In this document: positions 1 through 64,000 of the stretch, piece after piece
Layout of the letters: each line of letters opens with the position of its first letter
Numbering within the stretch: position 1 is the stretch's first letter
Source: Clostridia bacterium
Lineage (GTDB): Bacteria; Bacillota; Clostridia; Oscillospirales; Acutalibacteraceae
Length of the DNA stretch: 64,000 nucleotides
Assembly: GCA_017613735.1 (NCBI GenBank)
Contig: JAGADF010000008.1
Location: forward strand, 186,001 to 250,000
Direction: 5' to 3'
Program-made: the position numbers and the translations under genes
The notes under the pieces: model-generated
Databases searched by the model: none
What the model was told of the DNA's origin: nothing
What the model saw: the letters and a program-made list of their open reading frames with translations, nothing else

Positions 1-3000
1 GCAACGGGTCTTTCTTACCCTTTGACGCGGCGTCGGTGAGGACTCTCGTCGTCTCCTGGAAGGAAGCCGCCGACAGGAACGAATCGGTAGCAAGCGAAGC
101 CTTGGTAATACCGAGAAGTACGGGAGCGACTGTCGGATAAACGACCGTCTCGCCTTCTTTTTCAAGAGCTTCAAGTCTTGTGACTTCTTTGTCATAATCC
201 TGCTTTTCAATTGTTGCGCCGGGAAGGAATTCGCTTGTTCCCTCTTCAACTACTCTGAGCTTTCTCATCATCTGGCGGACGATAACCTCGATATGCTTAT
301 CGTTGATATCAACGCCCTGGAGACGGTAAACTCTCTGTACCTCACGGATGAGGTAATTCCTGACTGCGTCAACGCCGAGAACTGCGAGAACGTCGTGCGG
401 GCTGAGCGAGCCTTCGGTGATAAGTCCGCCCTTTTCAATCTTCTGGCCCTCTGTGACGCGAAGTCTTGAGCCGTAAGGAATGAGGTAGCTTCTCTCATCG
501 CCGTCGTCGGATGTAACGACAACGTGTTCGCTGTTCTTAATCATACGGATTGAAACAGTACCGTCGATTTCGGAAATAATTGCAAGTACCTTCGGTTTTC
601 TCGCTTCGAAAAGTTCTTCGACTCTGGGAAGACCCTGGGTAATATCGGCTGAAGATGTAACGCCGCCTGTGTGGAACGTTCTCATCGTAAGCTGTGTACC
701 GGGCTCACCGATTGACTGAGCGGCGATAATACCGACCGCCTCGCCTACCGTTACGGGCTGGCTTGTGGCAAGGTTGGAGCCGTAGCACTTAATGCATACG
801 CCATGCTCGGATTTACAGGTAAGAAGCGAACGGATTGTAACCTTTGTGATGCCCGCGTCAACTATGCGCTGAGCGTCTTCCTCGGTCATCATTCTGTCGT
901 TTGACATAATGACTTCGCCCGTCTTTTCATCAACAATCGGGTTAAGGAGATATCTGCCTACAAGTCTTTCCGAAAGAGGCTCAATCATTTCCTTGCCGTC
1001 AGTGATGTCGTAAATCTCGATGCCTTCCTTACAACAGCAATCCTCCTCGCGGATGATAACATCCTGCGAAACGTCGACAAGACGTCTGGTCAGATAACCG
1101 GAGTCGGCTGTACGAAGAGCCGTATCTGCAAGTCCCTTACGCGCACCACGCGAAGAAATGAAGTACTCAAGTACGTTAAGTCCTTCACGGTAGTTGGCGC
1201 GGATGGGGATTTCGATTGTTTTACCTGCGGTGTTGGCGATAAGTCCGCGCATACCTGCAAGCTGTCTTAACTGGCTTTCCGAACCACGGGCGCCCGAATC
1301 AACCATCATATAAATCGGGTTGTCGTGGTCGAGGTTCTTGGTAAGTTCTGCGGAAACCTTGTTCGTGCATTCTTCCCAGACCTTGATAACGGCTCTTGAA
1401 CGCTCGTTATCGCTGATAAGACCGAAGTTATATTCGTTTGTGATTTCGTCGATTTTTTCCTCAGCCGCTGCAATAAGTTCCTTCTTCTGGGGAGGAATTG
1501 TGGCGTCGGAAACTGCTACGGTAATACCGCTGCGGGTAGAGTATCTGTAGCCCTGAGCCTTGATTTCGTCAAGAACTCTTGAAGCTACGGAAGTACCGTG
1601 AACCTTGATACAACGGTCAACAATCTTACCGAGCATCTTTTTATTGACAAGGAACTCAACCTCAAACTTGAAAGCGTTTTCGGGGTCGCTTCTGTCAACA
1701 AAGCCGAGGTCCTGAGGAATAGGATTGTTGAAGATAACTCTTCCGAGAGTTGTGTCAACAAGCTTTGTAACCTGCTCGCCGTTGATTTCCTTTGTCATTC
1801 TGATTTTAATCTTTGAATGAAGACCGATATAGCCTTCGTCATAAGCCATTGTAGCTTCGTTTACGTCGCGGAAAACCTTGCCCTCACCGGGTTCGCCGTC
1901 GCGCATAAGCGTAAGGTAGTACGAACCGAGAACCATATCCTGAGTGGGAACGGTAACGGGCTTGCCGTCAGCGGGTTTGAGAAGGTTGTTTGCCGCAAGC
2001 ATAAGGAAACGCGCCTCTGCCTGAGCTTCCGCGGAAAGCGGAACGTGAACAGCCATCTGGTCGCCGTCGAAGTCCGCGTTGAACGCCGTACATGACAGCG
2101 GATGAAGCTTGATTGCCCTGCCCTCAACAAGTACGGGCTCGAAAGCCTGAATACCGAGTCTGTGAAGCGTGGGAGCACGGTTAAGCATTACGGGGTGGTC
2201 CTTGATAACTACTTCGAGAGCATCCCAGACTTCATTCCTTGAACGCTCAACCATCTTTCTGGCTGATTTGATATTGTTCGCAACGTGGGTTTCAACAAGT
2301 CTCTTCATTACGAAGGGCTTGAAGAGTTCAAGCGCCATTTCCTTCGGCAGACCGCACTGATACATCTTAAGCTCGGGACCTACAACGATAACCGAACGTC
2401 CGGAGTAGTCAACACGTTTACCGAGAAGATTCTGTCTGAAACGTCCCTGCTTACCTTTAAGCATATCGGAAAGAGATTTGAGAGCGCGGTTGTTGGGACC
2501 TGTTACCGCTCTGCCTCTTCTGCCGTTGTCGATAAGCGCGTCAACAGCTTCCTGAAGCATTCTCTTTTCGTTACGGACGATAATCTGCGGAGCGCCCTGC
2601 TCAAGCAGCTTTGCAAGACGGTTATTTCTGTTGATAACGCGTCTGTAAAGGTCGTTAAGGTCGCTTGTGGCGAATCTGCCGCCGTCGAGCTGAACCATAG
2701 GACGGATATCCGGAGGAATTACCGGAACAACGTCAAGAATCATCCACTCGGGACGGTTGCCGCTGACTCTGAAAGCCTCGACAACCTCAAGTCTCTTGAG
2801 CAGTCTCGCTCTCTTCTGACCATTGGCGTCCTTAAGCTCTTCGCGCAGTGACTCGGCAAGCGCTTCAACGTCTATTTCGGAGAGAAGCTCTTTGATGGCT
2901 TCGGCGCCCATTTCGGCTCTGAAGTCCTCGTCATATCTCTCGCGCATATCCATATACTCTTTTTCGGTGAGTATCTGCATTTTCGTAAGCTCGGTATCAA

Positions 3001-3418
3001 CACCGGGGTCGATAACGATATATCTTGAGAAATACAGTACCTTCTCCAGATCCTTCGGAGAAATATCAAGCATAAGTCCCATTCTTGAGGGAATACCCTT
3101 GAAATACCAGATATGAGATACCGGAGCGGCAAGCTCAATGTGTCCCATTCTTTCACGTCTGACCTTCGCCTTGGTGATTTCAACGCCGCAGCGCTCGCAG
3201 ACCTGACCTTTATAACGGATTCTCTTATACTTGCCGCAGTGACACTCCCAGTCCTTTGTGGGTCCGAAAATCTTTTCGCAGAAAAGACCGCCTCTTTCGG
3301 GCTTGAGCGTACGGTAGTTTATTGTTTCGGGCTTTGTAACCTCGCCGTAAGACCATTCTCTGATCTGGTCGGGAGAAGCAATACCGATTTTAATTGAATC
3401 AAAAGTAATATTTTCCAT
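1..3418 (-). CDS. rpoC: DNA-directed RNA polymerase subunit beta' (partial, C-terminus outside window)
   Basis: Largest catalytic subunit of RNA polymerase. The first 1139 codons are present; the rest lies before base 1. The N-terminus ([12 protein letters not shown]) carries the zinc-binding cysteines near residues 59, 61, 74 and 77 (CHCG...CERCG). The absolutely conserved magnesium-binding motif NADFDGD sits near residue 447. The start ATG lies 42 bp after the rpoB stop, as in the usual rpoB-rpoC operon. The reading frame is open to the window edge with no frameshift seen. Identity is certain; only the 3' end is missing. Confidence 0.98.
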
Positions 3419-3460
3419 TGTCAGTTGCCCTTCTTCCTTAAAAATTTGATAAAGTTTTGA

Positions 3461-6400
3461 TTATTCGTCGTCCGAATAGTAATCGTCGTCATCCTGTGAA
3501 TAATCATCCTCGTAACCGTCATCGTCGGATGCGTAGCCGTCCTCATCGTCAGCAACGAAGCCGTCATCAAGACTTGCGTCGTTAACTGTCTGGAACGCTT
3601 CTGCGTCAACCGGCTGAAGGTTGCCGATTTCATCATCAAAGTTCTGACGAAGGTCAATTTCGTTATCTTCCTTATCAAGTACGCGAACGTCAAGACCGAG
3701 CGACTGCATTTCCTTGATAAGAACCTTGAACGACTCGGGAACGCCGGGCTTGGGAACGTTAAGTCCCTTGACGATTGACTCGTAAGTCTTTACACGGCCT
3801 ACAACGTCGTCCGACTTGACAGTCAGGATTTCCTGAAGGGTGTAAGCTGCGCCGTAAGCTTCAAGTGCCCAGACTTCCATCTCACCGAAACGCTGGCCGC
3901 CGAACTGGGCTTTACCGCCGAGGGGCTGCTGGGTAACGAGTGAGTACGGGCCTGTTGAACGGGCGTGAATCTTATCGTCAACAAGGTGTAACAGCTTAAG
4001 GAAGTACATAACGCCGACTGTTACGGGGTTATCGAACTTGCGGCCTGTACGTCCGTCGGTAAGGATTGACTTACCGTCTTCTCTGTAACCTGCTTCCTTA
4101 AGAGCTTCTCTTATATCCGCCTCGTGAGCGCCGTCGAATACGGGTGTTGCAATCTTCTGGCCGAGCTTTCTGTAAGCGAAGCCGAGATGTACCTCAAGCA
4201 CCTGACCGATATTCATTCGGGACGGAACGCCCAACGGGTTAAGAACGATGTCAAGAGGAGTACCGTCGTCAAGGAAGGGCATATCCTCGGGAGGAAGAAT
4301 CCTTGAAACGACGCCCTTGTTACCGTGACGGCCCGCCATCTTATCGCCGACGTTAAGATTTCTCTTCTGAGCGATATAGCAGCGAACAACCTTGTTTACG
4401 CCGGGGTTGAGCTCGTCACTGTTTTCTCTTGTGAATACTTCGACGTTAACTACGATACCGTATTCGCCGTGGGGAACACGAAGTGAAGTATCGCGAACCT
4501 CTCTCGCCTTCTCGCCGAAGATTGCGCGGAGAAGTCTTTCCTCGGCTGTAAGCTCGGTTTCGCCCTTGGGCGTAACCTTACCGACAAGAATGTCGCCCGA
4601 GTGAACCTCAGCGCCGATACGGATGATGCCGTTTTCGTCAAGGTCCGCAAGGTTTTCTTCGCCGACGTTGGGAATATCTCTTGTGATTTCCTCCGGTCCG
4701 AGCTTGGTATCTCTTGCCTCGATATCGTACTCTTCAATATGGATTGAAGTGTAGGTATCGTTTCTTACAAGGTTTTCGTTAATGAGAACAGCGTCCTCGT
4801 AGTTATAGCCTTCCCAGGTCATAAAGCCGATAAGAGCATTTTTACCGAGTGAAATTTCACCGTTACTCGTAGCGGGACCGTCGGCTATAACGTCGCCCGC
4901 TTTAATCTTCTGACCTTTATTTACGATAGGTCTCTGGTTAATGCAGGTGCCCTGGTTGGAACGCATATATTTAATAAGTTCATAGGTTTCGATTTCCTTC
5001 TTGGCAATCTCGACCTCGATTTTGTCTGCGCTGACGCTCTTTACGACGCCGTCGTGCTTAGCGAGTACGACAACGCCCGAGTCAACAGCCGCCTTGTACT
5101 CCATACCGGTACCGACTATCGGGGACTCGGTCTTGAGAAGCGGAACAGCCTGACGCTGCATGTTGGAGCCCATGAGGGCACGGTTTGCGTCGTCGTTCTC
5201 AAGGAAAGGAATCATAGCAGTAGCGACCGAAACTACCATCTTGGGCGAAACGTCCATATAGTCAGCCTTGCTGCCTTCGATTTCAAGGAAACCGTCGCGG
5301 TGACGGGCATTGACCTTCTTGCGAAGGAACTTGCCGTTTTCGTCAAGAGGCTCGTTAGCCTGAGCGACAATGAATTCGTCCTCAACGTCAGCAGTCATAT
5401 AGTCAACTTCGTCAAGAACAACGCCTGTTTTCTTGTCTATTCTGCGGAACGGCGCCTCAATGAAGCCGTACTTATTAATTCTTGCGAATGTAGCAAGATA
5501 AGAGATAAGACCGATGTTCGGGCCTTCGGGAGTCTCAATCGGGCACATACGTCCGTAGTGAGAATAGTGAACGTCACGAACCTCGAAGCCTGCGCGGTCT
5601 CTTGACAAACCGCCGGGGCCGAGTGCAGAAAGTCTTCTCTTATGAGTAAGCTCTGCAAGAGGGTTGGTCTGGTCCATGAACTGCGAAAGCGGTGAAGAAC
5701 CGAAGAACTCCTTGATAGCGGCCATAACGGGTCTTGCGTTGATAAGAGCCGCGGGAGTCTTGTCGGCGTCCTGAGCCTGAAGAGTCATTCTCTCCTTGAC
5801 CATTCTTTCCATTCTTGAGAAGCCGATACGAACCTGATTCTGAAGAAGCTCGCCTACCTGACGGATTCTTCTGTTGCTAAGGTGGTCGATATCGTCAGTA
5901 ACGCCTACGCCGTGAGCGATATCGTTCATATAGGAAATGGAAGCGAGAATATCGTCAACAATAATGTGCTTCGGGATAAGGTCGTCAACTCTTACCTTAA
6001 GCTCTTCATAAAGCGCTTTCTTGTCGTCGCCGCATTTTTCAAGAATTTCGCAAAGGACTGAGAAACGGACTTTCTCGTTAACGCTGATTTCCTCAAGTTC
6101 ATCCTCGGTAAAGGGAACGTACTCGCCGATGTCAACCATCGCGCTGGAAACTACCTTTGTCGCAATTCCTTCTTTTTCAACTGTCATTGAGCTGATGCCT
6201 GACTGCTCAATTTTATAAGCAAGCTCTTTTGTGATAAGGTCGCCCTTGTCGGCAAGAACCTCGCCGGTAAGGGGAGCTACAACGGGCTCGGTAGCCTTAC
6301 AGCCGGTAATTCTTGCGCTTAAGCAGAGCTTTTTGTTGTACTTGTATCTGCCTACTCTTGAGATATCGTATCTGTGAGGGTCAAAGAGAAGACCGTCAAG

Positions 6401-7165
6401 ATAGCTCTGGGCAGTTTCAAGCGTCGGGGGCTCGCCGGGACGAAGCTTCTTATAAACCTCGATAAGAGCCTGCTCGACATTGATTGTAGTGTCCTTCTCA
6501 AGGGTAGCCTTGATTCTTTCGTCGTTGCCGAAGAATTCAAGAATGTCGGCATTTGAAGAAAGACCGAGAGCCCTTACGAAGGTAGTAATCAAAATCTTCT
6601 TGTTTTTATCAATACGGACGTAAGCTAAATCGTTAAGGTCTGTTTCGTATTCAAGCCAAGCGCCGCGATTGGGAATAACGGTTGCCGAATACAGTTCTTT
6701 ACCCGTTTTGTCGTGCGTCATATCGAAATAAACGCCGGGCGAACGCACGAGCTGTGAAATAATAACACGCTCTGCGCCGTTGATTACGAAGGTACCGCTT
6801 TCGGTCATGAGCGGGAAGTCGCCCATATAAACTTCGCTTTCTTTGATTTCGCCTGTCTCTTTATTGAGAAGGCGCGCAGTAACTCTTAAGGGAGCGGCGT
6901 AAGTAGCGTCGCGCTCCTTACACTCCTTAACAGTGTACTTCGGCTTTTCGTCCATTCTGTAGTCGATGAACTCAAGCACAAGATTACCAGTATAGTCGGT
7001 AATCTCCGCAATGTCTCTGAACACCTCGTGAAGACCCTTGTCGATGAAATCCTGATAGGACTTCTTCTGAATCTCAATAAGGTTAGGCATCTTCATTACC
7101 TCATTGATTTTCGAGAAGGTCATACGGGTGTTAGAACCAAGCTGAACAGGTTTAACATTTACCAT
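3461..7165 (-). CDS. rpoB: DNA-directed RNA polymerase subunit beta
   Basis: Second catalytic subunit of RNA polymerase, 1234 residues. The rifampicin-pocket segment ([20 protein letters not shown]) is present with wild-type-looking residues. [12 protein letters not shown] and the C-terminal [13 protein letters not shown] are also intact. The ATG follows a GGACGGAG ribosome binding site. After the conserved core the protein continues into a tail of roughly 60 residues dominated by Asp, Glu and Tyr, ending [10 protein letters not shown]; this tail is not part of the catalytic fold. It is followed by rpoC. The ribosomal protein genes rplJ-rplL that usually precede rpoB are absent; the gene has its own promoter and faces away from tRNA-Ser. 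Confidence 0.98.
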
Positions 7166-7340
7166 AGTCAGTCACTCTCCGTCCGTAGATTTGTATATTC
7201 ATAAACCCATACATATATTATATAAGGGTAAAATGACTAAAAAAGCGTTGATATTACGCGGTTTTTTTGCCAAAACAGAGAAATTGAATACCCCCGAAAA
7301 TGGCAAAAGCGCATATTGCTCCATTATTATAGGTTATACA

Positions 7341-7369
7341 AGTATATTACTCGTTTTGTCAAATGTCAA
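7341..7369 (-). promoter_or_regulatory. rpoBC promoter
   Basis: On the minus strand, TTGACA (7364-7369), a 17-bp spacer and TATACT (7341-7346) form a near-consensus vegetative sigma-A promoter. Transcription would begin near 7335, giving rpoB a leader of about 170 nt. That leader contains a weak GCGT/ACGC hairpin before a T run (around 7235-7260) that might attenuate, but the stem is too short to call. Confidence 0.8.
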
Positions 7370-7403
7370 GGATTATTTTTAAAGAAATAAAAATTATTTT
7401 TCA

Positions 7404-7432
7404 TTGACAAATAACACGCGATTTGATAGAAT
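7404..7432 (+). promoter_or_regulatory. tRNA-Ser promoter
   Basis: TTGACA (7404-7409), 17-bp spacer and TAGAAT (7427-7432), 13 bp before the mature tRNA 5' end. It stands back to back with the rpoB promoter; the two -35 boxes are 34 bp apart. Confidence 0.8.
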
Positions 7433-7445
7433 ACATAAGCGGCGC

Positions 7446-7531
7446 GGAGAGTTGTCCGAGTGGTCGAAGGTGCAGCACTCGAAATGCTGTGTTCCCAAAA
7501 GGAACCCAGGGTTCGAATCCCTGACTCTCCG
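7446..7531 (+). tRNA. tRNA-Ser (anticodon CGA)
   Basis: A full cloverleaf can be drawn. The acceptor stem is GGAGAGT/ACTCTCC with discriminator G. The anticodon stem CAGCA/TGCTG encloses the loop CTCGAAA, so the anticodon is CGA, reading UCG. A long class II variable arm (GTTCCCAAAAGGAAC) and T-arm AGGGTTCGAATCCCT follow. The CCA end is not encoded (GTAAA follows), so a CCA-adding enzyme is needed. A terminator lies 11 bp downstream. Confidence 0.95.
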
Positions 7532-7717
7532 TAAAAAAGATAAAGAGTCACAAAAGTGGCTCTTTTTCTTTTTTGTGTGTAATAAACGGGATTCGAACCC
7601 CGAGGGGGTCCGAACGTTAAGAAAACAGTCTGGCGGACTGTTTTTAGCGAGGAATTGTGAGGCGTCAGCCGAGCAATCAAGATTTGCGAAGCAAAGCTTC
7701 ATCCCTGACTCTCCGTA
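7517..7717 (+). repeat. 17-bp direct repeat of the tRNA-Ser 3' end
   Basis: The last bases of tRNA-Ser plus TA (ATCCCTGACTCTCCGTA, 7517-7533) recur exactly at 7701-7717, 184 bp downstream, without the rest of the tRNA. Between them lie the terminator, an inverted T-arm-like copy (7577-7592), a hairpin AAACAGTC/GACTGTTT (7623-7643) and sequence with no coding potential. The arrangement resembles left and right attachment sites around an eroded insertion, but no integrase is present. Confidence 0.5.
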
Positions 7718-7914
7718 TAAAAAGAATCCCCTCTTTTGAGGGGTTCTTTTTTTATGTGAAAACAAGGGATTCGAACCCCGAACAAAAAATAACACCGCCT
7801 CCCCTTTTGGGAAGGCGGTGTGTAATTATTCTGTTTATTTACACAACTCGCGTATGTATTGTCTTTACGCATAGTTTTCTCCGTTGGTTATTTGCGATAC
7901 GGGAAATGAAGTCC
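7532..7914. other. Non-coding spacer with tRNA scars and hairpins
   Basis: 383 bp with no credible gene. It holds the tRNA terminator, the 17-bp tRNA 3'-end repeat, two inverted copies of a T-arm core (GGGATTCGAACCCC at 7579-7592 approximately and 7766-7779), a second intrinsic terminator (AAAGAATCCCCTC/GAGGGGTTCTTT, 7721-7750) and a GC-rich hairpin (7792-7821). Read on the minus strand, that last hairpin is followed by TTATTTTTTG and may terminate the HAAS operon. Open frames through here are tRNA-derived artefacts. Confidence 0.6.
7542..7575 (+). terminator. tRNA-Ser terminator
   Basis: Inverted repeat AAAGAGTCAC / GTGGCTCTTT (one G-T pair) with an AAAA loop, followed by TTCTTTTTT. Confidence 0.8.
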
Positions 7915-9387
7915 CTAATCACTTGTTAATACATCATCATAAAAATATAAGTCATACGATTCGGGATATGAATACCATTCTTCCATGCTCGGTACATCTT
8001 TAAGCATTTCATGAAGCTGAGCCGAAGTAGCTTCATCGACCGGAACCGTTTTACCAAAACTTTCGTATTTTTGTTCGTTTGGTTTTTTCCTTGCAGTAGG
8101 CGCAAAGCAGAAATTGCCGTCCTTATCTTCAAGAAGAAACGCTTTATAAAGAAAAACACAATCCTTGTTTTTAAATGTCCAACTTAACTTATATGTTTTT
8201 ACAGCGTCAACTTCAACAATATTTAAGTTGTCCCAGTATCTTACTGCAGACAATGTATTTCTAAGATAATCGGCATCAAATTCGGATGTGATATCGACAC
8301 CGTAAACATCAAGACTTTTTATCTCATCAGTGTCTGAATCCGGGAAGTCATAATCCTCCGAAATCAGATATTCCACCATAGCGCCGCCATCAACTTCCAA
8401 AGGTCTGCTCCTTATCAGAATTCCATCGCAATCGGAAATCCAGTAAACGTATGAATAGCCATAAGAATCATCATCCGACTGTACGAAGAGCATTTTGATT
8501 GGTTTGACTTCATCACAGTTGATGTACCATTTATCAAAATCACCCTTATCCGTTGATATGGTTACCGAGTCACTGTATTTAGAAATATCATACTGCTTTT
8601 GTTCTTCCTCTGTTGCCTTTTCTGCAGGCATATTTTCAAAATATTTCCCTACTATCTTCCGATCAATAACAGTTTTAGCAATCGAGCGAATACCCATAGG
8701 CATATATGCAAACAAAAGAATTAAAAGAACATCAATAAAAAGCGAGATAAAGACCGATGATACAGCCACAACAAAATGAGTTGATATGCCTTTTGATTCC
8801 TTATCGCGCCAGTGGCAACATACAATCACCAAAGCAAGCGTTACCGCATTCAAGGCAATCAAAACGAATTCGTATCCGTTATAGTAATAATAATCCACAC
8901 CCGGCGCAATAAGAAGCAAAACAATCCGTGATATTTGAATTGCAAGTAAAACCAGATACAAAAAGCTGTCTTTCTTATGCGCTTTTCGCGCCATAAGGAA
9001 AACAAGCAGATTCAACCCGAATGCAACAGCAAACATGCATAAATAGAAATATGTGTCTTCGTCATACCATTCCCAGGATATATCAAAATAACCCGTCAGA
9101 ATAATAATAACAGACGCTATTGCAGTGATAGCAATAGATACAATCAGGGCAATAAAAGCCTTTGAATAATTTTCATCGTGAAGCTTTCCCATTTCCTCGG
9201 ATACCTTTTCAGGCTCGCCCATATGCTCCATTGCTTTTTCGTTGGCTGTTTCTTCGTCCCAGCCTGCGTCGGTATAGTAAGAAATGCGGTCGTCAATATG
9301 GGCGGAAAGCTCTTTTTCCACCTCTTGCTTGGCTTTTTTGTTTTCGATACGGGAGATTATCTCCTGTATGTATTCTTCTTTTCGCAT
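7915..9387 (-). CDS. HAAS-domain (DUF1700-type) integral membrane protein
   Basis: 490 residues. The first 75 residues (HIDDRISYYTDAGWDEETAN, then EKAMEHMGEPEKV) form the alpha-helical HAAS/permease-prefix domain that accompanies PadR regulators in Firmicutes. Several hydrophobic segments follow between about residues 80 and 245. The C-terminal 245 residues are hydrophilic and of unrecognised fold. The start is supported by a GGAG box. It lies 29 bp after a shorter paralogue with an almost identical N-terminus, in a PadR-led operon. The family is usually linked to PadR-controlled membrane functions; the real activity of this long version is unknown. Confidence 0.7.
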   Translation of the reverse strand: MRKEEYIQEIISRIENKKAKQEVEKELSAHIDDRISYYTDAGWDEETANEKAMEHMGEPEKVSEEMGKLHDENYSKAFIALIVSIAITAIASVIIILTGYFDISWEWYDEDTYFYLCMFAVAFGLNLLVFLMARKAHKKDSFLYLVLLAIQISRIVLLLIAPGVDYYYYNGYEFVLIALNAVTLALVIVCCHWRDKESKGISTHFVVAVSSVFISLFIDVLLILLFAYMPMGIRSIAKTVIDRKIVGKYFENMPAEKATEEEQKQYDISKYSDSVTISTDKGDFDKWYINCDEVKPIKMLFVQSDDDSYGYSYVYWISDCDGILIRSRPLEVDGGAMVEYLISEDYDFPDSDTDEIKSLDVYGVDITSEFDADYLRNTLSAVRYWDNLNIVEVDAVKTYKLSWTFKNKDCVFLYKAFLLEDKDGNFCFAPTARKKPNEQKYESFGKTVPVDEATSAQLHEMLKDVPSMEEWYSYPESYDLYFYDDVLTSD

Positions 9388-9416
9388 AGTGTTCTCCGTG
9401 GGTTTTCAAATCATTA

Positions 9417-9962
9417 TTAAAAACAGAGCGAAGTTGCATTGTAAGCGATAACTGCATCAATTACCCATATTACAATACTTGCAATTGCCAGTTTTAAATC
9501 AATATCAGAAAAGTCTCCTATTTTTCTTCTTTTGTCACATATGTAAGTTGAAATTACCATAACAATAAACGGCTTTATAGCAAAATAATTCCATCCTTCT
9601 GTAAGTACAAAGAAAGCCACCAGGCTTTCAAGTGTTTTTTCATGATACGAATGTACATACGGACTTACCATTAATCTAAAAGCTATAACCACTATCAGTT
9701 TTGCAACACCAATGCAGGTCAAAATCAAAAGAACTTTACTATACTCTTTTGGATGTAGTTTTCTCATTTTATCGGCTACATCTTCCGTTTCGCCCATATT
9801 TGACATAGCTTTTTCGTTGGCGGTTTCTTTGTCCCAACCTGCATCGGTGTAGTAGGAAATGCGGTCGTCAATATGGGCGGAAAGCTCTTTTTCAACTTCC
9901 CGTCTTGCTTTTTTGTTTTCAATTTTGGAGATTACTTCGTTTATGTATTCGTCTTTGCGCAT
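9417..9962 (-). CDS. HAAS-domain membrane protein, short paralogue
   Basis: 181 residues. The first 75 residues nearly duplicate those of the next gene (KKARREVEKELSAHIDDRIS; YYTDAGWDKETANEKAM). About three or four hydrophobic segments follow and make up the rest. It lacks the large soluble C-terminal region of the paralogue. The ATG follows CGGAGAAAAAT. PadR and HAAS proteins commonly form a two-gene unit in which the HAAS protein is the regulated partner; here a cluster of palindromic repeats separates it from padR. Function beyond membrane location is not known. Confidence 0.7.
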   Translation of the reverse strand: MRKDEYINEVISKIENKKARREVEKELSAHIDDRISYYTDAGWDKETANEKAMSNMGETEDVADKMRKLHPKEYSKVLLILTCIGVAKLIVVIAFRLMVSPYVHSYHEKTLESLVAFFVLTEGWNYFAIKPFIVMVISTYICDKRRKIGDFSDIDLKLAIASIVIWVIDAVIAYNATSLCF

Positions 9963-9977
9963 ATTTTTCTCCGTGTG

Positions 9978-10126
9978 TAGGGGCGACCTGCGGTCGCCCG
10001 TTTAATTTTTATCTGACTTTGCGGGCGGATGGTATCCGCCCCTACGGGTTTGATGTTTTTCGGCGGGACGTCGAGGACGCCGTCCCCTACGAGCTGCTTT
10101 TTCGGGCGGCTGATAGCCGTCCCTAA
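9978..10126. repeat. Cluster of four REP-like palindromes
   Basis: Four imperfect GC-rich palindromes occur in about 150 bp: 9978-10000 (TAGGGGCGACC...GGTCGCCCG), 10022-10044 (GGGCGGAT...ATCCGCCCCTA), 10061-10089 (CGGCGGGACG...CGCCGTCCCCTA) and 10104-10126 (GGGCGGCT...AGCCGTCCCTA). The first is inverted relative to the others, which all end in CCCTA. They share a design of variable stem with conserved edges, as seen in dispersed REP/MITE-like elements. They fill the gap between padR and the HAAS gene. Confidence 0.7.
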
Positions 10127-10129
10127 AGA

Positions 10130-10456
10130 TTAAACAAAATTAAGAACCTTGTTGACAGCTGTTGAGAATTCCTCAAACTCCTGCTTTTTGCTCTCTAATT
10201 CCTTCAAGCCCTTTTTGGTGATGTGATAGTACTTTCTGTTCCTGCCTTCAACATCCTTCCAATAGGATTCAAGAAACTTTTCTTTTTCGAGCGCGTGCAG
10301 AATCGGGTAAAGAGTGCCCTCGCTCATTTCAAAAGCATTCTCACTTCTGATTTCAAGCTCACGGATAATTCTGTAGCCGTACAAATCGTTGTTGTTAAGA
10401 ACGCTTAAGACAAGAATTGACGTACTGCCCTTTAATAATTCCTTGCTGTAACGCAT
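10130..10456 (-). CDS. PadR-family transcriptional regulator
   Basis: 108 residues, the standard length of a small PadR repressor. The winged helix is recognisable: LSVLNNNDLYGYRIIRELE, then SEGTLYPILHALEKEKFLES and GRNRKYYHITKKGLKELE. A short C-terminal helix would serve for dimerisation. It heads a minus-strand operon with two HAAS-domain membrane proteins, the usual partners of this regulator type. A perfect inverted repeat overlaps its own -10 box, which implies autorepression. The inducer cannot be told from sequence. Confidence 0.9.
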   Translation of the reverse strand: MRYSKELLKGSTSILVLSVLNNNDLYGYRIIRELEIRSENAFEMSEGTLYPILHALEKEKFLESYWKDVEGRNRKYYHITKKGLKELESKKQEFEEFSTAVNKVLNFV

Positions 10457-10473
10457 AAAAATATACCTCGCTT

Positions 10474-10522
10474 TACAATGTATTTTCGTTTACATTGTAT
10501 CACAAGGTATATTTGTTGTCAA
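10474..10522 (-). promoter_or_regulatory. padR promoter with overlapping PadR operator
   Basis: On the minus strand, TTGACA (10517-10522), a 17-bp spacer and TACAAT (10494-10499) make a consensus promoter. A perfect inverted repeat TACAATGT-N10-ACATTGTA (10474-10499) starts in the -10 box and runs downstream over the expected start site. Spacing and half-site resemble known PadR operators (ATGTAT-type arms), so binding would block transcription. Confidence 0.75.
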
Positions 10523-10529
10523 TATGGTT

Positions 10530-11015
10530 TTATTCTAAGTAACTGCAAAATGAATTGATTCTTTCTTCATTCTCTTCTGACGGTTTGTCTTTATGGTCAA
10601 TGAGAACAAGCTCGTTTTCAAAGCTTTCAATATTAAGCAGGGCCTTTAATTTCGCAATAGCCTTTTCGCCGCCGCTGCCGCTCATACACATAAAAACGGA
10701 AATTGATTTGTTTTTGAGGTTGTCTCTGTTTTCTTCAATAAATGTCCTCAAAGGCGGAGCAAAAGTTGACGCCCACACGGGAGAGCCGAAAATAACTGCG
10801 TCATATTTTCCGCTGTCAAATTCATAGGGCAAAAGAACGGGCTTTTCGCCCGTAACCGCGCTTTTTCCGCCCCAGAAGAACTTTTTAAATCCCTTGTCGG
10901 GATAGGTCTTTTCGGGTTTGATTTCTATAAGGTCGGCTGAAAGATTCTCCGCTATTTTTTCGGCGGTCTGTCTTACGTTACCGCTCATCGAATAAAAAAC
11001 TACGGCTGTTTTCAT
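10530..11015 (-). CDS. Flavodoxin family protein
   Basis: 161 residues, a single flavodoxin-like domain. The FMN phosphate loop is VFYSMSGNVRQTA (residues 5-17). A second flavin-contact region is FGSPVWASTFAPPLRTFIEE (about 75-94). It probably carries electrons at low potential or acts as an NAD(P)H-linked reductase-like protein; the partner is not evident from the neighbours. It is monocistronic, between the padR promoter and the divergently transcribed polymerase gene. Confidence 0.85.
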   Translation of the reverse strand: MKTAVVFYSMSGNVRQTAEKIAENLSADLIEIKPEKTYPDKGFKKFFWGGKSAVTGEKPVLLPYEFDSGKYDAVIFGSPVWASTFAPPLRTFIEENRDNLKNKSISVFMCMSGSGGEKAIAKLKALLNIESFENELVLIDHKDKPSEENEERINSFCSYLE

Positions 11016-11129
11016 ATTCTCACCTCTGAAAAAATAATAGCATATTAAACCGGCTATATCAATAATAAAGTGTCGATTAACTATTTAAAACGGGCAAATA
11101 ATATGTTAGAATAGTTTTGAGGTGAAAAA

Positions 11130-12614
11130 ATGGACGGCAGAACGTACATTGCGATAGATTTAAAATCATTCTACGCTTCGGTCGAATGTGTTGAGCGCGG
11201 ACTGGACCCGCTTAACACAAATCTTGTTGTGGCGGATTTGACGCGAACCGAAAAAACTATCTGCCTTGCCGTTTCACCCTCTTTAAAAAAATACGGCATC
11301 CCCGGGCGCGCAAGGCTTTTTGAAGTCGTTGAAAAGGTTCGCGAGGTCAATTCGCTTCGCCGTTCATCCGCTCCCAAAAACAAACTGACGGGAAAGTCGT
11401 TTTACGGTCACGAACTCGACGAAAACAAACTTCTCGAGGTCGACTATATTGTCGCGCCGCCTCAGATGGCGAAATATATGGAGGTAAGCGCAAGGATTTT
11501 TGACATATACCTTAAATACGTTTCGAGCGAGGACGTCCACGTCTATTCGGTGGACGAAATCTTTATTGACGCGACAAATTACCTTAAGACTTATAAACTG
11601 ACCGCTCACGAGCTTGCTATGAAAATGATTCGCGACGTCCTTTCGGAAACGGGAATTACGGCTACGGCGGGAATAGGCTCAAATATGTACCTTTGTAAAA
11701 TCGCGATGGACATTGTTGCGAAAAAAATGCCCGCGGACAAAGACGGCGTTCGTATAGCAGAGCTTGACGAAATGAAATACAGAAAAGAACTCTGGGAGCA
11801 TACTCCGCTTACGGATTTCTGGAGAATCGGCAAAGGCATTTCGAAAAAGCTTATAGACAACGGAATGTATACCATGGGCGACGTCGCGCGCTGTTCAATC
11901 GAGAATGAAGATAAACTGTATAAGCTGTTCGGCATTAACGCAGAGCTTCTTATAGACCACGCGTGGGGCTGGGAGCCGTGCAGAATATCGGACATCAAAA
12001 GCTATGTGCCCGAAAGCAACTCCTTAAGCGTCGGGCAGGTTCTGTCAACTCCGTATACGTTTGACAGGGCGAAACTTATAATCCGCGAAATGACGGACAA
12101 CCTCGTGCTTGACCTCGTTAAAAAAGGGCTTGTCACCGACCAGATGGTACTGACTGTCGGCTATGACGTCAAGGATTCAAAGGCAGTCGCCGAAACCGAA
12201 ACCGACCGTTACGGAAGAACCGCGCCCAAATCCGCCCACGGCTCAATTAATCTTAAAATGCCGACGTCGTCGACAAAAATGATTACCGACGCGGTAACAA
12301 AGCTTTTTGACAGAATTGTCGACAGGACACTCACCGTAAGGCGTATGTACGTTGTGGCAAACCGCGTCGTAAGGGAAGAAACGCTTAAAGATAAGGAACA
12401 GTTTGAGCAGCTTGATATGTTCACGGATTACGAAAAAAAGGAAAAGGACGAAAAGGAACAGACAAAACAGCTCGAAAAGGAAAAGAAGATACAGAACACC
12501 GTTATTTCAATAAAGGAAAAGTACGGCAAAAACGCCATACTCAAGGGTATGAATTTCGAAGAGGGCGCGACCGCAAGGGAACGCAACGAACAGGTAGGAG
12601 GTCACAAGGCATAA
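11130..12614 (+). CDS. Y-family DNA polymerase (UvrX/UmuC type)
   Basis: Translesion DNA polymerase, 494 residues. The N-terminal catalytic domain has the metal-binding Asp in IAIDLKSFYASVE and the second acidic pair in YSVDEIFIDATNY. Thumb and little-finger regions follow. EQLDMF near residue 430 is a probable beta-clamp binding motif. The C-terminal sequence AILKGMNFEEGATARERNEQ and following VGGHKA is typical of the Firmicutes UvrX-type proteins rather than DinB. The ATG follows GAGGTG. Its stop overlaps the start of a YolD-like gene (TAATG), so the two are translationally coupled. No LexA box was recognised upstream. Confidence 0.9.
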   Translation: MDGRTYIAIDLKSFYASVECVERGLDPLNTNLVVADLTRTEKTICLAVSPSLKKYGIPGRARLFEVVEKVREVNSLRRSSAPKNKLTGKSFYGHELDENKLLEVDYIVAPPQMAKYMEVSARIFDIYLKYVSSEDVHVYSVDEIFIDATNYLKTYKLTAHELAMKMIRDVLSETGITATAGIGSNMYLCKIAMDIVAKKMPADKDGVRIAELDEMKYRKELWEHTPLTDFWRIGKGISKKLIDNGMYTMGDVARCSIENEDKLYKLFGINAELLIDHAWGWEPCRISDIKSYVPESNSLSVGQVLSTPYTFDRAKLIIREMTDNLVLDLVKKGLVTDQMVLTVGYDVKDSKAVAETETDRYGRTAPKSAHGSINLKMPTSSTKMITDAVTKLFDRIVDRTLTVRRMYVVANRVVREETLKDKEQFEQLDMFTDYEKKEKDEKEQTKQLEKEKKIQNTVISIKEKYGKNAILKGMNFEEGATARERNEQVGGHKA

Positions 12615-12811
12615 TGGGAAAATACGACGATATAATAAATCTTCCCCATCACGTTTCGGAGAAAAGACCTCAGATGTCCATGCGCGACAGAGCCGCCCAG
12701 TTCGCCCCGTTCGCGGCGCTTACTGGCTTTGATAAAAAAATAGAAAATGCCGAGCATATCGCGGCAGGCAGAACAGATGACGAAATAAACGAATATCTCA
12801 ATAAAGAATAA
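12614..12811 (+). CDS. YolD-like small protein paired with Y-family polymerase
   Basis: 65 residues (MGKYDDIINLPHHVSEKRPQ...DRAAQFAPFAALTGF). Short proteins of this pattern regularly follow UvrX-type polymerase genes in Firmicutes, and the YolD family has been proposed to act as a UmuD-like partner. Here the start codon overlaps the polymerase stop by one base. Assignment to the YolD family rests on context and the N-terminal pattern; the biochemical role is unproven. Confidence 0.7.
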   Translation: MGKYDDIINLPHHVSEKRPQMSMRDRAAQFAPFAALTGFDKKIENAEHIAAGRTDDEINEYLNKE

Positions 12812-12842
12812 AGGCATTGGATTTTCTCCAATGCCCTTTTTT
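12811..12842. terminator. Bidirectional terminator between the yolD-like gene and the PfkB kinase
   Basis: GGCATTGGA / TCCAATGCC hairpin (12813-12835) with an A run before and a T run after, so it works for both convergent transcripts. The T run overlaps the stop codon of the kinase gene. Confidence 0.85.
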
Positions 12843-13734
12843 ATAGCATCTGTTTTTCTATTGCGGTTTTACTCGCGAGAGAGCGTGAAAACGCCGTTGC
12901 TGTGCCTGCGGCGGTGCCGAGTTTTAATGCGTACGCGTAATCCTTTTTCTTTAAGTACCCCGCAAGAAAACCCGCTATCATTGAGTCACCCGCGCCGACG
13001 GGATTTATAACAGTGCCCTTTCTCGTGCCCTGACGGTGGATTTTACCCGTTTCGTCAAGAAGTAACGCGCCGTCCTCGTCAAGTGAAATAAGAACATTTC
13101 TTGCGCCTTTTTTTTGAAGGCGGACAGCCGCCTGGATTATCTCGTCGTCGGTGAGCATTTCCTTTTTGAAAATGTCCTCAAGCTCCTCGCGGTTCGGCTT
13201 TATGAGGAACGGCTTGTATTTAAGCGTATTAGTCAGCAGTTTGCCCTCAGCGTCAACTACGGCAAGCACTCCCCTGCCGGACAGAAATTCGAGTATTCTT
13301 TCGTATGTATTCTGAGGCATTGAGCCGGGAACAGAGCCCGAAAGAACTAAAAAATCGCCCTTTGAAAGAAGTTCGAGCTTACTGTATAAAAGCTGAAGCT
13401 CATTTTTTGAAACGCTCGGTCCGCTGCCGTTTAACTGAGTCGCGGAGTCCGTCAGTTTTACATTTATTCTCGAAAAGCCGCTTTTAACCCTTACAAAATC
13501 GGTCTGTATACCGTTTTTACGAAGCTCGCCTTCTATGAGCTGACCTGTGTATCCCGCGGTAAAGCCCGAAGCGACGGATTCAAATCCGAGGCGCTTTAAT
13601 ACAAGCGAAACGTTAACTCCCTTGCCGCCGACATAGATGTGTTCGTCAAAGGTTCTGTTAACTTCGCCCTGTTTAACTGTATGCGCCCTGACTACATAGT
13701 CAACGGCGGGATTAAAGGTAACGGTATAAATCAT
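12841..13734 (-). CDS. 1-phosphofructokinase / PfkB-family sugar kinase
   Basis: 297 residues, PfkB (ribokinase) fold. The N-terminus MIYTVTFNPAVDYVV and GGKGVNVSLVLKRLG (36-50) match 1-phosphofructokinases and tagatose-6-phosphate kinases. The C-terminal anion-hole and catalytic base motif is NPVGAGDSMIAGFLAGY, with the Asp of GAGDS as base. The expected reaction is phosphorylation of fructose-1-phosphate to fructose-1,6-bisphosphate. No fructose PTS permease or DeoR regulator is adjacent, so the substrate could equally be tagatose-6-phosphate. Confidence 0.85.
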   Translation of the reverse strand: MIYTVTFNPAVDYVVRAHTVKQGEVNRTFDEHIYVGGKGVNVSLVLKRLGFESVASGFTAGYTGQLIEGELRKNGIQTDFVRVKSGFSRINVKLTDSATQLNGSGPSVSKNELQLLYSKLELLSKGDFLVLSGSVPGSMPQNTYERILEFLSGRGVLAVVDAEGKLLTNTLKYKPFLIKPNREELEDIFKKEMLTDDEIIQAAVRLQKKGARNVLISLDEDGALLLDETGKIHRQGTRKGTVINPVGAGDSMIAGFLAGYLKKKDYAYALKLGTAAGTATAFSRSLASKTAIEKQML

Positions 13735-13796
13735 CGCAAGCTCCTGAGTTTTTTTATAATTATACTACTGATTTGAAATATTACAACAAAAACTTT

Positions 13797-13825
13797 AGCG
13801 GTCGGATTATTTTTATCCGACCGCT
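13797..13825 (-). terminator. GH3 gene terminator
   Basis: Inverted repeat AGCGGTCGGAT / ATCCGACCGCT immediately after the GH3 stop codon; on the minus strand it is followed by a T-rich stretch. Confidence 0.7.
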
Positions 13826-13829
13826 GAGT

Positions 13830-16565
13830 TTATTCTTTTATTCTTTTTCTTAACAGAATTATTACAGTGCCGAACATAAAGCAACTGACAATTATTATAA
13901 ACGGACTGATTATTCCGTAATTCTCAACACCGCCCGACGACGGATTGTTTGAACCGGGAATGCCGTTATTCGTCCCCGTTCCGGAGTTGTTGCCTGACGT
14001 ATTTGCCTGTGACGGTGTTGTATTGGGGCTCGCATTATTCTGCGAACTGCCTTCCTCGGTCGGCTTTTCCTCATCCGCATTTGCGGGTTCGGTCATACGT
14101 TTGAATGCGTTTGTTCGCATCTTCATTTTAAGAATATTCTTCGACGCCTCACGAAGAGCCATACCGAATCCGACAGGGTCCGACTTATAGACATTCATCA
14201 TTGCGCCCTCGCCGGGTAATGTGGTAAGCAGTGACAGCCCCGAAAGGAGAAGGTCGTTTCCCGAATAAACCGCAAGCGCGGGGTCCATATAACCCGAACC
14301 GCCGAAATTCGACCAGTAATCCGAAACGACATATCCGTCAAAGCCCCATTCGCCACGGAGTACTTCTTTAAGAAGAGCGGGACACGAGCCGCACCACTGA
14401 ATGCCGATTCTCGAATATGACGACATAACGCCCCACGGCTCAGCGGTCTTGACGACGATTTCAAACGGCTTAAGATAAATCTCTCTGAGCGCCTGCTCAT
14501 TAACCCATATAAACAGTCCGTTATCCGAGCGGTGGGTTTCCTGCTCGTTTACCGTAAAATGCTTTATTGTGACGGCAACGCCGTGATTCTGAACGCCCTT
14601 TACCGTTTCGGCTCCGAGGATTCCCGAAAGCAGCGGGTCTTCAGAATAGTACTCAAAGTTTCTGCCCTGACGGGGATTTCTGTGAATATTGAATCCCGGA
14701 GCGTACCAGACGTCGGTACCTATATTCTCCGCCTCGGTTCCTACTCTTTCGCCGAATTCCCTTGCAAGCTCTTTATTCCAGGTACAGCCGAGTACACTCT
14801 CAGCAGGATAGCAAAGTCCCGAAACGGTATATGCGACTCCGCCTATTCCCTTAACCTGAGCAGGTCCGTCATTGTCAACCGTGGCGGGAACGCCCAGTCT
14901 TTCAATTTCAACTGTATGATAGCAGCCATCCATGGTCAGATGAATCATTTCGTCAACTGTCATCTGATCAAGGAATTCGTCCCAAAGACTTTCATCCTCA
15001 TAAACATCCGCAAGCATAATTACGGGGTCGTTTTCAACACCCTGCTTCGGCGCTTCGCCTGAAAGCGGCGCAGGTCTTTTATCTGTTTCATCCGAATTCG
15101 CGGGTGCTGAAAAATCAGTCGGCGAGGTAGGATAAGTGCTGTTCGGATTACTTCGGGAAAGGTAAATCTCCCTGCCTGTTGAAAAGTCAAAACGGTTTTT
15201 GATTTCATTACCTGTTGCATCGTCGGTAGTATAAACTGCATCGGACGGATTCGAGTAAACAAACTGTCCTGCAAACTCGCGGATGTTTTTACCGACCTTG
15301 ATTACATAATCGCCCTTCTCAAGCACCCATGCGCCTGAATTCATATCGTATGACGACATTGAACGCGTATCAAAGGTTATTTCAACCGTCTGGCTTTTAC
15401 CGGGCGCCAGTTCCTTGGTTTTTTCAAAGCCCGCAAGATTAATTACGCTTTTTTCAATTCCGCCTGCCGTATAGGGCGGGCAGTAATACGCCTCGACAAC
15501 ATCCTTGCCTGAAACCTTACCCGTATTCGTAACCTTAACCTTTATTTTTACCGTATCCTTATTCGCGGAATACGAAACAAGCTGCTGTGAGAAATTCGTG
15601 TATGAAAGACCGTAGCCAAACGGATACATAACCTTTTCGGGAGCAAAGGTTTCAAAGTATCTGTAACCGACAAATATACCCTCTTCATATTCAACAAAGT
15701 AACTGTCGGTATTCGTTCCCTCATACTTATATGAACCGAAATTCTGCTCGGACGGGTGGTCGTCAATGCTGAAAGCAATTGTATCCGCAAGACGCCCCGA
15801 CGGATTAAGGTCGCCTTTAAGGATTTTTCCGACTGCCTCAAAACCGACCTCGCCGGGAATTCCGACAATAACCGCCGCCTTGATGCTCGGATAGTTATTC
15901 AGAAAATCCATCTGCATTATATTCGACGTATTGAAAACAACAATGACCTTTTTATAGTTGTTTGCAACGTAATCGACAGTTCTCTGTTCCTCTTCCGAGA
16001 GGCATATCTGCTCACGCGAGTAATCCTCGTGTTCGCTTCCCGCGCGGGAAATAACAATAACAGCGGTATCCGAAAACTTTTTCGCCTTTGAAAGAATATC
16101 AGACGGTATATCGGTTACGGGCATTTCTTCAAGAACGTGCTTCTGCAAAATAAACTGGAGAGCATTATTGACGACCGTATTGGAAGTTGTAGGAACCCTT
16201 TTCGGAGCGAACCAGTCTTCATACGCCTGTTTAAGGTCGGCATTATAATTAACGCCCGCCATATCCAGTCCCTCATAAAAATCGGTATAATCAAGCGTAG
16301 TAACCGCGCCCGAGCCGGTTCCGCCGATATACGGAGCAACGGAGCCCACACCGAAAATATTGACCTTTTTGCTCTTAAGCGGTAACACGGAGCCGTCATT
16401 CTTTAACAGAACAGTTCCCTCCGCTTCAATCTTATTTGCAATTTCAGTCGAGTCCGATATTATCTGCTCGGGGATATTACCCGCCCAGGCAAAAGCCGAA
16501 ACGACAAGACCTACAGCAAGAACCGCAGAAATAAAAACAGCAGTTATGCTCTTAAACCTTTTCAT
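13830..16565 (-). CDS. Membrane-anchored GH3 glycoside hydrolase with permuted domain order
   Basis: 911 residues. An N-terminal hydrophobic segment (about 8-28) acts as a signal or anchor. The usual C-terminal GH3 domain comes first (EGTVLLKNDGSVLPLKSKKV, then GGTGSGAV). A fibronectin III-like domain follows. The (beta/alpha)8 barrel comes last, with KHFTVNEQETHRSDNG and the nucleophile Asp in GYVVSDYW near residue 748. The same permutation is known in some rumen and gut beta-glucosidases. A Ser/Thr/Asn/Gly-rich linker (about 835-880) leads to a C-terminal transmembrane helix and RKRIKE, so the enzyme is held on the outer cell face. The exact glycosidic linkage cleaved cannot be told. Confidence 0.85.
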   Translation of the reverse strand: MKRFKSITAVFISAVLAVGLVVSAFAWAGNIPEQIISDSTEIANKIEAEGTVLLKNDGSVLPLKSKKVNIFGVGSVAPYIGGTGSGAVTTLDYTDFYEGLDMAGVNYNADLKQAYEDWFAPKRVPTTSNTVVNNALQFILQKHVLEEMPVTDIPSDILSKAKKFSDTAVIVISRAGSEHEDYSREQICLSEEEQRTVDYVANNYKKVIVVFNTSNIMQMDFLNNYPSIKAAVIVGIPGEVGFEAVGKILKGDLNPSGRLADTIAFSIDDHPSEQNFGSYKYEGTNTDSYFVEYEEGIFVGYRYFETFAPEKVMYPFGYGLSYTNFSQQLVSYSANKDTVKIKVKVTNTGKVSGKDVVEAYYCPPYTAGGIEKSVINLAGFEKTKELAPGKSQTVEITFDTRSMSSYDMNSGAWVLEKGDYVIKVGKNIREFAGQFVYSNPSDAVYTTDDATGNEIKNRFDFSTGREIYLSRSNPNSTYPTSPTDFSAPANSDETDKRPAPLSGEAPKQGVENDPVIMLADVYEDESLWDEFLDQMTVDEMIHLTMDGCYHTVEIERLGVPATVDNDGPAQVKGIGGVAYTVSGLCYPAESVLGCTWNKELAREFGERVGTEAENIGTDVWYAPGFNIHRNPRQGRNFEYYSEDPLLSGILGAETVKGVQNHGVAVTIKHFTVNEQETHRSDNGLFIWVNEQALREIYLKPFEIVVKTAEPWGVMSSYSRIGIQWCGSCPALLKEVLRGEWGFDGYVVSDYWSNFGGSGYMDPALAVYSGNDLLLSGLSLLTTLPGEGAMMNVYKSDPVGFGMALREASKNILKMKMRTNAFKRMTEPANADEEKPTEEGSSQNNASPNTTPSQANTSGNNSGTGTNNGIPGSNNPSSGGVENYGIISPFIIIVSCFMFGTVIILLRKRIKE

Positions 16566-16740
16566 TTTTCCGCCTCCCGATACATACTTTTACAAGTCTA
16601 TCATACCATTTAAGATATTTAAGTCAATAATATAACCGTCAATTAATATTTTTTGTATATATATTCATTTTAACCGTCTGTTTTTTGTGCATTTGTTATA
16701 TGCAGTTCCGAATATTATTCCCTAATTATTCATAAAACGG

Positions 16741-16770
16741 AAGGGACGGCACGCTTGCGTGCCGTCCCTT
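16741..16770. repeat. Perfect 30-bp palindrome
   Basis: AAGGGACGGCACGC immediately followed by TT and its reverse complement makes a perfect 14-bp stem with a 2-bp centre. It resembles the REP-like palindromes at 9978-10126 in its GGGACGGC edges. There is no T run, so it is probably a dispersed repeat rather than a standard terminator. It lies in a 220-bp gap between the hydrolase and GH3 genes with nothing else recognised. Confidence 0.65.
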
Positions 16771-16785
16771 CAATATACACGGAAA

Positions 16786-17742
16786 TTATACAGTTTCCTT
16801 TTTCTTTTTGATGTATGTCCAGACATCCATCTTTTCAAGCATATCGTCAAAGACTCTGTTACAGTCCTTTTCGTTCATAAGCTCGTGTCTCATGCCCGGA
16901 TAAAGGCGGTATGAAATATTCTCATAGCCGACGTTCTGAAGCGAGCCGAGAGCGTCAATGAACCTTCCTCTGGTAACCATACACGGGTCATCCCTGCCCG
17001 ATATAAAGAATATGGGAAGCTCGGGATTCTTAAGCTTCCAGCCGCGGTGGGAATAAACATCGCTGACAAGGCGCATAAGAGTATCGTAGCCGTTAAGCGT
17101 GAAAGTGAAATTGCACAGCGGGTCCTGAGCCTGCTGCTCGCGGGTTTCGGGATTTGCGCAAATCCACTCGTTGCTGCCCGTTACGTTATCATAACGAAGG
17201 TTGAAGAAATCGATTCCGAGCCCGGTAATCTTTTCGGGTCTGTGGTGGTCGCCCTTAGCCTTAATCATATACTTGATGCCCTGTTTTACCGCAGGAGTGA
17301 CAACGGGATTTGCGACGCAGCCGCAGATAATAAGTCCGTCAAGCTCGTAGTCATATCTCTTGATATAACCTCTTACGATAAGAGAGCCCATGCTGTGACC
17401 GAAAAGAAAATACGGAACATCCGGGAATTTTTCTTTCATAAATACGGTAATCTGATGAGCGTCGTCAATCATACCGTTGAAGCCGTCCTCATAGAAATAG
17501 CCGAGGTCGTCGGGGCTCTTTACGCTTTCGCCGTGACCGCGGTGGTCATGAATAATCGAAGCATAACCCTTTTCGGCAAAATATTCGCACATATGGAAAT
17601 ATCTTTCCTTATGCTCGCACATACCGTGAATAAGCTGAATTACGCCGATTACCTTTTTCTTTTTCGGCGTGCACATTTCAACACCGAGCTGTAAGCCGTC
17701 ATGCTCGGACGTTAAGAATAAGTGCTCAAAATTTGCTGACAT
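16786..17742 (-). CDS. Alpha/beta hydrolase (lysophospholipase / monoacylglycerol lipase-like)
   Basis: 318 residues, serine hydrolase. The oxyanion region is IQLIHGMCEHKERY, the nucleophile elbow is FGHSMGSLI (about 112-120), and the acid and histidine are in SGRDDPC and PGMRHELMNE. The pattern is closest to PldB/monoacylglycerol lipase-type hydrolases. There is no signal peptide, so it acts in the cytoplasm, perhaps in membrane lipid turnover. The ATG has a GGAGGG box. It is transcribed in the same direction as, and 40 bp after, the fucosidase. Confidence 0.85.
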   Translation of the reverse strand: MSANFEHLFLTSEHDGLQLGVEMCTPKKKKVIGVIQLIHGMCEHKERYFHMCEYFAEKGYASIIHDHRGHGESVKSPDDLGYFYEDGFNGMIDDAHQITVFMKEKFPDVPYFLFGHSMGSLIVRGYIKRYDYELDGLIICGCVANPVVTPAVKQGIKYMIKAKGDHHRPEKITGLGIDFFNLRYDNVTGSNEWICANPETREQQAQDPLCNFTFTLNGYDTLMRLVSDVYSHRGWKLKNPELPIFFISGRDDPCMVTRGRFIDALGSLQNVGYENISYRLYPGMRHELMNEKDCNRVFDDMLEKMDVWTYIKKKKETV

Positions 17743-17782
17743 AATTAACCCTCCGTTATATTTTTACTGACAAAATAATAAG

Positions 17783-19201
17783 CTAATCCTTTGACATATA
17801 AACCCCGACGGACGAAAGAGTCGCTTTTCCCCTGAAGGAATTTATCTGTATTTTTATTTTTGAGGATTTCACGGCCTTGAAAAGGCAAATCCTCTTATAA
17901 CCGATTACCGTTCCTTTAAAAAGGCGTTTCCACTTTCCGCCCTTATCGAAAAAGAGAGTAAACTTTTCAATCTGCTGACCGGTTGCAATATTCTCCGCCA
18001 GAACGACCTTGTCGAACACCTTCTGCTCGCCGAGGTCAATTACTATTTCGGGCATTTCGTCATCCGAATCGCACTGCCAGTAATTATCGGCTGAATCGAA
18101 AATGTTTTTCACCGCGTCGGAAGAATCGTTCTCGCTCGTTGCAAAAGCGTGGGCGTTCCCGCTCTGACAGTAATAAAAAAGCTTTTCAAGCCTTCTTCTG
18201 AACGAATCAAGTTCAAGGCTGTCGATTTTATTAATCTGTCCCGTTTTGTCAGGCGGAATATTAAGAATGAGATTCGCGTTAGCACCTACGGAATTAAGAT
18301 ATATTTCTTCAAGCTTTTTAAGACCTTTAAGCTTGTAATCCTCGCTCTCGTGATAAAACCAGCCCGGTCTTATTGAAACGTCGACCTCGGCGGGATACCA
18401 GATAAAATCATCCTTACCCTTAATCGCCTTTCGCGAACCTAAATCGAGCACCATTTCCTTACCAGAGGGCAAAACGGTATCTGATTTCTGAGAATGCTCG
18501 GCTGTATAAAGATTGGAACAGAATTCAGACGGAACAACGCTCCATTCGCTCTTTCGGCAGATTCCCGCCTCATTACCGCACCAGCGTACGTCCGGACCGC
18601 ATATACTTATTACGGCATTCGGCTGAAGGCGGCGTATAAGCGAATAATATCCCTGCCAGTCATATTCCTGCTTTTTACCGTTTTCGCCCTCGCCGCAGGC
18701 TCCGTCAAGCCATACGCAGAAAAGCTCGCCGTAATTTGTAAGAAGCTCTTCAAGCTGATTTTTGAAATATGTATTGTAGGGCGCGCCGGTACCGTAGGTT
18801 TTTTCGTGTCTGTCCCACGGGGAGACGTAAATTCCGAATTTCAATCCCGCTTCCTTGCAGGCATCGGAAACCTCTTTAACAATGTCGCCCTTTCCGTTTT
18901 TAAACGGACTGTTTTTAACTGAATAATCTGTGTATTCGCTTTGCCAGAGGCAAAATCCGTCATGATGCTTACATGTGAGCACAAGCCCCTTCATACCGCC
19001 GTTTTTAACTGCCTGAACCCACTGAGAGGCGTCAAAATCGGTGGGATTGAACAATTCGGGCGAGTCGGTTCCGTCGCCCCATTCCCTGTCGGTAAAGGTG
19101 TTCATACCGAAATGACAAAAGGCGTAAAATTCGGTTTTCTGCCAGTCGAGCTGTCTTTTTGAGGGAACAACCGACGCCGCCTTTAACCATTCGTCACCCA
19201 T
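17783..19201 (-). CDS. GH29 alpha-L-fucosidase
   Basis: 472 residues from the chosen start. The frame is open 15 codons further upstream, but this ATG has GGAGGGGAGG in front and overlaps the previous stop by 8 bp. GH29 features are FCHFGMNTFTDREWGDG, GLVLTCKHHDGFCLW and the probable nucleophile Asp in CVWLDGACGEG near residue 166. The last ~120 residues look like an F5/8-type (CBM32-like) beta domain. It would release terminal L-fucose. No signal peptide is seen, so substrate probably enters as small oligosaccharides. Coupling to an envelope-modification operon is unexpected. Confidence 0.88.
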   Translation of the reverse strand: MGDEWLKAASVVPSKRQLDWQKTEFYAFCHFGMNTFTDREWGDGTDSPELFNPTDFDASQWVQAVKNGGMKGLVLTCKHHDGFCLWQSEYTDYSVKNSPFKNGKGDIVKEVSDACKEAGLKFGIYVSPWDRHEKTYGTGAPYNTYFKNQLEELLTNYGELFCVWLDGACGEGENGKKQEYDWQGYYSLIRRLQPNAVISICGPDVRWCGNEAGICRKSEWSVVPSEFCSNLYTAEHSQKSDTVLPSGKEMVLDLGSRKAIKGKDDFIWYPAEVDVSIRPGWFYHESEDYKLKGLKKLEEIYLNSVGANANLILNIPPDKTGQINKIDSLELDSFRRRLEKLFYYCQSGNAHAFATSENDSSDAVKNIFDSADNYWQCDSDDEMPEIVIDLGEQKVFDKVVLAENIATGQQIEKFTLFFDKGGKWKRLFKGTVIGYKRICLFKAVKSSKIKIQINSFRGKATLSSVGVYMSKD

Positions 19202-19574
19202 TATCGGCAGCCTCCCCTCCGAAATCATCCTTGCCCGCGCCATCAACGATTACTATACCGTCCTTGCCGCCGTACTGAGAAAGAAGCTTTTTGGTTTTAA
19301 GATTCGCCGCAACAAAGAAATCGCGAAACGGAAACTGGTCCGAATAATAGCCGTTAAACTCCTCCGTGAGCTTTCCGCCGAAAAGCTCCGAAACGGAAAA
19401 CTTCGGCTTCTGTTTGAGAGCTCTTCTCTCGTCCTGAGAAACGTCCTTGTCCTTATCGGCAAAACTGAACGCGCAGAAAAATACAATCGGGATGACAAGC
19501 AACAGACAGATTATTACCGCGCCCGCCTTCGTTTTCGGGAAAAAGGGCTTATATGATTTCTTTTCATTCTTCAT
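19194..19574 (-). CDS. DHHW-family protein, N-terminal part only
   Basis: 126 residues. A transmembrane helix (about 17-38) is followed by SQDERRALKQKPKFSVSEL and FNGYYSDQFPFRDFFVAAN, the start pattern of DHHW proteins that accompany MBOAT acyltransferases. Typical members have about 350-400 residues, including the conserved DHHW motif; here the protein ends after KDGIVIVDGAGKDDF. The rest is missing and the GH29 gene begins over its stop codon. It lies 12 bp after the MBOAT gene. It is either a truncated remnant or a reduced anchor protein; acyl-transfer function is doubtful. Confidence 0.65.
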   Translation of the reverse strand: MKNEKKSYKPFFPKTKAGAVIICLLLVIPIVFFCAFSFADKDKDVSQDERRALKQKPKFSVSELFGGKLTEEFNGYYSDQFPFRDFFVAANLKTKKLLSQYGGKDGIVIVDGAGKDDFGGEAADNG

Positions 19575-19586
19575 ATTCGCCCCTCC

Positions 19587-21002
19587 TTAAAACCTGAAAT
19601 ACAGGAACGGATTATAGCTTGAGCCGACAAGCGCAGCCGTACTTATGAACATATTAAATGCGACGAAAACAGCGGTCGCAATATCGGTAAACACGCCCGC
19701 AGCCTTATTCTTTTCGGAGAGCTTGTCAAGCACGTCCTTTACAAGACGCGAAACGGGAAGACAAGCAATAACGCCGATTATGATAAAGGGAAGGAAATTG
19801 ATAACGATTGTCTTTTCAATCGGGTCGAAAACGCCGTGTTTTACAACGCCGAACATAATGCTCAGCGCGTATTTCAGCTTGACGGCGTCTTCAAAATAGA
19901 AGAATACCCAGCCGACAAGAACAACCGCCATCGAGTAAATCCAGCCGATAAACTTAGGAAGCTTTTTAAGTATATCGCCAAGGAATACTCTTTCAATCAT
20001 AAGGAATACAAAGTAGTAAAGTCCCCAGAGGAGATAGTTCCAGCTTGCGCCGTGCCAGAAGCCCGTAAGAAGCCAGACAATGAGCATATTCCTAACAAAA
20101 TTGGAGCGGTTGCCACCCATGGGAATATAGACATACTCCCTGAAGAACTGAGTAAGACTGATATGCCATCTGCGCCAGAAATCGCTTATTGAGGTTGAGA
20201 TATAGGGATAATTGAAGTTTTCCCTGAACCTGAAGCCGAGCATATAGCCGAGGCCTATCGCCATATCGGAATACGCCGAGAAATCAAAGTAAATCTGCAA
20301 CGCGAATGCGGCTATGCCAATCCACATTCCGAGCGCGCTGACGGACGAAAGGTCGTTGTCGATAAGCTTTTTACAGAGCATGCCCGCAACGTTCGCAAGC
20401 ACGGCCTTTTTAGTAAGACCGACCGAAAAACGAATAACGCCCGAGGCAAAATCCTCCGCCTTGACTTTACGGTAGTTGAGCTCGTTTTCGATATCGACAT
20501 ATCTGACAATAGGGCCTGCAATAAGCTGCGGGAAAAGCGAAACGTACAAAAGCAGCTTGAAGAAGTTATGCTGAACTCTCGTGTCGCCTCTGTATACGTC
20601 GACGACGTATGTAAGCGCCTGGAAGGTATAGAAGGAAATACCTATCGGCAGGCCTATTGACAACAAACCGATTTCGGAATTGAAAATACCGTTTATGCTC
20701 GAAATAAAGAGATTCGCATATTTAAACACGGCAAGAAAGCCGAGCGTTATAACAACAGCGGTTATAAGCGCAGCCTTCGCCATAGGTCTTCCGCGGTACT
20801 GGTCAATAACCTTTCCGGCAAGATAATCCACAAGTACGGTAGCGAGCATAACGACAATCCATTTAGGTTCGCCGTAAGCGTAAAACGCGAGCGACATAAT
20901 AAGAAGCACCGCGTTTTTATACGTCAGATTTTTGCTCAGGTTATAAAGAACCAGACATACGGGCAGAAAAATATATAAAAATGTAAGACTTGAAAAAACC
21001 AA
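19587..21002 (-). CDS. MBOAT family O-acyltransferase
   Basis: 471 residues with about ten transmembrane segments. The signature region SISDFWRRWHISLTQFFREY (about 280-300) and the invariant active-site His in TGFWHGASWNYLLWGLYY are present. The family (DltB/AlgI) moves acyl groups onto extracellular polymers. I prefer the TTG start at 21002 (then VFSSLTFLYIFLP) because a GGAG box sits 8 bp before it; the GTG three codons upstream abuts that box. The usual DHHW partner downstream is truncated, so the acylation module may be impaired. Confidence 0.9.
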   Translation of the reverse strand: MVFSSLTFLYIFLPVCLVLYNLSKNLTYKNAVLLIMSLAFYAYGEPKWIVVMLATVLVDYLAGKVIDQYRGRPMAKAALITAVVITLGFLAVFKYANLFISSINGIFNSEIGLLSIGLPIGISFYTFQALTYVVDVYRGDTRVQHNFFKLLLYVSLFPQLIAGPIVRYVDIENELNYRKVKAEDFASGVIRFSVGLTKKAVLANVAGMLCKKLIDNDLSSVSALGMWIGIAAFALQIYFDFSAYSDMAIGLGYMLGFRFRENFNYPYISTSISDFWRRWHISLTQFFREYVYIPMGGNRSNFVRNMLIVWLLTGFWHGASWNYLLWGLYYFVFLMIERVFLGDILKKLPKFIGWIYSMAVVLVGWVFFYFEDAVKLKYALSIMFGVVKHGVFDPIEKTIVINFLPFIIIGVIACLPVSRLVKDVLDKLSEKNKAAGVFTDIATAVFVAFNMFISTAALVGSSYNPFLYFRF

Positions 21003-21091
21003 GTTTACCACTCCGTTAATGTATAATCAATTTATTTTACCACAAATAATTAATATAAACAACAGTATATATTAAAATAAATAAAAAAATA

Positions 21092-21116
21092 AAAGAGCAG
21101 TCAGCGACTGCTCTTT
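21092..21116. terminator. Terminator after the G5/3D gene
   Basis: AAAGAGCAGTC / GACTGCTCTTT hairpin with a 3-base loop. The minus-strand T run after it serves the G5/3D gene. Confidence 0.8.
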
Positions 21117-21131
21117 GTTTATTCGGTTTGA

Positions 21132-22382
21132 TTAAAGAACGTAGATTATAACGTCCCTCGCGCCCCATTTGGCGCACTCTTCGTAAGTGTTCATAAACAG
21201 GTCGATTGTGAAACCGCTTCCGTTATGAACGAATCCGCCGGTGTCAGCCGCAATTGCGTAGCCGTAAACCGTACCGTCCGTCGCGACGATATAAAGCTCT
21301 GTTCCGTAGGGGAACTGCTCGGGGTCAACCGCGATATAACCGGGCTTTACCTTCCTGCCGCTGGCTGTGCCTGCGCCCTTTGAAGCGGTGTACGAAGCCG
21401 CCTTTCCGGTAACTACCGATTTATAGTTTTTGGGAACGCCGTTGACAAGCTCAACCTTTGAGGGAAGAGAAAGCTCGGAAATTGCACCCTTGCCCGAAGC
21501 CGAAACGGAAATAACCGCAGGTCTTATACCGACCGTTACTACTTCGTCAACGGGTTTTTCGATAATCTCTTCATCCTTGACGGTGCTTTCAACAAGAACG
21601 CCGTCAACGTATTTATCGACATAGGTTACTTCCTTGCTGCCGTTTTTGCCCTTGGTGGTAACCTGTCTCGTACCCTGAGCGTACGCGCCGGATTCCTTTG
21701 TCGTAGTGGAATAGGAAATAACCTCTGTTTCGGTTCTTTCTTCCGTAACAACACGCTTAACGGTAATCTTCATACCGTCCTTAACGTCAGTATCGGCTGA
21801 CGGCGAAACCTCGTCGTCCTCGCCCAATGCTACGCCCGCCTTGTCAAGCGCGTCGCTGACGGTGACAAAGCCGACTCTTATTTCTTTTTCCTCGCCGTCC
21901 GCAATTACCTTAACAAGGCAAGCCTTCTGCACGACGACATTCATACCGTCGGTAACTACCGTATAAGTCGGATAGTTGATAACGTCGTCATCGGCAATCT
22001 TTACTCCGCGGCTCTCAAGAAGGTCGCCTACGGTACCCGCAAAAGCGATTTCACTCTTTGTGCCGTCATTGGTCGTAAGAGCCAATGTCGAATAACGGTA
22101 TATAACTATTGAGCTGTCTTCCCCTGCCTTAAAGCCCGATAAATCGAGCCTGTCGTTTTCGCCGAGCGCAATTTTCATTCCGCTGAGGATTGATTTTGCG
22201 TCCTGCTTTGAGGTTTCAACTCTTGTGACCGTGCCGTTTTCATAAATGTCTACCGTATATGTTCCGGCAACGGTTGCGGCAAATGCTGTAACGGTAAGCG
22301 TTATTACAAGCAGTACAAGTATAACCGCAAGTAACTTGAGCTTGAACGCAAGCGTTTTGCCCCTGAATTTTTTAATCATCAT
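21132..22382 (-). CDS. Exported DUF348-G5-3D domain protein (YabE/Rpf-like)
   Basis: 416 residues. One N-terminal transmembrane helix (about 15-37) is followed by ubiquitin-like DUF348 repeats (about 40-200) and a G5 domain (about 205-285). The C-terminal 3D domain (about 335-416) shows the three aspartates in IAVDPEQFPYG, AIAADTGG and FTIDLFM. The 3D fold is that of MltA-like lytic transglycosylases, so a muralytic role in wall remodelling is expected. Its promoter has perfect consensus elements. The leader is only about 70 nt, too short for a ydaO-type riboswitch. Confidence 0.88.
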   Translation of the reverse strand: MMIKKFRGKTLAFKLKLLAVILVLLVITLTVTAFAATVAGTYTVDIYENGTVTRVETSKQDAKSILSGMKIALGENDRLDLSGFKAGEDSSIVIYRYSTLALTTNDGTKSEIAFAGTVGDLLESRGVKIADDDVINYPTYTVVTDGMNVVVQKACLVKVIADGEEKEIRVGFVTVSDALDKAGVALGEDDEVSPSADTDVKDGMKITVKRVVTEERTETEVISYSTTTKESGAYAQGTRQVTTKGKNGSKEVTYVDKYVDGVLVESTVKDEEIIEKPVDEVVTVGIRPAVISVSASGKGAISELSLPSKVELVNGVPKNYKSVVTGKAASYTASKGAGTASGRKVKPGYIAVDPEQFPYGTELYIVATDGTVYGYAIAADTGGFVHNGSGFTIDLFMNTYEECAKWGARDVIIYVL

Positions 22383-22460
22383 TCTGCTCCTTATTCAGTA
22401 CCCTGACCGATAAACAATAATAAAACACGGATACTGTTATTTCGCTTCTGATACGCGGTA

Positions 22461-22489
22461 ATTATAGTTACGGATTTAATGAATGTCAA
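22461..22489 (-). promoter_or_regulatory. Promoter of the G5/3D gene
   Basis: Minus strand TTGACA (22484-22489), 17-bp spacer, TATAAT (22461-22466): all twelve consensus bases match. Confidence 0.85.
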
Positions 22490-22782
22490 ATTCCTTTTAT
22501 ATACACTTTTTGTTAAAATTGCATAAATCATAGCGCAGGTCATTGTCAGTTTCCACTATATATTGTGTATTTTCGATTTTTATCGATTTTTTACTTTACA
22601 GTGTTAAAGTGAATTTTTGTGAAAAACTAAAGAAACCGCTTTTATGGGATTTCGGGGCCGTTTTCGACATAAAAACCCTGAAATCGGCATAAAAAACGAT
22701 ATTCATTCCCCACCTGAGCTTAAAAACGGCATAAAAAAGGCTGTCAGAGTATTTCTGACAGCCTGCATATTAATATAGTATA
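22490..22782. other. AT-rich non-coding spacer
   Basis: About 290 bp without a credible gene. It contains a motif CGRCATAAAAA three times (22665-22675, 22685-22695, 22727-22737) and the terminator of the NAGPA-type gene (AGGCTGTCAGA / TCTGACAGCCT, 22738-22764, with a minus-strand T run). Nothing else was recognised. Confidence 0.6.
22738..22764 (-). terminator. Terminator of the NAGPA-type gene
   Basis: 11-bp perfect inverted repeat AGGCTGTCAGA / TCTGACAGCCT followed on the minus strand by TTTTTTATG. Confidence 0.85.
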
Positions 22783-23931
22783 CTATTTTTTCCTGACGAG
22801 CCATGCGTCGGGCAGGTACCTGCCGGTTGAACGAAGGCTCGAAGATGACGGAATAGTGATTATCTCGCCGTTATAACCGAGTACCGCCGATGAGCCGCCG
22901 TCATTTGCAGCCGCCGAAACCGCCTTGTACTCGACCATTATTTTAGCGCATTCGCCGAGAGTGATGCCCAGCGAATAGCCGACCTGACGCCCGTCAATAA
23001 TCATAAGAAGCACTACGCCGTCAGCCCGCTGACCGATAACGCTTCTCGGATGGAGACCGTACCCTGCGGAGTCAAATACCATCTGCTCGCCCTCAATAAC
23101 AAGAGCGGGGCCGAACTGACAGCAGTCGGTAAGCTTGTAATCATCCCACTCGTTTGCGGGAATGTCGCCTACGACAAGCTTATTGTCCTCATTAAAGCCG
23201 ATTGTCGCCCTGTCGTATCTGTAAGAACCGCGGTCAACGCCCTCGGAACGGTTGCGCGAATCAGCCGAACCGCCGTCGCCGTGACCGTTCGGGTCGCGGA
23301 ATCCCGACGCGTTAATACCGGCAATAGCGTCATAATTAGCCATCATTTCGGTCATAACAACGCCCATTGAACCCCATTTCGGAGTTACGCCGAGGAAAAT
23401 TCTCGACGGGTCGTCAACGAGCATTATCTTACCGACGTAGCCCTCGCCGACGACCTTTGAAACCATAATCCCCTGTTCGATATCGTTTATAAGGATTTCT
23501 CTTCCCGTATAATCGAGGTCGCCGACCTTAAGCTTTTTCTGACCTAAAACGTCGTCGGCTTCGTCGTCGATGGTTACGTCCGCTTCATTCACGTCGTCAA
23601 AGGTCTTTACCTGACGTTTCATAACCTTTTCGATTACGCTTTTAGGCAGAAACCATTCGGCAAGCCACTGATGCTCGTCAGTCGTCATAGCGGTCTCAAC
23701 GTAAATTTCCCTGAGCTGTTTGAACGGGTAAAAATCCGCAAACGCAAAAAGCAGATAAAAAGCAATTAAAAGAGCGACAAGAACAGCAACGATTATAAGA
23801 ATAATCTTTTTTACTTTTTTCTTTTTGCCCGTATTTTTTATCTTTTTCTTTTCAGGCTTTCCGGTCTCAACGATAATGTCGTCCTTACCGTAGGTCACCT
23901 TTGAATCTATTATTTTTCTTTTTTCCGACAT
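22783..23931 (-). CDS. Phosphodiester glycosidase (NAGPA / DUF2233) family exported protein
   Basis: 382 residues. A short basic cytoplasmic part is followed by one transmembrane helix (about 43-65) and an extracellular domain. The NAGPA-like core shows AIAGINASGFRDPNG, RHPRSVIGQRADGVVLLMIIDG-type sequence, GITLGECAKIMVEYKAVSAA and NDGGSSAVLGYNG. The family cleaves sugar phosphodiesters, and bacterial members act on wall teichoic acid or exopolysaccharide. A TTG six codons upstream has no ribosome binding site, so the ATG at 23931 is chosen. Confidence 0.85.
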   Translation of the reverse strand: MSEKRKIIDSKVTYGKDDIIVETGKPEKKKIKNTGKKKKVKKIILIIVAVLVALLIAFYLLFAFADFYPFKQLREIYVETAMTTDEHQWLAEWFLPKSVIEKVMKRQVKTFDDVNEADVTIDDEADDVLGQKKLKVGDLDYTGREILINDIEQGIMVSKVVGEGYVGKIMLVDDPSRIFLGVTPKWGSMGVVMTEMMANYDAIAGINASGFRDPNGHGDGGSADSRNRSEGVDRGSYRYDRATIGFNEDNKLVVGDIPANEWDDYKLTDCCQFGPALVIEGEQMVFDSAGYGLHPRSVIGQRADGVVLLMIIDGRQVGYSLGITLGECAKIMVEYKAVSAAANDGGSSAVLGYNGEIITIPSSSSLRSTGRYLPDAWLVRKK

Positions 23932-23970
23932 ACTGATACCCCGATACAAGATATTGTGCTTTATATTTTC

Positions 23971-23999
23971 ATATTATCAAAATCGGCTGTTTTTGTCAA
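23971..23999 (-). promoter_or_regulatory. Promoter of the NAGPA-type gene
   Basis: Minus strand TTGACA (23994-23999), 17-bp spacer, TAATAT (23971-23976). Confidence 0.75.
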
Positions 24000-24014
24000 T
24001 AAAATATAAAAGGA

Positions 24015-24046
24015 AAAAGTCGGTATGAAAGAACATACCGACTTTT
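24015..24046 (-). terminator. Terminator of the ABC exporter-GNAT operon
   Basis: AAAAGTCGGTATG / CATACCGACTTTT hairpin just after the acetyltransferase stop, with a T-rich tail on the minus strand. Confidence 0.85.
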
Positions 24047-24050
24047 GTAT

Positions 24051-24680
24051 TCAAATTTCAAAAAGCTGACCGGGAAGAACAAGTTTTTCTTTTTTGGGAA
24101 AGGTTTTGTCAAATTTCTCCGCTTCTTTTTCGTCAACGAAATATCCCTTCGGCGCAGCGTACTCGCCCGTTACCGCCGAAAGATAGCCTTCCTTCAGTTC
24201 TTTGCAAAGGAAGAATGATGCGTCTGCGCCCTCGGGCAGACCGTGATAGCGGATACCGAATTCGGACGCATATTTAAACCCGCTTTTGCCGTAAAAATCA
24301 ATATTGCCCTCAAAACAAATTGCGCCAAATCCCATTTCAGTCGCCTTTCCAAGCGAATAGTCAAGAAGTTTTTTGCCGTAACCTTTTCGCTTTAATTGAT
24401 TTGCAATACATATAGGTCCCATTGTAACGATGGGGATAGTCCTTCCGTCATCAGCCTTGATAACCGCTTTTACAAACATATTCTGTCCGATAATTCTGCC
24501 GTCCTTTTCCATAACAAAATCAAGTTCTTTTATGAAATCGGGATTTGTTCTGAAAGTGTGAAGCACATAGTGTTCAAGACAACCCGGACGGTAAACATTC
24601 CAGAAACTTTCACGCACAAGCTCTTCAACCGTACGATAGTCTTTTTCTTCTTCCTTACGGATTATAAAATCATTATTCAT
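24051..24680 (-). CDS. GNAT family N-acetyltransferase
   Basis: 209 residues from the ATG at 24680, which has AGGGGA in front and overlaps the stop of the ABC gene. The GNAT core includes VTMGPICIANQLKRKGYGKK with the acetyl-CoA pyrophosphate loop (RKGYGKKLLD), and GFGAICFEGNIDFYGKSGFK as motif B. It is the last gene of the leader-ABC-ABC-GNAT operon. The context suggests it could modify a toxic compound or antibiotic that the exporter handles; the substrate is unknown. Confidence 0.85.
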   Translation of the reverse strand: MNNDFIIRKEEEKDYRTVEELVRESFWNVYRPGCLEHYVLHTFRTNPDFIKELDFVMEKDGRIIGQNMFVKAVIKADDGRTIPIVTMGPICIANQLKRKGYGKKLLDYSLGKATEMGFGAICFEGNIDFYGKSGFKYASEFGIRYHGLPEGADASFFLCKELKEGYLSAVTGEYAAPKGYFVDEKEAEKFDKTFPKKEKLVLPGQLFEI

Positions 24681-26511
24681 TATTACTGTCCCCTTTTTCC
24701 GTCGTATTTTTGTACTTTTCTGCCTGAAGATTAAACATATGGGCATAAGTGCCGTTCATCTTCATCAATTCATCATGAGAACCTATTTCAATAATCCTGC
24801 CGTCCTCCATAACGCAAATTCTGTCCGCGTTGATTGTCGTTGAAAGTCGGTGAGAGATAAAGATAACCGTCTTATTCTCAGCCGCCTCCATCATAGCCTG
24901 GTTGAGATTGTATTCGGCTATCGGATCGAGATTTGCCGACGGCTCGTCGAGAATTGCGTACGGGCAGTCCTTATAGAACGCCCTTGCTATTGCCACCTTC
25001 TGACTTTCACCGCCCGAAAGCATAACGCCCTCATCGTCAAACTCACGCAGAAGTTCGGTGTCAATTCCGTTTTTAAGCTGTTTTGAAAAGCCGCTGTGCT
25101 TTAACGCTTCCTTAACTCTTGCCTCGTTCGGATCAACGTCAAGCGCGACGTTTTCCTTAAGCGAAAAAGCATAGGTCTGGAAATCCTGGAAAACAGCCGC
25201 AAACAGGCTGCGGTGTCCCGAAACGGTATTATCCTTTATGTTTTTACCGTCAATGATTATCTCGCCGTCGGTTACGTCATAAAGGCGCAAAAGCAGATTT
25301 GTAAGCGTGCTCTTGCCCGCTCCGTTATAGCCTACAAGCGCAATTTTTTCATACGGCTTTATTGTGAGATTGATATTCTTAAGCGTCGGTTCTTCGTTGC
25401 CGGGATAAGTAAACGAAAGATTTTTTATCTTAATTTCTTTAGGCTCACGGTAAGTTCTCTTCTCTGCCCCGTCCCTGATTTTTGAGTCTGACGCAAGAAA
25501 CTGTCTGTACTTTTCAATCATTTTGGCGCGCTCGGAGAAGTTTGCCAATGCCCAGACGGTAAGGAAATTAACCGACCACGCTATCTGCGTTGCGCCGTTA
25601 AAGGTTGCGACAAAATCACCTGCCGAAAGGCTGTGCTTTACAAGTGCGCAATAGCCGAGGTAAAGCGGAAGTATGAACATAAAGCCGAGAATGTGAATTC
25701 CCGTTTCCTGAATACAGTAGTAGGTCGAAATCTTTTTCCAGTACTTCTGCTGATTTGTAACGACATCCGTCGCCGCGTCGTTGTAACGCTCAATAAGCAG
25801 AGGCTTAATGCCGTTCATACGAACCTCTTTTGCATACTCCTGAAGATAGAATATGCGCTGGAAATAGTCCGAGCGTCTGTGGAATTTTGCGTTGTCCGTT
25901 CTTCTGCCCATCTGTAAATCGCCGATTTTACGGCTGATGGGAAGAAAGATAATAACCGACGCTATTATTATAAGCAGACACCACGGATCGATTGTAAAGA
26001 GTATCGACGAAATTGTAATAAGCGAAATAATGTCGCCGACATAGTGTTTGACAAGAACCATAAGATTCTGAATATTGTCGGACGAGGATTCAATTGTAAG
26101 AATAAAATTGTTGTAAAATTCGGGATTGTCATAGCTTTCAAGGTCAAGCTCCCTCGCCTTTTCGTAAAGGGTTTTGTTGAGAAGGAAATAGAGCCTTTCC
26201 CTTGCGGTATTGCGATAAAACTCCCTGAAAAGCCACGCAAGACATCTTGAGCCTACAAGTATTGCGGCTATAATGGCAACCGCCTTGAAAATTCTGTCCG
26301 CTCCCGCGCCGCTTGAAACGCTGTCGATTATGTATTTTATGCCGATAACCGAGATAAGCCTTGTGGGCATTATCTGCAGCAAATCCATTATAAAGTCGCC
26401 TATGACCAATCCCGGAGAGAGTCTGAACAGAAGCCTGACAAAATAGAAGATATTCGACGGCATGGAATGACCGGACTTATTCTTTTTTATATCATTCGCT
26501 TTCGCGCTCAT
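24673..26511 (-). CDS. ABC transporter permease/ATP-binding half-exporter (second of pair)
   Basis: 612 residues, six-helix transmembrane domain fused to an ATPase. Walker A is VGYNGAGKSTLTN, the signature LSGGESQKVAIAR, Walker B YAILDEPSANLDP and the H-loop FISHRLS. The ATG at 26511 has a GGAGGGGG box; the frame is open 17 codons further up inside the previous gene, whose end it overlaps by 20 bp. Together with the preceding half-transporter it should form a heterodimeric exporter of the drug or lipid/peptide type. Both ATPase sites look canonical from this subunit. Confidence 0.92.
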   Translation of the reverse strand: MSAKANDIKKNKSGHSMPSNIFYFVRLLFRLSPGLVIGDFIMDLLQIMPTRLISVIGIKYIIDSVSSGAGADRIFKAVAIIAAILVGSRCLAWLFREFYRNTARERLYFLLNKTLYEKARELDLESYDNPEFYNNFILTIESSSDNIQNLMVLVKHYVGDIISLITISSILFTIDPWCLLIIIASVIIFLPISRKIGDLQMGRRTDNAKFHRRSDYFQRIFYLQEYAKEVRMNGIKPLLIERYNDAATDVVTNQQKYWKKISTYYCIQETGIHILGFMFILPLYLGYCALVKHSLSAGDFVATFNGATQIAWSVNFLTVWALANFSERAKMIEKYRQFLASDSKIRDGAEKRTYREPKEIKIKNLSFTYPGNEEPTLKNINLTIKPYEKIALVGYNGAGKSTLTNLLLRLYDVTDGEIIIDGKNIKDNTVSGHRSLFAAVFQDFQTYAFSLKENVALDVDPNEARVKEALKHSGFSKQLKNGIDTELLREFDDEGVMLSGGESQKVAIARAFYKDCPYAILDEPSANLDPIAEYNLNQAMMEAAENKTVIFISHRLSTTINADRICVMEDGRIIEIGSHDELMKMNGTYAHMFNLQAEKYKNTTEKGDSNNE

Positions 26512-28327
26512 ATTCCCCCTCCTTTCTGTTATAGCTCGAAGCCTGAAGGGCAAACATTTCACTGTATTCGCCGCCGCTTTGCATAAGGGACGGGTGCGTT
26601 CCGCTTTCGACTATCCTGCCCTTGTCAAGAACAATGATTTTGTCCGAAAGCACCGCGCTCGAAAGACGGTGTGAAATATAAATGACTGTTTTTTCCTTTG
26701 TCGCTTCAACAAGGTTTTCATACATTTTGTATTCGGCGACCGGGTCCAGAGCGCTTGACGGCTCGTCGAGAATCGCAACCTGAAAATCACGCGCAAAAAG
26801 CCTTGCGGTTGAAACCTTTTGGTTTTCACCGCCAGAAAGTCCCGCGCCGTCCTCTTCGAATTCTCTTGTCAGGACTGTGTCGCCCTCCTTTTTAAAGGTC
26901 TTGATTTTTTCCCAAGCGCCGCTCTGAATAAGCGCTTTTTTCGCTTTTTGTTTATCTTCTTCGCTGCATTCGCGGCACATTACGTTTTCATAAACCGAAA
27001 CCGCAAAGTTTTTATAATCCTGGAACACGGTTGCAAATGCCATTCTCAGAGACTCAACTTTATACTCCTTTATGTTTACGCCGTTATACAAAATTTCGCC
27101 CTCGTCGACGTCATAAAAGCGAAGAAGGAGCTTGACGAGCGTGCTCTTGCCCGCGCCGTTTATACCCACAACCGCGACTGTTTCGCCCTTTGTGATTTTA
27201 AACGAGATATTGTCTATTGACTTAACCTCGGCAGTCGGGTATTTAAAGGAAATATTCTTAGCCTCAAGGCTTTCGAATTCCCCCGCTTCCTTTGTTCCGT
27301 CCACAATCTTCGGCTCATAGTCAAAGAAGGAACGCAGATTCTCAAAGAACAGCGCCATCTGCGAAAGCTCGTCAAAGCATTCAGCAATATCGAGAGTAGC
27401 GTTTTTTATGGAATTGATTGAAGAAATGACGACGGAAAAGCCCGAAACGGTAAGGCTGCTTTTGAATACAAATTCATAACCCGCATAAGCGTATGTGCCG
27501 ATAATCGGAATGAACTCGCTGAAAAGAGAGCTTACCATACTGTAAACAAACAGCTTCAAGCCGTAACGCCTTAGAATAACGATATTCGCTTTTATGGCTG
27601 CCTCAAACCTTTTCATAAGAACAAGAAATATGTTTGAGGTGCGTATATCCTTTGAATAGTCCTTCAGGAAAACTGTTCTCTGAATATACGCTTTGATACG
27701 GTTGTTTTTTGTCATTTCAAGGTCGCGCCTGTAAACCGCCCTGCTCTTGTAAAGCTCAATTGCAAAAACAAAAAGAACGGGAACAAGAAAGAGAAGATAA
27801 ACGGGATTTATTGACGTTATGGTTGCAACGACGCAGATAAACGCAAGCGTATCTGCGACAATCAGCGCAACGTCATAGCAGATAATGTCAAAATACCCGC
27901 TCGACATTATATTTGTCGCCCTCTGGTACTTATCGTAAAACGCGGGATCCTCATAGCAAGAAATATCAAGGCTTACCGCCTTTTCAAAAACCATATTGTT
28001 AAGCTTCTGCAGTACTTTTTTTGTAGCGACGTGGCTCATATAATAGCCCCACCACTCAAGAATATTGAGAATTACCGAGCAGATAAGGAATAAGACAAGA
28101 TATTTCACATACGCCTTGAAATCGCCATGAGTATCAATGGCTGTAAGGAGCGTTTTAAGAAACAGAATATTCTGAATAAACAGGGCAAAGAACTGTTCGG
28201 CTGTAAGCCCGATAATGTAACCGAGCATAAGCCATTTGTCCGCCTTAAGACAAAGCTTTAGAGCGTAGACAACATTTTTTAACACAGGGACCTTGACGTC
28301 CTCGTGCAGTTTAATATATCTCGGCAT
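26492..28327 (-). CDS. ABC transporter permease/ATP-binding half-exporter (first of pair)
   Basis: 611 residues, transmembrane domain plus ATPase. Walker A is VGINGAGKSTLVK, the signature LSGGENQKVSTAR, Walker B VAILDEPSSALDP and the H-loop YISHRLSS. The start has GGAGGTGAAAGA. The gene is preceded by an intrinsic terminator-like hairpin only 27 bp before the start, and before that by a 36-codon leader ORF, so expression is probably controlled by attenuation. Pairing with the next gene points to a BmrCD-like heterodimeric multidrug exporter, though a peptide exporter is possible. Confidence 0.92.
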   Translation of the reverse strand: MPRYIKLHEDVKVPVLKNVVYALKLCLKADKWLMLGYIIGLTAEQFFALFIQNILFLKTLLTAIDTHGDFKAYVKYLVLFLICSVILNILEWWGYYMSHVATKKVLQKLNNMVFEKAVSLDISCYEDPAFYDKYQRATNIMSSGYFDIICYDVALIVADTLAFICVVATITSINPVYLLFLVPVLFVFAIELYKSRAVYRRDLEMTKNNRIKAYIQRTVFLKDYSKDIRTSNIFLVLMKRFEAAIKANIVILRRYGLKLFVYSMVSSLFSEFIPIIGTYAYAGYEFVFKSSLTVSGFSVVISSINSIKNATLDIAECFDELSQMALFFENLRSFFDYEPKIVDGTKEAGEFESLEAKNISFKYPTAEVKSIDNISFKITKGETVAVVGINGAGKSTLVKLLLRFYDVDEGEILYNGVNIKEYKVESLRMAFATVFQDYKNFAVSVYENVMCRECSEEDKQKAKKALIQSGAWEKIKTFKKEGDTVLTREFEEDGAGLSGGENQKVSTARLFARDFQVAILDEPSSALDPVAEYKMYENLVEATKEKTVIYISHRLSSAVLSDKIIVLDKGRIVESGTHPSLMQSGGEYSEMFALQASSYNRKEGEYERESE

Positions 28328-28353
28328 TCTTTCACCTCCGAATAATAATAAAA

Positions 28354-28376
28354 AGCCGTCGGCTTTACCGACGGCT
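28354..28376 (-). promoter_or_regulatory. Attenuator terminator of the ABC exporter operon with competing antiterminator
   Basis: Minus-strand hairpin AGCCGTCGG-TAAAG-CCGACGGCT followed by TTTTATTATTATT, a 9-bp intrinsic terminator between the leader ORF and the exporter start. Its 5' arm and loop (TCGGTAAAG, 28363-28371) can pair instead with CTTTGCCGA inside the leader ORF (28427-28435): nine base pairs including one G-U. CCGAGT of that segment can in turn pair with GCTCGG (28483-28488) earlier in the ORF. These are the segments 1:2, 2:3 and 3:4 of a ribosome-controlled attenuator. Confidence 0.75.
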
Positions 28377-28409
28377 GGATACTATGATTAACAGACACAA
28401 TTTAACCAA

Positions 28410-28520
28410 TCAAAAAATCTCCGCACTCGGCAAAGCAATATGTTTTTTTACAGAATGGATTGAAAGCTCGACAAGGTTAGTTCCGAGCCCGTTATTCGAA
28501 AATACACGGATTTTCAACAT
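28410..28520 (-). CDS. 36-residue leader peptide of the ABC exporter operon
   Basis: A small ORF with a very strong ribosome binding site (AAAGGAGG, 9 nt before ATG). Protein: MLKIRVFSNNGLGTNLVELS, then IHSVKKHIALPSAEIF. It resembles no known family and has no signal peptide, double-glycine or lanthipeptide-like core. It has its own consensus promoter and is followed by a terminator before the exporter genes. Codons for GLG and ALPS contain the RNA segments that choose between terminator and antiterminator. The ORF is therefore best read as a sensor of ribosome stalling; a secreted or bioactive peptide is less likely but not excluded. Confidence 0.7.
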   Translation of the reverse strand: MLKIRVFSNNGLGTNLVELSIHSVKKHIALPSAEIF

Positions 28521-28571
28521 TTTGTTTTGCCTCCTTTACGAAAATTTCAGCGTATTAACACGCTAATGCAC

Positions 28572-28600
28572 ATTATAAAACGATATGGAAAAAATTTCAA
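28572..28600 (-). promoter_or_regulatory. Promoter of the leader-ABC-ABC-GNAT operon
   Basis: Minus strand TTGAAA (28595-28600), 17-bp spacer, TATAAT (28572-28577). The transcript would start near 28565 and carry a small hairpin TTAGCGT/ACGCTGA before the leader ribosome binding site. Confidence 0.8.
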
Positions 28601-28638
28601 GATATTTTTTCAGATTTCTAAATTTCTAAAAAGAAAAA

Positions 28639-28662
28639 TGCCCCTGCAAAAAGCAGAGGCAT
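28639..28662 (-). terminator. rplM-rpsI terminator
   Basis: ATGCCTCTGC / GCAGGGGCAT hairpin (one mismatch) and TTTTTCTTTTT on the minus strand, 17 bp after the rpsI stop. It separates the ribosomal operon from the exporter promoter. Confidence 0.8.
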
Positions 28663-28678
28663 ATCGTTTGATAAATAA

Positions 28679-29077
28679 TTATCTCTTTGAGAACTGCGGT
28701 GCACGGCGAGCGCCTTTGAGACCGTATTTCTTTCTCTCTTTCATTCTGGGGTCTCTTGTGAGAAGACCTGCCTTCTTGAGTGTAGGACGAAGAGCCTCGT
28801 CATACTGAAGAAGAGCGCGTGAAAGACCGTGGCGGATTGCGCCTGCCTGACCGGTTACGCCGCCGCCCGTAACGTTGACAACGATGTCAAACTTGCCGAG
28901 CGTGTCAGTCAAAGTGAGAGGCTGACGAACGATGAGCTTTAATGTTTCAAGACCGAAATAATCGTCGATATCTCTGCCGTTGATTGTGATTGCGCCGGTA
29001 CCCGCATAAACGCGAACGCGCGCAACTGATTTCTTTCTTCTGCCTGTGCCGTAGAAATAAGGATTACCTTCGTACAT
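28679..29077 (-). CDS. rpsI: 30S ribosomal protein S9
   Basis: 132 residues. Typical S9: [21 protein letters not shown] at the start, [19 protein letters not shown] in the middle, and the conserved basic C-terminus [17 protein letters not shown] that reaches the ribosomal P site. It lies 18 bp after rplM, the usual pair. Confidence 0.98.
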
Positions 29078-29095
29078 AATTCAAGCCTCCCTTTC

Positions 29096-29524
29096 TTAAA
29101 ATTCTCTTGCTTCAGGCTTCTGAGCAGCGTGCTTGTGCTCGTCGCCTGCGTATACGTGAAGTCTGCCTGCCTGAGTTCTGCCGAGAGAGTTAGAGGGGAG
29201 CATACCCTTAACTGCCTTCTCAACAACGAAGCAGGGCTTCTTAGCCATAAGTGTTTTGTAATTAACCTCTTTGAGGTTGCCGATGTAACCTGTGAAATGA
29301 TAATACATTTTCTGGTCGAGCTTCTTACCCGTAAGAACAACCTTTTCGGCATTGATGATGATTACGTTGTCGCCGCAATCAGCATGAGGCGCGAAAGTAG
29401 GCTTATGCTTACCGCGAAGAAGTGTAGCGGCTTCGACAGCGACCTTACCGAGGGGCTTGCCCGCCGCATCAAGTACATACCAGTTACGGGTGATGTCGCC
29501 CGCTTTAGGCATATAAGTTGACAT
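29096..29524 (-). CDS. rplM: 50S ribosomal protein L13
   Basis: 142 residues from MSTYMPKAG, the normal length. A TTG five codons upstream lies inside the ribosome binding site (GGAGGT) and is not the start. Conserved regions are [39 protein letters not shown] and [12 protein letters not shown]. It is the first gene of the rplM-rpsI operon. Confidence 0.98.
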
Positions 29525-29571
29525 AATACTTACCTCCAAAACATAGCGTTAGTAATAATTTTTGCTTGATA

Positions 29572-29600
29572 ATATTATCACAACGGAAAAAAACTGTCAA
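29572..29600 (-). promoter_or_regulatory. rplM-rpsI promoter
   Basis: Minus strand TTGACA (29595-29600), 17-bp spacer, TAATAT (29572-29577), giving a leader of about 45 nt. Confidence 0.8.
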
Positions 29601-29769
29601 CAAAAATTTTTATAATTTTTAATTGAGATTTGATTTTCTCTCGTTTTCTCCGTTTTTCTCCGTTTTTCTATATGTTTGCTTTATTATTATTTTTAAAAAA
29701 TATATTCGCTTTTTGTTGAAAACGGGACTTATATATAATATAATTGTATGGATTTATGAGAGGTTAAGT

Positions 29770-30480
29770 ATGAAACAGATTCTTTCGAAAACCCGCGCGG
29801 CGACGGAAAAATATAATATGATTGAAGAAAACGACCGGATTGCCGTCGGAGTTTCAGGCGGCAAGGATTCAGTCGCTCTTCTTGTCGCACTCTGTGAAAT
29901 GAGGCGTTTTTACCCGAAAAAGTTTGACGTTGTCGCCGTTACTCTTGACTATCAGTTCAACAACACGGACGGCGATTTTTCGGAAATTGAAAAACTCTGT
30001 GAAAAATACGGCGCGGAATACGTTATAAAAAAGACCAATCTTTATCACGTTATTTTTGAGACAAGAAAAGAAAGCAACCCCTGTTCGCTTTGCGCTAAAA
30101 TGAGACGCGGACTTCTTCACGACACGGCAAAGGAACTCGGCTGCAACAAAATTGCTCTCGGTCATCATCTTGACGACGCCGCCGAAACGTTTATAATGAA
30201 TCTGTTTCAGGGCGGTACAATAGGCTCCTTCTCCCCCGTTTCATATCTGTCAAGAAAAGATTTGACGCTGATTCGCCCGTTTGTATTCATAAGGGAAAAG
30301 GAAATCGCTTCGGCAGTAAAAAGAAACAATCTTCCCGTAGTCAAGTCTGAATGTCCCGCGGACAAAGTTACCAAAAGAGAAGAAACAAAAAAGCTTTTAA
30401 ATGAGCTTGAAAAAGAATACCCCGGCATTCACGAAAGAATTGTCGGCGCGCTCGAAAAAGGGCATATAGATAAATGGTAA
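29770..30480 (+). CDS. TtcA/TtuA-type PP-loop ATPase (tRNA thiolation family)
   Basis: 236 residues. The ATP-pyrophosphatase loop is VGVSGGKDSVALLVAL. A CxxC pair in NPCSLCAKMRRGLLHD and LGHHLDDAAETFIMNLFQGG match the TtcA family, which thiolates cytidine 32 of tRNA. Residues in SECPADKVTKRE may supply the third iron-sulfur ligand. The protein is shorter than E. coli TtcA (about 310 residues). I chose the ATG after GAGAGG; the frame is open 49 codons further up without a ribosome binding site. The end overlaps an upstream extension of the apgM frame. Confidence 0.85.
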   Translation: MKQILSKTRAATEKYNMIEENDRIAVGVSGGKDSVALLVALCEMRRFYPKKFDVVAVTLDYQFNNTDGDFSEIEKLCEKYGAEYVIKKTNLYHVIFETRKESNPCSLCAKMRRGLLHDTAKELGCNKIALGHHLDDAAETFIMNLFQGGTIGSFSPVSYLSRKDLTLIRPFVFIREKEIASAVKRNNLPVVKSECPADKVTKREETKKLLNELEKEYPGIHERIVGALEKGHIDKW

Positions 30481-30494
30481 AAGAGGAAAAGAAA

Positions 30495-31706
30495 ATGAAG
30501 TATGTTGTAGTTTTATATGACGGAATGGCGGATTACCCCGTACCCGCTCTCGGCGGAAAAACGCCGATGATGCTTGCGGACAAGCCGATTTTTGATTCGC
30601 TTGCAAAAAAGGGCGAGGTCGGACTTGTAAGGACTGTTCCCGAGGGAATGAAACCCGGCAGCGACGTCGCGAATATGAGCGTTATGGGCTTTGACCCGAG
30701 AAAATACTATACGGGCAGGTCTCCGCTTGAGGCGGCGAGCATAGGTATCGACTTAAAGGAAACGGACGTAACTCTTCGCTGTAATATTGTTACGCTTTCT
30801 GATGAAGAAAACTACGGCGACAAAACAATGGTCGACTATTCGGCTGGCGATATTTCAACTGAAGAAGCCGCCGAAATCATAAAGACGGTTGACGAGCATT
30901 TCAGAAACGAGATATTCTCTTTTTATTGCGGAGTCGCTTACCGCCACTGTCTTGTATGGAACAACGGAACAACAGACCTCGGAAAAATGACGCCGCCTCA
31001 CGATATTTCGGGAAGAGTTATCGGCGAACATCTTTCACAGAGCGAAAACGCGAAGCCGCTTATTAAAATGATGAGAGAAAGCTACGACCTTCTTAAAAAC
31101 CATCCCGTTAATCTTAAAAGGATTGCAGAGGGTAAACGTCCCGCAAATTCAATATGGCTCTGGGGCGAGGGCAGAAAGCCGATGCTCCCCTCCTTTGAAA
31201 GTCTTTACGGAATAAAAGGCTCGGTCACGTCGGCGGTTGACCTTTTAAAAGGCATCGGAAAATGCGCCGAAATGGAAACTCCGTTCGTAGATGGCGCGAC
31301 GGGTTATATCGACACGAACTTTGAGGGCAAGGCAAAAGCGGCTATGGAAACCCTTGAAAACGGCTGCGATTTCGCTTACATTCACTATGAGGCGCCCGAC
31401 GAATGCGGTCACAGAAACGAGCCCGAAAACAAAATAAAGTCAATCGAGCTTATAGATAAAAGGGTTCTGCCCATTGTTCTTGACGCGCTTGAAAAATACG
31501 ACGACTACAAAATCATGATTTTACCCGACCACCCGACGCCGATTGTCACAATGACTCACGCGGGCGACCCGGTGCCTTATATGATTTATCATAAAAAAGG
31601 CGAAAAGGACAGCGGAGTTTCTTCAATAAACGAGGAGTCGGCAAAGCAGACGGGAATATTTATTGACGACTGCACAAAGCTGATGCCGCATTTTCTCGGA
31701 AAATAA
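30495..31706 (+). CDS. apgM: Cofactor-independent phosphoglycerate mutase, archaeal type
   Basis: 403 residues from MKYVVVLYDGMADYP, the normal ApgM length, with AGAGG before the ATG. It is a metalloenzyme of the alkaline phosphatase superfamily interconverting 3- and 2-phosphoglycerate. The probable nucleophile Ser lies in GSDVANMSVMGFDP, and metal ligands in HYEAPDECGHR and LPDHPTPIVTMTHAGDPVP. It is cotranscribed with the TtcA-like gene and followed by a terminator. Confidence 0.9.
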   Translation: MKYVVVLYDGMADYPVPALGGKTPMMLADKPIFDSLAKKGEVGLVRTVPEGMKPGSDVANMSVMGFDPRKYYTGRSPLEAASIGIDLKETDVTLRCNIVTLSDEENYGDKTMVDYSAGDISTEEAAEIIKTVDEHFRNEIFSFYCGVAYRHCLVWNNGTTDLGKMTPPHDISGRVIGEHLSQSENAKPLIKMMRESYDLLKNHPVNLKRIAEGKRPANSIWLWGEGRKPMLPSFESLYGIKGSVTSAVDLLKGIGKCAEMETPFVDGATGYIDTNFEGKAKAAMETLENGCDFAYIHYEAPDECGHRNEPENKIKSIELIDKRVLPIVLDALEKYDDYKIMILPDHPTPIVTMTHAGDPVPYMIYHKKGEKDSGVSSINEESAKQTGIFIDDCTKLMPHFLGK

Positions 31707-31717
31707 AATCAAGCAAT

Positions 31718-31751
31718 AAAAAACGGACAGTATAAAAACTGTCCGTTTTTT
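31718..31751. terminator. Bidirectional terminator between apgM and mgtE
   Basis: Perfect inverted repeat AAAAAACGGACAGT / ACTGTCCGTTTTTT with a 6-base loop between two convergent genes. Confidence 0.9.
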
Positions 31752-31755
31752 CATT

Positions 31756-33093
31756 TTAAGCTAAATGTAAAATCTTAGTCGCAATTGAGAAATATGTCAG
31801 AAGCGACAGGGCGTCGACTATTGTCGTGACCAGCGGCGACGCCATTACCGCGGGGTCGAGCTTTAATTTCTGGGCAACCATAGGCAAGGTAGAGCCTACG
31901 CATTTTGCAATCATAATCGCAAACAGAAGCGTAAGGTTAACTACAAGCGAAATCGCCATACTTACCCTGTCGATTAAAAGAAGCTTGAAGAAATTCGCCG
32001 TCGCAAGCACTACGCCGCACATAATCGCAACGCGGAATTCCTTGAACACTACCCTGAAATAATCCTTAAATTCAATGTCGTTAAGGCTCAGCGCGCGGAT
32101 TATCGAAACCGACGCCTGAGTGCCCGCGTTACCCGACGTGTCCATAAGCATAGGTATAAACGCCGTGAGAACTACCTGAGCGGCGAGCGCGTCCTCAAAC
32201 GACTGAATAATCTTTGAGGTAAAGGTCGCCGAAATCATAAGGAATAAAAGCCACGGGATTCTCTTTCCCCAGGTCGCGAACACGCCCGTCTTTGTATAGG
32301 GCTTGTCCGTAGGCGTAATAGCCGCCATTTTTTCAAAGTCCTCGGTATTCTCTTCCTGCAAAACGTCCATCGCGTCGTCGATGGTGATAATTCCGACAAG
32401 GCGTTCTTCCCTGTCGACTACGGGTAATGCAAGAAGGTCGTACTTCTGGAACATATCGGCTACGACTTCCTTGTCCTCAAGCGTATTTACGGAGATAATA
32501 TTCGTCTCCATAATATCGCCGATAAGGTCCTCATAATCCGAAAGGAGCAAATCCTTTACTGTCGTAACGCCCTGAAGATGTCTGCCGTTATCGGTGACGT
32601 AACAGGTGTAAATCGTTTCCTTGTCAACGCCCGTTCTGCGGATTCTCGTGAACGCGTCCTCAACCGTCATATGCGCCTTGAGGTCGACATATTCAATTGT
32701 CATAATACTGCCCGCGCTGTCCTCGGGGTAATTAAGCAGCTCGTTGATTGACTTCCTTGTTTCAGGGTCTGTCTGCTGCAGAATTCTCTTGACAACCGTT
32801 GCGGGCATTTCCTCGATGATGTCAACCGCGTCGTCGACATAAAGCTCGTCAAGGACTTCCTTAAGTTCGTTATCCGAAAAGCTGTGAATAAGAACCTCCT
32901 GCGCGTCCGAGTCCATATTGACAAACACCTCGGCGGCAAGCTCCTTAGGCAAAATTCGGTATATGAGAACAAGCTGTTCCTCGTCGAGTTCAACAAGAAT
33001 GGCGGCGATATCCGCCTCGTTCATCTCGGAAAGCATTTCTTTTAACTGTTTGTACTTCTTGTTTTCAAGAAGCTCGATTACAGTTTCAAGCAT
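31756..33093 (-). CDS. mgtE: Magnesium transporter MgtE
   Basis: 445 residues, full length. It contains an N-domain of helical repeats (about 1-130), two CBS domains (about 130-255; GSIMTIEYVDLKAHMTVEDA, VVDREERLVGIITIDDAMDV) and a five-helix pore domain from about 280. MDTSGNAGTQASVSIIRALS lines the pore, and KLDPAVMASPLVTTIVDALS holds the conserved Asp. It imports Mg2+ and closes when the cytoplasmic domains bind Mg2+. Upstream there is no M-box riboswitch; instead a short proline-containing leader ORF and a stem next to the ribosome binding site are present. Confidence 0.95.
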   Translation of the reverse strand: MLETVIELLENKKYKQLKEMLSEMNEADIAAILVELDEEQLVLIYRILPKELAAEVFVNMDSDAQEVLIHSFSDNELKEVLDELYVDDAVDIIEEMPATVVKRILQQTDPETRKSINELLNYPEDSAGSIMTIEYVDLKAHMTVEDAFTRIRRTGVDKETIYTCYVTDNGRHLQGVTTVKDLLLSDYEDLIGDIMETNIISVNTLEDKEVVADMFQKYDLLALPVVDREERLVGIITIDDAMDVLQEENTEDFEKMAAITPTDKPYTKTGVFATWGKRIPWLLFLMISATFTSKIIQSFEDALAAQVVLTAFIPMLMDTSGNAGTQASVSIIRALSLNDIEFKDYFRVVFKEFRVAIMCGVVLATANFFKLLLIDRVSMAISLVVNLTLLFAIMIAKCVGSTLPMVAQKLKLDPAVMASPLVTTIVDALSLLTYFSIATKILHLA

Positions 33094-33100
33094 ATTCGTT

Positions 33101-33209
33101 CCCTCCCTATTCTTTTTAAATAGGGCGAAACCAAACTATAAAGTCAGAATGAAATAACGGATATCACGGTAATATCCATATTTCTACTTCGGGGTTTGGG
33201 TTTCGCGCC
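33101..33209 (-). promoter_or_regulatory. Folded leader RNA in front of mgtE
   Basis: On the minus strand, GCGAAACC-C-AAAC (33206-33194) inside the leader ORF can pair with GTTTGGTTTCGC (33136-33125), 12 bp with one bulge. The paired region encloses a small hairpin GGATAT/ATATCC. Directly after it, CCCTATT (33125-33119) pairs with AATAGGG (33111-33105), which covers the first half of the mgtE ribosome binding site GGGAGGG (33107-33101). Translation of the leader would open the long stem. Found by eye; no energy was computed. Confidence 0.5.
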
Positions 33210-33230
33210 GTTGCCATTACCGGATTCCAT
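33144..33230 (-). CDS. 28-residue leader peptide upstream of mgtE
   Basis: ATG at 33230 with GAGGTG seven bases before it; the product is MESGNGNGAKPKPRSRNM followed by DITVISVISF. The frame is open upstream, but only this start has a ribosome binding site. A consensus promoter lies about 47 bp before it and mgtE starts 50 bp after its stop. The Lys-Pro-Lys-Pro codons fall in the RNA stem that lies before mgtE. This recalls the proline-codon leaders (mgtL type) that control Mg2+ transporters in enterobacteria, though those differ in sequence. It is not related to a known family. Confidence 0.6.
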   Translation of the reverse strand: MESGNGNGAKPKPRSRNMDITVISVISF

Positions 33231-33276
33231 TATTTTCACCTCACAATAAAAATTTAACTTGGTAACAAGCCCGTAT

Positions 33277-33305
33277 ATTATGAACTTTTTTTCTTCTTTT
33301 GTCAA
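33277..33305 (-). promoter_or_regulatory. Promoter of the leader-mgtE transcript
   Basis: Minus strand TTGACA (33300-33305), 17-bp spacer, CATAAT (33277-33282). A perfect palindrome ACTGGCAC-AA-GTGCCAGT (33335-33352) lies 30 bp upstream of the -35 and could be an operator for this gene or for the divergent secreted protein. Confidence 0.7.
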
Positions 33306-33334
33306 CCTGAAAAGCAATCTTTTTAAACAGGCGA

Positions 33335-33352
33335 ACTGGCACAAGTGCCAGT
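33335..33352. promoter_or_regulatory. Palindromic site between mgtE leader and secreted-protein gene
   Basis: Perfect 8-bp arms (ACTGGCAC / GTGCCAGT) around AA. No T run follows, so a protein-binding site is more likely than a terminator. It lies about 70 bp before the start of the plus-strand secreted protein. Confidence 0.45.
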
Positions 33353-33423
33353 GACTTTTAATTACTATTGGTATAAAATAATATATGTATATTTAAATCC
33401 TTATTTAAAACGGAGGAATTTAT

Positions 33424-35625
33424 ATGACGAAAAAAATTATAAGCATTATACTGTGTGTTCTTATGCTTGTAACGGTTATTCCGTTTACGGTATTTGCAGA
33501 CAACGTTAAAATCTCAACCGTAGACCTCTTATATGATGAAGGCGCGGCGACGTTTAACACGGGTTATACGGAAGGTGAATGTGAAGATTCGATTGCAGCC
33601 AACTGCTCTGTTGAAACAGTCGGCGTGAGAATTGACGATTTCTCTTTATCCGTACAAAGCTCTGACGGAACAGACTGGTGGGGAATCGGAAACGGGACAT
33701 CCATGGCGTCATATGATAAAACATACGCAATGCGTGTTATACTCGAATTAAAAAACGGATATGACTGGATTGACGTAATGAAATTGGATGAGTTAAAGCA
33801 CTCCGTCGCTGATTTTCCCGAATTTACGGTTAATTTCAACGGTGAAAAGAGAACGGACGTTTGGTTCTGTTACAATGCCTCCTGGAACAGTATAGTTTTT
33901 TACATTCCCATAGGCCATCCTTCGACAAGTCCGTGTATAAAAAGCGTTACGCTTACCGAAAAAAATCTTTCGGTGGCTGTTAACTCAAGCCATCAGTTCG
34001 AAACCGTTGTCGAAGGCACTAGCGATAATAAAAACATCGTCTGGCAGCTTTTCGGAAACAACAGCGACGACACTGTTATCTCGAATTCGGGAATGCTTTT
34101 TATAGCCGAAGATGAAACAGCAACTACGCTCACAGTAAGGGCAACAAGCGAATTTGATTTTCACAAGTTTGACGAAGCGACGGTTACGGTTACGTTGACC
34201 GCACCGACAATTGACGGAATCGAGTTTGTTAACCCGTCTGAAAATGTTTACAAAGGCGACAATAAGACCTTTACGGTAATCATAACGGGAACCCAGGCAA
34301 ATAAAAATGTTAATTTTACTCTTCAGGGTGATGAGAGCGCAGACACAACCGTTTCCGAAGCTTTCAATTACAGACAAATTGACGAAACAACCACCAAAGC
34401 GGACGTATCGGTTTATATAAGCAACGATGAAACGGCTACTACTATTTATCTCTGGGCGACAAGCGTTGCGGACAATACAAAGAGCGTATATGCAATAATC
34501 AACATTATGGAAACCGAAAAGTATTCGCGCGTTGACCTTATGTATGACGAGAATGCAGTTAAATTCAAGCTTTCCGACACCGAGAGTTACGCCCGAAGCA
34601 AAGCAGCAGAGGCGGCGGCAGTCACAACAGACGGTATTTCGATGGACAACCTTTATCTGATGTACAAATTGGAAAGCTGGAACGGCATAGGCGATGGAAC
34701 AAACACGGTAGATAAAAACAAAAACTATGCGCTTGAATATACTCTTGAAATCAAAGGCAACACCCACGATTGGCCCAACGCGCTCAAAGCAGACTCGAAT
34801 AATCATATTATTACCGAAGTCGAAGGCTTCGAAGTATATGTAAACGGCAAAAAGAGAACCGATGTCGAATTCAAATACAACAGTTATTGGAATTATATTT
34901 ACATATATGTTCCCGCAGACATTATTCTTAACGGCTTTTTAACCGAGGACGGCAAAACGTATTATTATATTGACGGCGTGCCCGTCACAAGCAAGCTTAT
35001 GACCATTGAAGGCAAAAAGTATTACTTCGGCAAGGACGGAGCTATGTATACAAGCAAGCTTATTTCAGTCAGCGGCAAGAAATACTATGTCGGCAAGGAC
35101 GGCGCGGCTTATACGAAAAAGCTTATCTCCGTAAACGGCAAAAAGTATTATATGGGTGCTGACGGCGTTGCATATACGAAAAAGCTTATCTCCGTAAACG
35201 GCAAAAAGTATTATATGGGTGCTGACGGCGTTGCATATACGAACAAGCTTATCTCCGTAAACGGCAAGAAGTACTATATGGGCAAAGACGGCGCGGCATA
35301 TACAAGCAAGCTCATTTCCGTTGACGGTAAGAAGTATTATATGGGCAAGGACGCGGTTGCATACACAAGCAAGCTCGCTTCAATCGATGGTAAGAAATAT
35401 TACTTCGGCAAAGACGGAGTTGCTTACAAGTCAAAGCTCATTTCAGTAAGCGGTAAGAAGTATTATATCGGCAAGGACTGTATAGCTTATAAATCAAAGT
35501 TTGCATCACTTAGCGGGAAGAAATACTATTTCGGCTCCGACTGCGTAATGTATAAGAGCAAGACCTTCTCGGTAAGCGGCGTTAAATGGAGAGCTGATTC
35601 CAACGGCGTTTGCAAGAAAGTATAA
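33424..35625 (+). CDS. Secreted multidomain protein with choline/glucan-binding-like C-terminal repeats
   Basis: 733 residues. A signal peptide (about 1-25, ending VFADN) is followed by an unrecognised domain A (about 31-165). Two Ig-like domains come next (about 175-260 and 263-365), then a second copy of domain A (about 370-500; shared patterns VDLLYDE/VDLMYDE, GIGNGTS/GIGDGTN, VNGKKRTDV). About ten 21-residue repeats of the form SKLISVxGKKYYxGKDGxAYT (about 505-715) resemble cell-wall or glucan-binding repeats and probably attach the protein to the surface. The ATG follows CGGAGG. No catalytic domain was recognised. Confidence 0.8.
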   Translation: MTKKIISIILCVLMLVTVIPFTVFADNVKISTVDLLYDEGAATFNTGYTEGECEDSIAANCSVETVGVRIDDFSLSVQSSDGTDWWGIGNGTSMASYDKTYAMRVILELKNGYDWIDVMKLDELKHSVADFPEFTVNFNGEKRTDVWFCYNASWNSIVFYIPIGHPSTSPCIKSVTLTEKNLSVAVNSSHQFETVVEGTSDNKNIVWQLFGNNSDDTVISNSGMLFIAEDETATTLTVRATSEFDFHKFDEATVTVTLTAPTIDGIEFVNPSENVYKGDNKTFTVIITGTQANKNVNFTLQGDESADTTVSEAFNYRQIDETTTKADVSVYISNDETATTIYLWATSVADNTKSVYAIINIMETEKYSRVDLMYDENAVKFKLSDTESYARSKAAEAAAVTTDGISMDNLYLMYKLESWNGIGDGTNTVDKNKNYALEYTLEIKGNTHDWPNALKADSNNHIITEVEGFEVYVNGKKRTDVEFKYNSYWNYIYIYVPADIILNGFLTEDGKTYYYIDGVPVTSKLMTIEGKKYYFGKDGAMYTSKLISVSGKKYYVGKDGAAYTKKLISVNGKKYYMGADGVAYTKKLISVNGKKYYMGADGVAYTNKLISVNGKKYYMGKDGAAYTSKLISVDGKKYYMGKDAVAYTSKLASIDGKKYYFGKDGVAYKSKLISVSGKKYYIGKDCIAYKSKFASLSGKKYYFGSDCVMYKSKTFSVSGVKWRADSNGVCKKV
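34950..35600 (+). repeat. Tandem 63-bp repeats encoding 21-residue modules
   Basis: About ten tandem copies of a 63-bp unit. Two neighbouring units (35113-35175 and 35176-35238) are identical except possibly at the last bases, which shows recent duplication; the outer copies have diverged. Confidence 0.85.
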
Positions 35626-35638
35626 AAAAGCATATTTT

Positions 35639-35667
35639 AACGGCTCCCTCATTTGAGGGAGCCGTTT
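35639..35667. terminator. Bidirectional terminator between secreted protein and ispF
   Basis: AACGGCTCCCTC / GAGGGAGCCGTT with a 4-5 base loop between two convergent genes. Confidence 0.8.
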
Positions 35668-35687
35668 ATTATATTAATTAATAGTTA

Positions 35688-36161
35688 TTATTTCTCTATA
35701 AGGCAGACCGCCGTCGCGGCTATGCCCTCTTCGGCGCCGGTAAAACCGAGTCCTTCCTCGGTAGTCGCCTTTACGTTGACAAAATCCTTGTCAATGCCTA
35801 AAGCCGAGGCAATATTCTCCCTCATTTTTTCAATATGAGGAGCCATTTTCGGCTTCTGGGCAATAATTGTCGCGTCAACATTTACCGCCTTATAGCCCTT
35901 GCCGTCAAGCATTCTTACTACGTCCTTCAGAAGCTCAAGGCTGTCCGCGCCGCAGTATTTGCCGTCAGTATCGGGGAAGTATTTGCCGATATCGCCAAGA
36001 GCTGCCGCGCCGAGAAGCGCGTCGGAAATCGCGTGGAGAAGAACGTCTGCGTCGGAATGGCCGAGAAGACCGAACTTATAGTCTATCTCAACACCGCCGA
36101 GAATAAGTTTTCTGTTTTCAACAAGTCTGTGGACATCATATCCGCTGCCTATGCGAAGCAT
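35688..36161 (-). CDS. ispF: 2-C-methyl-D-erythritol 2,4-cyclodiphosphate synthase
   Basis: 157 residues. It makes MEcPP from CDP-ME-2-phosphate in the MEP isoprenoid pathway. Conserved elements are GYDVHRL with the zinc ligands Asp and His, [21 protein letters not shown] and [19 protein letters not shown]. Its ATG overlaps the ispD stop by one base (TAATG). Confidence 0.97.
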
Positions 36162-36871
36162 TATTTTGCCCTGCCTTTCAGTATTGCCTGAGATAACGAA
36201 ATATCGTCGGGCGTTGTGATTTTAATATTTGTATATTCGCCTTCGACAAGAACTACCCTCTGTCCCGCCGCCTCGACCGTCATACAGTCATCCGTTACGC
36301 CGTCTGGCGCGTTTTCCAGCGCTTTTTTATATATTTCAAAAGAAAACGCCTGAGGAGTCTGAACCGCGCGAAGAAATTCGCGTTCGGGAGTTGCCTTTAC
36401 GGTTTCGTTCTCATCGACAATTTTCACCGTGTCCTTAACTTTAACCGCGCAGGCTGCAGCGCCGAAAGAAGCCGCCGCTTCAACAGTTCTTCTTACGGTA
36501 TCGGCGGCGACAAAAGGCCTTGCGCCGTCGTGTATGGCTATAATATCGGTTTTACCGCTGCATTTGTCAACCGCATTTTTAACGCTTTCGGCTCTTGTTT
36601 TACCGCCCTCGCATACCGCAGTCACTTTTGTAAAGGAATATTGCTTTACAAGAGAATTGACGCGGGTTAAGTTTTCCCCGCTCGTACTGACAATAATCTC
36701 GTCAATGCAGTCGCTTTTCTGAAGAGCGTCAATGCTTCTTGCAAGAGTCGGCATACCGTCGAGAAGAAGAAAAAGCTTGTCCTCGCCGAAACGCGAAGAA
36801 CTGCCCGCCGCGGCAACCACGGCAGAGACAAACAGTTCTTTTTCTTTTCCGTTTACCAATAATCTGCTCAT
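36161..36871 (-). CDS. ispD: 2-C-methyl-D-erythritol 4-phosphate cytidylyltransferase
   Basis: 236 residues. It makes CDP-ME in the MEP pathway. The CTP-binding loop is [15 protein letters not shown] (about 18-32). [11 protein letters not shown] and [20 protein letters not shown] are family features, with [10 protein letters not shown] near the end. It is a single-function enzyme coupled to ispF rather than an IspDF fusion. The ribosome binding site is weak, consistent with coupling to the aminotransferase gene that ends one base before. Confidence 0.95.
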
Positions 36872-36872
36872 A

Positions 36873-38144
36873 TTATTTACCGAGTAAATGCTCCAAAGTA
36901 GCCATCTTTACGCAAAGGCAAAGCACCTCAGCCGCCTTTTCGATTTCGTGAACGGGCGGAAGCGTGGGAGCTATTCTTATATTTCTGTCGTTGGGGTCCT
37001 TGCCGTAGGGGAAGGTCGCGCCGACATTCGTAAGGGTGACGCCCGCTTCTTTACAAAGCTCGCCTACCCTTTTCGCACTGCAGGAAGTTGCGTTAAAGCT
37101 GATAAAATAGCCACCGTTGGGTCTGGTCCAGTGAGCAACGCCCAGGTCGCCGAGTTCCCTGTCAAGAACCTCGAGCACCTTATTGAATTTCGGAACAATA
37201 ATCTCGGCGTGCTTTTTCATAAGCTTCATAACGCCCTCTTTATCGCGCAGGAACTTATAGTGCCTTAACTGATTGAGCTTATCGTTGCCTATTGTCTGAC
37301 GCGAGAAGCGGTATTTAATCATTTTTATATTACTGTCGGACGCGGCTATGCAGGAAACTCCGCCGCCCGAGAATGTGATTTTTGAGGTCGAGGCGAATTC
37401 GACGAACAAGTCCTCGCTGCCGTATTCCTTAGCGACCTCAAAGATATTGAGAAGCTTATCGGGAGTGTCGTTGAAATCGTGAACGCAGTAGGCGTTGTCC
37501 CAGATAACCCTGAAATCCTTTGCGGCAGGCTTAAGCGCGGCAAAGCGCCTTACGGTTTCGTCGGAATACGTAACGCCCGTCGGGTTGGAATACTTCGGAA
37601 CGCAGAACATTCCCTTGACCTTTTCGTCCTTAACAAGCTCTTCAACCGCGTCCATATCGGGGCCCGTTTCGGTCATATCGACATTTATCATTTCTATACC
37701 GAAATACTCGGCGATTGCAAAATGCCTGTCATAGCCGGGAACGGCGCAGATAAACTTGACGTCGCCCTGAGAAAGCCACGGCTCGCCGCCTATTCCGTGA
37801 GTCATGCACTGAGAAATGAAATCGTACATAAGGTTAAGACTCGACACGCCGCCGAGGATTATGTTATCGGTATTGACCTCAAGAATTTCGCTGAAAATAC
37901 GCTTACACTCGATAACGCCGTCAAGCCCGCCGTAGTTACGGCAGTCCATACCCTGCTCGTTGAAATAGTCGTCGCTTGTAAGGTCCATTTTAAGCATAGG
38001 CTCGGAAAGCGAAAGCTGCTGGGGAGAGGGCTTGCCTCTTGACATATCGAGATTAAGACCGAGTCCCTTTATTCTTTCGTAATGAGCGCGAACCTTTTTA
38101 AGCTCGGCTTTGAGCTGTTCTACTGACATTTCATTGTATTTCAT
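36873..38144 (-). CDS. Class I aminotransferase (Aminotran_MocR / AspAT-like)
   Basis: 423 residues from the ATG at 38144, nine bases after GGAG; a TTG three codons up abuts that box. The N-terminus LNLDMSRGKPSPQQLSLS and PKYSNPTGVTYSDETVRR match the aminotransferase family now regarded as a subgroup of aspartate aminotransferases. The PLP lysine is probably in FASTSKITFSGGGVS (about residue 255). It may make aspartate from oxaloacetate and glutamate. It leads the operon with ispD and ispF, a link without obvious metabolic reason. Confidence 0.85.
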   Translation of the reverse strand: MKYNEMSVEQLKAELKKVRAHYERIKGLGLNLDMSRGKPSPQQLSLSEPMLKMDLTSDDYFNEQGMDCRNYGGLDGVIECKRIFSEILEVNTDNIILGGVSSLNLMYDFISQCMTHGIGGEPWLSQGDVKFICAVPGYDRHFAIAEYFGIEMINVDMTETGPDMDAVEELVKDEKVKGMFCVPKYSNPTGVTYSDETVRRFAALKPAAKDFRVIWDNAYCVHDFNDTPDKLLNIFEVAKEYGSEDLFVEFASTSKITFSGGGVSCIAASDSNIKMIKYRFSRQTIGNDKLNQLRHYKFLRDKEGVMKLMKKHAEIIVPKFNKVLEVLDRELGDLGVAHWTRPNGGYFISFNATSCSAKRVGELCKEAGVTLTNVGATFPYGKDPNDRNIRIAPTLPPVHEIEKAAEVLCLCVKMATLEHLLGK

Positions 38145-38185
38145 GCTTCTCAACTCCGCTTTAATACATTAGAATATTACACTGT

Positions 38186-38214
38186 ATTATACTATGGATT
38201 TAACGGTAATGCAA
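38186..38214 (-). promoter_or_regulatory. Promoter of the aminotransferase-ispD-ispF operon
   Basis: Minus strand TTGCAT (38209-38214), 17-bp spacer, TATAAT (38186-38191). Confidence 0.7.
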
Positions 38215-38226
38215 CAAAAAATTGGG

Positions 38227-38255
38227 TTGCAAAGCAAAGGATATTTTGATAGAAT
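38227..38255 (+). promoter_or_regulatory. manA promoter
   Basis: TTGCAA (38227-38232), 17-bp spacer, TAGAAT (38250-38255), back to back with the aminotransferase promoter; the -35 boxes are 12 bp apart. Confidence 0.7.
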
Positions 38256-38283
38256 TAAGTTGTTTAATATCGGAGGTGTCAAT

Positions 38284-39231
38284 ATGTTTTTGCTTTCACC
38301 CGTTTTTAAGGATTATATCTGGGGCGGCAACCGCCTTAAAACCGACTTCGGCTTCGAGAACGATTTGGAAAAAACCGCCGAGGCGTGGGTGCTTTCGTGC
38401 CATAAGGACGGCGAGAACACAATTGCAAGCGGCAAGTACAGCGGTCGGAAATTAAGCGAGGTTTTAACCGACGGTATGCTCGGCTCTGACGGAACGAAAT
38501 TTGACTTTTTCCCTATTCTTATAAAACTTATTGACGCGAAAAACAATCTTTCCCTTCAGGTTCATCCCGACAACGAATACGCCCTTAAAAATGAAAACGA
38601 ATACGGCAAGACCGAATGCTGGTATATTCTCGACTGCGAAAAGGACTCCGAGCTTATTTACGGCTTTAAGGAGGACATTTCGCCCGAGGAATTCCGCGCT
38701 TCGATTGAAAACGATACGGTGCTCGACAGGGTAAATCACGTTAAGGTTAAAAAGGGCGATTTCTTCTTTATTGATTCGGGCACTCTTCACGCCATAGGTA
38801 AGGGAATTCTGCTTGCCGAAATTCAGCAGAATTCGAATACGACCTACCGCGTGTACGATTACAACCGCCTGGGCAACGACGGAAAGCCGAGACCTCTTCA
38901 CATTGACAAGGCGGTTGACGTAACGGTATGCAAAAAGCCCGTACGTTCTTCTTCGCCCGAGGGCGAACCCGAAAAATATAAAGGCTTTGAAAAAACTCTT
39001 TTGACAAGCTGCGATTTATTTAAGGTAAACCTTTATAAATCAAAAAAGAGCGTTTCGCTTTTTGCGGATGAAAAATCTTTTGTTTCGGTGCTTGTCATTG
39101 ACGGAAAGGGAACAATAAAAAACGGCGATGAAACGCTTGAAATAAAAAAAGGCGACAGCGTATTTATTCCCGCGTCGGCAGGCGAAATTGAGATTAAAGG
39201 CAAGATTGAATTCATTGAAACGAGAGTATAA
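38284..39231 (+). CDS. manA: Mannose-6-phosphate isomerase, class I
   Basis: 315 residues, type I phosphomannose isomerase of the short Firmicutes kind. It interconverts mannose-6-phosphate and fructose-6-phosphate. Zinc ligands lie in SLQVHPDNEYALKNE (Gln, His, later Glu) and DSGTLHAIGKGILLAEIQQ (His). The ATG follows CGGAGGTGTCAAT; the frame is open 30 codons further up through the promoter and is not coding there. Single gene with its own promoter and terminator. Confidence 0.95.
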   Translation: MFLLSPVFKDYIWGGNRLKTDFGFENDLEKTAEAWVLSCHKDGENTIASGKYSGRKLSEVLTDGMLGSDGTKFDFFPILIKLIDAKNNLSLQVHPDNEYALKNENEYGKTECWYILDCEKDSELIYGFKEDISPEEFRASIENDTVLDRVNHVKVKKGDFFFIDSGTLHAIGKGILLAEIQQNSNTTYRVYDYNRLGNDGKPRPLHIDKAVDVTVCKKPVRSSSPEGEPEKYKGFEKTLLTSCDLFKVNLYKSKKSVSLFADEKSFVSVLVIDGKGTIKNGDETLEIKKGDSVFIPASAGEIEIKGKIEFIETRV

Positions 39232-39232
39232 C

Positions 39233-39262
39233 AAAAAGGACGGTCAGCCGACCGCCCTTTTT
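39233..39262. terminator. Bidirectional terminator between manA and sigE
   Basis: AAAAGGACGGTC / GACCGCCCTTTT hairpin with an AGCC loop between convergent genes. Confidence 0.8.
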
Positions 39263-39977
39263 ATTTCATCTGATTCGTGAGTGTTTCTTTTAGATTAAGG
39301 ATTATTTTCTTTTCAAGACGGGAAATGTAGCTCTGGGAAATGCCCATAATATCGGCGACTTCCTTTTGGGTGCGCTCTTCTCCCCCGCCAAAGCCGAAGC
39401 GAAGATACATCAGCTGTTTTTCCCTTTCGTCAAGGGCATTGACCGCCTTAAGAAGCATTTTCTTTTCATCCTCGTATTCGACGCCGTGGCTGACGCAGTT
39501 TTCGTCGCTCGCAAGAATATCGGAAAGCAAAAGCTCGTTCCCCTCGGAGTCGGTATTCAGCGGCTCGTCAATGGAAACCTCAACCTTGCGCGAGCCGATT
39601 TTTCTTAAATACATTAATATTTCATTCTCAATGCACCTTGACGCATAGGTTGCGAGCTTTATGTTTTTTTCGGGGCGGAACGTATTTACCGCCTTGATTA
39701 AACCCATAGTCCCGATAGACGTCAAATCCTCGGTTGAAATTCCCGAACGCTCAAACTTTTTTGCAATATATACAACAAGCCTAAGATTGTGGACAATCAG
39801 CTTTTCCTTTGCGCTTTTTTCGCCTTTCATAAGGGCGTCAAAAACCTCTTTTTCCTGCTCGGCGGTCAGCGGCTCGGGGAGCAGGGCGCCGTTGCCTATG
39901 TAGTGAAGCGGCGCTTTATTAAGTCTTAATCTGATTCCAAGTATCGCCCTTTCGATAAGGGACTTTATTTTTTTCAT
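39261..39977 (-). CDS. sigE: RNA polymerase sporulation sigma factor sigma-E
   Basis: 238 residues. The N-terminal pro-sequence (KSLIERAILGIRLRLNK) ahead of YIGNGALLPEPLT is typical of pro-sigma-E and is removed by SpoIIGA. Region 2 is LIVHNLRLVVYIAKKFE to IKLATYASRCIENEILMYLR; region 4 is RFGFGGGEERTQKEVADIMGISQSYISRLEK-type sequence. It drives mother-cell gene expression after engulfment starts. It lies 5 bp after spoIIGA. sigG, often the next gene in Bacillus and Clostridium, is not here; manA follows convergently. Confidence 0.95.
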   Translation of the reverse strand: MKKIKSLIERAILGIRLRLNKAPLHYIGNGALLPEPLTAEQEKEVFDALMKGEKSAKEKLIVHNLRLVVYIAKKFERSGISTEDLTSIGTMGLIKAVNTFRPEKNIKLATYASRCIENEILMYLRKIGSRKVEVSIDEPLNTDSEGNELLLSDILASDENCVSHGVEYEDEKKMLLKAVNALDEREKQLMYLRFGFGGGEERTQKEVADIMGISQSYISRLEKKIILNLKETLTNQMK

Positions 39978-39982
39978 TTTTA

Positions 39983-40804
39983 TTACTCCGTATTTTCAAA
40001 TATATCGGGATTTACAAGCGCAAAATACTCCGCGTCCGCGAGAGCGGTTTCGCTCAAAGCGAGTATAGGCGAATTAACGGCGTATCTTTTGCCGCCATAA
40101 TCAATTATCATTCTGTCCGCCCTCAGGGTTTCAAGCATCCCCGTTCCCAGAGCAGTTTTAACGGGCACAACTCCCTTTCTTTCGTTGTCCGTTTCCTTTA
40201 AAAGCCTTCTGATTGCCGCCTTTTCAACGGTCGTGACGGGCTTTCCCGTGAACACGTCGGAAAGGCTGTTGCCCGTATCAATTAATCCCTTAAGCACGGC
40301 GCATTCGCCGTTGATTTCTATTGTCAGAGCGCAAAGGCGGTCGGCGGGAGAATACCTTTTTATAAGCAAAAGGAACAGCTTTATCAGAAGATAACAGCAA
40401 AGCGCCGAAATGACAAAAACTCTTACGCTTATTTCAAAATACACCGCGCCGTTATTCAACGCCATATTATCGGGCTTAATAAGAACGTATAACGCAAACA
40501 TTATTCCCGCAAAGGCGAAGCTTATAAACAGTACGCTTAAAAAAGAACGTAAAAAAGCCCTGAACGACACGACGCGGAAAGCCAGAAGCGAAAGAATCAC
40601 CGCGCCGCCGGTTTTAAGCAGAACCGAGCCCGCAACTCCCATATCGGGAAGCAGGATTACAAGCGAATACGCCCCGCCGAAAAGGCAGGAGACAATAAGT
40701 CTCGGACGCGATATTTTTTCCCTAAGCAGTCCGGACGCGCAAAGCAGTATCAGAAAGCTGATAAAGACATTTATTATAATCAGAATGTCTATGTAAATAA
40801 CCAT
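39983..40804 (-). CDS. spoIIGA: Sigma-E processing peptidase SpoIIGA
   Basis: 273 residues from MVIYIDILIIINVF, which matches the start pattern of known SpoIIGA proteins. Five hydrophobic helices fill residues 1-145. The cytoplasmic half carries the aspartic-protease motif LKGLIDTGNSLSD with the catalytic Asp. It cleaves pro-sigma-E in the mother cell after a SpoIIR signal. The ORF is open 33 codons further up through the terminator of ruvX and is not coding there. The initiation region is formed by the 3' arm of that terminator hairpin (AGCAGG). Confidence 0.92.
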   Translation of the reverse strand: MVIYIDILIIINVFISFLILLCASGLLREKISRPRLIVSCLFGGAYSLVILLPDMGVAGSVLLKTGGAVILSLLAFRVVSFRAFLRSFLSVLFISFAFAGIMFALYVLIKPDNMALNNGAVYFEISVRVFVISALCCYLLIKLFLLLIKRYSPADRLCALTIEINGECAVLKGLIDTGNSLSDVFTGKPVTTVEKAAIRRLLKETDNERKGVVPVKTALGTGMLETLRADRMIIDYGGKRYAVNSPILALSETALADAEYFALVNPDIFENTE

Positions 40805-40812
40805 AAAAAAAC

Positions 40813-40842
40813 AACCTGCTGTCATTATACTAACAGCAGGTT
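40813..40842 (-). terminator. ruvX terminator overlapping the spoIIGA start region
   Basis: Perfect 10-bp inverted repeat AACCTGCTGT / ACAGCAGGTT with a 10-nt loop; on the minus strand it is followed by GTTTTTTT and then at once by the spoIIGA ATG. The loop contains TATAAT (40824-40829, minus strand), a candidate -10 box for spoIIGA. The only Shine-Dalgarno-like bases for spoIIGA (AGCAGG) are in the 3' arm. Confidence 0.75.
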
Positions 40843-40862
40843 TAATTTTTTGTAAAAAAAGG

Positions 40863-41285
40863 TCAGTCGTTTTTATTTTTTTGACTTTTAAGATAATCCT
40901 CAAGAATCACCACGGCGGAAAGAGCGTCGACAACCTGTTTTCTCTTTTTGCCTCTTGTGTCGGTTACGTTAAGAGCCTTGTGAGCTATAACCGTTGTCAG
41001 CCTTTCGTCAAAAAGGACTGTTTCAAGCCCCGATTCCTCGCCCAGAATACGGGCGAACTCACCGCACGCCTCGGCGCGAAAGCCCAGAGAGCCGTCCATA
41101 TTTTTAGGAAGCCCGACAACAATTTTATCGGCTTTTCTTTCCTTTGCGATTTGAGCGACCTTTTCAATCACTCTTTTTTCATAGCCGTCGTCGATAACCG
41201 TAACGGGGTAGCAGAACATACTGTCGTTATCGCAGCAGGCAACGCCCGTTCTTTTATCGCCGTAGTCAACAGAAATAACCGTCAT
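40863..41285 (-). CDS. ruvX: Holliday junction resolvase-like protein RuvX/YqgF
   Basis: 140 residues. RNase H fold: ISVDYGDKRTGVACCD (first acidic residue), KIVVGLPKNMDGSLG, LFDERLTTVIA (Glu), and DALSAVVILEDYL (last Asp). It may act in 16S rRNA processing or DNA recombination. The start is the ATG at 41285, with GGGGAA inside the end of the PBP gene and one base between stop and start. The frame continues far upstream, antisense-free but overlapping the PBP gene out of frame, and is not coding there. Confidence 0.9.
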   Translation of the reverse strand: MTVISVDYGDKRTGVACCDNDSMFCYPVTVIDDGYEKRVIEKVAQIAKERKADKIVVGLPKNMDGSLGFRAEACGEFARILGEESGLETVLFDERLTTVIAHKALNVTDTRGKKRKQVVDALSAVVILEDYLKSQKNKND

Positions 41286-41286
41286 A

Positions 41287-43632
41287 TTATTCCCCGTCTT
41301 CCCACTCGTCAACGATATTGGGATCCTTCGTTGTAGTTTCGGTCGTGGTTTCCGTAGTGGTTGTGGTGGTAGGCTCGGTTGTGGTCGGCTTTTCAGTCGT
41401 CTTTTCTTCTTTCTTCTTTGTTGTGGTTTTATCCTTATCTTTATCTTTCTTCTTTTTCTTCGTGGTCTCCTCTTCCTCGTCCTTGCCGTGGTCCTTACCG
41501 TCGCAAACCTTGGGAAGATTTCTCGCCGAATACCAGCCCATAGCGGTTTCGGAGCAACCGTCGGAAGCGAGCATACCCGTAGACATACAGTAAGCGCGGC
41601 TAACAACGGTATTGCTTGTGACGTACGTCTTGGAGCGGTCAAGATTTTCGTGAATCGGATTAAGAACCTCTCTGAAAATTCTGCCCGCCGGGTTGCCCGA
41701 ATCGATAACCTCGCGGTTCTTATCGTAGCCGTACCATACAGCCGCGACATAATACGGAGTTCCGCCCGCAAACCAGCGGTCGTAACTGTCGGTGGTCGTA
41801 CCTGTTTTAGCCATTGTCGGGAATCCGGCTATTGAATACGCGCCGCCCGTACCGCTCGGGTCGGTCGTAACGGTCTGAAGAAGCTTGCACATTATTTCGG
41901 CTGTATCGCCGGACATAACCGGCTCGCCCTCATCCTCGTGCTGAAGAATAATCTTCTTGCCGGTGCTGTCGGTAACCTTATAGTAGCAATAGGGTTTGTA
42001 ATAAACGCCGCCGTTGCCGAAGGTCGCGTATGCAGCCGCCATTTCAAGAGTAGTTATGCCGTAACTCATCGAGCCGGTCGCAAGCTGCGAATAGCCTTCG
42101 TCGCTTAAGTCGCCCTCGGTAACCGCAGTGGAAATATGCATATTGTTTACAAGCCATTCAAAGCTCGTGTGAACGCCGACGCGCTTAAGAGTCTGCGCCG
42201 AAATCGTATTGAGAGAACGGGCAATACCCTTCTGAACGGGTATAAGCTGGTCGGGCGAGCCTACGACGCCGCCCTGGTTTTTAGGCCAGATAGAGCCGTC
42301 AAGAGTCATAATGCCGTAGTTCGGAAGCATAGTCGACCAGGTGACCTCGTTATTTTCAATGGCGACGGAATAAACGCTGAGCGGTTTAATTGAAGAACCG
42401 GGCTGCCTTGGGCTGTCAGCCGCGCGGTTAAGGGAACGGTTGCCCTCTTTCTCGCCTGCGCCGCCGATAATTCCGCATACCCTGCCCTCATAATCCATAA
42501 CCGTCATTGAAGACTGGACCTCGTCGTCCGCAAAGCCTTCGCGGTTATAGTATATTTTCTCCATCTGTTTCTGGAGGGGCATATCAACGGCGGAATAAAT
42601 ACGAAGACCGCCGGAATAAATCATCTTTGTCGCCTGCTGATAGGTATAGTCGTACTTCTCAACAAGGTCGTCGATAACCTGATTTATAACAAAGTCCACA
42701 TAGTAGCTGTTGACTTCTTCTTTTTCCTGCTTTTCCTTTTCTTCCTCATCAGAGGAAACCTTCTTTTTACCCTCGGTAAAGGTCAGTCCCTCTTCAAGCT
42801 CGTCGCGCGCCGCGTCATATTCGGAACGGGTAATACAGCCGTTTTCAAGCATAGCCCAGAGGCATACTTTCGCTCTTGAATAGTTCGCGTCGGGATGAAT
42901 AGTCGGGTCGTTGGCAGTCGGGTACTGGGTAATCGCCGCTATACACGCGCATTCGGCAAGAGACAAATCCGAAACATTTTTGCCAAAGTAGTATTCGGCG
43001 GCGGTAAATACGCCGTAACAGCCGTGAGAGAAATAAATAGTGTTCATATACGCTTCAAGAATCTCGTTCTTGTCGTAGTTCTTTTCAAGATTCATCGCGT
43101 ATTCAATCTCGCGGTATTTACGGACGAAGGTACGTTTATTCTCCTGAGTCAGGTTTTTGATAAGCTGCTGGGTAATTGTCGAACCGCCCTGCGAGCCGCC
43201 CTTTAAGACAACCGAAGAAACCCTGTACCAGTCAACGCCGTGGTGGGAAAGGAAACGCTTGTCCTCAAGGCAGATAAACGCGTCCTGGAAATTCTGAGGA
43301 ATTTTGTTTATATCAACCCAGATACGGTTTTCCGCGCCGTGAAGGGATTTAAGCTCAACAAGCTTTTCATCCTCGTCATACGCGTAAATGATAGTCGTCT
43401 GGTCCTGATTCTCCTTATACACGTTAAGGTCTATAACCTTATCGCCGTTGACGACCTTGACTATATCGTGAAGCACATAGCCCGCAACCGTACAGCCTAC
43501 AATAGCCGCAACGACAACACAGCACCAGAACGCAGTAACAATAATACTGCGCCTTTTAATCTGCTGGGGCGTTAAAGCCTTTTTAACTTTTCTTTTCTTT
43601 CCGGCTTTGGTATGTGCCTTTTTTGATGCCAT
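41287..43632 (-). CDS. Class A penicillin-binding protein (PBP1A-like)
   Basis: 781 residues, bifunctional peptidoglycan glycosyltransferase/transpeptidase. The transmembrane helix is at about 30-55. The glycosyltransferase domain shows EDKRFLSHHGVDWYRV, GGSQGGSTITQQLIKN and AYMNTIYFSHGCYGV. The transpeptidase has SSIKPLSVY (SxxK), SLNT (SxN) and AKTGTTTDSYDRWF (KTG). After about residue 710 comes a low-complexity tail of Lys/Asp/Glu and then Thr/Glu runs ending NIVDEWEDGE, presumably spanning or binding wall polymers. It is followed immediately by ruvX. Confidence 0.95.
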   Translation of the reverse strand: MASKKAHTKAGKKRKVKKALTPQQIKRRSIIVTAFWCCVVVAAIVGCTVAGYVLHDIVKVVNGDKVIDLNVYKENQDQTTIIYAYDEDEKLVELKSLHGAENRIWVDINKIPQNFQDAFICLEDKRFLSHHGVDWYRVSSVVLKGGSQGGSTITQQLIKNLTQENKRTFVRKYREIEYAMNLEKNYDKNEILEAYMNTIYFSHGCYGVFTAAEYYFGKNVSDLSLAECACIAAITQYPTANDPTIHPDANYSRAKVCLWAMLENGCITRSEYDAARDELEEGLTFTEGKKKVSSDEEEKEKQEKEEVNSYYVDFVINQVIDDLVEKYDYTYQQATKMIYSGGLRIYSAVDMPLQKQMEKIYYNREGFADDEVQSSMTVMDYEGRVCGIIGGAGEKEGNRSLNRAADSPRQPGSSIKPLSVYSVAIENNEVTWSTMLPNYGIMTLDGSIWPKNQGGVVGSPDQLIPVQKGIARSLNTISAQTLKRVGVHTSFEWLVNNMHISTAVTEGDLSDEGYSQLATGSMSYGITTLEMAAAYATFGNGGVYYKPYCYYKVTDSTGKKIILQHEDEGEPVMSGDTAEIMCKLLQTVTTDPSGTGGAYSIAGFPTMAKTGTTTDSYDRWFAGGTPYYVAAVWYGYDKNREVIDSGNPAGRIFREVLNPIHENLDRSKTYVTSNTVVSRAYCMSTGMLASDGCSETAMGWYSARNLPKVCDGKDHGKDEEEETTKKKKKDKDKDKTTTKKKEEKTTEKPTTTEPTTTTTTETTTETTTKDPNIVDEWEDGE

Positions 43633-43795
43633 AAGGAACGCTTTGCCTCCTGTTTCAAAAAGAAAAATACATATTCATCTTATTATAACACAAAAAATAA
43701 AAAATGTTTATAGTTTTTTTAAATTTTTTATATATAAAAATATTTAAGTACTAAAACGGTAATTTCCGTCAAAAATAAAGCGAGGTGATTTTGCC

Positions 43796-44113
43796 GTGAA
43801 AAAGAGTTACTCTGTCGCAGTTAAAGCCGTTAAATACGCTGAAATCGCAATAATTCTTCTTGCGCTTTCCGTTTTTGCGTCGGACAAGCCTTCTCAAAGC
43901 TATCCAAAAATAAATGAGCCTGAAACCGGATACGTCCTTTCGGTCTATGACGGAAGAATAGCCGTTTTCGAATACCCTGACAGAGAGCCCGCCGAGGTAT
44001 TCGACGTCTATATTTCCTCACTGCCTTACAACGAACAGCTTGAGCTTGAAAGCGGCATTTTCGTTTCGGACCGCAGAGAGCTTCAAAGACTTATTGAAGA
44101 CTACACAAGCTGA
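43796..44113 (+). CDS. BofC C-terminal domain-like exported protein
   Basis: 105 residues, GTG start after GAGGTGAT. One hydrophobic N-terminal segment (about 15-30) precedes a small domain: YVLSVYDGRIAVFE, then DVYISSLPYNEQLELESGIF and ELQRLIEDYTS. This matches the C-terminal domain of BofC, the sporulation protein that tunes SpoIVB signalling in Bacillus, as found in many single-domain clostridial proteins. It likely works in the forespore-mother cell intermembrane space. It stands alone, divergent from the PBP gene. Its stop codon abuts that of the next gene. Confidence 0.7.
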   Translation: MKKSYSVAVKAVKYAEIAIILLALSVFASDKPSQSYPKINEPETGYVLSVYDGRIAVFEYPDREPAEVFDVYISSLPYNEQLELESGIFVSDRRELQRLIEDYTS

Positions 44114-46777
44114 TTATTTAATAAGGATTTCGGCATTTTTCTCGCTGCCGTCAAGAGTGATTTCGACCTCTCCGCCGTATCGTGAAACAAAGTCGGTTTT
44201 CTTTTTGCCGTTGACAAAGACCTCATAGTCTTTTTTATCGTCAAGAACGGCTATAACCGAGTATTTATCGTTATTTCCGAAATACTCAAGCGAGGCTGAA
44301 AACTCCGTGAAATCAGGCGAAAAGCTCCTGCTTTTTACAAGAGTGTCAAAGCCGCAGTTGAAAACGCCTTTTTTATAATACGCAAACGACCAGAGGTTAA
44401 TAGGCGAAGACAGTCCGCCGAAATTGTGGAACCAGCCTCCCCTGCCCGTTTTGATATTTACCATTTCAAAGGTGTAGTAGGAATATTCGCATTCCTTTTT
44501 CCACGCGTCGAGAGCAGTTTTTGCGATTTGAGCGGCGAAATCGGTTTCGCCGAGGTCAAGCATGGTTTTCCAGATGAACCACTGATGAGAGAACCAGACG
44601 TTGCCGTTCCAGTAACCGTTGTCGGTATAATACGACGAGGTCATATCAACCGCGCTGATACCGACCTTACTCATCATCTGCTCCCCGCTCTTTAAATGGG
44701 CGAGGACTTTTTCTTTCTGCTCCTGCGTAAGTATTCCCGCGACAAGCGGGTAAATACCGTCTATTGTCCTGTTGAGGTTTTCGTTTTTGTCTGTTGTCAT
44801 TCTCTCTTTAAACGAACCGTCGGGATTGTGAATAACATACGAAAAATAGCCGCTTTCCTCATCCCAGGAATATTCGTTCAGAGCCTTGCCGAGCCTTGAA
44901 ATATCACGGTCATATTCTTTTATATCTTCGGTTTTGTTCAATAACGAAGCCATTATTTTAAGAAGCTTCGCAGTTCTTATAAGCTGTGATGAAGAAATAA
45001 CGGGGGCGGTATAATCCTGAATGCCGCGTTTATACATTTCGACCTGAGGCGGCAGGTCATCCATACCAGAGCAGTTATAGAAATAGTCAAAGGTTGAAGT
45101 AAGCCCCGTAAGGAATTTATCGGTAAAGCTTCCCCTCACCTTGCCCGCAAGAAAGTCATAATAGTGCTTCGCCTTTCCGTAATACGAAAGAGCCTTCGCC
45201 TTATCGTCCGACATATTAAGCATTTCAAATACCTCGTATATATGCACGGGCACGGGCGAGCCATGGAAAAGAAACGCAAAATCCGGATTGGTTTCGTCAC
45301 AGAGATATGTGTCGAGAATGAACTCGGCATTCTCTCTGTTAAGAAAGATCATATCAAGGCCAATAAAGCCGCTGTCCCACGAATAGAAGGAATCCCAGCG
45401 CTTGCCGGGCGTGTGATGAACAATAAATTCGCCCTGCCTGTAAAGCGGGTAAACCGTATTCGTAAGCATAGCCGCTTTTAAAAGCTCGTTTGAAAATTCG
45501 TATTTTTTGCCGTCCGTGTTAAGGCTTATCTTTTCTTCATTTTCTTTTTTTGCAAGATAGATTCTTTCGTATTCTTTCGGCGTTTTGTAATCGGTCTCGC
45601 CGAAGGAAACGACGGCGTATTCAACCGCGCTTTCACCCGAACCGATAAAGACGGAATGAACAATGCAGTTATGGTAATAACCGTCGTCGGAAAGCTTTTC
45701 GGAAAAAGAGCCCGAAAAGGTTTCAAGCATATTGTCAAAGCTTTCGTCAGCCTGGGAAAGCCTTGACGTCGGGCAGTCCTCAAGACAGCCCGAATTAATC
45801 TGACGCAGACGGGTGTTTTTATTAAAAGTCCTTATTACGAAAGGTCTTTCAACGCCCTCATATTTGACGCTGCTTATGTTCCCGTTATCACAGAAAGCGC
45901 TTTTGATTTCAGGCTTTCTTTCATAGGGCTTTTCGACAACGGAAACGGTTTCTCCCTTTTCAATAACCGCAATAAAATCAAGCTCAATTCCGCCCGTGCC
46001 GAGCGAAACGAATTCAAGGGAATCGGTTTTGTCAATATCGAAATAAGCGATATTAAAGCCGTCGGTTTTTTCAAACGCAACCTGTTTGCCGTTAAGCGAG
46101 AATACGGCGTCGCCGTCGGTTACCGAGCGGTAACGCGCCGCAACCGCGGGCGAGGAAAACTTTTCAATCCCGTTTACCGCATAAGAAATGCTGTCGCCCT
46201 TTGTCGCGCCGAAGGGCGGATATTTTTTAAGGCGGTACTGTTTTTCGGTATTGTCGCCTATCGCGTTGTGACAGACAAATTCGTCGCCTAAAATTTCCCC
46301 TCTTCTGAGACCGTCGCAGGTGTGATTATTCCACGGGGATTTCGTTTCATAGTGATAGTTCTTATAGTCGACCGCATTTATAAAAATGCTCTTATCGGGC
46401 AGAATGGCCTCGGTTCTGTAGAAAAACGGGTACTCAATAGCCGAAAAATAGTTTACAAGACAATTCTGCATAAGGGGCGAATTATTAACAATTTCGGTTC
46501 TTACAAGCACGCTTTCGTCGTCAAGAAGACAGTAAGAAACGTCGGCGTAGACCGTATCTTTCCATTCAAGGTCAACGCGGTAGGAATAACAGGACAAATC
46601 CCCCGCCGCGCTCCACGGATGCCAGCCGACGGGAAGAGTGACGTTAGGCATTCTCGTATCGGAATTTGAAATCGCGGGAGACGCGATAAAATCAAACCTC
46701 GCGCCTTTCTGCGCATCGCTTTCGGTGATTCTTGAAACTCCGAAATATTTTTTTGAATAGGGGCCCCATTTAAACAT
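44114..46777 (-). CDS. Trehalase-like / MGH1-like (alpha/alpha)6 glycoside hydrolase
   Basis: 887 residues, no signal peptide. An N-terminal beta-rich region (about 1-390) is followed by an (alpha/alpha)6 catalytic domain. Recognisable motifs are WDSFYSWDSGFIGLDMIFL, GFFSYVIHN-like sequence, GYWNGNVWFSHQWFIWKTML and GGWFHNFGGLSSPINLW. These are the GH63/GH37-like glucosidase and mannosylglycerate hydrolase motifs (clan GH-G). The substrate is probably an alpha-glucoside or alpha-mannoside of cytoplasmic origin. Stop codons of this gene and the convergent BofC-like gene touch, with no terminator between them. Confidence 0.75.
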   Translation of the reverse strand: MFKWGPYSKKYFGVSRITESDAQKGARFDFIASPAISNSDTRMPNVTLPVGWHPWSAAGDLSCYSYRVDLEWKDTVYADVSYCLLDDESVLVRTEIVNNSPLMQNCLVNYFSAIEYPFFYRTEAILPDKSIFINAVDYKNYHYETKSPWNNHTCDGLRRGEILGDEFVCHNAIGDNTEKQYRLKKYPPFGATKGDSISYAVNGIEKFSSPAVAARYRSVTDGDAVFSLNGKQVAFEKTDGFNIAYFDIDKTDSLEFVSLGTGGIELDFIAVIEKGETVSVVEKPYERKPEIKSAFCDNGNISSVKYEGVERPFVIRTFNKNTRLRQINSGCLEDCPTSRLSQADESFDNMLETFSGSFSEKLSDDGYYHNCIVHSVFIGSGESAVEYAVVSFGETDYKTPKEYERIYLAKKENEEKISLNTDGKKYEFSNELLKAAMLTNTVYPLYRQGEFIVHHTPGKRWDSFYSWDSGFIGLDMIFLNRENAEFILDTYLCDETNPDFAFLFHGSPVPVHIYEVFEMLNMSDDKAKALSYYGKAKHYYDFLAGKVRGSFTDKFLTGLTSTFDYFYNCSGMDDLPPQVEMYKRGIQDYTAPVISSSQLIRTAKLLKIMASLLNKTEDIKEYDRDISRLGKALNEYSWDEESGYFSYVIHNPDGSFKERMTTDKNENLNRTIDGIYPLVAGILTQEQKEKVLAHLKSGEQMMSKVGISAVDMTSSYYTDNGYWNGNVWFSHQWFIWKTMLDLGETDFAAQIAKTALDAWKKECEYSYYTFEMVNIKTGRGGWFHNFGGLSSPINLWSFAYYKKGVFNCGFDTLVKSRSFSPDFTEFSASLEYFGNNDKYSVIAVLDDKKDYEVFVNGKKKTDFVSRYGGEVEITLDGSEKNAEILIK

Positions 46778-46840
46778 AATAATTCTCCTGTACTTGCAAT
46801 GGTTTTATTGTTAAAACATATACTCTTAAGGGGTGTTAAT

Positions 46841-47530
46841 ATGTTTTCATTTATTCTGTCCGTTGCCGAGAGCATGCTGTTCTGTATGCTCCATCTCGGG
46901 AGTGAAATGTCGTTCCCGAAGCCGCTCGGCGCGAAGCAGGAAGCAAATGAACTTGAAAAGATGAGAAACGGCGACAAGAGCGCAAGGGAAACGCTTATTC
47001 TACATAATCTTCGCCTTGTCGCCCATATTATCAAGAAATACTATTCCTCGAGCAACGAGCAGGAAGATTTAATCTCGATAGGAACAATCGGACTGATTAA
47101 AGGAATTGACTCGTTTAATCCCGAAAAGGGAATTAAGCTTGCAACATACGCGTCAAGGTGCATAGAAAACGAAATACTTATGTATCTTCGCAGCAAGAAG
47201 AAAACGAGCCTTGACGTTTCGCTATCCGAGCCGATAGACACGGATTCCGAGGGCAACGAGCTGACTTTGATAGACATTATCTACGCCGAAGATAACATTT
47301 CAGACGAGCTTGACCTTAAAATAAAAAGCGAAAAGGTCAGAAAATTCGTGAGCCTTCTGCCCGACAAACGCGAAAAAACGATTATCATTCAACGGTTCGG
47401 GCTTGACGGCAGCGAGCCGAAAACCCAGAAAGAAATTGCAAAAAAGCTCGGCATTTCGCGTTCCTACGTTTCAAGAATTGAAAAGAAAGCTCTTGAGAGG
47501 CTTCGCGATATGTTTGAAAAGAACGGATAA
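46841..47530 (+). CDS. sigK: RNA polymerase sporulation sigma factor sigma-K
   Basis: 229 residues. The hydrophobic pro-sequence MFSFILSVAESMLFCMLHLG precedes SFPKPLGAKQEANELEKMRN, typical of pro-sigma-K. Region 2 (LILHNLRLVAHIIKKYYSSS, IKLATYASRCIENEILMYLR) and region 4 (QRFGLDGSEPKTQKEIAKKL) follow. It drives late mother-cell genes. The gene is continuous; there is no skin-type element. The ATG follows AAGGGGTG; the frame extends 14 codons further up without a better start. It ends flush against the convergent chromate transporter gene. Confidence 0.92.
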   Translation: MFSFILSVAESMLFCMLHLGSEMSFPKPLGAKQEANELEKMRNGDKSARETLILHNLRLVAHIIKKYYSSSNEQEDLISIGTIGLIKGIDSFNPEKGIKLATYASRCIENEILMYLRSKKKTSLDVSLSEPIDTDSEGNELTLIDIIYAEDNISDELDLKIKSEKVRKFVSLLPDKREKTIIIQRFGLDGSEPKTQKEIAKKLGISRSYVSRIEKKALERLRDMFEKNG

Positions 47531-48112
47531 TCAGGCTCCGCCGAAACGGAACAGAATTCCGACAACCGCCGCCACGCCTATCCACGCGACGGGATGAATC
47601 TTTTTGAAAATATTGCTCAATGCGAAAAGAACGGCGGCAAGAATTATCGCCTTAATACTGAAAAGGTCGGTAAAGCTGCCCGTCTGTTTAAATAAATCAA
47701 TATTGAAAAGAGTTATAAGAAGTACGCCGATACCCGCCGTGCAGATAAGTCCCATTGACGCGGGGCGAAGTCCGTAAAAGGCGGATTTGACGTGCTTATT
47801 ATCTTTGAAATTCTTTAAGAACAAAGCGACAATAAGAATTATGATTACCGACGGAGTTATAAGCCCGAGAGTCGCGATAATACTGCCCGCAACTCCCGCA
47901 GTCGTAAAGCCGACATAGGTTGCCATATTTACGCCTATGGGGCCGGGCGTCGATTCGGAAACTGCAAGAATATTGTAAAGCTGTTCGGTCGTAAACCAGC
48001 CGGTGCGGTTTCCCATTTCCTGAAGGAAAGGAAGGGTGGCAAGTCCGCCGCCGACGGAGAAAAGACCGACCTTGAAAAATTCATAAAAAAGCTTGAGAAG
48101 GAGGATCAGCAT
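47531..48112 (-). CDS. Chromate transporter family protein, second half-size subunit
   Basis: 193 residues with about six hydrophobic segments. The CHR signature is FFKVGLFSVGGGLATLPFLQ and SESTPGPIGVNMATYVGF. Half-size CHR proteins occur as pairs that together equal one full ChrA. The substrate is taken to be chromate or sulfate by family, but in anaerobes the true role is unclear. It overlaps the first half by 7 bp. Confidence 0.88.
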   Translation of the reverse strand: MLILLLKLFYEFFKVGLFSVGGGLATLPFLQEMGNRTGWFTTEQLYNILAVSESTPGPIGVNMATYVGFTTAGVAGSIIATLGLITPSVIIILIVALFLKNFKDNKHVKSAFYGLRPASMGLICTAGIGVLLITLFNIDLFKQTGSFTDLFSIKAIILAAVLFALSNIFKKIHPVAWIGVAAVVGILFRFGGA

Positions 48113-48651
48113 TTTTTACGCACCTCCAGATTCTTCGCTATTATTCCGATTACCGCGGCGGAAACGACAAAGATAATCGGCGAAACGTCAAATATAAACG
48201 AAAGAACCGTCACCGCGAGAAAGATAATAAAAGTGATAACGTCGACAACAGACTTTTTCCAGAGCTTTATTATCGCATTGACGATGAGAACGGCAACGCA
48301 TACGCGTATACCCGCGAACGCGTTTTTAACAACGGCGTATTCGGCGAAATTGGTAAGAAACGCCGCGATAACGGTAATGATTATTACCGACGGAAAAACC
48401 ACTCCGAGGGTTGCGGCGATTCCGCCCGCAATCCCCTTTTTCTTCTGACCGATAAAGGTTGCCGTATTTACCGCTATAACGCCGGGAGTGCACTGACCTA
48501 TGGCGTAGTAGTCGAGCACCTCTTCCTCGGTCGCCCATTTCTTTTTTTCGACTATTTCGCGCTGAATAATGGGCAGCATTGCATAGCCGCCGCCGAAGGT
48601 TACGGCGCCGAGCTTTGCAAATGTTATGAACAGCTCAAAAAGTAATTTCAT
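48106..48651 (-). CDS. Chromate transporter family protein, first half-size subunit
   Basis: 181 residues. CHR signature at the start: LFITFAKLGAVTFGGGYAML and GQCTPGVIAVNTATFIGQKK, then about five hydrophobic helices. It pairs with the downstream half-size protein, probably in opposite membrane orientation. It is divergent from the MATE pump gene. Confidence 0.88.
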   Translation of the reverse strand: MKLLFELFITFAKLGAVTFGGGYAMLPIIQREIVEKKKWATEEEVLDYYAIGQCTPGVIAVNTATFIGQKKKGIAGGIAATLGVVFPSVIIITVIAAFLTNFAEYAVVKNAFAGIRVCVAVLIVNAIIKLWKKSVVDVITFIIFLAVTVLSFIFDVSPIIFVVSAAVIGIIAKNLEVRKKC

Positions 48652-48733
48652 AATAGCTCCCGATAATATTTCTAACTTAATATATTATTTTAACAAATAT
48701 TACATTATATTGCAATACAAACGGCATTTTATA

Positions 48734-48762
48734 TTGACAGTAAATTAAAATAAATATATAAT
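48734..48762 (+). promoter_or_regulatory. Promoter of the MATE pump gene
   Basis: TTGACA (48734-48739), 17-bp spacer, TATAAT (48757-48762): full consensus. Confidence 0.85.
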
Positions 48763-48800
48763 AACTTGCAAAAATATGGGAAGTTAATTCGGAGAAGAAA

Positions 48801-50168
48801 ATGGAAAACACGCAAAATCCAATGGGCGCCAAAAGCGTTTCGAAGCTTCTTGTTTCGCTCGCAGTGCCCGCCGTCGTTGCCAATCTTGTAAACGCTCTTT
48901 ACAATATTGTAGACCAGATTTTTATAGGTCACGTAGTCGGTTATCTCGGCAACGCGGCAACAAATATCGCTTTTCCGCTGACGATTATATGTATGGCTAT
49001 CGGTCTTATGACGGGCATAGGCACGGCGGCGGGTTATAATTTAAGCCTCGGCAGAAAAAATGAGCAGGACGCAAGAAAATTCGCGGGCACGGCTTTTTCA
49101 ACCATGCTTATTGCGGGTATTATTATCTGTATACTCGTCCGCATTTTCTTAAAGCCGCTGATAATCGCCTTCGGCGCGACGGACAGCATTTACGAATACG
49201 CGCTGGCTTATTCGTCGGTCACGTCTCTTGGCATACCGTTTCTTTTGTTCTCCTGCGGGTCAAACCCGATTGTCAGGGGCGACGGCAGCTCGACCTATTC
49301 GATGACGGCCGTTGTCACGGGCGGAGTGCTCAATATAATTCTTGACGCGCTGTTTATGTATAAGTTCAATATGGGCATAAAGGGCGCGGCATGGGCGACG
49401 GTTATCAGCCAGATTGTTTCGGCTCTTATTCTCGCGAGGTATTACCTGCATTTTAAAAACGTTAAATTCACGGCTAAAGATTTTATTCCGCATTTCGGCT
49501 TTATGCTCAAATTCTGCAAGCTCGGCTTTTCGTCATTCGCGTTTCAGTCGTCGATGCTCATTATTCAGATTACGCTCAACAATCTTCTCAAGAAATACGG
49601 CGAAATGTCGGTTTACGGCAGCGACGTAACAATTGCGGTTGCGGGAATACTTCAAAAAGTCAACCTTATTTTTCTTGCATTCGTAATAGGAATTGTTCAG
49701 GGTGCGCAGCCAATTTGTTCATTCAATTACGGCGCGAAAATGTATTCAAGGGTTAAGAAAACCGTTAAGATTTCGCTTATCGTCACAACCGTTATTTCGG
49801 TCGTTATGTTTATTGTAATGCAGCTTTTCCCCAGACAGATTGTCGGTCTTTTCGGCTCGGGCAGCGAGGAGTATTTCAAATTCGCCTCGTTTTACGCGAG
49901 AGGGCTTTTTGCGGTTGTATTCTTAAACGGAGTCCAGATTTTCTGTTCGACGTTCTTCCCCGCCATAGGAAAACCGGGAAAAGGCACTTTGATAGCGCTT
50001 GCGAAACAGCTTGTCATCCTTTGGACGCTTCTTATGACTCTTTCATATTTTCTCGGTCTTAAGGGCATTGTTTACGCCGCGCCGATTACGGACGCGCTTA
50101 CCTTTATACTCGCGGTATCGTTCCTGATTTTTGAAATAAAGAAAATGCCGAAGGCGGACGGAGAATAA
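48801..50168 (+). CDS. MATE family efflux transporter
   Basis: 455 residues, twelve predicted hydrophobic segments. The start pattern LLVSLAVPAVVANLVNALYN, VDQIFIGHVVG and the mid-protein GIVQGAQPICSFNYGAKMYS are typical of MATE exporters (MepA/NorM type), which use Na+ or H+ gradients to expel cationic drugs. The ATG follows GGAG. It is monocistronic, with a strong promoter and terminator. Confidence 0.93.
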   Translation: MENTQNPMGAKSVSKLLVSLAVPAVVANLVNALYNIVDQIFIGHVVGYLGNAATNIAFPLTIICMAIGLMTGIGTAAGYNLSLGRKNEQDARKFAGTAFSTMLIAGIIICILVRIFLKPLIIAFGATDSIYEYALAYSSVTSLGIPFLLFSCGSNPIVRGDGSSTYSMTAVVTGGVLNIILDALFMYKFNMGIKGAAWATVISQIVSALILARYYLHFKNVKFTAKDFIPHFGFMLKFCKLGFSSFAFQSSMLIIQITLNNLLKKYGEMSVYGSDVTIAVAGILQKVNLIFLAFVIGIVQGAQPICSFNYGAKMYSRVKKTVKISLIVTTVISVVMFIVMQLFPRQIVGLFGSGSEEYFKFASFYARGLFAVVFLNGVQIFCSTFFPAIGKPGKGTLIALAKQLVILWTLLMTLSYFLGLKGIVYAAPITDALTFILAVSFLIFEIKKMPKADGE

Positions 50169-50200
50169 AATCTCTCACGCCGCAGGCATATATTACAAAA

Positions 50201-50240
50201 GAAGAAGTCCCCCGTACGAGGGACTTCTTCTTATATTATT
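50201..50240. terminator. Bidirectional terminator between MATE pump and glpK
   Basis: GAAGAAGTCCC / GGGACTTCTTC with a short loop centred on CGTACG, plus flanking A- and T-rich runs. Confidence 0.85.
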
Positions 50241-50251
50241 TTTTTTAAGGA

Positions 50252-51757
50252 TTAGTGTTCAACCCAGTCCTTCGCTCTTTCAACGGCTCTCTTCCAGCCC
50301 TTATAGAGCTCGTCGCGTTCATTTCTCGGCATCTTCGGAACAAATACCTTATCGACCTCGCGGATTGACTCGATTTCCTCGCGGTTTGACCAGAAACCGA
50401 CCGCAAGTCCCGCAAGATACGCCGCGCCGAGAGCGGTTGTTTCAACAACCTTCGGGCGGTTAACAAGAGTGCCTATCATATCCGCCTGAATCTGCATCAT
50501 AATATTCGAAACCGACGCGCCACCGTCAACGCGAAGCTCGGTAAGCTCTATGCCGCTGTCCTCGCGCATGGCTTCAAGAAGGTCTGTCATCTGATAAGCG
50601 ATTGACTCAAGAACCGCGCGGGCGAAATGCCTTCTGTTAACGCCTCTTGTCAGACCTACGATACAGCCTCTTGCGTACATATCCCAGTACGGAGCGCCAA
50701 GTCCCGTGAACGCGGGAACGAGGTAAATGCCGTTCGCGTCGTTAACGCTTTCGGCAAGCTCGTCGCAGCGGGCGGGAGTGTCAATCATATTAAGGTCGTC
50801 GCGGAGCCACTTAATAACCGAGCCGGCATTGAACGCCGAGCCCTCGATAGCGTACTGAACCTTATCGCCTATGCCCCAGGCAACGCCCGTGACAAGATTA
50901 TTTTTGGATTCAACGCGCTTGTCGCCCGTATTCATAAGCAGGAAGCAACCCGTGCCGTATGTATTTTTAGCCTGACCGGGATTAAAGCAGCCCTGACCGA
51001 AAAGGGCGGCAGGCTGGTCGCCTATTGCGCCCGAAATCGGAACGCCCGCAATAGCTTCAAGACCTATGATGCCCTGAGCAACCTCACCGTAAACCTGACT
51101 TGAGGGAACGGGAGTCGGAAGAATGCTCATAGGTACGCCGAGCTTGTCGCAGAGATATTCGTCCCAGCAAAGTCTGTCGACGTCAAAAAGCATTGTTCTT
51201 GACGCATTGGAGTAATCCGTAACATGAACCTTGCCGCCGGAAAGATTCCAGATAAGCCAGGTTTCAACAGTGCCGAAAAGCAGCTTGCCTTCGTCGGCAA
51301 GGCGCTGAGCTTCGGGAACATTATCGAGAATCCAGCGGATTTTAGTGCCGGAGAAATAAGCGTCTACGATAAGTCCCGTATGCTCCTTGATATAATCGCA
51401 AAGCTCTTTGTCAGCCTTGATTTTTTCGCACATTTCAGCGGTTCTTCTGCACTGCCATACAATTGCGTTATAAACGGGCTTGCCGGTTTCCTTATCCCAG
51501 AGAATGGTTGTTTCACGCTGGTTTGTGATGCCTATGCCGGCGATATCCGAGGCGGAAGATATATTCGAAATAACCTCGGTAATCGACTGGAACTGGGAAT
51601 AGAGAATTTCCATGGGATTGTGCTCAACCCAGCCCGCCTTGGGATAAATCTGGTCAAACTCGTGCTGAGCCTTGTAGCAGATATTACCCTTTTTGTCAAA
51701 AAGAATAGCACGTGACGAGGTTGTACCCTGGTCAAGCGCAAGAACATATTTTGCCAT
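50252..51757 (-). CDS. glpK: Glycerol kinase
   Basis: 501 residues, FGGY kinase. [20 protein letters not shown] is the phosphate loop; [32 protein letters not shown] and [19 protein letters not shown] are family motifs. It phosphorylates glycerol to glycerol-3-phosphate with ATP. The PTS-regulated histidine loop of Firmicutes enzymes is not clearly present ([20 protein letters not shown] region). No glpF or glpD is adjacent. Confidence 0.97.
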
Positions 51758-51795
51758 AATTATTCCTCCTGAAAAGAAGTTTTGTCATCCTTTTT

Positions 51796-51824
51796 ATTTT
51801 ATCAAAACAGCGCGCGAATGACAA
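51796..51824 (-). promoter_or_regulatory. glpK promoter
   Basis: Minus strand TTGTCA (51819-51824), 17-bp spacer, TAAAAT (51796-51801). Confidence 0.7.
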
Positions 51825-51876
51825 GTTGCAAAAGGTATAAAGAATATAAGAAATCTTTGAACAAAATACCGAAAAA

Positions 51877-51899
51877 AAGAAACCCCGAAGGGTTTCTTT
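51877..51899 (-). terminator. Terminator of the GH20-to-DUF4364 operon
   Basis: AAAGAAACCC-TTCG-GGGTTTCTTT on the minus strand with a T run, starting right at the DUF4364 stop codon. Confidence 0.88.
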
Positions 51900-52450
51900 C
51901 ATTCAACCGTAAGTACCGAAAGTATATTCGAATAAAGCTTTACGGGGTCGTTGAGGAAGTTCTGTTTAAGAAGTTCAACCTGCATTGAATCCGCCGCGAA
52001 TACGGTAAGCTTCATCAGTTCGTCGTCGCCGTCGGCAAGAGTAAAGGTTACGTTATATCCCTTTTCGGTCTTTTCAACGTCTATCTTGTTTTCCTGCTGA
52101 CGTCTGGCAAGAGTCATAAGCCGGATTGCGGAATTTATAGCCTTTTCACGAACTGTTTTGGGCAGATTCGTTTCAAGCACCTCCGCGGCGTCCTTTCCCT
52201 TTTCGGTTATATAAAGAACCTCGTCGTCATCGGTGTATTCAATAGTGATATTGCCGTACTTTACAAGCTCCGATAAAGCGCCGTTGACCTCAAAATAATT
52301 CGCAAGTCCGCCCTCCTGCATAGTTTCGTTGAGAATAGTCTTTGTAAGACCGTCAACGCTTTTTACAAGATAACAGATAAGCAGCTTTATATCGTCCCTG
52401 CTTCTTAATCCGCCGAGCTCAATACCCGCATCAAATGCATCAAATTCCAT
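51899..52450 (-). CDS. DUF4364 family protein
   Basis: 183 residues. The first half reads like a winged helix (DDIKLLICYLVKSVDGLTKT, LANYFEVNGALSELVKYGNI, LYITEKGKDAAEVLE); the second half is a small alpha/beta domain. The family occurs across Clostridia and is thought to be a DNA-binding regulator, but no function is established. It is the last gene of the six-gene run, 5 bp after alr. Confidence 0.82.
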   Translation of the reverse strand: MEFDAFDAGIELGGLRSRDDIKLLICYLVKSVDGLTKTILNETMQEGGLANYFEVNGALSELVKYGNITIEYTDDDEVLYITEKGKDAAEVLETNLPKTVREKAINSAIRLMTLARRQQENKIDVEKTEKGYNVTFTLADGDDELMKLTVFAADSMQVELLKQNFLNDPVKLYSNILSVLTVE

Positions 52451-52455
52451 AATCC

Positions 52456-53619
52456 TTAACTCCTCACTTTATATTCGAGCGTTTCAACCTCTTTGCCGTT
52501 TTCGATATAGACTCTGGGCACCCTGTCGTTTATGTCGCAGATTAATTCGTAATTGAATTCGCCGCCCAGAGAGGCAATATCGTCAACCGTGATTTCATTT
52601 TTACCGTCTGAACCTATGAGAATGACCTCGTCTCCCCTTTTGGCGGGAATGCCGGTGACGTCAATCATAAACTGGTCCATACAGATTCTGCCTATAATTT
52701 TCGCCTTAAAGCCGTTCAGAAGAACGTAGCCCTTATTCGAAAGCGAGCGCGGATAGCCGTCGCCGTAGCCGACGGGAACGGTGGCGATAACCGTCTTTTT
52801 ATCAGTAACGTATGTAGAACCGTAGCTTACCGTGAAGCCGCTGTCAACCGTTTTTACAAAAGAGATATGACTCTTCAGCTGCATAATCGGTTTAATATCG
52901 AGCTTCGTTTTATCGACCTCGGACGACGGGAACATACCGTAGGCGATAATTCCGCAGCGGACAAGTCCGGTTTTATATTCGGGAAAGTTCATTATGCCCG
53001 CGCTGTTTCTGATATGGCGAAGCTTAATTTCGACGCCGTTTTCGGCAAGTCGGTTGCAGAACGAGTCAAAAAGCTCAATCTGCTTTCTCGCGGGGGTAAG
53101 GTCTTTTTCATCCGCGCACGCGAGATGGCTGTAAATACCCTCAAGCGAGATATTTGAAAGAGCATTGATTCTCTTTATCGTTTCAATGCTTTCGTCATTC
53201 GGAATAAAGCCGATTCTGCCCATACCGGTATCGACCTTTATATGAGCTCTCGCCTTTTTATTAAGGCTCTTTGCAATCATATTCAGCGTCTGAGCCGTTT
53301 CCTCGTCAAAGACGGTAATTATTATATTGTTTTCAATTACCGCGCTGAAGCTGTCGGGGAAAACGTAAGACAGAATAAGAATATCTTCGTGGATGCCGTT
53401 TTTTCGAAGCGCGACAGCTTCCTCGACGGTTGCGACGCCGAAATACTTAACGCCTATCGACGAATACGCCTTCGCAAGACGCACCGCGCCGTGACCGTAA
53501 CCGTCCGCCTTGACGACCGCCATTACGTCGGTACCCTCGCCCGCAAGCGCCATAATGTTTTTCATATTCTGTTTTGCAGTGTCGAGATTAATCTCGGCAT
53601 AAACTCTTGAAGGTAACAT
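52456..53619 (-). CDS. alr: Alanine racemase
   Basis: 387 residues, fold type III PLP enzyme that makes D-alanine for peptidoglycan. The PLP lysine is in MAVVKADGYGHGAVRLAKA (about residue 38). GMGRIGFIPND, RHIRNSAG, VSYGSTYV (second catalytic Tyr) and GYGDGYPRSLSNKG are present. It lies 4 bp after prmA. Confidence 0.97.
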   Translation of the reverse strand: MLPSRVYAEINLDTAKQNMKNIMALAGEGTDVMAVVKADGYGHGAVRLAKAYSSIGVKYFGVATVEEAVALRKNGIHEDILILSYVFPDSFSAVIENNIIITVFDEETAQTLNMIAKSLNKKARAHIKVDTGMGRIGFIPNDESIETIKRINALSNISLEGIYSHLACADEKDLTPARKQIELFDSFCNRLAENGVEIKLRHIRNSAGIMNFPEYKTGLVRCGIIAYGMFPSSEVDKTKLDIKPIMQLKSHISFVKTVDSGFTVSYGSTYVTDKKTVIATVPVGYGDGYPRSLSNKGYVLLNGFKAKIIGRICMDQFMIDVTGIPAKRGDEVILIGSDGKNEITVDDIASLGGEFNYELICDINDRVPRVYIENGKEVETLEYKVRS

Positions 53620-53623
53620 CTTT

Positions 53624-54547
53624 TCACCTCAATTTACAAACAAAGGAAAGCCAGCCTTCGCTTTCGTTTCTTTCGATAATTTCAAAGCCGTTTTCATCAA
53701 ACGCCCTTCTGACCTCTTCCTCACGCGGGAGAATGATGCCCGACGTAATAAAAACGGAATTTTTATTCATAAATTTGCCGACGTCCTTTGAAAAAAGAAT
53801 GATAATATCGGCAACAATATTTGCGACCACTATATCGAATCTGCCCGTAACGTCATCGGCGAGATTGCCCTTTATGTAGGTTAATTCGGGTTCCTTAAAG
53901 CCGTTGACAAGCCCGTTGTCCTTAGCGGTTTTTACGGCGAGGGAGTCGATGTCGACGCCTACCGCCCTCGACGCGCCCAGAAGCAGCGACGCGACCGAAA
54001 GAATACCGCTTCCGCAACCCGTATCAAGCACCGAGCAGCCCTCAGTGACATAGCGTTCAAGCGTTTCAAGACAAAGGCGGGTCGTAGCGTGATTGCCAGT
54101 GCCGAATGCAAGGCCGGGCTCGATATTGAGAACCGCCCTGCCGTCAGGCTCGTATTCGTCAATCCAGAGAGGACGGATTAAAAGCTTTTCGCCTATCTTC
54201 ATAGGCTTGAAATACTCTTTCCAGTTGTTTTCCCAGTCCTCGTTGCGGCAGACGCTCTTTTCTATATTATGCTCTATGTTTTCGGCGGTGTATCTCTCGT
54301 CAAGGAAGGCTATCGCCTCGGTCGGATTTTCCGTAAGAGGCATATAGACGTGAATAAAGCCTACTGACTTATCCTTTTTAAGAAGCTCCTCGTCAATGAG
54401 ATTAATGTGAGCTATTTCAACCGCGTCGGTTTCAAGATTACGGTAGTCCTCTACATAAATGCCGTAGGGAACGACCATATTCGCAATATCGGACGCCTTT
54501 TCAATATCGTCGGATTTTACTTTGATTTTAATTTCTGTCCAGTCCAT
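53624..54547 (-). CDS. prmA: Ribosomal protein L11 methyltransferase
   Basis: 307 residues. An N-terminal substrate-recognition domain precedes the Rossmann methyltransferase. SAM-binding motif I is SVLDTGCGSGILSVASLLLG (about 170-190), preceded by GLAFGTGNHATTRLCLE, and IVVANIVADII contains the catalytic-site NIVAD. It would trimethylate L11. Confidence 0.96.
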   Translation of the reverse strand: MDWTEIKIKVKSDDIEKASDIANMVVPYGIYVEDYRNLETDAVEIAHINLIDEELLKKDKSVGFIHVYMPLTENPTEAIAFLDERYTAENIEHNIEKSVCRNEDWENNWKEYFKPMKIGEKLLIRPLWIDEYEPDGRAVLNIEPGLAFGTGNHATTRLCLETLERYVTEGCSVLDTGCGSGILSVASLLLGASRAVGVDIDSLAVKTAKDNGLVNGFKEPELTYIKGNLADDVTGRFDIVVANIVADIIILFSKDVGKFMNKNSVFITSGIILPREEEVRRAFDENGFEIIERNESEGWLSFVCKLR

Positions 54548-54549
54548 AA

Positions 54550-55518
54550 TCAGTCCAGCTTGGTTTTTTCCTCAAGATTTTCAAATTCGTGGCGGTAAAA
54601 ACGCCTGTCGTCAAGCGCCCACTGACGCGTCGAAAAATCGCCCGGCGCAAGAGGTGAAATTGCCGAAACAATTTCAAAAACGGTTGCGTCCATAAGGTCG
54701 ATTTGCGAAAGCAGTTCCGCCTCAAGCGTTCTCGGTCTTACCGCCGAGCCGTATTCGGGTACGCCGTGGTGAGAGATGAGCATATGCTCAATAAGTACCG
54801 TCTTTTCCTTAGGTACGTCAAGGCTTTTTGCCGCATTTTCTATCTTCATCGCGCCCATAACAAGGTGACCTATAAGCTCACCCTCAACGGTATAGCCGCT
54901 CGCGATACCCGTTTCGGAAACGTTAAACTCCTCAAGCTTTGAAATGTCGTGAAGAATCGCGCCGCACAAAAGCAAATCGCGGTTGACAAACGGGTAAACC
55001 TCGCAGATTCTTTCGGCAATTCTTACGAGTGAAAGCGTATGCATCAATAGTCCGCTCCTGAAAGCGTGATGAAGCTTGAACGCCGCGGGGAAATACAGAA
55101 GCTTTTCCTCATTCTCGTCAAGCAGATAATTGCAGAGCTTTTTAAGGTCATCATCCTTAAATGACGAAACCGTTTTTCTTATCTGCGAAAGCATAAACTC
55201 GCCCGTATATTCCGCAGACGGAACATAGTCCGAAATATCGACTCCGTCGGCTTCAACAGCCTTACGGATTCTTTCGATACGCAGCTGGTCGTTTCCGTTG
55301 AACTGAGTCATCTGTCCCCTGACCTTTACAAGGGTATTCGGCTCGTAAAGCTCGGTATCTTCTTTGAAATCCCAGAGTTTTGCATTGAGCGTACTTTCCT
55401 TATCGGAGAGCATTATATCAAGATAAACCGCCCCGCGCTGGGTTGTCTTTTTTTCGCAGCTTTTAACAATAGCAAAGCCTTCAACAAGGTCGTTTGCGCC
55501 GATTCTTTTAAGATTCAT
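54550..55518 (-). CDS. 3'-5' exoribonuclease YhaM family (OB-fold + HD)
   Basis: 322 residues. An N-terminal OB-fold (KTTQRGAVYLDIMLSDKEST to LVKVRGQMTQFNGNDQLRI) is followed by an HD phosphohydrolase domain with HHAFRSGLLMHTLSLVRIAE, LLCGAILHDISKLEEF and EHMLISHHG. This is the layout of YhaM, a 3'-5' exonuclease acting in RNA turnover. It abuts both neighbours (2 bp and 0 bp gaps). Confidence 0.92.
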   Translation of the reverse strand: MNLKRIGANDLVEGFAIVKSCEKKTTQRGAVYLDIMLSDKESTLNAKLWDFKEDTELYEPNTLVKVRGQMTQFNGNDQLRIERIRKAVEADGVDISDYVPSAEYTGEFMLSQIRKTVSSFKDDDLKKLCNYLLDENEEKLLYFPAAFKLHHAFRSGLLMHTLSLVRIAERICEVYPFVNRDLLLCGAILHDISKLEEFNVSETGIASGYTVEGELIGHLVMGAMKIENAAKSLDVPKEKTVLIEHMLISHHGVPEYGSAVRPRTLEAELLSQIDLMDATVFEIVSAISPLAPGDFSTRQWALDDRRFYRHEFENLEEKTKLD

Positions 55519-57168
55519 TTAAGCATTCACCTGCATTTCCATTTCCTGTTTTGTGGGCTTAACTTTAACTGCCCACGCTATATTCTCGGCGTGATCGCCT
55601 ACACGCTCAAAATCCGTAAGCGTATTAATGAAAAGCATTCCCGCCTGCATTCCGCATTCACCGTTGTTAAGGCGTTCAATATGCGACATCTGATATGCAT
55701 CCTTGAGAGCGTCGGTTTCATCCTCAAGTTGTTCTATAAACTTTGCCTTCGTGATATCGAGCTCCTGCAACTCGAAAGAGGCTATGGACTCGTCAAGAAG
55801 CTTGAGTACGGTTTCGAGCATATGTCTCATTTCCGCCTTTGCGGTATCGGTAAGATTTATTTTTTCTTCGTATTCATTCATTGCTGCCTCAGCGATATTC
55901 TGGGCATGGTCGCCTATACGTTCAATATCGTTTACAACGTGGAAAAGCCGTCCGATATATTTTGCGTCCTCACGGCTGATTTCAAGCGCGTTTATCTTTA
56001 CGAGATAATGAGTTATTTGGTGGTTAAGGAAATTTATTAGCTCCTCGGTTCGCATAACCTCGTCAAAGTTCTTAGGATCATTTTTCAAAAGCATATTCGC
56101 CGCTACTGATAGATTATTTCTCGCAAGAAAAGCCATACGCAATGTTTCCCTGCCAGCCTGAAGAACGGCGATAGGCGGTGTTGTAAGGATATGGTCGTCA
56201 AGATACTCAAGCGTAAGCTCGGTTTCTTCGCCCTCTTTTTCGGGAATGAGCTTGCAGGAAATCTTTACAAGCCAGTTCGAGAACGGAAGAAGAACAACCG
56301 TGTTTACGACCTTGAAAAGAATGTGCATTATCGAAATCTGTACCACCTGACTGTCGGTAATGCTTTTAATCCATTCAAGATAAGGCGTGAACATAGTTAT
56401 AACAATAAACATTACCGCACCGAAGCAGTTAAAAAGAAGGTGAATTATCGCCGCGCGCTTTGAATTCGTCTTTGTGCCGATAGTTGAAATAAGCGTCGGC
56501 ACGCACGAGCCGATTTCCTGACCGTAAAGGACGAACGCGGAAAATCCGATGGGTACAATTCCCTGAATAGCCATTGACTGCAATACGCCGATAGAAGCAG
56601 ACGACGACTGCATAATCGCCGTAATAATAAAGCCGATGACAATGCCGTAAAGCGGGTTTGTCGCCTTTGTTAAAAAGCCCTGAAATGTTGCGCTGTCCTT
56701 CAGGGGAGCCATTGAGCTTGACATTGTATGAATGCCGAGGAACAAAAGGCCAAAGCCCGTTATAACCTGACCGACAAACTTTACCGTCTTCTTTTTTGAA
56801 AACATTATAAGCACTACGCCTGTAAGCAGAAATATGGGGGCAAAGTCGCTCAAGTTAAGCGAAATAAGCACGCTCGTCATTGTAGTACCGATATTCGCGC
56901 CCATTATAACGCCGACTGCCTGTGAAAGCTGCATAAGTCCCGTATTAACGAAACCGACAACCATAACCGTCGTCGCCGCCGAGGACTGAATAAGAGCGGT
57001 AATTGTTGCGCCTACAAGGACTGCAACAATCTTATTGCTCGTTATTTTTTCAAGCATTTTTTTAAGCTTGTTTCCTGCCGCAAGCTCAAGTCCTTCACCC
57101 ATAATCTTTATGCCGTAAAGGAACATTCCTATTCCGCCTGCAAGGGCAATATAGTTAAGATACGTCAT
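55519..57168 (-). CDS. Na/Pi cotransporter family protein with PhoU-like domain
   Basis: 549 residues. Paired inverted repeats form the NptA-type transport domain: LVGATITALIQSSAATTVMV and ITAIMQSSSASIGVLQSMAI, each with the QSS(A/S) signature, amid about nine helices. The C-terminal 200 residues are a PhoU-like helical bundle (NDIERIGDHAQNIAEAAM, FERVGDHAENIAWAV). It should import phosphate with Na+, with the PhoU-like part as regulator. It sits between GH20 and yhaM with gaps of 4 and 0 bp. Confidence 0.93.
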   Translation of the reverse strand: MTYLNYIALAGGIGMFLYGIKIMGEGLELAAGNKLKKMLEKITSNKIVAVLVGATITALIQSSAATTVMVVGFVNTGLMQLSQAVGVIMGANIGTTMTSVLISLNLSDFAPIFLLTGVVLIMFSKKKTVKFVGQVITGFGLLFLGIHTMSSSMAPLKDSATFQGFLTKATNPLYGIVIGFIITAIMQSSSASIGVLQSMAIQGIVPIGFSAFVLYGQEIGSCVPTLISTIGTKTNSKRAAIIHLLFNCFGAVMFIVITMFTPYLEWIKSITDSQVVQISIMHILFKVVNTVVLLPFSNWLVKISCKLIPEKEGEETELTLEYLDDHILTTPPIAVLQAGRETLRMAFLARNNLSVAANMLLKNDPKNFDEVMRTEELINFLNHQITHYLVKINALEISREDAKYIGRLFHVVNDIERIGDHAQNIAEAAMNEYEEKINLTDTAKAEMRHMLETVLKLLDESIASFELQELDITKAKFIEQLEDETDALKDAYQMSHIERLNNGECGMQAGMLFINTLTDFERVGDHAENIAWAVKVKPTKQEMEMQVNA

Positions 57169-57172
57169 TTAA

Positions 57173-58735
57173 TTATCTTCCCTTTTCTTTCTTTTTTTCG
57201 TTTCGTTTATAGTCCTTACCGTTTTCGCCCATGGAATATATGTTCCCGAGCCACCAGCCGAACGGCGGATTTTTAGGACGGTAATAATTTATATTTCTGC
57301 TCTCAAGCATAAGCTTATAGAACTTAAGCCTGCGTTTGAAATCGGTGTAATTGCGGTTGTCAAGCGAAGTCCAGCCAACCTCGGCAAGAGCCGAAATGCG
57401 GGGATAAATGCCGCATTCAAGAGCGGCGTCGGTTGTTATATTCTCGGTCCAGAGGGTGCACTCAATGCCTTTGACATTTATTTTGTCGCCCTGAAGCTTT
57501 AATGCCTTTTCGTTAAAGGTATAAACCTTGCCTATGGGAAGAGCGGTATGTCTGTAATCAAAATAGAAATGATTTGTCAGAGATACGATTGTCTGTCTCG
57601 GGAACGGCTGACGAATAATCTTAGCCTTGTCCGTAATTCTCCAGAGCTGACAGACGACGTCTTTGTCGACCTCGTCTTCAACGCAGTCGCTCCAGGCGAG
57701 CGTCTGTTTGCCTTTTGAGGCAAGAAGTTTATTTACCCTGTTTATAAAATAAATCTGCAGATGCTTTTCGTCGGAAATGCCCTGCTCTTTCATAAACGCC
57801 TGAATCTCTTCGTTATTCTTCCACTGACCGTATACCGCTTCGTCGGAACCGATATGGAAACGGTTGTCGGGGAAAAGCGGACAAACCTCATCAAACAGAG
57901 CCGAAAGAAACTCGTATGTATTCTCCTTTGCAGGGTTAAGCAGATTCGGTTTGACGCCGTAGGTGCTTGCCGTAGTAACCTTTTCGTCGACGCAGCCGAG
58001 CTCGGGATACGACGCTACGAATTCGCTCGAATGACCGGGAATGTCTATTTCGGGAATAACCGCTATATGAAGGCTCTTAGCATATTCGACAACGCTTTTG
58101 ATTTCGTCAAACGTATAGAAATAAGGGCCGTAGGGCTTTTCCTCATCGGAAGAGTTTATAATTTTAAGGCTGTCACGCTCGCGTACCGAGCCGATTTCGT
58201 TAAGCAGCGGAAAAGCCTTGCTCTCGATTCTGTAGCCCTGGTCGTCGCACAGATGCCAGTGAAAGACGTTCATCTTAAGCATTGACATATTGTCAAGCAG
58301 TCTTTTAACGGTATCGACGCCGTAAAAATGACGGCTCACGTCAAGAAGAATACCGCGGTGGGAATACTTAGGCTTATCTTCAATAAAAAATCCGCTGACC
58401 GTCGCCTTTCCGCCCGATTTCGGCGACTGAAGAAGAATCCATTTAAGAGTGACCGCTGCGTAAAACGCGCCTTTTTCGGTAGACGCTTTTATGTAAACAT
58501 CGCCGTTTTCGGTATACAGGGCGTAGCCCTCCTCGGCGATGCCGTTGACCTTTTTAATTCGGATGGCGTTTGAGCCTTCCTCCGGATTGGTTTTAAGATA
58601 AGACGTAAGAAACTGACCTACCGATACAAACTCCTCCGAGCAGAGCACGGCGGTTTTTGTCGATATTTCAACTGTTGTTTCCTTCGCATCATACCTTACG
58701 GGTTTCGGAATAACGGAATACTTAAGCATAGCCAT
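57173..58735 (-). CDS. GH20 beta-N-acetylhexosaminidase
   Basis: 520 residues. An N-terminal GH20b-like alpha/beta domain (about 1-120) precedes the barrel with GILLDVSRHFYGVDTVKRLL, MLKMNVFHWHLCDDQGYR, EIDIPGHSSEF, and the catalytic Asp-Glu pair in HIGSDEAVYGQW (about residue 300). CTLWTENI is the tryptophan motif. It removes terminal GlcNAc/GalNAc. There is no signal peptide, so it probably works on imported or recycled amino sugars. It heads a compact six-gene run. The first ATG follows GGGGAAAT; a second ATG is two codons later. Confidence 0.92.
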   Translation of the reverse strand: MAMLKYSVIPKPVRYDAKETTVEISTKTAVLCSEEFVSVGQFLTSYLKTNPEEGSNAIRIKKVNGIAEEGYALYTENGDVYIKASTEKGAFYAAVTLKWILLQSPKSGGKATVSGFFIEDKPKYSHRGILLDVSRHFYGVDTVKRLLDNMSMLKMNVFHWHLCDDQGYRIESKAFPLLNEIGSVRERDSLKIINSSDEEKPYGPYFYTFDEIKSVVEYAKSLHIAVIPEIDIPGHSSEFVASYPELGCVDEKVTTASTYGVKPNLLNPAKENTYEFLSALFDEVCPLFPDNRFHIGSDEAVYGQWKNNEEIQAFMKEQGISDEKHLQIYFINRVNKLLASKGKQTLAWSDCVEDEVDKDVVCQLWRITDKAKIIRQPFPRQTIVSLTNHFYFDYRHTALPIGKVYTFNEKALKLQGDKINVKGIECTLWTENITTDAALECGIYPRISALAEVGWTSLDNRNYTDFKRRLKFYKLMLESRNINYYRPKNPPFGWWLGNIYSMGENGKDYKRNEKKKEKGR

Positions 58736-58796
58736 ATTTCCCCATATTAAATATAATTATAATTATTATATCAAATATATATCGATTTGTTAAGTG

Positions 58797-59411
58797 TTAT
58801 TTTGACTTTGAACAGATTTTTTCAAATAATTCCGCAATTTTAAAACGAAATTCATATTTCGGATTGCTTTTAACAAGGGATTCCTCATTCTCGTCAAGCA
58901 CGTCGGAAAGCGTTTTTTCACCCTCTGCGGCGGGCAGACACAGGGGCGGAAACATAACGCACCACCAGTTGTGCCCTTTCCCCTCGCCTATTGTGATTTT
59001 CAACGCCGTATAATCACCCGCGGGAAGAGTCACCTCATTTTCATAGGTTTTAACGGGAAAAAACGACCTGCCGATTTCTGTTTTTACCGAATAGTCGTAA
59101 CCGTTTTCGCGTATGACCTTTTCGGCTGTTTTCTGTATTTTTTTCTTTGCGTTTTCGCAGTTTTTTACGGCGTCCTTCAGGTTTTTCACACCTGAAAATA
59201 TTTCGGGACTTTCCTTTAAGATTTCGTCGCGGACTTTAAGCTTTAAGCTCTGGTCTTCGTCGGAGTCGGAATTAGCCTTGATATGAAGGCGCAGAACGTT
59301 GTTCCGTATATTCTCGCCCGAAGCCATAAAGGAAGAAAGGCTCATATACGAAGAAAATATAAACGCGATAAGTAAAGATGAAACAATGATTTGAAAATTC
59401 TTATTTTTCAT
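58797..59411 (-). CDS. spoIIR: Stage II sporulation protein R
   Basis: 204 residues from MKNKNFQ. A signal sequence or anchor (about 5-27) precedes the conserved domain: ENIRNNVLRLHIKANSDSDE, DQSLKLKVRDEIL, then TLPAGDYTALKITIGEGKGH and NWWCVMFPPLCLP. SpoIIR is made in the forespore and crosses into the intermembrane space to trigger SpoIIGA cleavage of pro-sigma-E. Its Shine-Dalgarno (AAAGGA, 12 nt before ATG) lies at the edge of a terminator stem belonging to ispE. Confidence 0.95.
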   Translation of the reverse strand: MKNKNFQIIVSSLLIAFIFSSYMSLSSFMASGENIRNNVLRLHIKANSDSDEDQSLKLKVRDEILKESPEIFSGVKNLKDAVKNCENAKKKIQKTAEKVIRENGYDYSVKTEIGRSFFPVKTYENEVTLPAGDYTALKITIGEGKGHNWWCVMFPPLCLPAAEGEKTLSDVLDENEESLVKSNPKYEFRFKIAELFEKICSKSK

Positions 59412-59417
59412 AAAAAT

Positions 59418-59451
59418 AAACCGTCCTTTCACATTCAGTGTTGGACGGTTT
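59418..59451. terminator. ispE terminator overlapping the spoIIR ribosome binding site
   Basis: AAACCGTCC / GGACGGTTT, 9 bp, 16-nt loop. On the minus strand it is followed by ATTTTT and the spoIIR ATG. The spoIIR Shine-Dalgarno (AAAGGA) spans loop and 3' arm, so read-through RNA would hide it. Confidence 0.75.
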
Positions 59452-59469
59452 TTATTTTTTTATTCGGTT

Positions 59470-60336
59470 TTAACCTATTACCTCAAGCGATTTTTCCGTA
59501 GGCGTTGTTACGAAAACCTCTTTCATAGTTTTTCTTAATTCCTCGGCGCATTCATTCGCCTTCTCCTCAGTATCAAAAATGCCGAAAATCGTAGGTCCGC
59601 TGCCGCTCATACAAGCCGCCTTGCAGCCGAATTTTCTCATTATATCTTTGATATACGGGCGTGAATGAACGTCGATTACCTGCTCAAAAACATTTTCGAC
59701 AAGCGAAAACGCCTTTTGGCTGTCAGCCGACGCGAGCGCCTCAAGCATAGCCGCATTATTCGGATGGCGGATGTTATAAGCCTTGTCAAAATCGGCGTAT
59801 GCGGACGCGGTTGAAACCGCCTCGTCGGGCTTTGCGAGTACGAAAAAGCAGTCGTCAATTTCTGGAAGGGGCGCGAGAATTTCGCCTATATTAAGCGCAA
59901 GCGCAGTTCCGCCCATAAGCGAGAACGGTACGTCCGCGCCGACCTTTACGGCGATTTTTCTTAACTGGTTGTCCGAAAGCTCTGTTTCAAAAAGCGAATT
60001 GAGCGCGTATATTACCGCCGCGCCGTCCGCGCTGCCGCCCGCAAGTCCCGCGGCTACGGGTATATTCTTTGTGATTTTTATTTCGACGCCGCAGTTTTTG
60101 ATTTTTGTAAAATCAAAGAACGCCTTTGCCGCTTTGAAAGCAATATTGGTTTCGTCGTCTTTAATAAGAAGCGAGCCGCTTTCAACCGTGATTTTACCGC
60201 TCTTTGTGAGATTAACCTCAACCTCGTCAAAGCAGCTTACGGACTGCATTACCATAAAAAGGCTGTGATAACCGTTATCGAGCTTTTTTAATATATCGAG
60301 AAGCAAATTGATTTTTGCCGCAGCTTTTATTTTCAT
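59470..60336 (-). CDS. ispE: 4-diphosphocytidyl-2-C-methyl-D-erythritol kinase
   Basis: 288 residues from MKIKAAAKINLLLD, with GGAGGTG before the ATG; the upstream 26 codons of open frame have no ribosome binding site. GHMP kinase: PVAAGLAGGSADGAAVIYAL is the ATP loop and SGSGPTIFGIF the third motif. It phosphorylates CDP-ME in the MEP pathway, between IspD and IspF, which are encoded 23 kb away in this window. Confidence 0.96.
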   Translation of the reverse strand: MKIKAAAKINLLLDILKKLDNGYHSLFMVMQSVSCFDEVEVNLTKSGKITVESGSLLIKDDETNIAFKAAKAFFDFTKIKNCGVEIKITKNIPVAAGLAGGSADGAAVIYALNSLFETELSDNQLRKIAVKVGADVPFSLMGGTALALNIGEILAPLPEIDDCFFVLAKPDEAVSTASAYADFDKAYNIRHPNNAAMLEALASADSQKAFSLVENVFEQVIDVHSRPYIKDIMRKFGCKAACMSGSGPTIFGIFDTEEKANECAEELRKTMKEVFVTTPTEKSLEVIG

Positions 60337-60429
60337 AAAACACCTCCGAAGAGTTTTGTTCACGGGCGGATGATATAACGCCCTCACAGATAAATATAAC
60401 ATATTTATACACATATTGGCAATTATTTG

Positions 60430-60458
60430 TTGAGAAAAAGAAAAAAATATGATAGAAT
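60430..60458 (+). promoter_or_regulatory. Promoter of the ACT-DUF711 operon
   Basis: TTGAGA (60430-60435), 17-bp spacer, TAGAAT (60453-60458), then GGGAGG before the ACT gene. Confidence 0.7.
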
Positions 60459-60488
60459 AAACCGATATTTTTTAGGGAGGACTTTAAA

Positions 60489-60758
60489 ATGAGAGCAGTT
60501 ATTACCGTTGTCGGCAAGGATATGGTCGGCATTCTCGCAAAGGTCAGCGCTCTTTGTTCGGAGTGCAACGTAAACGTAATTGAGGTTTCACAGTCAATTT
60601 TACAGGATATGTTCTGTATGATTATGCTTGTCGATATGAGTAAAATCAACACCGAATTCGCCTCGTTTTCGGACCGTCTTACAGCCGAGGGCGACAGGAT
60701 GAACCTCGTTATTCACGTTATGCACGAGGATGTTTTTAACACAATGCACCATATCTGA
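60489..60758 (+). CDS. ACT domain-containing protein
   Basis: 89 residues, one ACT domain of the GcvR-like UPF0237 type: MRAVITVVGKDMVGILAKVS, SECNVNVIEVSQSILQDMFC, then MIMLVDMSK. ACT domains bind amino acids or similar ligands and regulate partners. It is always found next to a DUF711/PFL-family gene, as here (16 bp apart), and may regulate it. Confidence 0.92.
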   Translation: MRAVITVVGKDMVGILAKVSALCSECNVNVIEVSQSILQDMFCMIMLVDMSKINTEFASFSDRLTAEGDRMNLVIHVMHEDVFNTMHHI

Positions 60759-60774
60759 TAAAGAGGAAAAATAA

Positions 60775-62130
60775 ATGATTAATACTAAAGATATTCTTGA
60801 AACCATTAATATGATTCAGGACGAAAACCTTGATATAAGGACGGTCACAATGGGCATTTCGCTTCTCGACTGCGCTTCGTCCGACATTAAGGTTTCGTGC
60901 AATCGGATTTACGATAAGATTTGCAGGAAAGCCGAAAAGCTTGTTGTAACCGCGGAGCAGATTGAAAAGGAATACGGAATCCCGATTATAAATAAGCGTA
61001 TTTCGGTTACCCCGATTTCGATGATTTGCGCCTCAAGCGGCGGAAATCCCGTTGAATACGCGAAAACTCTTGACAACGCCGCCAAGGCGGTCGGCGTAAA
61101 CTTTTTAGGCGGCTATTCGGCTCTTGTTCAGAAAGGCTTTGCCGCGGGCGACGAGGAGCTTATCCGCTCAATTCCCGAGGCGTTAAGCATTACGGAAAGA
61201 GTCTGTTCGTCGGTCAATATCGGCTCGACAAAGGCGGGTATAAATATGGACGCGGTCGCGCTTATGGGTAAAATCATACGCGAATGCGCCGAAAGAACAA
61301 AGGACAACGGTCTGTGGGGCCCTGCGAAGCTGGTTGTATTCTGCAACGCGCCCGACGACAACCCGTTTATGGCGGGTGCATTTCACGGCGCGGGCGAACC
61401 CGACTGCGTAATCAATGTCGGCGTTTCGGGCCCCGGCGTAGTCAGAAGCGCGCTTTCAAAGATACCCGACGCAAATATCACAGAGGTTGCCGATATGGTT
61501 AAAAAGACAGCCTTCAAGATTACCCGTATGGGACAGCTCGTCGCCACTCAGGCTGCCGAAAGGCTCGGCATTCCGTTCGGCATAGTCGATTTGTCATTGG
61601 CTCCGACTCCCGCGGTAGGCGATTCGGTCGCTCACATACTCGAAGAAATGGGGCTTGAACAGTGCGGCGCATGCGGCACTACCGCCTGCCTTGCGCTTCT
61701 TAACGACGCGGTTAAAAAAGGCGGCGTAATGGCGTCGTCCCACGTCGGCGGACTTTCGGGCGCATTTATTCCCGTAAGCGAAGACGCGGGCATGATTGAC
61801 GCAGCAAGAAGCGGCGCGCTGAAGATTGAAAAGCTTGAAGCTATGACGGCGGTATGCTCGGTAGGTCTTGATATGATTGCAGTTCCCGGCGACACGAGCG
61901 CAGAAATCATTTCGGGAATAATTGCGGACGAGGCGGCAATAGGAATGGTCAATTCAAAGACCACGGCTGTCAGAATAATCCCCGCCATCGGCGTCAAAGA
62001 CGGCGAGGAAATCGAATTCGGCGGTCTTTTCGGAAGCTGCCCGATAATGAAGGTCAATACGTATTCGCCCGAAAAATTCATAAACCGCGGCGGACGTATT
62101 CCCGCCCCGTTACAGAGTCTGAAAAACTGA
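60775..62130 (+). CDS. PFL family protein (DUF711 / UPF0210)
   Basis: 451 residues. The sequence runs through [54 protein letters not shown] and [20 protein letters not shown] to [20 protein letters not shown]. The fold resembles pyruvate formate-lyase and anaerobic ribonucleotide reductase barrels, but the glycyl radical motif is absent and the enzyme reaction is unknown. It is cotranscribed with the ACT gene and ends at a strong terminator. Confidence 0.92.
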
Positions 62131-62146
62131 AACAGAAAAATAAAGC

Positions 62147-62180
62147 GCCAACCCTCACTTGCGGTGAGGGTTGGCATATT
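62147..62180. terminator. Terminator after the DUF711 gene
   Basis: GCCAACCCTCAC / GTGAGGGTTGGC stem with a short loop followed by ATATTTTTAG. Confidence 0.88.
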
Positions 62181-62195
62181 TTTAGTTAATGTTTT

Positions 62196-62822
62196 TTATT
62201 TCTCTTTAATACTTGTGACCGTCCAGACCTTTTCGCCGACGACCACTGCGCCGCAGTATTCGCAAACGACCTCGCCGACTGCGGTTCTTGTAAGGGTTGC
62301 GCCGCAGTTCTGACAGACTAAAGACCGCGGAACCTCGTTGCCGTTTTCGTCAAGCTTTTTGGAATTCAGGTATGAGAGAACCGACTGAATGCAGATGTAT
62401 TTCTTCTCGCTGTTTTCGCTGTAAAATGCAGATGACTCGCAGGAAATAAGGCGTTTCTGACCCACCTTTTCATAACGGGAAACCACTGTTTCCTCGATTT
62501 CAAAATCTTCTTTTTCGGCATATTTATCGCTTATTTCATTTTCAAGCATCGCCTTTATTTCGTCCCAGTCAAAATCGGGAAAATCCTTCATAATCTGGGG
62601 CAGATAAATCCTGTTCATATTTGAAATAAGACGCGGATGCTCAGGCTCGGAAACAAAGTCGAGTCCCTTTTCGCTTACGAGGTCGACAAGCTCTTTTACA
62701 ACCTGAGCCTCGGCGCTTCTTCCGGCGCGTTTTACAAACCTTATTACACCCATTACAACGGCAACGCCGCAAAGGGCAATAAGAAGAATTATGAGATATT
62801 TTACAAGTATAATCGGCGTCAT
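62196..62822 (-). CDS. Membrane-anchored protein with C-terminal zinc ribbon, unknown function
   Basis: 208 residues. One N-terminal transmembrane helix (about 6-28). The middle region (FPDFDWDEIKAMLENEIS; YEKVGQKRLISCESSAFYSE) has a faint Tim44-like look. The C-terminal zinc ribbon has CQNCGATLTRTAVGEVVCEY followed by CG (two CxxC pairs). I do not recognise a family with certainty. Its start overlaps the stop of the nicotinate phosphoribosyltransferase gene (ATGA), so it is coupled to it. Confidence 0.65.
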   Translation of the reverse strand: MTPIILVKYLIILLIALCGVAVVMGVIRFVKRAGRSAEAQVVKELVDLVSEKGLDFVSEPEHPRLISNMNRIYLPQIMKDFPDFDWDEIKAMLENEISDKYAEKEDFEIEETVVSRYEKVGQKRLISCESSAFYSENSEKKYICIQSVLSYLNSKKLDENGNEVPRSLVCQNCGATLTRTAVGEVVCEYCGAVVVGEKVWTVTSIKEK

Positions 62823-64000
62823 TCCTTATTACTTCCCGTTCTGTATTTTAATAATAATTCGTTTTTGATATTCCATAACTTTTCTGACAGGTCGACATAG
62901 TAGTTATGAGGATTCTCAAAGCGGGTTACCTCATCCCAGAGGGTATCAACCTGCTCGGCGCAGTATGTCCTTATCTCCTCAAGCGAGGGCTTTTTATAAA
63001 CGAGCTCACCGCCCTTAAAAATCGGAACGAGAAGCTCGCGCGCGACAAAGCGGCTTATGGTCTTTCTCTTCCAGCTGAAATCGGGGTCGAAAAGCTCAAG
63101 CGGTTCATTCTCATCAACCGTTTCATCCTCGGTAGTCAGATAATCGGCAATAGCCTTGCCGTTTGACATATCGAAAAGACGGTAAACCTTTTTCGACGCG
63201 GGAGTAGTGATTTTGCTTACATTCTCGGAAAGGCTGATTTTAGGAATCTGTTCGCCGTTTTCTTCAACCGCGGCTAATTTATAAACGCAGCCCAAAATCG
63301 GCGAGGACGCGCTTGTAATAAGCCTTTCGCCGACTATAAAACAATCCACCTTACAGCCGTGGAGCATCATATCGCGTATAATATATTCGTCAAGGGAATT
63401 AGAAGCGACTATATCGCAGTCGGGATAACCGCCCGCGTTAAGCATACGGCGCACTTTCTGGGAAAGATAGGAAATATCGCCCGAATCAATACGCACGCTT
63501 TTCGGTCTTATGCCCATAGGCGCAAGCACGGTATCGAATGCCTTAATTGCATTCGGAACGCCCGAATTAACCGTGTCGTAGGTATCGACAATAAGGCTGC
63601 ATTCCTCGGGATTTGCCTTCGCGTAGTCGCAGAAAGCCTCATATTCGCTGTCGTACATCTGGACGAAGGAATGAGTCATTGTATTGAGTGTGGGAATTCC
63701 GAAATCCATACTGCTTTTGACATTGGCTATTGCGCTGCAGCCGCCTATGTACGCGGCTCTTGCGCCGTAGACCGCTCCGTCAAAGCCCTGAGCGCGTCTT
63801 GTACCGAATGCGGCGATTTCACGGCCATGAGCGGCTCTGACAAGCCGGTTCGCCTTTGTGGCGATAAGCGACTGGTGATTAATGCACAGAAGAAGCATAC
63901 TTTCAATAAGCTGAGCTTCAATCGCCTTGCCCTTTACCTTAACAATAGGCTCGTTCGGGAAAACGGGCGTGCCCTCGGGAACAGCCCATACGTCACAGGT
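62819..64000 (-). CDS. Nicotinate phosphoribosyltransferase (partial, N-terminus outside window)
   Basis: 393 C-terminal residues are present and the frame runs open to base 64000. It converts nicotinate and PRPP to nicotinate mononucleotide for NAD salvage. Features are FGTRRAQGFDGAVYGARAAY, TLNTMTHSFVQMYDSEYEAF, SVRIDSGDISYLSQKVRR and IVASNSLDEYII, typical of the bacterial PncB2/NAPRT group. It is followed, overlapping by 4 bp, by the zinc-ribbon protein. Confidence 0.95.
   Translation of the reverse strand, partial: TCDVWAVPEGTPVFPNEPIVKVKGKAIEAQLIESMLLLCINHQSLIATKANRLVRAAHGREIAAFGTRRAQGFDGAVYGARAAYIGGCSAIANVKSSMDFGIPTLNTMTHSFVQMYDSEYEAFCDYAKANPEECSLIVDTYDTVNSGVPNAIKAFDTVLAPMGIRPKSVRIDSGDISYLSQKVRRMLNAGGYPDCDIVASNSLDEYIIRDMMLHGCKVDCFIVGERLITSASSPILGCVYKLAAVEENGEQIPKISLSENVSKITTPASKKVYRLFDMSNGKAIADYLTTEDETVDENEPLELFDPDFSWKRKTISRFVARELLVPIFKGGELVYKKPSLEEIRTYCAEQVDTLWDEVTRFENPHNYYVDLSEKLWNIKNELLLKYRTGSNKE

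Follow-up and report, generated by a model that had tools for sequence, protein, structure and literature searches.

What controls the ABC exporter pair carried by an uncultured gut bacterium (Clostridia bacterium, contig JAGADF010000008.1), and what would the leader region before it sense? This region was analyzed within a window of 64,000 nucleotides, the whole stretch of DNA under study. The original prediction was of a leader-peptide transcription attenuator, released by ribosome stalling anywhere before the distal leader codons. The attenuator before an exporter pair is retained here, while this stalling rule is not. The reading that we favor, with a probability of roughly 0.7, is a start-codon-sensing transcription attenuator: a ribosome held at the first codons would permit an antiterminator to form and the exporter to be transcribed.

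Layout of the leader unit

The unit consists of the following features (window positions, in approximate order of transcription):

28572-28600, minus strand: predicted sigma-A promoter, TTGAAA-17-TATAAT, matching 11 of 12 consensus positions
28537-28548, minus strand: 5'UTR stretch lengthening the window's predicted anti-antiterminator helix by pairing with 28425-28414 (fold)
28530-28537, minus strand: Shine-Dalgarno (SD) sequence AAAGGAGG of the leader ORF, read directly
28516-28531, minus strand: segment 1 (SD end, spacer and start codon), the putative anti-antiterminator strand, based on unmasked folds and class support from own-versus-cross comparison
28410-28520, minus strand: leader ORF of 36 codons, MLKIRVFSNNGLGTNLVELSIHSVKKHIALPSAEIF, read directly and in translation
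28427-28444, minus strand: segment 2 within the distal leader codons, with 28444-28429 as the partner of segment 1 and 28435-28427 as that of segment 3
28363-28371, minus strand: segment 3, terminator 5' arm and loop, the antiterminator partner (9 pairs with segment 2)
28354-28376, minus strand: intrinsic terminator hairpin formed by segments 3 and 4 (10 pairs, one of them G-U; -17.6 kcal/mol)
26492-28327, minus strand: 611-aa half 1 of the ABC exporter, with which the controlled operon begins (translation, homology searches)
24673-26511, minus strand: ABC exporter half 2, with its likely start at ATG 26511 behind AAAGGAGGG and not at GTG 26562

The promoter, SD sequence, ORF and exporter start were all located as originally predicted, with the exporter ATG at 28327 lying 26 nt past the terminator stem. 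The terminator was also correctly placed, although its stem had been counted as 9 bp. It begins 33 nt past the leader stop codon and is followed immediately by TTTTATTATT, the U-rich tract running to about 28344. The position of the predicted promoter places the transcript start near 28565. The genes rpsI and rplM lie upstream; because rpsI ends in a separate terminator-like hairpin of its own (28662-28638), the leader unit probably relies on its own predicted promoter for transcription. A palindrome at 28566-28547, just downstream of the -10 box, could be a 5'-end hairpin or an operator, and the 5' ends of many relatives' leaders show comparable palindromes whose letters vary by locus (GTTACGTAAC, GTTGCGCAAC, ATTGATTAATCAAT).

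Minimum-energy folding of the 239-nt minus-strand leader RNA, a check proposed with the original prediction, gave a fold more stable than expected by chance (z = -2.73; 3 of 200 shuffles equally good). When both strands of the 64-kb window were scanned for an SD sequence, a 15-60-codon ORF and a terminator no more than 60 nt past its stop (loops of 3-8 only), the leader unit at 28520 was the single match. The leader matched none of 4227 Rfam families at the gathering threshold, a tRNA-Ser being the sole match in the window, and an Rfam scan of 20 exporter loci gave zero matches.

Leaders of related exporters

A DNA search with the leader in the 38 other genomes of the genus identified no true relative, only a 24-nt chance match. 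As the leader diverges too fast for relatives to be found at the DNA level, these were collected via the exporter. An exporter orthologue (65-70% identity) or the window's own copy is present in 25 of the 39 genus genomes, that of the window included. The genus loci, the best 80 of 92 from a public genome collection and six from an order search gave a total of 88 distinct exporter loci (numbered with the prefix L) from related gut and rumen Clostridia. Leaders, recognized by an SD sequence, an ORF and a terminator, were called in 40 of these; none was called in 46, and two have less than 200 nt of upstream sequence. The 40 comprise 39 called at first and L124, found later among loci initially without a leader. 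L136 and L096 were added by eye after the complementarity described below was noticed, and L018 was recovered only by a wider search. Because L089 and L128 have almost the same sequence, the 40-locus pairing set represents 39 distinct loci.

The relatives' leaders occupy the same place and have 24-45 codons, with no obvious peptide in common across the whole set. Their terminator lies past the leader stop in 39 of 40 loci (the exception being L072), and is 208, 252 and 306 nt from the exporter in L012, L011 and L018, respectively. Since 46 of the 88 loci have no called leader, the exporter can evidently do without one. Apparent natural losses were seen in L013 and L015, with a promoter directly before the exporter and neither leader nor terminator, and in L099, which kept its terminator without a leader ORF (compare L096) and was not counted as a leader. 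Also uncounted were L014 and L016, in which an SD sequence (within a local hairpin) and a short ORF running through a terminator-like hairpin lie approximately 95 nt upstream of the exporter, possibly as another kind of attenuator.

A first MAFFT/RNAalifold fold of the leaders gave no consensus structure, and an RNA model (R1) was built from one clade. At E ≤ 0.05, R1 matched 17 of 39 genus genomes, 16 of them at exporter leaders; it also gave five weak genus matches, one of which supplies the 17th genome. Among 394 order genomes eight were matched, two at known leaders and six weakly. The 11 weak loci (L050-L060) were dismissed as chance after reading by eye. Patterns for two of the SD/distal pairs described below matched 10 of 39 genus genomes, four at exporter leaders and six at sites resembling coding starts, as well as 2 of 197 order genomes. 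Neither R1 nor the patterns placed another gene under these leader sequences, a search from which an analogous leader with other letters would escape.

Alternative pairings and the predicted effect of ribosome position

In unmasked folds of the window RNA, 14 pairs join 28531-28516 to 28444-28429 (GGCAAA.CAA.AUGUU with AACAU.UUG.UUUGCC). Inspection by eye of other leaders showed that the bases just past the SD sequence are likewise complementary to codons near the leader end, with letters that differ between leaders (GGCAGAAA/UUUCUGCC, GGCAAAAAUG/UGUUUUUGCC, GGUGAACACAA/UUGUGUUCACU, AGGCGAACAU/GUGUUCGCCU and GGCGAAACAUAAUG/UAUUAUGUUUUGCC). This complementarity was evaluated with an own-versus-cross test, in which the SD-start region of each leader is combined with the distal codons of every other, without choosing partners, and the strongest duplex is recorded for each combination. 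Among 21 representatives, own pairs averaged -17.6 and cross pairs -12.55 kcal/mol (0 of 20,000 permutations, and again 0 of 20,000 in sets of 27 and of 14 representatives). For the spacer by itself the values were -14.5 against -9.71 (0 of 20,000). No own-specific pairing with the distal codons was observed for two control regions, codons 4-12 and 5'UTR positions -45 to -18, and the 28548-28537 extension of the window helix is therefore specific to the window. SD-distal pairing energy fell below the mean of its own, approximately dinucleotide-preserving, shuffles in 40 of 40 leaders. These results support the leader's own SD-to-start-codon region as the likely partner of segment 2.

The support is a statement on the class, because only 7 of 21 leaders have their own pair as the best of the row, and 8 as the best of the column. 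The window is a modest member: its own energy takes fourth place in its row and third in its column among the 21, and is matched by 12 of 200 shuffles. For several leaders, the window among them, the length of the longest unbroken helix discriminates poorly between own and cross pairs (window 7, cross mean 6.5). L124, from outside the test set, has a 12-pair run of GUGAAUAUAACG with CGUUAUAUUCGC (G-U allowed) and an SD-distal energy of -22.8 against -10.7 kcal/mol, matched by 0 of 500 shuffles that preserve base content alone.

The antiterminator proposed originally, between segments 2 and 3, was corroborated. In the window CTTTGCCGA (28435-28427) is complementary to TCGGTAAAG (28371-28363) over 9 pairs, one of them G-U, and a longer version of the helix reaches -16.6 kcal/mol by RNAduplex. 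Distal codons and terminator 5' arm are also own-specific across relatives (-12.18 own, -10.29 cross; 3 of 20,000 permutations), a result that makes the 9-pair helix a member of a supported class. Controls with the 3' arm, with codons 1-16 and with the SD region against either arm were null. The 2:3 pairing is weak or misplaced in some leaders (L068, L071, L100).

The nascent RNA would have three mutually exclusive helices available, the 1:2 anti-antiterminator, the 2:3 antiterminator and the 3:4 terminator. Folds were computed for RNA ending in the terminator loop, at which point segment 4 has yet to be made, with masks mimicking a parked ribosome (35 nt at the start, 24 nt for the control). 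Mean expected 2:3 pairs in the 21 representatives were 3.80 unmasked, 8.65 with the start masked and 7.97 with codon 4 occupied, compared with 4.13 under the control mask and 2.37 with a ribosome at the stop. Start masking raised 2:3 pairing in 19 of 21 and lowered it in none; the control mask raised it in three and lowered it in three, and a 35-nt mask on the 5'UTR raised it in six and lowered it in eight. Across all 39 loci with a terminator, start masking raised 2:3 in 32 and lowered it in none. Replacing segment 1 with that of another leader increased 2:3 in 14 of 21 and decreased it in two. The elements, the two covarying alternative pairings and this response of predicted pairing to masking were established computationally.

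For the window RNA ending at 28363, masking the start raised the expected pairs of the 9-pair 2:3 helix from 0.21 in the free state to 7.69; a ribosome on codon 4 raised them to 8.49, and one on the stop codon reduced them to 0.0. The predicted switch is sensitive to length, falling to 1.31 start-masked pairs when the RNA ends at 28364. Helix 2:3 became the minimum-energy fold only when RNA to 28363 was combined with an occupied codon 4. In the window, masking the 5'UTR raises 2:3 more than masking the start (9.2 and 5.2). In full-length window RNA, masked or unmasked, the terminator is part of the minimum-energy fold, and we therefore infer that the choice must be kinetic, made during transcription.

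According to the start-codon-sensing reading, helix 1:2 and then the terminator would form in a leader without a ribosome. In the window, a ribosome translating freely to the end would cover segment 2, again allowing the terminator to form; this OFF state is not uniform, because occupancy of the stop lowers 2:3 in 14 of 21 representatives and raises it in four (L144, L067, L135, L064). Delay of a ribosome on the start codon or first few codons would keep segment 1 covered and leave segment 2 free when segment 3 emerges, so that 2:3 would form and RNA polymerase would read through into the exporter. The likely cause of such a delay is a compound of the tetracycline, lincosamide or pleuromutilin type that targets the ribosome during initiation or formation of the first peptide bonds, and we infer it to be both the signal and the exported compound. 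Tetracycline and retapamulin (PMC12121999) and lincosamides and pleuromutilins (PMC9226507) are reported to hold ribosomes at start codons, and are therefore natural candidate inducers.

The original prediction assigned segment 1 to GCTCGG (28488-28483), with stalling anywhere before segment 2 freeing the latter from a hairpin. We consider this quite improbable. GCTCGG and CCGAGT (28430-28425) are indeed complementary in the window, but the pairing has no support in relatives: GCTCGG is missing from all 13 of the other representatives examined, codons 4-12 pair with their own distal codons no better than with those of other leaders (19,103 of 20,000 permutations as good or better), and in the unmasked nascent-RNA fold GCTCGG pairs locally with 28471-28466. 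The proposed comparison of orthologous upstream regions thus recovered covarying 1:2 (via the SD region) and 2:3 pairings and not the GCTCGG stem, and places the relevant hold at the first few codons. A different role for the SD-distal helix, that it mainly self-limits leader translation while the terminator is otherwise controlled or is constitutive with fixed read-through, is unlikely in our estimation, even though SD and AUG lie inside the helix. The tlrB hairpin also represses further leader translation (PMC6851288). Self-limitation is opposed by the position of segment 2, which overlaps or adjoins the antiterminator arm, by the independent own-specificity of 2:3 and by the increase in 2:3 upon masking of segment 1 in 19 of 21 representatives.

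Two further explanations concern the peptide. Sensing of a charged tRNA by leader codons, as in an amino-acid attenuator, could for example draw on tyrosine. In codons 2-16 of the 21 representatives Tyr makes up 37 of 315 residues (11.7%), whereas shuffled codons give 5.6% (binomial p 2e-5, uncorrected for 20 residues or relatedness); the L124 leader is very Tyr-rich. As the window leader has neither Tyr nor a codon run, the leaders share no single-codon run and the controlled genes are exporters rather than synthesis enzymes, such sensing is very improbable. The Tyr enrichment offers a lead that some leaders may also favor early stalling via nascent-chain effects, and the Tyr/Thr bias of codons 2-16 may represent early drug-dependent stalling contexts. 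Threonine is the second residue in 10 of 21 representative leaders. Least probable of all is that the leader ORF encodes a peptide secreted by the exporter. A small ORF does adjoin an ABC exporter, but the peptides diverge strongly while RNA pairing is kept, one clade reads the RNA stretch near the stop in two frames (ends HTCD/SCD or PILAI), and the terminator and alternative helices would be superfluous.

Known attenuators, a clade-specific hairpin and exporter genes

The window has the general components of a ribosome-mediated attenuator, a translatable leader ORF upstream of an intrinsic terminator and a competing antiterminator. Attenuators have long been predicted in front of ABC transporters (PMC2965389; PMC4319486). 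The closest likeness in logic is B. subtilis vmlR (PMC9226507), where a ribosome arrested at uORF initiation blocks the anti-antiterminator and the antiterminator replaces the terminator. A start-bound ribosome has the same disruptive effect here at the level of masked-fold prediction. In vmlR, however, the uORF is three codons within a bulge of the anti-antiterminator, its SD is single-stranded upstream and the target is an ABCF factor; the window instead has a 36-codon leader, an SD end and AUG inside the helix, paired with its own distal codons, and an exporter as target. The closest likeness in setting is B. subtilis bmrB-bmrCD (PMC4191407), where an ABC exporter pair is likewise preceded by a leader ORF and subject to transcription attenuation, and where antibiotic slowing is proposed to favor the antiterminator. 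In bmrB, every structure falls inside the coding sequence (nt 60-162) and its anti-antiterminator is described as having an unclear role, whereas here the terminator lies past the leader stop and the predicted anti-antiterminator draws on the SD and start codon. B. subtilis tlrB (yxjB) is similar in that a leader hairpin can repress leader translation and an antibiotic-stalled ribosome prevents termination, but stalling at a C-terminal RYR motif blocks the terminator directly, and no antiterminator was found (PMC6851288). The E. coli toiL uORF differs in controlling translation and Rho-dependent termination of a toxin-antitoxin operon (PMC12121999). S. pneumoniae patAB has a predicted terminator, antiterminator and anti-antiterminator before an ABC exporter pair; its reported inducers are fluoroquinolones and DNA damage, and the accessible part of the report mentions no leader ORF (PMC4319486).

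The proposed switch would thus have the logic of vmlR and the setting of bmrB-bmrCD, and would differ in its use of the SD and start codon as a switching strand. Within the open full-text literature, no anti-antiterminator formed by an SD/start codon and the leader's own distal codons was identified with a leader this long. The E. coli trpL leader is self-limited through its ribosome-binding site. There is, in our estimate, an even chance that these leaders form a distinct attenuator class, whose letters evolution has repeatedly rewritten in gut and rumen Clostridia, with their own SD and start codon as the anti-antiterminator strand. If so, the class would read start-codon occupancy rather than a nascent-peptide motif; the peptide would therefore be free to drift, and any agent parking ribosomes at start codons would induce. 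A leader could then monitor the state of the ribosome in general and would need no arrest peptide. An SD spacer complementary to distal leader codons that also fit the terminator 5' arm would provide a search signature for uncultured bacteria. If antibiotics are the signal, this signature would point to exporters of gut commensals that are inducible, and start-codon-stalling compounds could be screened for their substrates.

Sixteen genus loci (L008, L009, L011, L012, L017-L028) carry a further hairpin near the leader stop (for example, L019:3373-3439, minus strand), which the window lacks. Its bulge, CUUGCG (UACUUGCG/UUCUUGCG), is invariant in the 16 aligned sequences, and the hairpin is read in two different frames across loci. 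The stems covary: 9 of 10 pairs show changes in both partners (0 of 500 shuffles). This count comes from an alignment fitted to a structure derived from the same sequences and retaining two weak rows that are probably chance (L088, on the opposite strand, and L006). Those of the loci that were scanned against Rfam gave zero matches. The hairpin could be a protein or ligand site, and could act as a second input to the switch.

Sequence searches gave both exporter halves a B-type exporter character. Among the best 60 of 569 and 574 PDB matches, the closest sequences for both halves were eukaryotic ABCB proteins, the yeast a-factor exporter, MsbA and Sav1866; among the 25 NCBIfam matches listed per half, none reached the curated cut-off. 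BmrC/BmrD is a heterodimeric exporter with one degenerate ATP site, whereas the translations here show intact LSGGE and DEP (ILDEP) motifs in both ATPase halves. The very likely start of half 2 overlaps the end of half 1 (ATG 26511 and 26492), and a GNAT-family acetyltransferase frame (24051-24746, minus strand) overlaps the end of half 2, possibly as part of the same operon. Elsewhere in the window, a 733-aa protein (33424-35625, plus strand) has C-terminal GKKYYxGxDGxxYT-type repeats, which we take to resemble cell-wall-binding repeats.
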